The position numbers and the translations under genes are program-made. A stretch of DNA of 25,426 nucleotides from a virus, in the IMG/VR virus record IMGVR_UViG_3300021963_000598, positions 1 through 25,426 of that record; one strand, given 5' to 3'. Shown here in pieces: positions 1-25,426 of this stretch; the first letter of the stretch is position 1, and the number at the start of each line of letters is the position of its first letter. Under the pieces are notes generated by a model. It was not told the origin of the DNA. It saw only the letters and a program-made list of their open reading frames with translations, and ran no database searches.

Positions 1-18
1 CACTTCTCCAGGAATTCT

Positions 19-753
19 TCACTGAACTGCATTAGCTGGCACTGCCTTGGCCTTGCTAGGCCGGCCACGTTTTGGAGCAACTGACACCACCGTGGTGATT
101 GGCCCCGGTTGAACAATCGGTTGTGTTCGCACGTCTGGATGCATGCGTTGAGCGTCTTTTTTCATTCTAGCAGCCTCGGCAATCATGCCCTTGGCTTCAA
201 TTTCCATGCGTTTGGCTTGACTTAGTAAGTTAGCTGCAATAGTCTTGTCATCCAGTGCGCCATCAGTTGACACAAGAGCAGCAACTGGTTCAGGTGTCAA
301 TCGTTCTTTACCGCGTTTGAATTCGGCCTCAGCTTTGCGCTTGGTAGCTGGATCAACGATACCAGTATTCCTATCAAGTTCTCGCAAACGTTTTACTGCG
401 GCTTCACCGGTATCCATTTCTTTAACAATACGATTTAACTCGTCCAGTTTAACACTACTATTATTGGTAGGAGTAACAATAACTTGGCTGGTAGGCACCT
501 TCTTGATCATACCTTCGCGGTGCAACGCCTCCAATTGTGGTCTACCGTCGGGTAAAATTCCTCGATGCAATGCTTCGGCTAGATTGGTAGCCTGTTGCCC
601 CACTGGACTCTCTAATGTTCGCATGATTGAGTCATGAATATGAGTAGGCAACGTTTCGGGATAGATCACAAGGCACATGTGATCCTCGTTTGGAACTTCT
701 CTAAATAAAATTGCCACCTTGCGGTCTCCGTGTCTACCTATATGCTTTATCAT
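19..753 (-). CDS. conserved T4-like phage protein with C-terminal AT-hook-like tail
   Basis: 244 aa. I recognise this as resembling a conserved hypothetical protein of T4-like cyanophages (N-terminal part with KHIGRHGDRKVAILFREVP, then ESPVGQQATNLAEAL), but no function is known to me. Residues about 160-210 are rich in A, K, E and R and look helical or coiled-coil. The C-terminus carries PKRGRPSKAK, an AT-hook-like minor-groove binding motif, so DNA binding is possible but unproven. The ATG at 753 has a good ribosome binding site (AAAGGA) 8-9 bases upstream. It lies downstream of the 765-950 gene and probably shares its transcript. The next gene would start beyond the window edge. The protein is confident, the role is not. 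Confidence 0.8.
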   Translation of the reverse strand: MIKHIGRHGDRKVAILFREVPNEDHMCLVIYPETLPTHIHDSIMRTLESPVGQQATNLAEALHRGILPDGRPQLEALHREGMIKKVPTSQVIVTPTNNSSVKLDELNRIVKEMDTGEAAVKRLRELDRNTGIVDPATKRKAEAEFKRGKERLTPEPVAALVSTDGALDDKTIAANLLSQAKRMEIEAKGMIAEAARMKKDAQRMHPDVRTQPIVQPGPITTVVSVAPKRGRPSKAKAVPANAVQ

Positions 754-764
754 TTTAGTTTCCT

Positions 765-950
765 TTAAAGGGTGGCCTGATTGGCTGCGTTTGCCTGGGC
801 CTGAGCAGTCTCAATAAAGAGATTGATCTTGTTATACAACTCACCAACCTGTTGCATTTCGGGTGCTTTAAATGTACCACGATTGCAAGCTGCTTCGATT
901 ATGTTCTTGATAGAAACCATATCTGTGATTGTTAGTTGTGGATTTTCCAT
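765..950 (-). CDS. small conserved phage protein
   Basis: 61 aa from the ATG at 950. The frame stays open upstream to a TTG at 980, but the ATG gives the start (MENPQLTITDMVSIKN) that matches small T4-like cyanophage proteins as I remember them. The pattern is an amphipathic helix-rich N-terminal part (IIEAACNRGTFKAPEMQQVG) and an Ala/Gln-rich tail. There is no transmembrane segment or catalytic motif, and function is unknown. It sits 26 bases downstream of the 977-1180 gene and is likely co-transcribed. No strong Shine-Dalgarno is visible, so translation may be coupled to the gene upstream. Confidence 0.7.
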   Translation of the reverse strand: MENPQLTITDMVSIKNIIEAACNRGTFKAPEMQQVGELYNKINLFIETAQAQANAANQATL

Positions 951-976
951 GCAAATATTTAACAAAAAAATCTCTG

Positions 977-1180
977 TCAATTATTTTTATGCTTGTGCTT
1001 TTTTCTTAAAAGAGGTTCAATATCGTTATTATAAATCTGTTCCATAGTTTTGTAAAGCATTATGGCATCCTTTGTTGTCATACCACTGGTCCAAGATGGG
1101 TCACCATCTTCTTTCCGCAGCCCATAATCATGTCTGTATGTCATGCACATACTGTGGATAATTTCTTCTCGAGTTTTCAT
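977..1180 (-). CDS. small conserved phage protein (MKTREEIIHSMCMTYRHDYGL type)
   Basis: 67 aa if read from the ATG at 1180. An in-frame ATG at 1198 (MAYVIE...) and an open frame up to a TTG at 1291 also exist. I prefer 1180 because the remembered T4-like cyanophage relatives begin with MKT(K/R)EE, and because the upstream extension overlaps the separate 44-codon membrane gene at 1215-1349. Features are a TYRHDYGL segment, an acidic middle and a basic Lys/His C-terminus. No domain of known function. Start choice is the main uncertainty, since neither start has a clear ribosome binding site. Confidence 0.7.
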   Translation of the reverse strand: MKTREEIIHSMCMTYRHDYGLRKEDGDPSWTSGMTTKDAIMLYKTMEQIYNNDIEPLLRKKHKHKNN

Positions 1181-1214
1181 TTCAATCACGTATGCCATTG
1201 ACAAAACTGACCAG

Positions 1215-1349
1215 TCATTTTTGCCATTCCTTTTGTGCTTTTTTGGCTTCTTGTATAATTTTCTTTGCCGTGATCCAGATGGGGCCGGCAAACCATCCGA
1301 TTACCGCACCCCATAACAGCCAAGTCAATTTAACTAAGAATAAATCCAT
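1215..1349 (-). CDS. 44-aa single-pass membrane protein
   Basis: Short frame read directly from the sequence: begins MDLFLVKLTWLLWGAVIGWF and ends in a charged lysine- and glutamine-rich helix (KKIIQEAKKAQKEWQK). One hydrophobic segment (about residues 3-27) contains a GxxxG-like stretch, followed by a positively charged cytoplasmic-type tail. The ATG overlaps the stop of the VWA gene (TAATG), and a strong ribosome binding site (GAAGAGG) lies 7-8 bases upstream inside that gene, which strongly supports real translation. Position directly after the MoxR/VWA pair suggests a role with those proteins at the membrane, but that is inference. Confidence 0.7.
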   Translation of the reverse strand: MDLFLVKLTWLLWGAVIGWFAGPIWITAKKIIQEAKKAQKEWQK

Positions 1350-2659
1350 TATTTGGCCTCTTCATCATAGTATGCATGTTGCCCCCAGGGTGGAACAATT
1401 GTGGTGGTGCCATGCAAAATCCAAACAGTATCTGCATAATTCTCATCACCCCAGGACCCACCCGGGTAGCCATCTGTAAACACAACCAATCGCTTGGGTT
1501 CAATCTCATGTTCTTTGAGATATTTAAAAATGCACTCAAAGTCAGTACCGCCGCCACCTTTAACTTCGTAGTCACAAATGTCATCCAAATTGTCCGAGTC
1601 GTACTGAGCAGGATTGTATGCTGCTGTATCAAATGTAATTACATGAATCTTGTATGCTGGAAACGAATCCATAATGCCTTGGATCTCGCTCATAAACTCC
1701 TTGAGCATAATCTCCGAAATTGATCCTGATGCATCCAATGCAATAGCAATATCAATCATGGGATCCAACTTCATTCCAGGCATTACAGCATCCATATGCC
1801 AGCCCTTGCGGCTGGCTCGCATCCAGGTAAAGTCAGATTTGATAGTAGACTCCAACTGCATGCGAAGCAGTTCACGCCAGTTCATTTGGGGCTCTGTCAG
1901 ATCCTTAATCAGTCTTTTAACTCCTGCTGGCAAGTTTCCGGCACCATCTGTGGTAGCAGCAGCCGCTAGCATGGCTTCTTTGATCTCGTCCTTAATAGCC
2001 CGACGATCCTCGTCTGACAGTTTAGGCCGACCTTTACCTTTTTTATCGCCGTCTTCGCCGTCTTTACCATCATCGCCGTCACCGTCCAGGTGCTCATCAA
2101 TCATTTGATCCAACAACTTACCGATGTCAATTTTGTCTGCCTTTTCGTACAAGATATCGTAAATTTCTTCAGAGCTCATGCCGTCGTATTTGGCATCATA
2201 CAGGCACGGTACAGTGGTAATCTTTTCACCTACTTTGTGTTTAATTAAATCGGCGTTGACACAGTAGTCTGCGGCAATGTTAAACAACTGAGGATTGCGA
2301 TCTCCACACCGGCCAGTATGATCATATACACAATGCAATACCTCATGTCCAAACAAGAATTCAATTTCTTTGGGACGTAGCATTTTAATGAAACGGCTAT
2401 TGTAGTAAAAATTACGACCATCTGTTGCAGCGGTGCCGCACCATTCGTCTGCGTTGACCAGTTTGAGCCTTGTGGCCAAATTACCAAAGAACGATGCTTT
2501 GAGCAACAGTCCCACTCGAGCAGTAATTAACATTTCTCGAACTTCGCGATCCTCTTTGGCCACAGTAGGTCCCAACAAATTCTTAAATTTATCGGCCTCT
2601 TTTTTGTTGGCAGTGCCCACAACTTTGGCGTGTAACACGGTTGGATTAAAATGTAGCAC
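1349..2659 (-). CDS. VWA-like protein with N-terminal putative metallopeptidase domain (DUF2201-type)
   Basis: 436 aa. The N-terminal half carries a zinc-protease-like motif HEVLH (residues 105-109) within FLFGHEVLHCVYDH, followed by NIAADYCVN, typical of DUF2201 putative metallopeptidases. Residues about 190-210 form a Gly/Asp/Lys-rich linker. The C-terminal half is a VWA-like domain with MIDAS residues DASGS (309-313), the GGGGTD loop (368-373) and FTDG (394-397), which should bind a divalent metal. Such proteins pair with MoxR-family ATPases and are thought to act as metal-dependent remodelling or chaperone systems. The matching MoxR gene is immediately upstream. Whether the peptidase centre is active here is unknown. 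Substrate in phage biology is not known to me. Confidence 0.88.
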   Translation of the reverse strand: MLHFNPTVLHAKVVGTANKKEADKFKNLLGPTVAKEDREVREMLITARVGLLLKASFFGNLATRLKLVNADEWCGTAATDGRNFYYNSRFIKMLRPKEIEFLFGHEVLHCVYDHTGRCGDRNPQLFNIAADYCVNADLIKHKVGEKITTVPCLYDAKYDGMSSEEIYDILYEKADKIDIGKLLDQMIDEHLDGDGDDGKDGEDGDKKGKGRPKLSDEDRRAIKDEIKEAMLAAAATTDGAGNLPAGVKRLIKDLTEPQMNWRELLRMQLESTIKSDFTWMRASRKGWHMDAVMPGMKLDPMIDIAIALDASGSISEIMLKEFMSEIQGIMDSFPAYKIHVITFDTAAYNPAQYDSDNLDDICDYEVKGGGGTDFECIFKYLKEHEIEPKRLVVFTDGYPGGSWGDENYADTVWILHGTTTIVPPWGQHAYYDEEAK

Positions 2660-2679
2660 GGGACTGTTCCTTTATTGTA

Positions 2680-3765
2680 TTAGGCCGAAGCCTGCAAGAT
2701 GTACTTGCCAAAACGTTGATGGAACTCATCAAAGTTCTTGAGCTTGGTAGGCAGGAATGGCAAGTCGTATGTGGTCAATGCAATACGAGCACCCATTACT
2801 GTTAGTTCTGTCTCAAAGTTCTTCATCATGTAGCCTAAGAAGTTATCGGCCATATTATGAAACTTCTTGTCTTCCACTTTGTTCTCAACTGCGGACTTGA
2901 GTTCATAGCACATGGAAATAACCAGGCTGTACATGGCACTGACTTCTTTGACCTTAAGGTCGGTGACTTTGCCGCTGAGGATGTCGCTTGGGTCCGGCAT
3001 ACGACCCGAAATCTTGCGGTGTGCCATGAACTTAACAGCAAGACCTTCGCCCACAGTACCAGCAATCAAATTCATTGTGGTGTCGTCATCACCGTCAGCT
3101 TCATCCAACAGTTGGCTTACAAAGGTCCAGGAGCGTGGGGTGGCAAAGGCACGTGAACTTGACTTGGCGTCAAAGTCATATAAGTCTTGTTTGGCAAAAC
3201 TCAAATAACCCACCACATCTTTGTGGATACGATTGTTTACAGCCCAAATCAAATAAGAAGCAAAATCCACTTTCATCTCATGATGGATGAAACGGTTAGC
3301 AAGTGGTGAAGGCATGCGATAGGTAACACCCTTGTCGCTTTCACGATTGCCAGCAGCCACCATAACAACATTATTGGGCAGGCGATACTTGCCAATGCGT
3401 CGATTCAAAATCAACTGGTATGCGGCACTTTGCACGGACGGGGGTGCGGAGTTGAGTTCGTCTAGGAACAGCACTACAATTGGATAAGGTGCTGCCATTT
3501 CCTCGTCGGGCAGTTCAATCGGGGGTGCCCAATCCATCTTGCCAAGGTCTTTGTTATAGAACGGAATACCACGGATATCTGTGGGCTCCATTTGTCCCAG
3601 GCGCAAATCAATCATGAGCCCGCCAAGCTCTTTTGCAATACTTTCAACCAGTTCACTTTTGCCGATACCTGGAGGACCCCAAAGGAAAAGAGGACGTTTA
3701 ACTTGGAATGCCTTGAGCAAGCTCTTGCGGGCCTGGGTAGCGGTAACGGTGCGGGATTCTGTCAT
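2680..3765 (-). CDS. MoxR-family AAA+ ATPase
   Basis: 361 aa. Clear AAA+ core: Walker A GPPGIGKS (30-37), Walker B VVLFLDELN (97-105), sensor-1 region VAAGN (136-140) and the arginine-finger region PSPLANRF (152-159). Family members are ATP-driven chaperones that work with VWA-domain partners. Here the partner gene follows after 20 bases, so the two almost certainly form one operon. The ATG at 3765 has AAAGGA about 9 bases upstream, and a consensus sigma-70 promoter (3809-3837) lies just ahead, embedded in the 3' end of the preceding small gene. The C-terminal third lacks recognisable motifs. Confidence 0.92.
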   Translation of the reverse strand: MTESRTVTATQARKSLLKAFQVKRPLFLWGPPGIGKSELVESIAKELGGLMIDLRLGQMEPTDIRGIPFYNKDLGKMDWAPPIELPDEEMAAPYPIVVLFLDELNSAPPSVQSAAYQLILNRRIGKYRLPNNVVMVAAGNRESDKGVTYRMPSPLANRFIHHEMKVDFASYLIWAVNNRIHKDVVGYLSFAKQDLYDFDAKSSSRAFATPRSWTFVSQLLDEADGDDDTTMNLIAGTVGEGLAVKFMAHRKISGRMPDPSDILSGKVTDLKVKEVSAMYSLVISMCYELKSAVENKVEDKKFHNMADNFLGYMMKNFETELTVMGARIALTTYDLPFLPTKLKNFDEFHQRFGKYILQASA

Positions 3766-3798
3766 GGCCTGTGTCCTTTGGGGGTTAAAAATTACTTA

Positions 3799-3981
3799 CT
3801 AAGCTTCTATTGTAGCAGAAGTTGAATTTGTGGTCAACCAAGGGTCTGACTCTTTTTCCGTGTCGGCAATGTTGTAGACCCACTCAATTGGTACTCCTAG
3901 CAAGCAAGAAATGGTGTTGGGGCGAAACCCTTCATCTAGCATTTGGTGGATTTCTAAAGATAAGTCGCTCATTTTACTCAT
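3799..3981 (-). CDS. small protein with helix-turn-helix-like sequence
   Basis: 60 aa. The stretch LDEGFRPNTISCLLGVPIEW reads like a short helix-turn-helix (rhythm of polar and hydrophobic residues with a central Gly), so DNA binding is possible. Two ATGs are available (3981 and 3972). 3981 is preferred because AAAGG lies about 9 bases upstream. It overlaps the stop of the 42-aa gene upstream, so the two are translationally coupled. Its own 3' end holds the promoter of the MoxR operon. Function is not recognised. Confidence 0.65.
   Translation of the reverse strand: MSKMSDLSLEIHQMLDEGFRPNTISCLLGVPIEWVYNIADTEKESDPWLTTNSTSATIEA
3809..3837 (-). promoter_or_regulatory. sigma-70 promoter for the MoxR/VWA operon
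   Basis: On the minus strand: -35 TTGACC (3832-3837), 17-base spacer, -10 TACAAT (3809-3814). It lies inside the last codons of the 3799-3981 gene and reads toward the MoxR gene, leaving a leader of about 40 bases. Confidence 0.75.
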
Positions 3982-4102
3982 TTTGAGTGCCTTTGTGTTT
4001 GAGGTGCCGAATGTAACGGATTTTAGATTGAACTTTTTTTTGCTTGAACGGTGTTCCAGCGCAGAATAACACGTGATGTGCTCGAGTCTTTTTAAGTTTC
4101 AT
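3974..4102 (-). CDS. 42-aa basic phage protein, promoter-proximal
   Basis: Read directly from the sequence: starts MKLKKTRAHHVLFCAG and continues into a Lys/Arg/His-rich tail (PFKQKKVQSKIRYIRHLKHK). The composition suggests nucleic-acid binding. It resembles small basic proteins of T4-like phages as I remember them, without known function. The ATG is only 6 bases from the -10 box of the promoter at 4109-4137, so the mRNA would be almost leaderless. The stop overlaps the start of the next gene (3981). The position directly behind a consensus promoter supports it being real and early. Confidence 0.65.
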   Translation of the reverse strand: MKLKKTRAHHVLFCAGTPFKQKKVQSKIRYIRHLKHKGTQNE

Positions 4103-4108
4103 ACCAGT

Positions 4109-4137
4109 AGTATAACACACCGCTAATTAGCGGTCAA
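4109..4137 (-). promoter_or_regulatory. sigma-70 promoter with palindromic spacer
   Basis: -35 TTGACC (4132-4137), 17-base spacer, -10 TATACT (4109-4114), minus strand. The -35 end and spacer include an inverted repeat CCGCTAATTAGCGG, which could be an operator for a dimeric repressor. Confidence 0.75.
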
Positions 4138-4191
4138 CCGATAAAACTTGTCTATTTTTTAAGCAAAATATAGTGTTGTTTTAATGTAACA

Positions 4192-4797
4192 TCACATGGT
4201 AGGACCATTGCCGCTCTTGAAGCCGATATGACCGCCTTCTGCTTCAATGCGTTTGATAGCATCTTCAAACAAGATGGGTGCAAAATCGGTTTGCTCAACA
4301 CAAGCACACCAGTACCGCGGATCAATGTCATTACTGTACAAGATTTCTCCAGTTCGAGCATCCACTCCACGTGCCTTTTTAACACGACTGGCATGCAAGT
4401 GTCCGTGAATGTTTACACCAAATCGACCCAGGCTAGCCTCATGCACAGGAATATGGCTCAAGATCATTCCATTCATCACATGGTATGCTCGCAACTCACG
4501 GAAGTACATCCGGTACTCGTGATCTCTAAAGACGTCGTGATTGCCACGGATCAACACCTTGTCGCCGTTTAACCGTGACAGGGTTTTCAATGCTTTGCGA
4601 TTGATCACCACATCGCCTAAGTGATAAATTTTATCTGTAGGTTTTACTCGTTCATTCCACCGACGAATCATTTCCTCGTCCATCTCGTCGGGATCAGACC
4701 AAGGTCGCAATTTTACTGTGTTGTCATCTGGATGCGTAAATTGGCACACTCCAGCATGACCAAAGTGTGTGTCGCTGATTAAAAATACACTGGGCAT
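4192..4797 (-). CDS. calcineurin-like metallophosphoesterase
   Basis: 201 aa. All signature blocks are present: SDTHFGH (8-14), LGD (60-62), RGNHD (84-88), SHIP (114-117) and HGHLH (131-135), which ligate the two catalytic metals. Members of this family hydrolyse phosphomonoesters or diesters; phage versions have been linked to nucleotide or nucleic-acid 3'/2' phosphate processing, but the substrate here cannot be told from sequence. It is the last gene of the omega-nagB-phosphoesterase operon, starting 29 bases after the NagB-like gene. No clear ribosome binding site beyond a weak GAAAG. Confidence 0.88.
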   Translation of the reverse strand: MPSVFLISDTHFGHAGVCQFTHPDDNTVKLRPWSDPDEMDEEMIRRWNERVKPTDKIYHLGDVVINRKALKTLSRLNGDKVLIRGNHDVFRDHEYRMYFRELRAYHVMNGMILSHIPVHEASLGRFGVNIHGHLHASRVKKARGVDARTGEILYSNDIDPRYWCACVEQTDFAPILFEDAIKRIEAEGGHIGFKSGNGPTM

Positions 4798-4826
4798 ATA
4801 ACACTTTCTTTTGAATTTAATTTTGG

Positions 4827-5504
4827 TTACGGCCCATCACAATAAAAAACTTGTAAATTTTTATGTAATTGTAAGAAACTGGCAGGCACCAGGGCACTAG
4901 GACAGTCCCACATGGCTTGTTTCAGGATATTCAATTTTTTATAACCTTGTACCAGCAGTACAACTTTGCGAGCCTTGAGGATGGTAGAAATTCCCATGGT
5001 CATTGCTTGAGTGGGACAAGGGTGGATTTGGCTGTTAATTTCCCGTGTCTGCGCCGATAGATCGACTATTCTGGTAGTAGAGTCAACTGTAGATCCAGGT
5101 TCATTAAATGCTATATGGCCGTTGTGCCCCAAACCCAATATTACTAGATCTAATCCGCCGTGATTGTATATGGTTGTATCGTAGTGGGGATTTATTGTAG
5201 GGAAGAATATATTTTTTTGATCAATATTAACCTGATTGTGTAGATGTGTTTGCATGTATTGGTGAAGACTTGTGGGATGATCCGGTGACAAGTCCATGTA
5301 TTCATCTAGATTGAATGTTGCAATATCAGTCCAATCCAAGTTTTTTTTCACAAGATAATAATACATGCCCAGTGGTGTTATGCCAGTAGGCAGTCCTAGA
5401 TTACATTGATATTGATCCCGTGTGTTGTGAATGGTATTTTCAATAATATCTGCAGCCATAGCAGACATAACATCATAATTTTTCACATGATTTATTACTA
5501 CCAT
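4827..5504 (-). CDS. nagB: glucosamine-6-phosphate deaminase (NagB-like)
   Basis: 225 aa from the ATG at 5504 (a GTG two codons earlier overlaps the omega stop). NagB hallmarks: GLPTGITPLGMY, FNLDEY (the Asp acting on C2 deprotonation), GLGHNGHIAFNEPG with the catalytic His and Glu, and AMTMGI. The position occupied by Asp in E. coli is Asn here, a variation also common in Gram-positive NagB. Length is close to the shorter bacterial forms (about 230-240 aa) and lacks the C-terminal allosteric part of the E. coli enzyme. It should convert glucosamine-6-phosphate to fructose-6-phosphate and ammonia, feeding amino-sugar carbon into glycolysis. Coupled to the omega-like gene (TGA/GTG overlap). 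A metabolic gene carried by a phage. Confidence 0.87.
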   Translation of the reverse strand: MVVINHVKNYDVMSAMAADIIENTIHNTRDQYQCNLGLPTGITPLGMYYYLVKKNLDWTDIATFNLDEYMDLSPDHPTSLHQYMQTHLHNQVNIDQKNIFFPTINPHYDTTIYNHGGLDLVILGLGHNGHIAFNEPGSTVDSTTRIVDLSAQTREINSQIHPCPTQAMTMGISTILKARKVVLLVQGYKKLNILKQAMWDCPSALVPASFLQLHKNLQVFYCDGP

Positions 5505-5506
5505 GC

Positions 5507-5767
5507 TCACGGATATTTGTTTTGATTTTTCTTATGCACACGCCGATCCTCATTGGTATTTTTGTATAGATGATCACGGCCGATATGACCTTGTTCTATT
5601 TCTAACAATGCAGTGACCACGTGTCCGTGTTTGACGTTGATTTTAGGAACATGCCCACGGCTGAGTTCTCGTACTCTGGCGCTGGCTATCAGCACTAAAT
5701 CGTAACGATTGCCCACAGCAGACACTGCTGCTTGACTGGTTAAACCATTGGTTGGATGCTGGAGCAT
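5507..5767 (-). CDS. rpoZ: RNA polymerase omega subunit-like protein
   Basis: 86 aa from the ATG at 5767, chosen because AAAGGA lies 7 bases upstream and the promoter at 5793-5821 starts transcription just ahead. Residues 11-66 match bacterial omega closely in pattern: VGNRYDLVLIASARVRELSRG, then VVTALLEIEQGHI (E. coli: GNRFDLVLVAARRAR and VIALREIEEGLI). The Lys/Asn-rich tail (residues 67-86) differs. Omega wraps the C-terminus of beta-prime and aids assembly of the polymerase, so this protein could replace host omega and modify transcription. First gene of an operon with nagB and a phosphoesterase. The family call is fairly strong; function in infection is inference. Confidence 0.85.
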   Translation of the reverse strand: MLQHPTNGLTSQAAVSAVGNRYDLVLIASARVRELSRGHVPKINVKHGHVVTALLEIEQGHIGRDHLYKNTNEDRRVHKKNQNKYP

Positions 5768-5792
5768 ATATAATCCTTTGAAGTTAACTGAT

Positions 5793-5821
5793 ATTATACA
5801 ACAATTGCAATTGTCAGTCAA
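5793..5821 (-). promoter_or_regulatory. sigma-70 promoter for omega-nagB operon
   Basis: -35 TTGACT (5816-5821), 17-base spacer containing the palindrome CAATTGCAATTG, -10 TATAAT (5793-5798). Leader of about 20 bases to the AAAGGA of the omega-like gene. Confidence 0.85.
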
Positions 5822-5830
5822 GCAAATTGG

Positions 5831-6292
5831 TCACAAGCTTCTAAATCTATCCGCGGCATATGTGGCTGCAAATGCTTGGGGTTTGACAAATGGTATGACA
5901 TTGCAAGTGCCTTTGATGTAGCCAATTGCTTGACCAAGCACACAACTTGAGCCGTGAAGTTCATCGGGATTGATATCGAGATGGACTTCGACCAGTCGAT
6001 CTTCCAGCACTTCGGCCAGTTTTAAGTACAGCTCGCTGACTTTATAGACTTCGGTCATTAGCCGCATGGCTGGGCGTGCGGCTTTTTGATCATAGTCGCG
6101 CTCACGATGCACTTCTCCAAACAGTTTGCATCCATTATTACCATTGATGTGTACTACAATAGCCAACACATAGTCAGCATACCATACGCCATCAATTTTC
6201 ATTCGTTCGGAGTCACATCCCAGATAGATTTTAGTTTCTGGTGATTGTGATTGAATAAACAATTGAACTTCATTGATATTTATTTTTTTCAT
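5831..6292 (-). CDS. RNase H-like YkuK/DUF458 family protein
   Basis: 153 aa. The pattern IYLGCDSERM, WYADYVLAIVVH, EVHRERDYDQK, EVHLDINPDELHGSS and a final QAFAATYAADRF fits the YkuK/DUF458 family, whose fold is RNase H-like with conserved acidic residues (here D in GCDSE and D-N-P-D). The biochemical activity of this family is not established as far as I know; a nuclease role is suspected from the fold. The ATG at 6292 has only an AT-rich leader, with no clear ribosome binding site. It is followed after 10 bases by the -35 of the omega promoter. Confidence 0.8.
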   Translation of the reverse strand: MKKININEVQLFIQSQSPETKIYLGCDSERMKIDGVWYADYVLAIVVHINGNNGCKLFGEVHRERDYDQKAARPAMRLMTEVYKVSELYLKLAEVLEDRLVEVHLDINPDELHGSSCVLGQAIGYIKGTCNVIPFVKPQAFAATYAADRFRSL

Positions 6293-6356
6293 AATATTAG
6301 TTGGTCATGTAGCACCAGAGCACTACATAACTATTCTGTTGAAATAAGTGTGACAG

Positions 6357-6527
6357 TTAGTCCTGAGTGGACTCTGATTTGCTGCGACTGACCTTGACCA
6401 TCGATGCCAACTGAGCTTGTATCATTATTGATTTCCAAGCATCGCGTTGAGATTGATCGGTAAATTTGCCCAGGGCCAATAATGTTTTGGTTGGTTTACT
6501 CAGTTTAAAATTACTTGTTGGTTTCAT
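6357..6527 (-). CDS. small conserved phage protein (MKPTSNFKLSKPTK type)
   Basis: 56 aa from the ATG at 6527. Earlier in-frame starts are an ATG at 6545 and a GTG at 6557. The 6527 start is favoured because a TATAAATA box (6545-6552) would place the mRNA start downstream of the earlier starts, GGAAA lies 6-7 bases ahead, and remembered T4-like cyanophage relatives begin MK.TSNFK.SK.TK. Basic N-terminus, helical middle with IMIQAQLA, acidic/serine tail. Function unknown. Confidence 0.7.
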   Translation of the reverse strand: MKPTSNFKLSKPTKTLLALGKFTDQSQRDAWKSIMIQAQLASMVKVSRSKSESTQD

Positions 6528-6544
6528 ATAGTTTCCAGTTGACA

Positions 6545-6552
6545 TATTTATA
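6545..6552 (-). promoter_or_regulatory. T4-late-type promoter box TATAAATA
   Basis: TATAAATA on the minus strand, the -10 motif used by T4-type late sigma factors, directly upstream of the 56-aa gene. The motif is 8 bases, so a chance match in AT-rich sequence is possible. Confidence 0.45.
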
Positions 6553-6561
6553 AGCACAATT

Positions 6562-6582
6562 GAGGGGTGAGTAAATACTCAT
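6562..6582 (+). promoter_or_regulatory. RBS brought to the start codon by a hairpin
   Basis: A strong GAGGGG (6562-6567) is about 16 bases from the HNH start, too far by itself. Between them TGAGT-AAAT-ACTCA (6568-6581) forms a 5-bp hairpin, which would shorten the effective distance. A similar arrangement is known for T4 gene 25. Confidence 0.5.
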
Positions 6583-6861
6583 ATGCTTGTGCAAAAAGAA
6601 CGTATACCGTATCATTTACGCCGAAGAGTAATCGAACGTGATGGTGTGTATTGTGTTTATTGTGATGATGACCTATCTGACAAAGAAATACATATGGATC
6701 ATGTGATTCCAGAATCAAAAGGCGGCAAAACTAATTATGCCAATTTACAAGTAACCTGCCGTAAGTGTAATCTGACCAAGGGTGTGTTGACCGAATCGGA
6801 ATTTATAGACCGATTGAGAAATCGAGCATTAAATATATTAAACAGACTTGGAGCGGGATAA
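6583..6861 (+). CDS. HNH endonuclease
   Basis: 92 aa, one of only two protein genes on the plus strand. HNH core: CVYC (24-27) and CRKC (59-62) as zinc ligands, HMDHVIPESKGG with the catalytic His pair (37-40), and NYANLQ supplying the Asn (54). Nearly the whole protein is the nuclease domain, as in free-standing HNH homing endonucleases of phages. It runs convergent to the second HNH gene with 26 bases between stops. Plus-strand orientation against all neighbours is typical of a mobile insertion. The ribosome binding site is placed by a hairpin (see 6562-6582). Confidence 0.9.
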   Translation: MLVQKERIPYHLRRRVIERDGVYCVYCDDDLSDKEIHMDHVIPESKGGKTNYANLQVTCRKCNLTKGVLTESEFIDRLRNRALNILNRLGAG

Positions 6862-6887
6862 CAACTGGCTCTACTGCCGGGCCCGCA

Positions 6888-7256
6888 TCAATTGTTATGT
6901 TGACTCAAGCAATTGGGACATACCAACATGAGATTGTGTGTGTCATAGTTGTTTGTATTTTGATCTCGATGATGTAATATTAACTTCAGTGGTTTATTGT
7001 TGTAATCAACAATGCCACAGCATTCACATGCATATTCACGAACTCGAGGTTTTTCTTCCGCCGCAACCACAGGGTCAGGGGTCACTCCCGTTCGTAACTT
7101 TTCTAGTCGTGCCAACTGTAATTCAATGAATGATTTTTGTGATTTTCTGTTTTGTTCGCTGACCGAGCACGGGACACTACAAAATCCTGGTGTTATTTTA
7201 TCTTGTGATCTTAGATAAACTGAATTACAATGTTGACAAAAATACGTGTGTGACAT
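6888..7256 (-). CDS. zinc-ribbon HNH endonuclease-like protein
   Basis: 122 aa. The N-terminus has two cysteine pairs (C7/C10 and C26/C30), a zinc ribbon. After a charged linker (residues 35-70) comes an HNH-like domain: CECC (77-80), LILHHRDQNTNN (catalytic His 95/96, Asn further on) and CPNC (113-116) with LSQH. The arrangement matches the small HNH proteins found in many phages. It could nick DNA during homing or in packaging-related cleavage; I cannot tell which. ATG at 7256 has no obvious ribosome binding site. Confidence 0.82.
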   Translation of the reverse strand: MSHTYFCQHCNSVYLRSQDKITPGFCSVPCSVSEQNRKSQKSFIELQLARLEKLRTGVTPDPVVAAEEKPRVREYACECCGIVDYNNKPLKLILHHRDQNTNNYDTHNLMLVCPNCLSQHNN

Positions 7257-7275
7257 AATTTATTTAGTTTTAACT

Positions 7276-8031
7276 CTATGTCAACTCTTGTTTGAAATCT
7301 GCATGGTATTTTGGATCTATTTTTTTATAAACAAAATTTGCAAAACTCGTGTGCGCCGGTAAAAAATAATGTCCGCACTTGGTTTTGTTGAACTCTTGGG
7401 CAACTGACCAGTTGGAAAATTCAGTCTGATTCACAGGGCGATAAACAGAATTAGGAAATTTATATCCTTGTACACATCCAAAACTGTCAATGTTGATTAC
7501 TGGAATCTTTTCCTGGGCTGCCATTGTGTTTAATGCCAGTATATTTTTTAGCTTGTTCATGCGCCCGGTCCGGGGATCAGCATGATGAGTGATCCATTGT
7601 TTTTGATATAATATTACATTGTTGAAATTGTCAATGGGCTGGCCAGTTAATTTTCCTTGTGGGATAATTTTATCCGGGATTACCTTTGTAAAAGTGATCT
7701 TACCACCAGCGAGGCCAAGCCAGTTGCCTTCCTTGTCATCCCAAATTTCTGTTCGATTCTCCCCAGTCCAACATGCTATCACAATATCAGGTTTTTCAAA
7801 ATCCTTGTATGGGTTAACCAAACTTTCAAAAATTCTAAACATAGCATCATTACTACCACCAGAGATGCCATGATTCACAGGATCATATCCCAATAACCTT
7901 GCCAACTGTGCTGGGTAACTCATGAAATAACCATAATAATCTTTATGGTAATCTAATAAATCTACGTCAGGCTCGTCTGCCATCTCGGCGCCAACTGCAT
8001 GACTACAGCCGAGTATGAGTGCTTTTTTCAT
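7276..8031 (-). CDS. SGNH/GDSL-hydrolase-like phage protein
   Basis: 251 aa from the ATG at 8031. The frame extends upstream to a GTG at 8079, but the family-typical start is MKKALILGCSHAVG. Blocks: GCSH near the N-terminus (block I, Ser nucleophile in G-x-S-H instead of GDS), GGSND (58-62, blocks II/III) and GHYFLPAHTSF near the C-terminus, where PAH could supply the catalytic His. It shares this layout with the two genes at 24196 and 24908. Proteins of this type are common in T4-like marine phages; esterase or glycan-deacetylase activity is plausible but untested. A TATAAATA box sits just upstream (8037-8044). Confidence 0.75.
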   Translation of the reverse strand: MKKALILGCSHAVGAEMADEPDVDLLDYHKDYYGYFMSYPAQLARLLGYDPVNHGISGGSNDAMFRIFESLVNPYKDFEKPDIVIACWTGENRTEIWDDKEGNWLGLAGGKITFTKVIPDKIIPQGKLTGQPIDNFNNVILYQKQWITHHADPRTGRMNKLKNILALNTMAAQEKIPVINIDSFGCVQGYKFPNSVYRPVNQTEFSNWSVAQEFNKTKCGHYFLPAHTSFANFVYKKIDPKYHADFKQELT

Positions 8032-8036
8032 AAAAA

Positions 8037-8044
8037 TATTTATA
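8037..8044 (-). promoter_or_regulatory. T4-late-type promoter box TATAAATA
   Basis: TATAAATA on the minus strand ending 5 bases before the ATG of the SGNH-like gene. The distance implies a nearly leaderless late mRNA, which lowers confidence. Confidence 0.35.
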
Positions 8045-8130
8045 TAACTAACTGGCGGGTCTAGTAGTAATTGACCCACTGCATGACAGGATCAAACTCT
8101 GTTGCCTTGCCCAGATTTATGGGGTTTGTT

Positions 8131-8205
8131 TGGTGGATGTAAGTAGATTCGAACTACTGACCTGCCGCATATGAAGCGGATGCACTACCGCTGTGCTATA
8201 CATCC
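8131..8205 (-). tRNA. tRNA with CAU anticodon (Met or lysidine-type Ile)
   Basis: Complete cloverleaf with encoded CCA: acceptor GGATGTA/TACATCC, D-arm GCAC-AGCGGTA-GTGC, anticodon loop TTCATAT, T-loop TTCGAAT. Pair 27-43 is mismatched. It is not an initiator (pair 1-72 is G-C). Whether it is Met or Ile2 (CAU modified to read AUA) cannot be decided by eye. Confidence 0.9.
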
Positions 8206-8230
8206 CGAATATCATCGACTAAATATTTGA

Positions 8231-8662
8231 ATGAAACATTGGCAACCGTATGTTAAAGCTGGCTGGGAAATTGTCATGGAAGCCCAGGGCAAAAGCCAAA
8301 TATTTCTAGAATCTGATGTTGAAGCTTTTCTTGTACATGTCATAGCAAGAACAATAGATAAAACCAACATTTGGGATCAACCAATTGCAATACGTGTGCT
8401 CACTGCCCAGCAATTGTCAGGCAAGACTCGGGCACTGGCATTGCAAACCATTGGCGAAGAATGTTTGTTTATCAATGGCTGGCAAATAAAACAACAGCGT
8501 TGGCCCACAAAAACTTATTTTGTAGACATGGGAGAAATTGCGTTTGGACTGGCCAGTACCAGCACTCGTCCGGCTGATAAATTATTAGAGCTTGCCGGTG
8601 ATAATTTTCAATTGATGAGTTCTGTGCTAAAAACAGCACAGTTATTGCATACAAAATGGTAG
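8231..8662 (+). CDS. unrecognised plus-strand phage protein
   Basis: 143 aa starting MKHWQPYVKAGWEIVMEAQG. No motif I recognise, no signal peptide and no transmembrane segment. The protein is mixed alpha/beta in appearance with several Trp and a middle segment RVLTAQQLSGKTRALALQ. Against the direction of nearly all neighbours, and its last two codons overlap the 3' end of the tRNA-Lys(UUU) gene encoded on the other strand. No clear ribosome binding site precedes the ATG. The coding call rests on length and sensible composition, so treat as a probable but uncharacterised gene. Confidence 0.6.
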   Translation: MKHWQPYVKAGWEIVMEAQGKSQIFLESDVEAFLVHVIARTIDKTNIWDQPIAIRVLTAQQLSGKTRALALQTIGEECLFINGWQIKQQRWPTKTYFVDMGEIAFGLASTSTRPADKLLELAGDNFQLMSSVLKTAQLLHTKW

Positions 8663-8730
8663 GCCTGCTCGGTAACGCTCCGAGTTAGTCGGATTAAAAG
8701 TCCGATACTTCACTTTAAAGTTTCAAGCCC
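8657..8730 (-). tRNA. tRNA-Lys(UUU) with non-canonical elbow
   Basis: Acceptor GGGCTTG/CAGGCCT (first pair G-U), D-arm ACTT-TAAAGTG-AAGT, anticodon arm TCGGA-CTTTTAA-TCCGA, T-arm CTCGG-AGCGTTA-CCGAG, A73, encoded CCA. The T-loop AGCGTTA lacks T54 and U55, and the D-loop lacks the GG pair. The 3' end overlaps the stop of the plus-strand gene. Confidence 0.85.
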
Positions 8731-8857
8731 GTATTGGTCCACGCTCTGAGAATCGAACTCAGTTAGTCCGGTTAAGAGCCGGGTACTTCGCCACTAAAGT
8801 TTAGCGTGGTTGGTCGTAATTAATTTGATTTAATGTGCCAACCAGGACCAATACGGG
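8728..8857 (-). repeat. 13-bp inverted repeat clamping pre-tRNA-Lys(CUU)
   Basis: CCCGTATTGGTCC (plus 8728-8740) and GGACCAATACGGG (8845-8857) are perfect complements on either side of tRNA-Lys(CUU). In the RNA, the leader would pair with the CCA end and with the first bases of the next tRNA. Confidence 0.75.
8735..8809 (-). tRNA. tRNA-Lys(CUU)
   Basis: Acceptor CCACGCT/AGCGTGG, D-arm ACTT-TAGTGGCG-AAGT, anticodon loop CTCTTAA, T-arm CTGAG-TTCGATT-CTCAG, A73, CCA. Canonical elbow. Closely resembles the adjacent tRNA-Lys(UUU) in D-arm and variable loop, suggesting a duplication. Its leader and trailer form an inverted repeat (8728-8740 / 8845-8857). Confidence 0.9.
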
Positions 8858-8870
8858 GTCTAGATTGACA

Positions 8871-8942
8871 CTAACGTTTAGCACGTTTCATATCATTTTC
8901 CTTTGTTAATATCTTTTTTGTGAGCCCGGAGGCCGAAATCAT
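8871..8942 (-). CDS. micro-ORF, 23 codons
   Basis: ATG at 8942 overlaps the stop of the preceding micro-ORF (TAATG) and reads a basic peptide ending KENDMKRAKR. A second ribosome binding site (AAAGGAA) inside it precedes an in-frame ATG for only six codons. It may be a real leader peptide or a decayed gene end. Support is only the overlap and the binding site. Confidence 0.3.
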   Translation of the reverse strand: MISASGLTKKILTKENDMKRAKR

Positions 8943-9052
8943 TAAAAGCACAACCACAGTTGGTTGGCCACAGTCAGCAAAAATTCAGGTTGGGTGTAGA
9001 GTGAAAACACCAGCATCAGCACAGCCGGTGCTACTAAAAGAAAAAATACCAT
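8942..9052 (-). CDS. 36-aa hydrophobic membrane peptide
   Basis: Read directly from the sequence: begins MVFFLLVAPAVLMLVFSLYT, one strongly hydrophobic helix followed by QPEFLLTVANQLWLCF. The start lies inside the preceding 36-aa gene (19-base overlap) and the stop overlaps the next ATG. Weak GGA 8 bases upstream. Lies inside the tRNA array, between tRNA-Leu(CAA) and tRNA-Lys(CUU). Function unknown. Confidence 0.45.
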   Translation of the reverse strand: MVFFLLVAPAVLMLVFSLYTQPEFLLTVANQLWLCF

Positions 9053-9144
9053 ACAGCCAATCCAACTAAAAATAAATCAGCACATATGCTCCATACAATA
9101 TATGCACGGAACAACCAAGGAGCAGCGATTTTTACATATCTCAT
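9034..9144 (-). CDS. 36-aa membrane peptide with strong RBS
   Basis: Begins MRYVKIAAPWLFRAYIVWSI and ends in GLAVWYFFF: short basic N-terminus, then one hydrophobic segment. AGGAG lies 6 bases before the ATG, one of the best ribosome binding sites in the window, directly after tRNA-Leu(CAA). First of three overlapping micro-ORFs embedded in the tRNA array. Possibly a holin-like or inner-membrane regulator; no homologue is known to me. Confidence 0.55.
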   Translation of the reverse strand: MRYVKIAAPWLFRAYIVWSICADLFLVGLAVWYFFF

Positions 9145-9162
9145 ATTTTTCTCCTGGTTGAT

Positions 9163-9239
9163 TGGTGCCCCATCTCAGATTCGAACTGAGAGCCAACTCC
9201 TTTTGAGAGAATCCGCACTACCAATTAGCGTAACGGGGC
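9163..9239 (-). tRNA. tRNA with CAA anticodon (Leu) but short variable loop
   Basis: Acceptor GCCCCGT/ATGGGGC, D-stem CGC/GCG with GG in the loop, anticodon arm ATTCT-CTCAAAA-GGAGT (anticodon CAA), variable loop only TGGCT, T-arm CTCAG-TTCGAAT-CTGAG, A73, CCA. Bacterial tRNA-Leu normally has a long variable arm, so identity needs checking. Confidence 0.75.
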
Positions 9240-9326
9240 ATATATAAAAACACACTCAAGTCCGCGGCACGGAAGGCACTATACCCGCGATGGTCTAAGA
9301 CCAGGCCTAGTGTGTTTTTATATATG
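9239..9326 (-). repeat. CCA-clamp spacer A
   Basis: Perfect 18-bp stem CATATATAAAAACACACT (9239-9256) with its complement (9309-9326), running from the CCA end of tRNA-Thr(GGU) to base G1 of tRNA-Leu(CAA). The 52-base interior holds a further hairpin TGGTC-TTA-GACCA. Likely a processing structure in the array transcript. Confidence 0.8.
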
Positions 9327-9398
9327 GTGCTCTTACCAAGAATTGAACTTGGAACTCGGCTTTACCAAAGCCGTGTAATGCCACTTTACTATAAGAGC
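9325..9398 (-). tRNA. tRNA-Thr(GGU)
   Basis: Acceptor GCTCTTA/TAAGAGC, D-arm GTAA-AGTGGCA-TTAC, anticodon arm CGGCT-TTGGTAA-AGCCG, T-arm CCAAG-TTCAATT-CTTGG, A73, CCA. Confidence 0.93.
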
Positions 9399-9405
9399 AA
9401 ACAAA

Positions 9406-9481
9406 TGGTGCCGCCTCCAGGTTTTGATCCTGGTTCTCTAGTGCTTCAAACTAGCGTAATAACCATATCTACAAAAGCGGC
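9406..9481 (-). tRNA. tRNA-Phe(GAA)
   Basis: Acceptor GCCGCTT/AGGCGGC, D-arm GTAG-ATATGGTTA-TTAC, anticodon arm CTAGT-TTGAAGC-ACTAG, T-arm CCAGG-ATCAAAA-CCTGG (A54 instead of T54), A73, CCA. Abuts tRNA-Ile with no spacer. Confidence 0.9.
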
Positions 9482-9555
9482 TGGTACCCCCGGCAGGTAA
9501 CGCTCCTGCGACTCCGCGTTATCAGCACGGTGTTATACTTTTTAACTAAAGGGGC
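9482..9555 (-). tRNA. tRNA-Ile(GAU) with non-canonical elbow
   Basis: D-arm GTTA-AAAAGTA-TAAC, anticodon arm CCGTG-CTGATAA-CGCGG, T-arm GCAGG-AGCGTTA-CCTGC, A73, CCA. Acceptor GCCCCTT/CGGGGGT has a U7-C66 mismatch and wobble pairs. T-loop AGCGTTA and a D-loop without GG, as in tRNA-Lys(UUU). Confidence 0.82.
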
Positions 9556-9564
9556 ATACATTGT

Positions 9565-9639
9565 TGGCAGGGACTGAAGGTAACGCTCCTTCTCACCCAG
9601 TTTCAAAGACTGGTATCTGCTCTTATCGATTTAATCCCT
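9565..9639 (-). tRNA. tRNA-Gln(UUG) with non-canonical elbow
   Basis: Acceptor AGGGATT/AGTCCCT, anticodon arm CCAGT-CTTTGAA-ACTGG, T-arm GAAGG-AGCGTTA-CCTTC, G73 as expected for Gln, CCA. D-stem is only 3 bp (ATC/GAT) and its loop GATAAGAGCA has no GG. T-loop AGCGTTA is shared with tRNA-Lys(UUU) and tRNA-Ile. Confidence 0.8.
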
Positions 9640-9658
9640 ATTTTATCTCGATCTTGTT

Positions 9659-9734
9659 TGGAGCGGCTAACGAGGTTCGAACTCGTGACGTCTTGCTTGG
9701 CAAGCAAGTACTCTACCAACTGAGCTACAGCCGC
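9659..9734 (-). tRNA. tRNA-Gly(GCC)
   Basis: Acceptor GCGGCTG/TAGCCGC, D-arm GCTC-AGTTGGTA-GAGT, anticodon arm CTTGC-TTGCCAA-GCAAG, T-arm ACGAG-TTCGAAC-CTCGT, U73, CCA. Confidence 0.94.
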
Positions 9735-9741
9735 ATGATAT

Positions 9742-9818
9742 TGGAATGAGGAGTGGGATTTGAACCCACGAACAACAGTTTTGCAGACTGCGCCATTAGA
9801 CCACTCTGGAATCCTCAT
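9742..9818 (-). tRNA. tRNA-Cys(GCA)
   Basis: Acceptor ATGAGGA/TCCTCAT, D-stem CCA/TGG, anticodon arm GCAGT-CTGCAAA-ACTGT, T-arm GTGGG-TTCAAAT-CCCAC, U73 (the Cys discriminator), CCA. Confidence 0.92.
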
Positions 9819-9825
9819 ATGACTC

Positions 9826-9901
9826 TGGCGTACCCTCACGGCCTCGAACCGCGAACCTTTGGTTTTGGAGACCAACGCTCTGCCAATTGAGCTAAGGATA
9901 C
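9826..9901 (-). tRNA. tRNA-Trp(CCA)
   Basis: Acceptor GTATCCT/AGGGTAC, D-arm GCTC-AATTGGCA-GAGC, anticodon arm TTGGT-CTCCAAA-ACCAA, T-loop TTCGAGG, G73 (Trp discriminator), CCA. Confidence 0.93.
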
Positions 9902-9906
9902 ATATT

Positions 9907-9998
9907 TGGCGGAAGACGGAGGAGTCGAACCCCATCCCTGTTAAGAGAACCTGGTTTTCAAGGCCAGTCGCAGGACCATCCCCGCTGCATCATCTTCC
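9907..9998 (-). tRNA. tRNA-Ser(UGA)
   Basis: 92 bases, class II. Acceptor GGAAGAT/GTCTTCC, anticodon loop CTTGAAA, long variable arm, T-loop TTCGACT, G73 as in Ser, CCA. The pair at 31-39 is C-A. Confidence 0.9.
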
Positions 9999-10010
9999 AT
10001 TATTCTTTAT

Positions 10011-10086
10011 TGGGGTGAAGGACGGGGCTCGAACCCGCAACCACCGGAATCACAATCCGGGGCTCTACCATTGAGCTACCAACACC
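10011..10086 (-). tRNA. tRNA-His(GUG)
   Basis: G-1 (10086) can pair with C73, the His identity feature. Anticodon arm CCGGA-TTGTGAT-TCCGG, T-arm GCGGG-TTCGAGC-CCCGT, CCA. Acceptor GTGTTGG/CCTTCAC contains a tandem U-U mismatch (positions 4-69, 5-68), which is unusual. Confidence 0.88.
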
Positions 10087-10209
10087 ATATAGAAACACAC
10101 TGTGGACCTTGAATCCGCGATAGCCCCATCTTCATGGCACTTCTCGACACGCCGCGGGCTAGTCGAGTTCAGTGTTGTTCCACTGTAGCTATGCAATGTG
10201 TTTTTATAT
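10087..10209 (-). repeat. CCA-clamp spacer B
   Basis: Outer stem ATATAGAAACACA (plus 10087-10099) with TGTGTTTTTATAT (10197-10209), one mismatch. Interior of about 97 bases with hairpins CTCGAC/GTCGAG and CAGTG/CACTG. It ends just before the tRNA-His G-1. Its other end does not start at a tRNA CCA, as if a tRNA once between spacers C and B was lost. Confidence 0.65.
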
Positions 10210-10214
10210 AATAA

Positions 10215-10290
10215 CCATATAGGAACACACCGCTGTTGCTACATCACAGTACAGGCTGATCGGACCCCTTACCGATGTGTTTTTATATGG
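10215..10290 (-). repeat. CCA-clamp spacer C
   Basis: CCATATAAAAACACA (RNA sense, starting with the CCA of tRNA-Arg(UCG)) pairs with TGTGTTCCTATATGG, one mismatch in 15. Interior hairpin ATCGG/CCGAT with an 8-base loop. Confidence 0.75.
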
Positions 10291-10364
10291 TGCGTCTGGA
10301 GAGATTTGAACTCCCAACCTTCAGTTTCGAAGACTGACTTTCTATCCAATTGAATTACAGACGC
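10288..10364 (-). tRNA. tRNA-Arg(UCG)
   Basis: Acceptor GCGTCTG/CAGACGC, D-loop with GG, anticodon arm TCAGT-CTTCGAA-ACTGA, T-arm GGGAG-TTCAAAT-CTCTC, A73, CCA. Confidence 0.92.
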
Positions 10365-10370
10365 ATTGTT

Positions 10371-10444
10371 TGGTGCCCCACGACAGAATCGAACTGCCAT
10401 CACAGGATTACAAAACCAGTGTACTACCATTGTACTAGTAGGGC
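10371..10444 (-). tRNA. tRNA-Thr(UGU)
   Basis: Acceptor GCCCTAC/GTGGGGC, D-arm GTAC-AATGGTA-GTAC, anticodon loop TTTGTAA, T-arm GGCAG-TTCGATT-CTGTC, A73, CCA. The anticodon stem has U-U mismatches at 28-42 and 31-39. Confidence 0.88.
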
Positions 10445-10451
10445 TTGTTGT

Positions 10452-10525
10452 TGGTCTCGGTAGCAGGAATCGAACCTACGCTCCTGCGTCCCAAACGCAG
10501 AGTGATACCATTTCACCATACTGAG
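10452..10525 (-). tRNA. tRNA-Pro(UGG)
   Basis: Acceptor CTCAGTA/TACCGAG (one A-C mismatch), D-arm GTGA-AATGGTA-TCAC, anticodon arm CTGCG-TTTGGGA-CGCAG, T-loop TTCGATT, A73, CCA. Confidence 0.92.
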
Positions 10526-10533
10526 ATATTGAT

Positions 10534-10612
10534 TGGTTGCGGAGGCAGGATTCGCACCTGCGATCTCCAGCTTATGAGACTGGCGGGGACGACTGGACTC
10601 CCCTACTCCGCG
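10534..10612 (-). tRNA. initiator tRNA-fMet(CAU) with non-canonical elbow
   Basis: C1 does not pair with A72 (CGCGGAG/CTCCGCA), the bacterial initiator hallmark. Anticodon arm CCAGT-CTCATAA-GCTGG lacks the three G-C pairs usual for initiators. T-loop TGCGAAT (G55 instead of U55), and the D-loop AGTCCAGTCGT has no GG. A73, CCA. Confidence 0.85.
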
Positions 10613-10636
10613 ATAATATTTATGGTAACATTGTCA

Positions 10637-10752
10637 CCATAGAAAAACACATTCATTTCCTGACTTTACGGCGGTAGTGCCCTACTCTTTGCGATAGCCC
10701 CTGCGTCCAGTTGCCAGGTATCGTAATTGCCGTTGAATGTGCTTATCTATGG
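10637..10752 (-). repeat. CCA-clamp spacer D
   Basis: RNA-sense CCATAGATAAGCACATTCA, starting with the CCA of tRNA-Val, pairs with TGAATGTGTTTTTCTATGG (17 of 19 positions). About 78-base interior. Lies between tRNA-Val and tRNA-fMet. Confidence 0.75.
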
Positions 10753-10824
10753 TAGGACGTGACAGGTTCGAACTGCCGACCTTCTCCGTGTAAAGGAGAC
10801 CTTCTACCGCTGAATTAACGTCCC
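10750..10824 (-). tRNA. tRNA-Val(UAC)
   Basis: Acceptor GGGACGT/ACGTCCT (first pair G-U), D-loop AGCGGTA, anticodon arm TCTCC-TTTACAC-GGAGA, T-loop TTCGAAC, A73, CCA. Confidence 0.92.
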
Positions 10825-10843
10825 AACTATTTTTGTTATATTT

Positions 10844-10918
10844 TGGCTCCCCAGCGTGGGATCGAACCACGGGCCAATTGGTTAACAGCCAACTACTCTA
10901 CCGCTGAGCTACTAGGGA
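10844..10918 (-). tRNA. tRNA-Asn(GUU)
   Basis: Acceptor TCCCTAG/CTGGGGA, D-arm GCTC-AGCGGTA-GAGT, anticodon loop CTGTTAA, T-arm CGTGG-TTCGATC-CCACG, G73, CCA. Confidence 0.93.
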
Positions 10919-10925
10919 ATAAACT

Positions 10926-11013
10926 TGGCGGATAGTATAGGATTCGAACCTATGCGCCCCTTTCGGAGCGACGGTTTAGCAAACCGTTGCCTTAACCACT
11001 CGGCCAACTATCC
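10926..11013 (-). tRNA. tRNA-Ser(GCU)
   Basis: Class II, 88 bases. Acceptor GGATAGT/ACTATCC, anticodon arm ACGGT-TTGCTAA-ACCGT, long variable hairpin CGCTCCGAAAGGGGCG, T-loop TTCGAAT, G73, CCA. Confidence 0.94.
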
Positions 11014-11028
11014 TTAAAACTTAAAATC

Positions 11029-11102
11029 TGGAGCGGGGTAGGAGAATCGAACTCCTGCCGTGAGCTTGGAAGGCTCTCGTTCTACCATTAAACTAACTCC
11101 GC
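11029..11102 (-). tRNA. tRNA-Gly(UCC), possibly a chimera made by the adjacent homing gene
   Basis: Acceptor GCGGAGT/ACCCCGC with an A5-C68 mismatch, D-arm GTTT-AATGGTA-GAAC, anticodon loop CTTCCAA, T-arm AGGAG-TTCGATT-CTCCT, U73, CCA. The last 15 bases of the endonuclease gene overlap its 5' end. An orphan Gly-like 5' half at 11681-11717 would pair perfectly with this 3' acceptor strand. Confidence 0.9.
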
Positions 11103-11669
11103 TTTATCTCTAATATGTTCCCAAGTTAATTCTAACTTAGACAACATATATATTTTAACATTATTTTGTGCAGAACACAAGATAATTTTATTCAAATCTT
11201 TTGTAATCAAATAATCATTTTTAGGATCTAAATAGATATCATATTCTGGCAAATAAAAATCTGGAGTATAATGTCTCTGCTTACCAGTAGAATCTATCCA
11301 CGGCATTCTTTTCGGACGATTCCAAATTATACCGTGCTTATCTAATTCTTGTGCTACTGCTAACTCATATGACGATTCTAATATAATTCCGTTATAATTA
11401 AAAGTCTTTCTATAATTCTTGCCACCAAATTCTCTATCAATTGCTATCTTAGATAGCTTTTGCTTTGTTATTTCTGAATGACCAGCATTACCATTTTTTA
11501 TTCTAGTTGCTGAAGCCATTTGTTTTTGTGCTAACTTTGGACGTGATTTGAAGAACTTACTATTTGATAAGTTCTGTTTAGTCATCCCAAACTTAGCAGC
11601 AGTTTCCAAAATAGTATGTCCGTTGTCGTAAAAACTTTGAACTTCGATCCAATTATATTTGTTTTTCAT
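11088..11669 (-). CDS. PD-(D/E)XK-type homing endonuclease in the tRNA array
   Basis: 193 aa. The N-terminal part has a helix-turn-helix-like stretch (ETAAKFGMTKQNLSNS, residues 22-37). The C-terminal part carries ESSYELAVAQEL, then TPDFYLP (135-141) and YLDPK (146-150), matching the PD-x(n)-D-x-K nuclease pattern of phage homing and related enzymes. AT-rich compared with surrounding tRNAs, which supports recent transfer. The stop lies inside tRNA-Gly(UCC), and a broken Gly-tRNA 5' half lies directly upstream of the start, so insertion probably occurred at a tRNA-Gly gene. Function inferred from fold and position. Confidence 0.8.
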   Translation of the reverse strand: MKNKYNWIEVQSFYDNGHTILETAAKFGMTKQNLSNSKFFKSRPKLAQKQMASATRIKNGNAGHSEITKQKLSKIAIDREFGGKNYRKTFNYNGIILESSYELAVAQELDKHGIIWNRPKRMPWIDSTGKQRHYTPDFYLPEYDIYLDPKNDYLITKDLNKIILCSAQNNVKIYMLSKLELTWEHIRDKAELV

Positions 11670-11680
11670 AATTGTATTTA

Positions 11681-11717
11681 GCTCAAGACTAAGGTATTAC
11701 CACTATACGAACCCCGC
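11681..11717 (-). pseudogene. orphan 5' half of a tRNA-Gly-like gene
   Basis: GCGGGGT-TC-GTAT-AGTGGTA-ATAC-C-TTAGTCTT closely follows the first half of bacterial tRNA-Gly(UCC) genes (acceptor strand, paired D-arm, start of the anticodon arm), then stops. It sits 11 bases before the homing endonuclease start. Its acceptor strand is the perfect complement of the 3' strand of the intact tRNA-Gly(UCC). Confidence 0.65.
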
Positions 11718-11948
11718 ATAAATTGAATTTGTTAAAGTTGTTCCACCACATTATAGGAACCATTCACCCGAATTAACAAGTCCGGACGGGATTCGGTACG
11801 TCACTTGGGATACCGGTCCAGCTTGCAACCTTCTGCCCATGGACACTACGTGCCCAGGTGGGAGTCGAACCCATTGCCTTCTACTATTTTGGTTGTTCGA
11901 ACAAACCTAGATAGCGTGACTTTCTCTTGCTAACACTCTAACAAAACT
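11718..11948 (-). other. structured spacer with a tRNA T-arm-like remnant, no gene seen
   Basis: No convincing ORF. On the minus strand TGGG-TTCGACT-CCCA followed by CCTGGGCACG (about 11850-11875) looks like a tRNA T-arm and acceptor strand without a matching 5' strand or CCA. The palindrome TTGTTCGAACAA lies upstream of it. Could be a decayed tRNA or a structured RNA. Confidence 0.4.
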
Positions 11949-12023
11949 TGGTGGACCGACGGGGGATCGAACCCCGACCCGAGGCTTGCAAAGCCACTAT
12001 GCTCCCATTATCACTATCAGCCC
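11949..12023 (-). tRNA. tRNA-Ala(UGC)
   Basis: Acceptor GGGCTGA/TCGGTCC, anticodon loop TTTGCAA, GG in the D-loop, T-arm with TTCGATC, A73, CCA. One U-U mismatch in the anticodon stem (28-42) and a weak D-stem. Confidence 0.88.
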
Positions 12024-12030
12024 AAAAACT

Positions 12031-12116
12031 TGGTGGATGCGGTTGGAGTCGAACCAACAGAGCCGTGAGGCGGAAGATTTACAGTCTTCTGGGGTTACCA
12101 GTTTTCCTACACATCC
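12031..12116 (-). tRNA. tRNA-Tyr(GUA)
   Basis: Class II, 86 bases. Acceptor GGATGTG/CGCATCC, anticodon arm GAAGA-CTGTAAA-TCTTC, variable arm CGCCTCACGGCTC, T-loop TTCGACT, A73, CCA. Confidence 0.93.
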
Positions 12117-12129
12117 ATATGAAAATAAA

Positions 12130-12187
12130 TTTGTTGTTGCAATCTCAACTTAATGTTTATCGGAGACCGACTCACTGCAACAACAAA
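12130..12187 (-). repeat. inverted-repeat spacer between tRNA-Asp and tRNA-Tyr
   Basis: TTTGTTGTTGCA (12130-12141) and TGCAACAACAAA (12176-12187) form a perfect 12-bp stem closing a 34-base loop. Sequence differs from the CCA-clamp family but the placement is the same. Confidence 0.7.
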
Positions 12188-12190
12188 ACT

Positions 12191-12265
12191 TGGCGATGCG
12201 TGGGAGAGTCGAACTCCCGTCTTCGGATAGACAATCCGAGATAATGACCGTTATATGAACGCACC
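12191..12265 (-). tRNA. tRNA-Asp(GUC)
   Basis: Acceptor GGTGCGT/ACGCATC, anticodon arm TCGGA-TTGTCTA-TCCGA, GG in the D-loop, T-arm GGGAG-TTCGACT-CTCCC, G73 (Asp discriminator), CCA. Confidence 0.92.
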
Positions 12266-12391
12266 AAAAAAGAATGGCTGAAGCGGCCGTCTTCATTTAA
12301 TGTTCTCCGCCTTGCCCTTTGACATGCATCCACAATCGCGGGCTGACCTTCAAGGTCCATTTAATGCGTCCTGGCTCGGCCTTTAGAACAA

Positions 12392-12483
12392 CCATATAGA
12401 AACATACTTTTAAACCTGTCTTCAACGCTTAGTCGTTATCTCCCTTTACTAAGAGGGCGATTGGTAAGTATGTTTTTATATGG
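12392..12483 (-). repeat. CCA-clamp spacer E
   Basis: RNA-sense CCATATAAAAACATACTT, beginning with the CCA of tRNA-Glu, pairs with AAGTATGTTTCTATATGG (17 of 18). Interior hairpin CTTAGT/ACTAAG. The following stretch 12266-12391 holds more hairpins (for example GACCTTGAAGGTC) and no gene I can support. Confidence 0.75.
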
Positions 12484-12555
12484 TACTGCTACGGGGAGTT
12501 GAACCCCGCTTACTAGGTTGAAAACCTAGTGTCCTAACCGATAGACGATAGCAGT
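12481..12555 (-). tRNA. tRNA-Glu(UUC)
   Basis: Acceptor ACTGCTA/TAGCAGT, anticodon arm CTAGG-TTTTCAA-CCTAG, T-loop TTCAACT, A73, CCA. Confidence 0.93.
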
Positions 12556-12623
12556 AAAAAATTACAATCAAATTTTTAAAGAACCTTGTTGCAACTGACT
12601 CTATCGTTTGTTGCTATGTGTTT

Positions 12624-12652
12624 ATTATAACACCGTTTTGATTGATTGTCAA
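12624..12652 (-). promoter_or_regulatory. consensus sigma-70 promoter inside the tRNA array
   Basis: -35 TTGACA (12647-12652), 17-base spacer, -10 TATAAT (12624-12629): a perfect consensus reading toward tRNA-Glu and the main array. Confidence 0.88.
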
Positions 12653-12719
12653 GCACTTGTTGTGTCTACTAGCAACATGCTACCGTTTCCAAGAACCACT
12701 TCAACCAATCTAAGTATGT

Positions 12720-12748
12720 ATTATATACTAACCACCATTTGGTGTCAA
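12720..12748 (-). promoter_or_regulatory. second consensus sigma-70 promoter of the tRNA array
   Basis: -35 TTGACA (12743-12748), 17-base spacer, -10 TATAAT (12720-12725). About 95 bases upstream of the other perfect promoter, giving a tandem pair ahead of the array. The stretch 12556-12786 otherwise has no gene. Confidence 0.88.
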
Positions 12749-12786
12749 CCCGTTTGTTGTTGTATTTTTGCAACAGATTTAAAATT

Positions 12787-12863
12787 TGGTGCCCTAGGGG
12801 AGACTTGAACTCCCAAAACCTGGTTTCTAAGACCAGTACGTATGCCAATTCCGTCACCAGGGC
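12787..12863 (-). tRNA. tRNA-Leu(UAG) with short variable loop
   Basis: Acceptor GCCCTGG/CTAGGGC, Leu-like D-arm (ACGGAATTGGCATACGT), anticodon arm CTGGT-CTTAGAA-ACCAG, variable region only GTTTT, T-arm GGGAG-TTCAAGT-CTCCC, A73, CCA. The usual long Leu variable arm is missing. Confidence 0.87.
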
Positions 12864-13090
12864 ATTATAGTCAATTATAGACAATTATAGACAATTATAC
12901 ACACTCTGTCGAATGTGTGTATCAAAGCACTCTACATGGATGAACCCACTGGTCTCCCGACGGATAGAGAGTGCTTTGATACGCTACGATCTTTCATCTC
13001 ACACAAGAGACTCCATCCCGTAGGCCGCCCGTTTGCCCATGTTTAAAGTGCAGGCCAGGTCCTCGTTACCCGTACACACTATATGTCCAC
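12864..13090 (-). other. structured leader region without a gene
   Basis: Contains a perfect 15-bp inverted repeat GTATCAAAGCACTCT/AGAGTGCTTTGATAC (12922-12977 region), a small hairpin TACACAC/GTGTGTA, and three iterated TATAATTG-like units just before tRNA-Leu(UAG). No ORF with a convincing start. Probably leader or spacer RNA of the array. Confidence 0.5.
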
Positions 13091-13125
13091 AAAACAAAAA
13101 ACCCTGGGGTTTTTAATCCCAGGGT
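13091..13125 (-). terminator. rho-independent terminator after the 38-aa gene
   Basis: 8-bp stem ACCCTGGG/CCCAGGGT (13118-13125 with 13101-13108) followed on the minus strand by a T-rich tract (TTTTTGTTTT). Confidence 0.88.
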
Positions 13126-13151
13126 CCTTGAAGTTTGGTAGTCAATTGTTA

Positions 13152-13268
13152 TTAACTATTATCTTCTTGGACCCTGCGAATACTATTCATGCCAGCATCG
13201 CCATGCGACCAGACTGGAGCCTGGAAGCGCATGGGTTTTGTTAGCAGTGAATAAGTTTGTGTTTTCAT
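13152..13268 (-). CDS. 38-aa protein in its own transcription unit
   Basis: Begins MKTQTYSLLTKPMRFQAPVW and ends RRVQEDNS. It lies between a consensus promoter (10 bases upstream) and a strong intrinsic terminator (27 bases downstream), so it forms a complete monocistronic unit. No recognised domain, no transmembrane segment; two Met-rich clusters and a basic C-terminal part. The ribosome binding site is weak (CTAAG). The dedicated promoter and terminator argue that either the peptide or the about 170-base RNA itself is functional. Confidence 0.6.
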   Translation of the reverse strand: MKTQTYSLLTKPMRFQAPVWSHGDAGMNSIRRVQEDNS

Positions 13269-13278
13269 CTTAGTTTCA

Positions 13279-13307
13279 ATTATAGTTTATTTATCAATTG
13301 TTGTCAA
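13279..13307 (-). promoter_or_regulatory. consensus sigma-70 promoter for the 38-aa gene
   Basis: -35 TTGACA (13302-13307), 17-base spacer, -10 TATAAT (13279-13284). Confidence 0.88.
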
Positions 13308-13398
13308 CCAGGATTGGCAATGTTGGATAGATTGTGTAAAATGCCAGGGACCAAAAGAAAAGGCCAATTTCTCGGCCTTTTTCTTTGATAGTTCCGGT

Positions 13399-14268
13399 TT
13401 AGAAACGATGTGTCAGGCCCACACCCATTTGCTTGGTGTCTGCACTGTTGACATTGCGATAAGCAACACTGATGGCAGTATTCTTGCTCAAGGCATAATC
13501 GGCGCCCAGGTTGTATGCTTTTACATCTCCAAGCGATCGAGTGCCGTAACTGACTTTTGTAGTCACCGCGCCACTGACCCACGCTGCCCCAATCAATGCA
13601 CCAGTGCTTTCCACGGTGTTGTCCTTGTCCAAACTGTAACTAACATGTGCTTTCAGCCCTGCTAGACCAGATTGTGCAGCAACCACTGTGCTTCGTGATG
13701 TACCAGATTCAAACACAGCCACTGTGGCCTGTACAGGTCCCACTACACCTACTGCACTATATGATAGTGCTTCGGTTCCCACTGTAACTGTGCGATCAAG
13801 TGAACCACTGAAATTGCCCATGCCAGTGGTTAGAAACACAGCATCACCGCTACGAATAGTTCGTAGACTATGCACATCGCCTGCAATAGAACCATAAGCA
13901 GTTCCAAATACATCATTGCCAGTTATGGCCAAGAAATGACTGTTGAATTTACGGCCAATATCAATGGACCCCAATCGAGACGAAAGTCCTACAGTGGTCT
14001 GACGATCCCCCAGTTTAGTTTCAGTTCCAGACACAGGGTTGGTGGCAGCAACACTGGTTTCTACCACAGCACGGGCAGTCAAGCCCCCACCCAGTGACTC
14101 AGCTGCTGAGATACCAACTCTACTGCTATCACTTTTCATAGTTGTGGTACTAGACCCAGCCAGGCTGGTGTTGTCTAAAAACGGTCGTAATTGACCACTT
14201 AATGTGACCTGTGCCGACGCTGTGATAGATACCACGGCCAACATTGTCGCAATTGCGATTTTCTTCAT
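13399..14268 (-). CDS. secreted Gram-negative porin
   Basis: 289 aa from the ATG at 14268, chosen for AAAGGA 8 bases upstream. Signal peptide MKKIAIATMLAVVSITASAQ with an Ala-x-Ala cleavage site, mature start like beta-proteobacterial porins (VTLSGQLRPFLD). Repeated amphipathic beta-strands rich in Gly, Thr and Ser, with porin-like phrases (RVGISAAESLGGGLTARAVVE, ...DRQTTVGLSS...GSIDIGRKF) and a C-terminal Phe (GVGLTHRF), the outer-membrane insertion signal. Shorter than the usual 340-380 aa, so loops are probably reduced. In a phage it may alter outer-membrane permeability or replace a receptor porin to block superinfection, as proposed for lambdoid porin genes. An intrinsic terminator lies immediately upstream. 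Confidence 0.85.
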   Translation of the reverse strand: MKKIAIATMLAVVSITASAQVTLSGQLRPFLDNTSLAGSSTTTMKSDSSRVGISAAESLGGGLTARAVVETSVAATNPVSGTETKLGDRQTTVGLSSRLGSIDIGRKFNSHFLAITGNDVFGTAYGSIAGDVHSLRTIRSGDAVFLTTGMGNFSGSLDRTVTVGTEALSYSAVGVVGPVQATVAVFESGTSRSTVVAAQSGLAGLKAHVSYSLDKDNTVESTGALIGAAWVSGAVTTKVSYGTRSLGDVKAYNLGADYALSKNTAISVAYRNVNSADTKQMGVGLTHRF

Positions 14269-14284
14269 AAAATTTTCCTTTAGT

Positions 14285-14305
14285 AAAAAAACCAACTTTC
14301 GTTGG
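14285..14305 (-). terminator. intrinsic terminator in the porin leader
   Basis: CCAAC-GAAA-GTTGG followed by seven T on the minus strand, ending 16 bases before the porin ATG. Either ends upstream transcripts or works as an attenuator. Confidence 0.8.
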
Positions 14306-14365
14306 CTGGACTAATACTTAGCCCTGGCAATTGATTGCTGGCTATTTTTGATGGAAAACTCAATG

Positions 14366-14410
14366 AAATAGGCTCCGAGGAGCCTATTGCTATTTTTGGT
14401 TACAAGGTAT
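14366..14410 (-). terminator. hairpin copy of the tmRNA terminator module
   Basis: 10-bp stem AATAGGCTCC/GGAGCCTATT (14367-14388) downstream of the GNAT-like gene, with only a weak T-rich tail. Its 28-base flank (14383-14410) is nearly identical to that of the tmRNA terminator at 15033-15060. Confidence 0.6.
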
Positions 14411-14439
14411 GTCTTATCCTAGGTAGCCTTTATAAGAAT

Positions 14440-14997
14440 TCAGTTGTTTAATTTGAATCTATCTTTAGGACCTAACACTCTCATGTCGTGATACATTGGA
14501 TTTTTTACAGGTTTTCCTGTTTCATTACTGATATAAAAACTAATATTATTTCCAGTCGCTACTAATGAATCCCATAACTTAGATGCGCCAGTAGTATGTG
14601 CATCTGTTACAAATACCCAGGGGCCACCCTGTAAAAAATTAGAATAAGCTAGAGTACTTACTCCTTGACGTTGTACTTCAGGTGCAAGTGCCACATGTGG
14701 AGTTACTGCTTTAATTCCTGGTTTTAATAGATTTTTAAACTGTTGAGGTTGCATTTCTATAGTGAATATACCTACACAGTTGTCAGTCTTTTTATCATAT
14801 AGATAATAGTTGTGCATATCTATGCCATCAATATTTTCTTCACTATGTCTAACATTAAATTGTGTCATTGGTGTATTGACCAAATCCATATGTTTTTTGA
14901 ATTTGTTACCTTGATTAATATGAGTAAGTATGTTTACTGGTCCAACAATACGATACTCGTCCACTACTTCTTCAGTGATGATTTCTTTAATGTTCAC
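14440..14997 (-). CDS. GNAT-like acetyltransferase-fold phage protein
   Basis: 185 aa starting at a GTG (14997) with AGG directly ahead. Sequence shows a GNAT-type pattern: a strand with NCVGIFTIEM, VTPHVALAPEVQRQGVSTLAY where QRQGVS resembles the acetyl-CoA pyrophosphate-binding Q/R-x-x-G-x-G/A motif, then GASKLWDSLVATG. The N-terminus (MNIKEIITEEVVDEY) is acidic and reminiscent of phage structural or late proteins. A TATAAATA box lies 4 bases before the GTG. Function is inferred from fold pattern only; it could also be a late structural protein. Lies between the tmRNA terminator and the porin. Confidence 0.6.
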   Translation of the reverse strand: MNIKEIITEEVVDEYRIVGPVNILTHINQGNKFKKHMDLVNTPMTQFNVRHSEENIDGIDMHNYYLYDKKTDNCVGIFTIEMQPQQFKNLLKPGIKAVTPHVALAPEVQRQGVSTLAYSNFLQGGPWVFVTDAHTTGASKLWDSLVATGNNISFYISNETGKPVKNPMYHDMRVLGPKDRFKLNN

Positions 14998-15001
14998 CTA
15001 G

Positions 15002-15009
15002 TATTTATA
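15002..15009 (-). promoter_or_regulatory. T4-late-type promoter box TATAAATA
   Basis: TATAAATA immediately after the tmRNA terminator and 4 bases before the GTG of the GNAT-like gene, so that gene may be late-transcribed. Confidence 0.45.
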
Positions 15010-15010
15010 C

Positions 15011-15038
15011 AAAAAGAATAGGGACCGAAGTCCCTATT
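15011..15038 (-). terminator. rho-independent terminator of the tmRNA gene
   Basis: 9-bp stem AATAGGGAC/GTCCCTATT with UUCG tetraloop on the minus strand, followed by C-TTTTT. Confidence 0.9.
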
Positions 15039-15083
15039 GCTATTTTTGGTTACAAGGCATAAGCTGCCTCGCCAGCTGGGTGC

Positions 15084-15131
15084 TTACGCAGCCATTAGGA
15101 ATTTTTCATCATTTGCAGATAAAGATTTTGC
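15084..15131 (-). other. tmRNA tag reading frame
   Basis: From GCA at 15131: tag AKSLSANDEKFLMAA then TAA (15084-15086). If the resume codon is the second GCA, the tag is ANDEKFLMAA. The -MAA end resembles ClpXP-type degrons (-LAA). Betaproteobacterial tags are of the ANDERFALAA kind, so the tag looks host-matched. Confidence 0.85.
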
Positions 15132-15260
15132 TTCTACGACCGAGTAGAGCGTCTTTCTATACTATGGGTATAGCGACTACACTTTGCCCTCAATCCTGCG
15201 GGTTTCACATTCCCGAGCTGTCCACTTGTTTACTTGTTGCCCTGTCGAAACTATGCAGGC

Positions 15261-15320
15261 CCATCAAAAACACACCAGAGGTCTTTTTGCAAAAATACTC
15301 CCAGTCCAATGTGTTTATGG
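15261..15320 (-). repeat. tmRNA intervening segment with the same CCA-clamp stem
   Basis: RNA-sense CCATAAACACA (starting with the acceptor CCA) pairs with TGTGTTTTTGATGG with a small bulge, ending at G1-G2 of the coding half. Same sequence family as spacers A-E of the tRNA array. Confidence 0.75.
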
Positions 15321-15510
15321 TGGACCTGGGGGGATTCGCACCCCCGTCCAGAACACTTTTCTATCCGCTTCATACAGCAATAACTTCAAACACTATATGG
15401 TATATCTGCACTTTTAGGTTTCCCTAGAGTAATCTGGTGTACCAGCTCTGAGATTTGATACAATCTAATCTTCTATAGTATAGACTATTATTTATCATAA
15501 CCAATACACT

Positions 15511-16386
15511 TCAAAAGACAATTTTTATATCTTTAATATTGTTGCTAATAGATTGTATATACGCTTTTGACTGTGGCAAATCTAACGATAATATATCATT
15601 GTTTATTTTAATTATTGCATTTGTCATGATATCATCTTTCTGAATAATATTAAATCGTCGATTTAATTCTTCAAAATGTTCTTCGTATTTCTTAGAACTT
15701 ATATTTCCGCTTGGTATACGAAAAATTACATCTTTGTATTTGTCAGTTAAATTGATTCCAGGAGTTGTATCTGGTCCGAATACTCTTCCTAAACTTTTGG
15801 TCAATCCAGTAGTAGACAGTGTTCCACCATCAATATAAACATCAATGGATCCTTCCACAATTGAAGGCAAAGCCTCAACAGCTGATTTAAAATTAACAAA
15901 TGTACTATTAGGGCTGAATATTTTTGCAGCTATAATTTTAGCAGCAGTTGTGTGATATCCAATTGTTAATATTTTTTTGCTATTCAACAGTTCAGGCAAA
16001 GTGTTAAAAGAGTTTGATAATCTAGTATTAAACATGACTGGAGACTCGCAGCACATGTTAATAATAGATACCATCTCTAATTCTTTAGCGTAAGTTGGAT
16101 ATTGCAATCGATTAAAAAACAGTTCAGACATGCCAGCTAGGCATTGAACTGACAATTCTGGATCTTTCAACATGTCTAAAGTAGCCAATAATCCGCCAGT
16201 GCCTGATTTAATTATAAGAATCGCTTCTGAATCATATTTTTTATTATATGACTCAACCAATGCACGACACCAGGTACCGGCAACGCCGACACCAGAGTTG
16301 GTGTATATTTTAAATTTTTTAGGTATATCAGCCATTGATATGGTTGACACAATTGCTAACAGCATTACAATAATATACTTTTTCAT
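15511..16386 (-). CDS. TctC/Bug-like periplasmic solute-binding protein
   Basis: 291 aa. Signal peptide MKKYIIVMLLAIVSTISMA, then a mature part resembling the Bug (tripartite tricarboxylate receptor) family: IYTNSGVGVAGTW near the start, TIGYHTTAAKIIAAKIF, and FVNFKSAVEALPSIVEGSIDVYIDGG, which parallels the Bug pattern of a ligand-pocket loop followed by ALTDLLGGQVDL. Bug proteins bind organic acids in the periplasm and are especially abundant in betaproteobacteria. No transporter genes are next to it, so a solo receptor role, or competition with host receptors, is possible. AT-rich; family call moderate. Confidence 0.65.
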   Translation of the reverse strand: MKKYIIVMLLAIVSTISMADIPKKFKIYTNSGVGVAGTWCRALVESYNKKYDSEAILIIKSGTGGLLATLDMLKDPELSVQCLAGMSELFFNRLQYPTYAKELEMVSIINMCCESPVMFNTRLSNSFNTLPELLNSKKILTIGYHTTAAKIIAAKIFSPNSTFVNFKSAVEALPSIVEGSIDVYIDGGTLSTTGLTKSLGRVFGPDTTPGINLTDKYKDVIFRIPSGNISSKKYEEHFEELNRRFNIIQKDDIMTNAIIKINNDILSLDLPQSKAYIQSISNNIKDIKIVF

Positions 16387-16442
16387 TTATAAATTCCTTT
16401 TAATTTTTTTATATATTACGCACATCATGAGTCCAACAATTT

Positions 16443-17579
16443 TCAACCAGGGTGTTGATTGAAAGACTTTATCCAAATTGGCTTTGAGTAAAGGCTATTA
16501 TATTTTCCAAACACTGTTGATTGCAAGTCAGATAGTATTCCATGATTGTTTAGATATTTTTTTATCAGTGAGTTTGATTGTAACTCATTGATGCCTTTTA
16601 GAAAATTGTTTGAGTTTGTTCTATTATCTAGATTATGCTCATGAAGTAAAGACAACAGAGGATTATAGGCAGGAACTAAATCTGATGATGCTGTATCAAT
16701 TTGATAGGACACGTTTGCATTCGCTAATTTTTGAGTTAAACTGTTGTTGATTACCACTTCACCTCGACGGCCAATGGCCTGGGTCCATTGCATATAATCA
16801 ATACCATGGTCCAGTGGGTTGGTAAAAAATGTTTTAACAGTTGTAGGTTTGATAAATGTTGACAAAAATTTAATCAACATATGGCATTGTTTAATATGCA
16901 GTGCTGGCAAATCTGGAGTGATAAAAAACATCTCAAATTTGTCTGATCCCATGAGCTGGCTATAAATATGGTCTAAAAAACTCATATACCATTGTTGGTT
17001 TATTAATAACAAGTGCGGTTTTTCATATCCAACCATCAACGCAAAACTTCTTCCATTGGCTAAATCTTGAATTTCGTTGATCAGCTGATGATCTGTTGTT
17101 ATTCGTCGATATCGATAGCTAACCGCACAATTTTCATATATCCAGTTGGCATTACAAAATTCCAATGGTGATAGTGTATTACTTGCTCTAATAGAGATTT
17201 TTGTTTTGGGATCCTGATGATGATTTTTCAACCAAACTGCTGCACCTTTATCATGTCCACATGCAGGTTCCACGTAGTCACAGATAATGTGATCAATGTG
17301 AATATTATTTCTTACAAAACTATTGTAGACCAAAAAACTATCTGTGCCGCCGCTAAATGCCAATACAAGATATTCATATTTGTTTCTCAGTTGATGCGCT
17401 CGCCGGTCACACAGTTGATCAAACGATTCACTGGGTTCAATGTTGGCTAAATCAAACACTCCCGGCATAAATTCAAACTTGGGAAATTGATGATATGCGT
17501 TGGTTGCGCCGCGCTCAAATGCCAAATATGGATTGTAAATCTTTTCGTTGTTTATTGAATAATAGAAGTCATTGATCAT
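16443..17579 (-). CDS. PP-loop ATPase domain protein (N-type ATP pyrophosphatase)
   Basis: 378 aa from the ATG at 17579; the frame is open to a TTG at 17609 after an in-frame TAA. The P-loop-like motif LAFSGGTDS (73-81) is the ATP-pyrophosphatase signature shared by QueC, asparagine synthetase, TilS and similar enzymes, followed by HIDHIICDYVEPACGH. The rest has no motif I recognise. These enzymes adenylate a carboxyl or carbonyl before amidation or thiolation. Possible roles are nucleotide or tRNA base modification, or amide synthesis. With so many tRNAs nearby a tRNA-modifying role is attractive but only a guess. Confidence 0.7.
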   Translation of the reverse strand: MINDFYYSINNEKIYNPYLAFERGATNAYHQFPKFEFMPGVFDLANIEPSESFDQLCDRRAHQLRNKYEYLVLAFSGGTDSFLVYNSFVRNNIHIDHIICDYVEPACGHDKGAAVWLKNHHQDPKTKISIRASNTLSPLEFCNANWIYENCAVSYRYRRITTDHQLINEIQDLANGRSFALMVGYEKPHLLLINQQWYMSFLDHIYSQLMGSDKFEMFFITPDLPALHIKQCHMLIKFLSTFIKPTTVKTFFTNPLDHGIDYMQWTQAIGRRGEVVINNSLTQKLANANVSYQIDTASSDLVPAYNPLLSLLHEHNLDNRTNSNNFLKGINELQSNSLIKKYLNNHGILSDLQSTVFGKYNSLYSKPIWIKSFNQHPG

Positions 17580-17638
17580 TGAATATATATTCTGGCAGAT
17601 CTCATACAATAATTTTTAGGTATTTAATTGCATGTAAT

Positions 17639-18205
17639 TTATTCCTGGTCCTCGGGCAATACTATCCAACCCAACCGGAATAAATCTTCACGTACTTCGT
17701 CAGTCACCTGGCTTTCGCCCACAAACGCTTCAGATTCTTTTCGCTGCGTTTGCTGTTCAATTGATAGCATACTCCATTCACTGGGTTCAATTGGCTTGGT
17801 ATCTCGTATGCCACTACAGGACCAATCAATGTAATCACCAGTTTCACACATGTTGGCCACAATACCCCCTGCACTGCGCCAGCTGGCACTCCAGCGTAGA
17901 TCTTTCAATGTGGGCCACACTTGATTTTTTTGAAACTCATTGTTGCATATTGCAGCATACAAATTCTGAGCATACACTCGGCTGGCCTGTACCTTGTGAA
18001 CAATCCATTCGGTGCTACGGAGATCATATTCCATGTTATCTTTTTGCCACTCAGGATCTACTATGTTTTCTTCGTCTTGCTGCCGAGCAGACTGGTACAT
18101 GTTTAGATAGTTTTCATTGGGTTCTTTACCTTCTTCTTCACAGCGTTTGATATATCCTTGTGCTTGAAAGGTATGTCTATCGGGACTTTTTGCCGGCTTG
18201 GTCAT
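17639..18205 (-). CDS. conserved T4-like phage protein
   Basis: 188 aa. The phrases YAQNLYAAICNNEFQK, RWSASWRSAGGIVANMCETG, DYIDWSCSGI and VTDEVREDLFRLGWI match a conserved hypothetical protein of T4-like cyanophages as I remember it. Function unknown. The acidic/charged N-terminus (residues 1-60) and Trp-rich middle suggest a soluble globular protein. No clear ribosome binding site. Ends 30 bases before the ATG region of the PP-loop gene. Confidence 0.75.
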   Translation of the reverse strand: MTKPAKSPDRHTFQAQGYIKRCEEEGKEPNENYLNMYQSARQQDEENIVDPEWQKDNMEYDLRSTEWIVHKVQASRVYAQNLYAAICNNEFQKNQVWPTLKDLRWSASWRSAGGIVANMCETGDYIDWSCSGIRDTKPIEPSEWSMLSIEQQTQRKESEAFVGESQVTDEVREDLFRLGWIVLPEDQE

Positions 18206-18309
18206 TTGATTTACTTATGTTTAACTTGGTCTAATGTGTGCTACAGTAGATTGGCAAAATCAATATGTCCAAGCAGCCGGCATTACAACAACATACAACA
18301 TAGCCGACA

Positions 18310-18873
18310 CTATGCAAATTGGCCAGGCCACTCAGCTACCAGTTGCTTGGCACGACTGCTTGCTTGGTATTCACTCAGTGCATCACGCAATGCTTGTTCA
18401 ACAAACTGGTTAAAGGTCATGTCACGTTCGTGAGCTAGTTTCATGTATTGTAACAGTTCTTCATCCGAAAAGTCAACTGGTACTTTTACCCGTGTGTCAT
18501 AGTTCTCACCGGCTCGAATAGCCAGTGCTTTTTGGATAAAGTCATCATCAACCTCTAAGTCAACGTAGTCAACATTGTCCCATGCATTATTGCCTATAAC
18601 ACTTTTGGATTCTGCTTCCTTACGATGTTTTTCAGCATAGTCTGGATTGATCATACGATAAGCCCGATCGTTGGTATAATCGCACATGCTGACTTCGTAT
18701 ATCTTTTGGCTTTTGGTGCTAAAGATGATACCAAAAGTGTATCCGTCTTTACCGTGGCCACCATTCCAACTATCTAGCATATAACTATTTGGGCCGTAAC
18801 AGGTCCAACCATAATCACTACCTTCGGTAATTTTATAGTCAACCAATTTCATCCATTCTTGCATCGAGATCAT
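18310..18873 (-). CDS. conserved phage protein with C-terminal ribbon-helix-helix-like region
   Basis: 187 aa. The N-terminal domain (MQEWMKLVDYKITEGSDYGW, DSWNGGHGKDGYTFGIIF, EVSMCDYTNDRAYRMINP) matches a conserved T4-like cyanophage protein. Residues about 130-170 (RVKVPVDFSDEELLQYMKLA then RDMTFNQFVEQALRDAL) look like a beta-strand plus two helices as in Arc/MetJ-type DNA-binding domains. The ATG at 18873 has AGGAAC 8 bases upstream; a second ATG is three codons in. Directly downstream of the intron-bearing tRNA-Leu. May be a regulator, unproven. Confidence 0.75.
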   Translation of the reverse strand: MISMQEWMKLVDYKITEGSDYGWTCYGPNSYMLDSWNGGHGKDGYTFGIIFSTKSQKIYEVSMCDYTNDRAYRMINPDYAEKHRKEAESKSVIGNNAWDNVDYVDLEVDDDFIQKALAIRAGENYDTRVKVPVDFSDEELLQYMKLAHERDMTFNQFVEQALRDALSEYQASSRAKQLVAEWPGQFA

Positions 18874-18894
18874 AATTTTGTTCCTTTAAAATAA

Positions 18895-18944
18895 TTGGTG
18901 CGAGTACCCGGGGTCGGTTCACTTGCAAACTCACTTGGTGCGAG
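18895..18944 (-). repeat. 10-base direct repeat of the tRNA-Leu 3' end
   Basis: TTGGTGCGAG occurs at 18895-18904 and 18935-18944; on the RNA side this is CTCGCACCAA, the tRNA 3' end. The distal copy may be a remnant of a second tRNA 3' end. Confidence 0.6.
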
Positions 18945-19230
18945 ATACCAGACTCGAACTGGTACGCATTACGCGGCGGATTTTCGTACCACTATAGTTT
19001 TCACTACCCTTTCGGTTTGTGGTCTGGACTATACCTTGACCTTTGCTTTTGCTTTAGGTCCCTGCCGTCTAGTCTCTACACGTTCGAAAGTATTTCTACT
19101 TAGGCTTCGCTCGGTATTAGCATGTTACAGCCTTCACCGAATTTGACAGGTTCTACCATTGAGATTTCTCTCAAGGCACTCAAATTGTTCTATTCAAGTC
19201 CGCTGGGTCTACCGATTCCCCCAATCTCGC
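18936..19230 (-). tRNA. tRNA-Leu(UAA) interrupted by a group I intron
   Basis: 5' exon 19196-19230: acceptor GCGAGAT, Leu-type D-arm and GCGGACTT. 3' exon 18936-18984: AAAATCCGC, class II variable arm CGCGTAATGCG, T-arm ACCAG-TTCGAGT-CTGGT, ATCTCGC, A73, CCA. Joined exons give anticodon loop CTTAAAA (UAA). The 211-base gap falls between U34 and A35, the same place as the classic cyanobacterial/plastid tRNA-Leu(UAA) intron. Confidence 0.92.
18985..19195 (-). other. group I intron (211 nt) in tRNA-Leu(UAA)
   Basis: The 5' exon ends in U, the intron ends in G (18985), and the internal guide GAGT can pair with exon ACTT to leave the U-G splice pair. Core elements on the minus strand: P4 TTCGGT (19136-19141)/ACCGAG (19110-19115), the R-type stretch AGAGACTAGACGG, and P7 GACTA (19070-19074)/TAGTC (19027-19031). 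No ORF inside. Small size and position resemble group IC3 tRNA introns. Confidence 0.88.
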
Positions 19231-19291
19231 ATTTAACTTCTTTGCTCTTTCATAGTTACCGCCTCTACCCGGGCAATTAATCTATTGTTTA

Positions 19292-19450
19292 TTATCCACC
19301 TCGACCAGCTGCCTTACGCACAGGTTTGCCGCTGGCCACAGGTGGTGCTGTTTTTTTAGCAGTTTTGGAAGTCCCACCTTTTGCATCAGGATGAGCTGCT
19401 GCCTGCTTTTTCTCTAGTGCGGTTTTTACCGCGGTAATAAATGAAGTCAT
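19292..19450 (-). CDS. 52-aa basic Ala/Lys-rich protein
   Basis: From the ATG at 19450, with GGGAG 8 bases upstream: MTSFITAVKTALEKKQAAAH, then a Lys/Ala/Pro-rich disordered region ending PVRKAAGRGG. It recalls small (about 50 aa) proteins of Proteobacteria and their phages that begin with a short amphipathic helix and end in RGG or GRG. Basic charge and the GRGG tail suggest nucleic-acid or ribosome association. Lies between tRNA-Arg(UCU) and the intron-bearing tRNA-Leu, within the transcript of the promoter at 19648-19676. Confidence 0.72.
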   Translation of the reverse strand: MTSFITAVKTALEKKQAAAHPDAKGGTSKTAKKTAPPVASGKPVRKAAGRGG

Positions 19451-19481
19451 AAAATTCTCCCAATATTTGTTATTTAACACC

Positions 19482-19556
19482 TGGTCCGGCGTGACGGAAT
19501 CGAACCGCCATGTACAGGGTAGAAACCTGCTATATTTTCCATTATATGAACGCCAG
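19482..19556 (-). tRNA. tRNA-Arg(UCU)
   Basis: Acceptor CTGGCGT/ACGCCGG, D-arm ATAT-AATGGAAA-ATAT, anticodon arm GCAGG-TTTCTAC-CCTGT, T-arm GGCGG-TTCGATT-CCGTC, A73, CCA. Confidence 0.93.
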
Positions 19557-19563
19557 CAATGTT

Positions 19564-19638
19564 TGGTGCGACCTACTGGATTCGAACCAGTCCCATAAGA
19601 ATTATGAGTTCTCGGCACTACCGCTATGCTAAAGTCGC
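19564..19638 (-). tRNA. tRNA with CAU anticodon (Met or lysidine-type Ile)
   Basis: Acceptor GCGACTT/AGGTCGC, D-arm GCAT-AGCGGTA-GTGC, anticodon arm GAGAA-CTCATAA-TTCTT, T-arm ACTGG-TTCGAAT-CCAGT, A73, CCA. One of the two non-initiator CAU tRNAs may be tRNA-Ile2 for AUA. Confidence 0.92.
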
Positions 19639-19647
19639 TTGAATTAT

Positions 19648-19676
19648 ATTATATAGTATAAAATAGGTATTGTCAA
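19648..19676 (-). promoter_or_regulatory. consensus sigma-70 promoter for the 19.6 kb tRNA group
   Basis: -35 TTGACA (19671-19676), 17-base spacer, -10 TATAAT (19648-19653), reading into the CAU tRNA 10 bases further on. Confidence 0.85.
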
Positions 19677-19683
19677 TTACTTA

Positions 19684-20013
19684 TCAGTCCAAACGTGAGC
19701 CAGCGTAGGCATTCTCAATACCTGCGGCACGTAGCACTCGAACGTAGGCTTCGGCGCCTTGCTCTTTGGCTGTGATGCATTGTGTCCAGCTGCCCGAAGG
19801 ATTCCACAGTTGGAGTCCGCCGCGGTATGCAGGCTTGAAGCCCACTGCCTTCAGCGCACGGCCCAATTTGGTTGAGCCTTTTTCGTTGACCGTAACCCAA
19901 GCAAAGCCGCACATGTCGCGGTCGCCGTGTTTGGCCAGGAAGTCCTCGGTGGCCTTGGCAGCCGCTTGGGTTGCTGTTTGATGTACGCCGGCCAGGTTAT
20001 CTAGTGCAATCAT
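19684..20013 (-). CDS. conserved phage/bacterial hypothetical protein
   Basis: 109 aa. CGFAWVTVNEKGSTKLGRAL, AYRGGLQLWNPSG and the C-terminal AYAGSRLD match a family seen in many phages as I remember it, annotated only as hypothetical. Length agrees with the family. Start ATG at 20013 has AAAGGA about 8 bases upstream, close behind the promoter at 20033-20061. Function unknown. Confidence 0.8.
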   Translation of the reverse strand: MIALDNLAGVHQTATQAAAKATEDFLAKHGDRDMCGFAWVTVNEKGSTKLGRALKAVGFKPAYRGGLQLWNPSGSWTQCITAKEQGAEAYVRVLRAAGIENAYAGSRLD

Positions 20014-20032
20014 TTCGTTTCCTTTAGTGTGT

Positions 20033-20061
20033 ATTATAACAAGGTTTTACCAATCAGTCAA
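20033..20061 (-). promoter_or_regulatory. sigma-70 promoter for the 109-aa gene
   Basis: -35 TTGACT (20056-20061), 17-base spacer, -10 TATAAT (20033-20038). Confidence 0.85.
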
Positions 20062-20079
20062 CCAGCTTGCATCAACCGA

Positions 20080-20255
20080 CGTTCGAGGGCTCAGCGCCCC
20101 GGCTTTACAAAGCCTTCCACTGCTAACTACTGCTTCCCAATTTAATCGTCCATCGGCACCCGTGGTAGGGCTTACGATGCTCATCGGCCCGACATTCTAG
20201 TGTCGGTGATCCTTGGGATAGGACTGCTAGGCCTTGACCTGCCTAGCATCAGGTT
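20080..20255 (-). ncRNA. highly structured intergenic RNA candidate
   Basis: No supported ORF. Five hairpins in 170 bases: TGCTAGGC/GCCTAGCA (20225-20248), CCGACA/TGTCGG (20189-20206), GGGC/GCCC enclosing CGATG/CATCG (20168-20190), GGCTTT/AAAGCC (20101-20114) and GGGC/GCCC (20087-20099). None has a terminator T-tract. Sits between a stop codon and the next promoter. Confidence 0.45.
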
Positions 20256-20260
20256 TTGAT

Positions 20261-20722
20261 CTATGTCAAGCTGTACATTTTTGCACGTAGCAGGTCGCCT
20301 AGAGCAGGCTGATGTTCTCCTGGAACAACCACACCCTCTACAAACAGATCCACGCCTTCGCTGTAGTATCCGTTTGACTCGCCTAACCAACGCACATCCA
20401 CATAGCCCTTGCGGGTAGCGAACTTGTAGAAGGTCCAAGTCACGCTCTCGTGATCTCCTTCGTCAAAGTCCACAGGAGTCTCGCCTTGAACTTGTTCAGC
20501 AACCAACAAAGGCTCGCCAACCAAATCCTGCAAGTCACCAACTATGTCGTTGATGTCTACCAACTCGCAACAATCTTGCGAGTGAGCAAACGTGAAACGT
20601 TCGCCTTGTGCAGTTACGAACATCATCTGTTCGCCGCCCACAGAGCCAGTCACTTGCACAAAGGTCTTGCCCAGCATCTGTGCCATGCCCTTTTGTGTGT
20701 CTACTATGTTTTCGTAATCCAT
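20261..20722 (-). CDS. DUF7448-like phage protein
   Basis: 153 aa. The sequence TFAHSQDCCELVDINDIVGD, LVGEPLLVAEQV, VTWTFYKFATRKGYVDVRWLGESNGYYSEGVDL fits the DUF7448-type proteins common in phages (a Cys-Cys-Glu motif and a final GESNGYYSE). Function unknown. Start at 20722 is 1 base after the stop of the 90-aa gene, with GGAGAA as ribosome binding site overlapping that stop, so the two are coupled under the promoter at 21030-21058. Confidence 0.78.
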   Translation of the reverse strand: MDYENIVDTQKGMAQMLGKTFVQVTGSVGGEQMMFVTAQGERFTFAHSQDCCELVDINDIVGDLQDLVGEPLLVAEQVQGETPVDFDEGDHESVTWTFYKFATRKGYVDVRWLGESNGYYSEGVDLFVEGVVVPGEHQPALGDLLRAKMYSLT

Positions 20723-20723
20723 G

Positions 20724-20996
20724 TCATTCTCCAGTGTAAAGTTCGTAGATGGCCTTAGCAGCCACAGGATCCAACCGGTTCAGTTGCAGAGCGCAGGCAG
20801 TCAACATCTTGTGACGGCGGGCAACCTCTGCACGGGGCAGTTCGCCATCACAGGACAAATTCTCAGGGCTTAGATCTGCATCAATCTTCTGTGCAACCCG
20901 CTGGCGACCTTGTGCAGTGGACAGTGTAAACTGTTCACCTTTGAACAGAGCATTCCATTTGTTGGCCTGCTCTACATACGCCTTTAGTTCTTTCAT
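20724..20996 (-). CDS. 90-aa phage protein of unknown function
   Basis: Start chosen at ATG 20996 because AGGAG lies 8 bases upstream; the earlier in-frame ATG (21023) sits at the expected transcription start and has no binding site. Sequence: helix-rich, MKELKAYVEQANKWNALF, then TLSTAQGRQRVAQKIDADL and RRHKMLTACALQLNRLDPVA. No known motif. First gene of a two-gene operon with the DUF7448-like gene. Confidence 0.7.
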   Translation of the reverse strand: MKELKAYVEQANKWNALFKGEQFTLSTAQGRQRVAQKIDADLSPENLSCDGELPRAEVARRHKMLTACALQLNRLDPVAAKAIYELYTGE

Positions 20997-21029
20997 CGTC
21001 TGCTCCTGGTTTGTTTGTTTCATGTGTGT

Positions 21030-21058
21030 ATTATAGTGCCTTTTGGTTTACCGGTCAA
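21030..21058 (-). promoter_or_regulatory. sigma-70 promoter
   Basis: -35 TTGACC (21053-21058), 17-base spacer, -10 TATAAT (21030-21035), for the 90-aa/DUF7448-like operon. Confidence 0.87.
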
Positions 21059-21063
21059 CCAAT

Positions 21064-21402
21064 TTACACAACTCCACGGGTATCAGTATTCAAATTGGGT
21101 TTGAGAGTGCGTATCAGTGCTCGCTCTGCAATGTGAGCCTCAGTTTTGCCACGCACCACTGCAACAATACGATATTGGAAATTCTCAGTGCCACGAGCAC
21201 GAATTGCTTCGTACAAACTCCAGGACTTGTCTTCGCTACGTGAGCGATAGATGTGTTTGTTGATGCGGGTGCGAACACTCTTTAAAACAGTGCTCTGAGT
21301 TTTGGCAGTCACACCAATATAAAAGTCTGTGCCGCTCTCAATCCGGTAAATGATGTGAGTACGATCAGTACGTTTTTTGCGGGGTTGCTTTTTAATTTCC
21401 AT
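21064..21402 (-). CDS. GIY-YIG endonuclease
   Basis: 112 aa from the ATG at 21402; the frame is open further upstream, but that would run across the promoter. GIY-YIG core: HIIYRI (16-21) and DFYIG (26-30), conserved Arg around residues 44-46, a Glu-containing helix ([16 protein letters not shown]) and PNLN near the end. The protein is almost only the nuclease domain, as in phage homing or repair-type GIY-YIG proteins. The ATG is 6 bases from the -10 box, so its mRNA would be essentially leaderless. Confidence 0.85.
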
Positions 21403-21408
21403 ACTAGT

Positions 21409-21437
21409 ATTATAGCAAATTGGACAATTCCGGTCAA
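21409..21437 (-). promoter_or_regulatory. sigma-70 promoter of the GIY-YIG gene
   Basis: -35 TTGACC (21432-21437), 17-base spacer, -10 TATAAT (21409-21414). Confidence 0.87.
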
Positions 21438-21457
21438 CCGAATCCACAGTGTCAGTT

Positions 21458-21500
21458 GGCAAGTGCTTACTAACTTATTAGGCAAGTGCTTACTAACTTA
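21458..21500. repeat. tandem 20-base direct repeat upstream of a promoter
   Basis: GGCAAGTGCTTACTAACTTA at 21458-21477 and again at 21481-21500, separated by TTA. Lies 20-60 bases upstream of the -35 box of the GIY-YIG promoter; possible operator or activator sites. Confidence 0.8.
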
Positions 21501-21520
21501 GTTGTTGTATTTCTGCAACA
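21501..21520. repeat. GTTGTTGTATTT(C/T)TGCAACA element
   Basis: Near-identical 20-base element (one difference) occurs at 12756-12775, also just upstream of a -35 box (12743-12748). Contains GTTG/CAAC inverted ends, so a protein site or small hairpin. Confidence 0.55.
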
Positions 21521-21543
21521 AATGTGTTAATACTGCGGGATTA

Positions 21544-21903
21544 TTATCGAGATAATCCACGTATAAATCGTTCGATATCTCCGTACAATGACATCATGAT
21601 TGCTTCTTGACTGCCAAATAATATTAGTTTGGGTTGTTTTCCAGGTTTGATATAATATGGACAAGTGAGTTTGTTATTAAGTGTGATCAATTGATTGGGT
21701 TTGTTTGGCATACTCGGCGGTACTTCAAATTCATAATACATCACGCCCAACTGATTGAATATGTCAAACCCCTGCATACTCAATCGCAATCCACTCACGG
21801 GCCTGATATCTTGCCACCAATCCTGTATGGCCAATTCTACTGTAGGGTGATTGTCTGGCAACTGGGCCAGCATCTGCTGAGTAAACTCAAGTTTAGTTGT
21901 CAT
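21544..21903 (-). CDS. conserved T4-like phage protein
   Basis: 119 aa. LEFTQQMLAQLPDNHPTVEL, GLRLSMQGFDIF, YEFEVPPS, LTLNNKLTCPYYIKPG and LILFGSQEAIMMSLYGDIERF match a conserved hypothetical protein of T4-like marine phages that I recall with the same segment order. No known function. Its start overlaps the stop of the 98-aa gene upstream (11 bases), indicating coupling. Confidence 0.8.
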   Translation of the reverse strand: MTTKLEFTQQMLAQLPDNHPTVELAIQDWWQDIRPVSGLRLSMQGFDIFNQLGVMYYEFEVPPSMPNKPNQLITLNNKLTCPYYIKPGKQPKLILFGSQEAIMMSLYGDIERFIRGLSR

Positions 21904-22189
21904 TGGGGAACACTTGTGCCCCTTGTGTTAACAATACCACTGTGAATTTGTCTGTTTTGAACTGACTGTTGAGTTTGCGGGCCAAATTGATAGCATGACC
22001 TTTGTTAGAAAAACTGACCTTTTTGTACTTGGGTCCAGGGTACTGTGTGAGCATGTGAGAAGTCTTGAGATTGATGGCTGTTGAGTTGTAAAAAACGGCC
22101 CACACTCCATCAGCAGCCAATACTTGTTCAGTCTTGTAAGTTTGTTTGTTTATGTGTTCAATTAACACAGTGGGTTTTGGACGACTCAT
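21893..22189 (-). CDS. conserved T4-like phage protein
   Basis: 98 aa, starting MSRPKPTVLIEHINKQTYKT, with WAVFYNSTAINLKT and YPGPKYKKVSFSNKGHAINL, the typical phrases of a small conserved protein in T4-like cyanophages. Function unknown; basic and compact, possibly nucleic-acid binding. Overlaps the following gene. Confidence 0.8.
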   Translation of the reverse strand: MSRPKPTVLIEHINKQTYKTEQVLAADGVWAVFYNSTAINLKTSHMLTQYPGPKYKKVSFSNKGHAINLARKLNSQFKTDKFTVVLLTQGAQVFPNDN

Positions 22190-22228
22190 TCATTAAACTC
22201 CTACATTTATTTATCCAAATGCAGCAGT

Positions 22229-22429
22229 TCAAAATGTTCCGCCAGTGAGTTCTATCTTTATGACCTCGTCTGTTTTGCCATCTGTGCGCAATTGTTCCAA
22301 TACCAATAGTAATTTAGTAATGTCAGCATGTAGATCTTTGGCATCTCTGAGACTCAAAGTGACATCTCTTCCGCCGCGACTTTCCTGTGCTTTGATCAAG
22401 TCAATAAAGCGATTTATGTGCAAACTCAT
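22229..22429 (-). CDS. small helical phage protein
   Basis: 66 aa from the ATG at 22429, which overlaps the stop of the MazG-like gene (ATGA). The longer reading to 22462 would run into that gene. Sequence MSLHINRFIDLIKAQESRGG then LSLRDAKDLHADITKLLLVLEQL suggests two amphipathic helices, probably oligomerising. Function unknown. Confidence 0.7.
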   Translation of the reverse strand: MSLHINRFIDLIKAQESRGGRDVTLSLRDAKDLHADITKLLLVLEQLRTDGKTDEVIKIELTGGTF

Positions 22430-22788
22430 ATGAGGTATTTTTTCAGTTCGGGCGGGGTCCATCCAATTGGTTTGAGCACTTTGCCATCTTCACGTTTGCG
22501 TACTTTGCCAGTTTCTTGATCAATTTTTGCAAAGTTAGTTGCCATAACTTCTTTCCATGCACCTTCAGCATCAGCACCCATGCTATGTATTGCACCAATA
22601 GTAACCACTAGAATATCAACCAATGCATCTAGTTGTTCTGTAGGATCGTCTGTTAATGTTGCTTCTAACAATTCCTGATGTTCTTCGTTGATGAGATTGA
22701 CATACATCAAATATTGTTTTTCATTAAAACGATCAACGCTTTGATCGCAGGCCTGCATAAATGTTGATTGATCTTTAAATGGATTCAT
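22426..22788 (-). CDS. MazG-like nucleotide pyrophosphohydrolase
   Basis: 120 aa. The MazG/all-alpha NTP pyrophosphohydrolase pattern is present: NEEHQELLEA (34-43, metal-binding Glu residues), then EQLDALVDILVVTIGA (51-66, second acidic set). The C-terminal KVLKPIGWTPPELKKYL is typical of phage versions. It should hydrolyse an NTP or alarmone-like nucleotide to the monophosphate; marine-phage MazG has been suggested to act on nucleotide pools, substrate uncertain. It overlaps its upstream neighbour by 14 bases. Confidence 0.88.
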   Translation of the reverse strand: MNPFKDQSTFMQACDQSVDRFNEKQYLMYVNLINEEHQELLEATLTDDPTEQLDALVDILVVTIGAIHSMGADAEGAWKEVMATNFAKIDQETGKVRKREDGKVLKPIGWTPPELKKYLI

Positions 22789-23221
22789 TTGCTTGTTCTT
22801 TAGTATGGAACGGACCTTGATATGAATATCGTTCTAACACAATTAGTTTGGGATTTTGAACTGCCTTCCAGGCACGATGTTGTTTGATTGTATACCATCC
22901 GGCAGCAAACCAACTTTTGCTTTTGTTATTTTTTGTAAACAATGGCAGTTTGTGTTTGACATCCCATACAGGATTCAACGCTTGACAACCAGTATTGTAT
23001 CCATGCACACAATTGGATGTGACAGCACCGGGCGATATTACAGTATTTTCAAATTCAATATCAGCTGCTTTGGCCAATGTTCGAATGGTTTCGAATCGGC
23101 TGACACTGTTTTCAATGGTAACAACATATCCAGTGTTATCTGCTATCACATTGCCAATTTTTCGATTGTCTTTTTTCAAGATCCAGAATTGATCAGCTAT
23201 GACGGGTTTGGCTAGTATCAT
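22775..23221 (-). CDS. conserved T4-like phage protein
   Basis: 148 aa. Conserved phrases WDVKHKLPLFTKNNKSKSWF, AAGWYTIKQ, PKLIVLERYSYQGPF and SRFETIRTL match a hypothetical protein of T4-like cyanophages found near the exonuclease gene. Function unknown. Overlaps the end of the exonuclease gene by 29 bases and the MazG-like gene start by 14, so it is tightly coupled on both sides. Confidence 0.8.
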   Translation of the reverse strand: MILAKPVIADQFWILKKDNRKIGNVIADNTGYVVTIENSVSRFETIRTLAKAADIEFENTVISPGAVTSNCVHGYNTGCQALNPVWDVKHKLPLFTKNNKSKSWFAAGWYTIKQHRAWKAVQNPKLIVLERYSYQGPFHTKEQANESI

Positions 23222-24215
23222 CTAATACTCCTTTGTAAGTTTCATTCATCCAACGACCAAAACTGTCAGCACTGTCGCTGCATTTGGTCAACTCATACTT
23301 TCCGCAAAATTTAAGAAAGTGACTGCCCACTTGTCCCACGTCTTTGTGAGATATTTGTTCACGTATGGCTTGATCAACCATGAGTTTGATGTTGTCCGGT
23401 TGAGCAGTGAGATCAATCAACACACGGTTACGATCATAATCATCTAACACACGATGTTCACCTCCATTGTGGTCAGACCAGTGTTGGAGCATGAGATTGT
23501 TCCAATTATATCCACGACGTTCTCTATCAGCAAATGCTTCTCGAAGACCAACTTTATTCTTGGTACCCTTTTCACGCACCCCCGGGTAGGCCGAAAACAC
23601 ATTGTCGCTGGTATCTCCTCGCATGCACTTTTCAAATAACAACCATGCAGGCTCGGGTGCAGTTTTGGGTAGTTTAGTTTTCTTATCTTTTACTGGGTTG
23701 TTTTTTGCGTCAAAGATGCCTTCCAGGGTGATCAATTCATCAGTGATACCATTGTATTGTTGAACGTTCGAGGCCACTAATTGCACAAAGTCTGTGTCTG
23801 AACTAACTATCACATGATCATCTTGGGGGTGTAAGGATACCCAACGTGCAATAATATCGTCTGCTTCTGCATTGGGGTGACGAATAACACTACAATTGGT
23901 TTTTGTACCCAAGTATTTAGTCAGTTCGTCGTAGGCCTCCCAAAACATTTTATCTTCTTCAGCTTCTTGCTCGGTCATTTTGCCCCGAGCAACAGCACGA
24001 TTTTTCTTGTAGGGTTCGTAATAGTCCTTGCGCCATGATCGACCTTCCAGTGCGAAAATAACATGGTCTGCTTGAAATCGTTTGGCAACCTTGTTAGTTG
24101 CCATCATTGTGACATGTAGAGCAAATCCCAGTTTAGTCCAAGCATCACTAGCCCGGTGGGCGCCGTGCCGTGCCCGAAAAAACATGTTGGCAGTGTCAAT
24201 TAGTAGATATTTCAT
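23193..24215 (-). CDS. T4 RNase H-like 5'-3' exonuclease (FEN family)
   Basis: 340 aa from the ATG at 24215, which overlaps the SGNH gene by 20 bases (the frame continues upstream to 24308 but the family starts at MKYLLIDTANMFFRA). Motifs of the 5' nuclease family: LIDTANMFF (Asp7), FALEGRSWRKDYYEPYKKNR (54-73), AEADD (116-120), SSDTDF (138-143) and RGDTSDN (199-205), which supply the carboxylates for two metals. T4 RNase H removes RNA primers from Okazaki fragments, so this is a replication protein. Strong call. Confidence 0.9.
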   Translation of the reverse strand: MKYLLIDTANMFFRARHGAHRASDAWTKLGFALHVTMMATNKVAKRFQADHVIFALEGRSWRKDYYEPYKKNRAVARGKMTEQEAEEDKMFWEAYDELTKYLGTKTNCSVIRHPNAEADDIIARWVSLHPQDDHVIVSSDTDFVQLVASNVQQYNGITDELITLEGIFDAKNNPVKDKKTKLPKTAPEPAWLLFEKCMRGDTSDNVFSAYPGVREKGTKNKVGLREAFADRERRGYNWNNLMLQHWSDHNGGEHRVLDDYDRNRVLIDLTAQPDNIKLMVDQAIREQISHKDVGQVGSHFLKFCGKYELTKCSDSADSFGRWMNETYKGVLDDTSQTRHS

Positions 24216-24924
24216 CAGGATCCAGTAGTTGAGTGGTCTTGATGTATTGTAACACATGTTCTGCCCAAAGTCTATGGCTTTCGGCATCAAAATGGTAATA
24301 TGCGGCATTTGCGTATGTGCCGCCGTTGTTAGTTAGCCAATTATGATAGGATTCTTCCCGAATGTATGGATACATATAGTTTTCTCCCCAATTGTGCTGA
24401 TTTTGAATATCACTAAATGTACTGTGCCCACTAAAGAACAAATGACGTATGCCTAAATTTTTAAGATACAAGTGCATTTTCCAAATGTTATCATGGGCTT
24501 GCAACGTTTTAACTTTCCAATCTATGTTTATAACATATTCCTTGTAGCGTTGTTGCAACTGTGCAGGTACGGTATCAATACCACTGGCATTCACTTGATA
24601 CCATTGATCTAGATGATACCACTCTTCTCTTTCCCACGTGGTCCATTGTAAAATCATAAATGTCTGATCTAGCCGGGCTGTGTTATTTTCAATCCATTCC
24701 TTGGTAATACGTATGATTCGATCGTTACTGCCACCCGAACTGGCCTCACACACTAACTTTGCCGCAAGTGAGTCTGCTAGCCGTCGACCATAACTCACAG
24801 CCAAATTAGCAGGATGCGGTTCAGTGCCACGTTGCCAATATTGTGGGTCATCCACTGCCCAAGCATGTTTAACCGCAGCTTCTGCAGCAGCAGAATGACT
24901 GCATCCGTTAACGTACAGAATCAT
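24196..24924 (-). CDS. SGNH/GDSL-hydrolase-like phage protein
   Basis: 242 aa. Blocks: YVNGCSHS (4-11), SGGSNDRI (63-70), LQWTTWEREEW, and a C-terminal YHFDAESHRLWAEHV carrying the Asp/His pair. The same layout occurs in T4-like cyanophages. Possible esterase or deacetylase acting on surface glycans, unproven. Head-to-tail with its paralogue at 24908 (17-base overlap) and with the exonuclease gene. Confidence 0.8.
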   Translation of the reverse strand: MILYVNGCSHSAAAEAAVKHAWAVDDPQYWQRGTEPHPANLAVSYGRRLADSLAAKLVCEASSGGSNDRIIRITKEWIENNTARLDQTFMILQWTTWEREEWYHLDQWYQVNASGIDTVPAQLQQRYKEYVINIDWKVKTLQAHDNIWKMHLYLKNLGIRHLFFSGHSTFSDIQNQHNWGENYMYPYIREESYHNWLTNNGGTYANAAYYHFDAESHRLWAEHVLQYIKTTQLLDPDEISTN

Positions 24925-25426
24925 AAATTTTATAATCCTTCATATATTGAACCATTTTTGCTGCCCAGTCTGCATGTGCTTTTGGTTCATAATGATCCAA
25001 CCCGGGGGTAATTTCTTGGTAGCCTTGTTGTTTAGCCCACCGGGTGTATCCAGCCATCACAACATATGGTTCATAGTATGCATGGTTCCAGTCATTCCTG
25101 GCTGGTGGCGAACTATCTGCGTCATTTGGGTGCCCAATACGAAAATCAACGTCTACAAATGTAAATGGAGAAAATGTATTGAAAAACAAATGCGGTATAT
25201 TCTTTTCTGTTAACATTTCGTGCAGGTTAATTATCTTGTTATGCCAGTAGTATCCCAACATCATCATGTATGATTGATGTTTTTTAATATTACCAATCCA
25301 AAATTCGTACCGGCCTTGAAATTTCTCAGGTGGCATAGTATCCATTCCCACACGAATACTGTTAATCTGATGAAAGCCACCATCATACCACCATTGCTCT
25401 CGTTCGTGATCTGTCCATCCAATAAC
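24908..25426 (-). CDS. SGNH/GDSL-hydrolase-like protein, N-terminus outside the window
   Basis: At least 172 aa. The frame is open to the window edge (VIGWTDHEREQWWYD at the edge corresponds to QWTTWEREEW of the neighbour), so the true start and the block I serine lie outside. Retains HLFFNTFSPFTF and a C-terminal LDHYEPKAHADWAAKMV with the His block. Paralogue of the 24196 gene. Confidence 0.78.
   Translation of the reverse strand, partial: VIGWTDHEREQWWYDGGFHQINSIRVGMDTMPPEKFQGRYEFWIGNIKKHQSYMMMLGYYWHNKIINLHEMLTEKNIPHLFFNTFSPFTFVDVDFRIGHPNDADSSPPARNDWNHAYYEPYVVMAGYTRWAKQQGYQEITPGLDHYEPKAHADWAAKMVQYMKDYKIYDSVR

Follow-up and report, generated by a model that had tools for sequence, protein, structure and literature searches.

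A complete, circularly permuted two-piece-type tmRNA gene in an uncultivated phage, with a tag ending that recurs among unrelated phages

Precursors of two-piece tmRNAs are cut (PMC11915505, PMC9004378), and phages are known to carry such genes: of 133 unique tmRNA structures from phages reported by 2022, 53 are two-piece molecules, and all but three of these 53 are aquatic (PMC9004378). An earlier note on the DNA studied here, a 25,426-base virus record with phage-type genes (the window), had named a few bacterial lineages and organelles as known carriers of permuted ssrA genes. Given the published counts, a two-piece tmRNA in a phage is no surprise, and the gene we describe is not of a new kind. 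Our own scans of viral contigs in IMG/VR, which used tag patterns and a tag-blind T-arm pattern, brought up permuted tmRNAs in numbers well over 100. DNA matches among GenBank phages were to Xanthomonas phage X1, Stenotrophomonas phage QDWS359 and Pelagibacter phage Mosig, all of them permuted. Counts of phage two-piece tmRNAs that rely on ARAGORN are too low, since this program misses a permuted tmRNA (tag ANDSQFALAA) that Rfam finds at 4400-4900 of L712. ARAGORN also reads unusually long tags (e.g., ANADTFDFSAMSFTGNTVRGAANDSRFALAA) in L350, L354, L373, L215, L284 and L330, which may be start-calling errors or real. As a class, phage ribosome-rescue genes are known, yet almost untested.

The Rfam beta_tmRNA model (RF01850) matched the window end to end at 15431-15015 on the minus strand (116.8 bits, E 2.8e-35, threshold 84). 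The tmRNA_permuted model (RF04321) matched at 15379-15084 on the same strand (103.2 bits, E 2e-19, threshold 47); both scores are far above what chance would give. ARAGORN called a tmRNA* at 15410-14993 (-) with the tag ANDEKFLMAA. The alpha_tmRNA (RF01849, 37 bits) and cyano (40.3 bits) models scored lower than the beta model and fell below their cut-offs. At the level of sequence models, these calls confirm what the earlier note had proposed: a complete circularly permuted two-piece-type tmRNA (ssrA) gene in an uncultivated phage. The comparison of alpha, beta and cyano models that it had suggested as a check brought no refutation. The gene does lie at the proposed 15046-15400, with a real extent that is slightly wider and a strand, omitted earlier, that is minus (Table 1).

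Table 1. Coordinates of the predicted tmRNA gene, its parts and other features of the window
Feature	Position	Strand	Details
Sigma-70-like promoter candidate	15494..15521	-	TTGTCT-16-TATGAT, upstream of gene; consensus match only
Whole permuted ssrA gene	15015..15431	-	Limits from Rfam beta_tmRNA; also called by ARAGORN and RF04321; precursor with acceptor half 5', coding half 3'
tRNA-like 3' (acceptor) half	15318..15379	-	T-arm GGGGG-UGCGAAU-CCCCC; G55 at 15339
T-arm	15345-15329	-	
Acceptor 3' strand CAGGUCC	15328-15322	-	
Discriminator A (A73)	15321	-	
Encoded CCA	15320-15318	-	
55-nt intervening segment	15263..15317	-	Presumed to be removed, as in known two-piece tmRNAs
5' end of coding half	15244..15262	-	Acceptor 5' strand and D region CAUAG-UUUCGAC; A18 = 15252, G19 = 15251
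Acceptor 5' strand GGGCCUG	15262-15256	-	G3 pairs U70
Tag frame ANDEKFLMAA-stop	15116..15084	-	GCA AAU GAU GAA AAA UUC CUA AUG GCU GCG UAA
3' pseudoknot	15039..15072	-	S1 GCGAGGCA/UGCCUUGU, eight pairs; S2 GCU(U)A/UAGC, short
Intrinsic-terminator-like hairpin	15017..15038	-	AAUAGGGACUUCGGUCCCUAUU then CUUUUUG
185-aa ORF	14440..14997	-	No confident family; directly downstream of tmRNA terminator
Porin_4 family outer-membrane porin gene	13399..14295	-	Second gene downstream of tmRNA
Phage initiator tRNA-Met	10534..10612	-	C1:A72, CUCAUAA, A18, T loop UGCGAAU; outside tmRNA gene

Along the precursor, the elements follow in the order T-arm, acceptor 3' strand, A73, CCA, spacer, acceptor 5' strand, D region, pseudoknot region, tag, 3' pseudoknot and terminator. 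The acceptor half lies ahead of the coding half, as had been claimed. The proposed acceptor pairing over seven positions across a 55-base segment also holds (7/7 pair, and the spacer is exactly 55 nt), as does a tag ending in MAA-stop, with a hydrophobic C-terminus, which both ARAGORN and the sequence give. The motif UUUAUCU precedes the tag frame as resume context. The alanine identity set is complete, comprising G3-U70 as the third acceptor pair, A73 and CCA, and the first two were present together in 110/110 viral and 14/14 bacterial matches of a structural scan that selected on neither. Every element for alanine charging and tagging is present in the predicted RNA. Consensus matches to a promoter and a terminator suggest that the gene forms a transcription unit by itself. 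Other phages have tmRNA relatives built in the same way.

Pairing in the 3' pseudoknot is retained among phage relatives. Over 123 tree columns, the tmRNA of L010 (a viral contig of 4 kb) and that of the window are 90% identical. The L010 counterpart of S1 is GCAAGGUA/UACCUUGU; from window to L010, C-G becomes U-A (a two-sided change) and G-U becomes A-U (one-sided), with the pairing kept. The letters of the second stem differ nearly every time in six further phage relatives, with complementarity retained (GGUUAGU/ACUAACC, ACAGGU/ACCUGU, AUGGGU/ACCCAU, GUAGGU/ACCUAC, GUAGCU/AGCUAC, and GUGGG/CCCAC). L006, which with L010 is among the closest relatives in this analysis, has one additional coding-half hairpin in common with the window. 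The single-strand fold of the coding half was barely more stable than shuffles (z -1.4), an uninformative result that we count against our best explanation.

In a tree of conserved tmRNA parts, which omits many genes with TTCGAC in the T loop, the rows nearest to the window were the phage tmRNAs of L010 and L378; the nearest row was again viral in a tree without tag columns. The window tmRNA sits in a mixed set (support 88/98) that joins 81 viral with 12 betaproteobacterial rows, 93 in all, and lies apart from the alphaproteobacterial clade; support within the set is weak. The earlier note had read the gene as a capture from a host with two-piece tmRNA. Because its nearest relatives are other phages, recent capture is not supported. 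A deep origin of betaproteobacterial type is likely. The beta-type tmRNA and the Porin_4 gene together suggest that the host is a betaproteobacterium.

The window porin has PorB as its nearest solved structure and no match in 50,697 GenBank phages. A 45% relative begins 32 bases past the ARAGORN tmRNA end in phages L008, L012, L013 and L014 (L012 12287-13198), a 53% relative follows the L712 tmRNA match by ∼180 bases (L712 5001-5900), and a 74% relative lies ∼4 kb from the L006 tmRNA (L006 5600-6493). At least four distinct phages thus have a porin gene next to, or a short way downstream from, a two-piece tmRNA. Since the pairing recurs in several phages, the neighborhood is conserved and not an accident of assembly; our guess is that the phage porin changes the host surface during infection.

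The window also encodes a DUF2201/VWA-like protein, a MoxR-type ATPase, a phosphoesterase, a 5'-3' exonuclease, a GIY-YIG-like nuclease and 24 tRNAs called by ARAGORN. The MoxR-type ATPase, 49% identical to that of jumbo phage PA5oct, adjoins the DUF2201 metallopeptidase/VWA-like protein (1349-3765, -), for which the PHROGs name is HNH endonuclease. A group I intron match at 19003-19205 (-) scores 51.2 bits, just over the Rfam threshold, and the open frames that flank it differ from one side to the other. Two extra tRNAs, at 8660-8730 and 9485-9555 (-), were found by Rfam and not by ARAGORN, and a large part of the tRNA array closely resembles L440 and L488.

A contact between G18 and Psi55 is nearly universal in tRNA. 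Among 128 distinct beta-type or viral tmRNAs, we observed G18/U55 in 81 and A18/G55, the window's state, in 47, with no exceptions; a separate scan with other filters gave a handful of exceptions among 181. Supported branches carried at least nine independent switches, and each of the nine pairs was concordant (p 0.0039 by sign test). The perfect covariation across the 128 tmRNAs indicates selection on the elbow fold within this tmRNA family, and no description of it was found in the literature that could be searched. We considered A18/G55 as a phage-only tmRNA state and rejected it: the same state occurs in most alphaproteobacterial rows read, and a G at the U55 position of Caulobacter tmRNA is published (PMC1168896). 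A T-arm sample of Pseudomonadota tmRNAs, drawn with a search pattern that does not fit alpha genes, had U55 in 69/69 matches.

As the earlier note had pointed out, the tmRNA and the phage initiator tRNA have the same T loop, UGCGAAU, which is absent from the other 23 ARAGORN tRNAs of the window. This is no proof of common descent, because UGCGAAU is also found in many other phage tmRNAs and G55 in alphaproteobacterial ones. Scans of viral CUCAUAA-type Met tRNAs, selected on position 55 and not on 18, gave 92 with AG in the D loop and G55, 156 with GG and U55, and five others. The G55 initiator pattern (A18, T loop UGCGANU) was present in at least 120 viral stretches (including L009, L204 and L287) and in 0/398 Pseudomonadota genomes, with the U55 control detected in 41/60 genomes; other viral tRNAs had U55 in 1286/1296 cases. 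A BLAST impression that the cultured phages phi92, Sugarland and pf16 have a G55 initiator was rejected, as their sequences read U55. A coupling of tmRNA and initiator elbow states within a phage is not established: few records have both, and in L302 the tmRNA is G18/U55 whereas the initiator has G55. The elbow covariation gives a clean natural example of a tertiary contact that changed state many times, and it bears on why tmRNA and some initiator tRNAs of phages keep the G18-Psi55 contact less strictly.

Taken as a whole, the locus very likely encodes an intact two-piece phage ssrA that would serve host-SmpB-dependent ribosome rescue and tagging in infection, perhaps with an altered tag fate. 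One precursor transcript would run from the promoter-like site to the terminator. By analogy with known two-piece tmRNAs, RNase P would cut before GGGCCUG and 3' processing would free the acceptor piece's encoded CCA; the acceptor stem and the adjacent helix, with pairing visible in the sequence, would hold the two pieces together. Host AlaRS would charge the tmRNA via G3-U70. Together with host SmpB, the RNA would then enter ribosomes stalled on truncated mRNA, switch them to the ANDEKFLMAA frame and release them, marking the unfinished protein for host proteases. Ribosomes would stay available to the phage while mRNA is degraded in infection, and the repeatedly gained FLMAA ending may alter treatment by ClpXP/ClpAP-type proteases. 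A search for smpB, positive in 10/14 control genomes, found none, neither in the window nor in 14 further tmRNA-bearing phage records of up to 364 kb. Host SmpB is assumed from this result in 15 records; since the window is a 25-kb fragment, the gene could also lie elsewhere in the phage genome. Independent rescue, as proposed in the earlier note, is therefore plausible in part, with host SmpB, AlaRS, RNase P and proteases still required.

The phage RNA might instead be a competitor or decoy that occupies host SmpB, AlaRS or stalled ribosomes, blunting or redirecting host trans-translation and adding no rescue. There is a precedent in the tmRNA of phage DS6A, which has no tag frame (PMC11915505), and such a role would fit both a tag C-terminus that departs from the usual ALAA and the failure to find a smpB of its own in the window and the 14 other records. 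However, the tag has an intact frame here, with its resume context and its stop; all of this is conserved in relatives, and a pure decoy would not need it; we regard this role as improbable and as less likely here than rescue and tagging. The thought that the gene is a passenger without function, or a copy in decay, which the phage took from a bacterium (for instance by imprecise excision), draws on the use of host ssrA genes as integration sites and on ssrA fragments in prophages (PMC9004378). Against it, the gene is complete, without fragment structure, shows compensatory changes and belongs to a wide viral tmRNA set, and no integrase was among the 20 window proteins scanned. Pairing and tag frame are kept across phage relatives, which already disfavors a passenger, and we give it very little credence. 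We think it just as improbable that the transcript escapes cutting and acts as a single permuted RNA: the encoded CCA, the 55-nt spacer and a normal acceptor stem make up the layout of two-piece tmRNAs known to be cut (PMC11915505, PMC9004378).

Within the preferred reading of rescue and tagging, the tag ending has a rival account of its own, in which FLMAA belongs to some host lineage not yet sampled, was copied from there by phages and is not a phage adaptation. MAA-ended tags do exist in Accumulibacter, Gallionellaceae and Granulosicoccus, and one alphaproteobacterial tag ends ELMAA. Yet ANDExFLMAA was found in at least 53 viral loci from at least 29 distinct contexts in the IMG/VR scans (the window's exact tag, ANDEKFLMAA, is shared by 14 other viral loci), and FLMAA in 0/56 loci from a completed AND(E/D)...MAA tag scan of 84,980 prokaryote species, whose pattern fixes the tag start as ANDE or ANDD and whose species representatives miss many hosts. 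The bacterial loci from that scan that were readable as tmRNA end AMAA, PMAA or VMAA. On a tag-blind tree, moreover, LMAA needs 13 changes, at least six of them on supported branches. We regard the host-lineage account as possible, at well below even chances. The repeated changes suggest that phages converged on the LMAA ending, and FLMAA seems, from these comparisons, to have been gained by them several times. Among 104 permuted tags of a viral T-arm sample, 24 end MAA and 69 LAA, which is not an unbiased frequency because some loci first entered via tag scans. As a separate observation, the 286-kb phage contig L005, which has an ANDEKFLMAA two-piece tmRNA, also carries a GOLLD RNA (Rfam RF02032) at 10928-11336.

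ClpXP and ClpAP read the last residues of the tag. On that basis, FLMAA probably adjusts the handling of tagged proteins by host enzymes of this type. The LMAA ending and the elbow state showed no association across the 128 distinct tmRNAs. We offer only tentatively the broader idea that phages run their own trans-translation, with many lineages converging independently on ANDExFLMAA and on A18/G55 (the latter also in many phage initiator tRNAs) and so tuning the choice of proteases or factors that act in infection. The recurrent FLMAA ending offers a simple experiment on whether phages redirect the proteolysis of unfinished proteins.

Among described systems, those of phage Melnitz and other aquatic phages resemble the window in that a large phage with tRNAs of its own encodes a complete permuted ssrA (PMC9004378). 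The Melnitz gene is of alpha/SAR11 type with a glutamine riboswitch (PMC9004378), whereas the window has a beta-type match, a tag ending FLMAA and a different phage around it; Rfam found no riboswitch here. Alphaproteobacterial two-piece tmRNAs (RF01849) mostly have the elbow of the window, A18/G55, seen as AUAG or ACAG before UCGAC together with the T loop GGCGGUA. They differ in tags mostly of the ANDN.. type versus ANDE, and in the low score of their model on the window. Betaproteobacterial two-piece tmRNAs (RF01850) share with the window the full-length model match, the gene order, the 3' pseudoknot region and the terminal hairpin. They differ in the elbow (G18/U55 in 13/13 rows, a common trait and no formal criterion of the family), in tags ending FALAA or FAMAA versus FLMAA, and in a spacer of 4-36 nt (median 30, for those measured) versus 55 nt.
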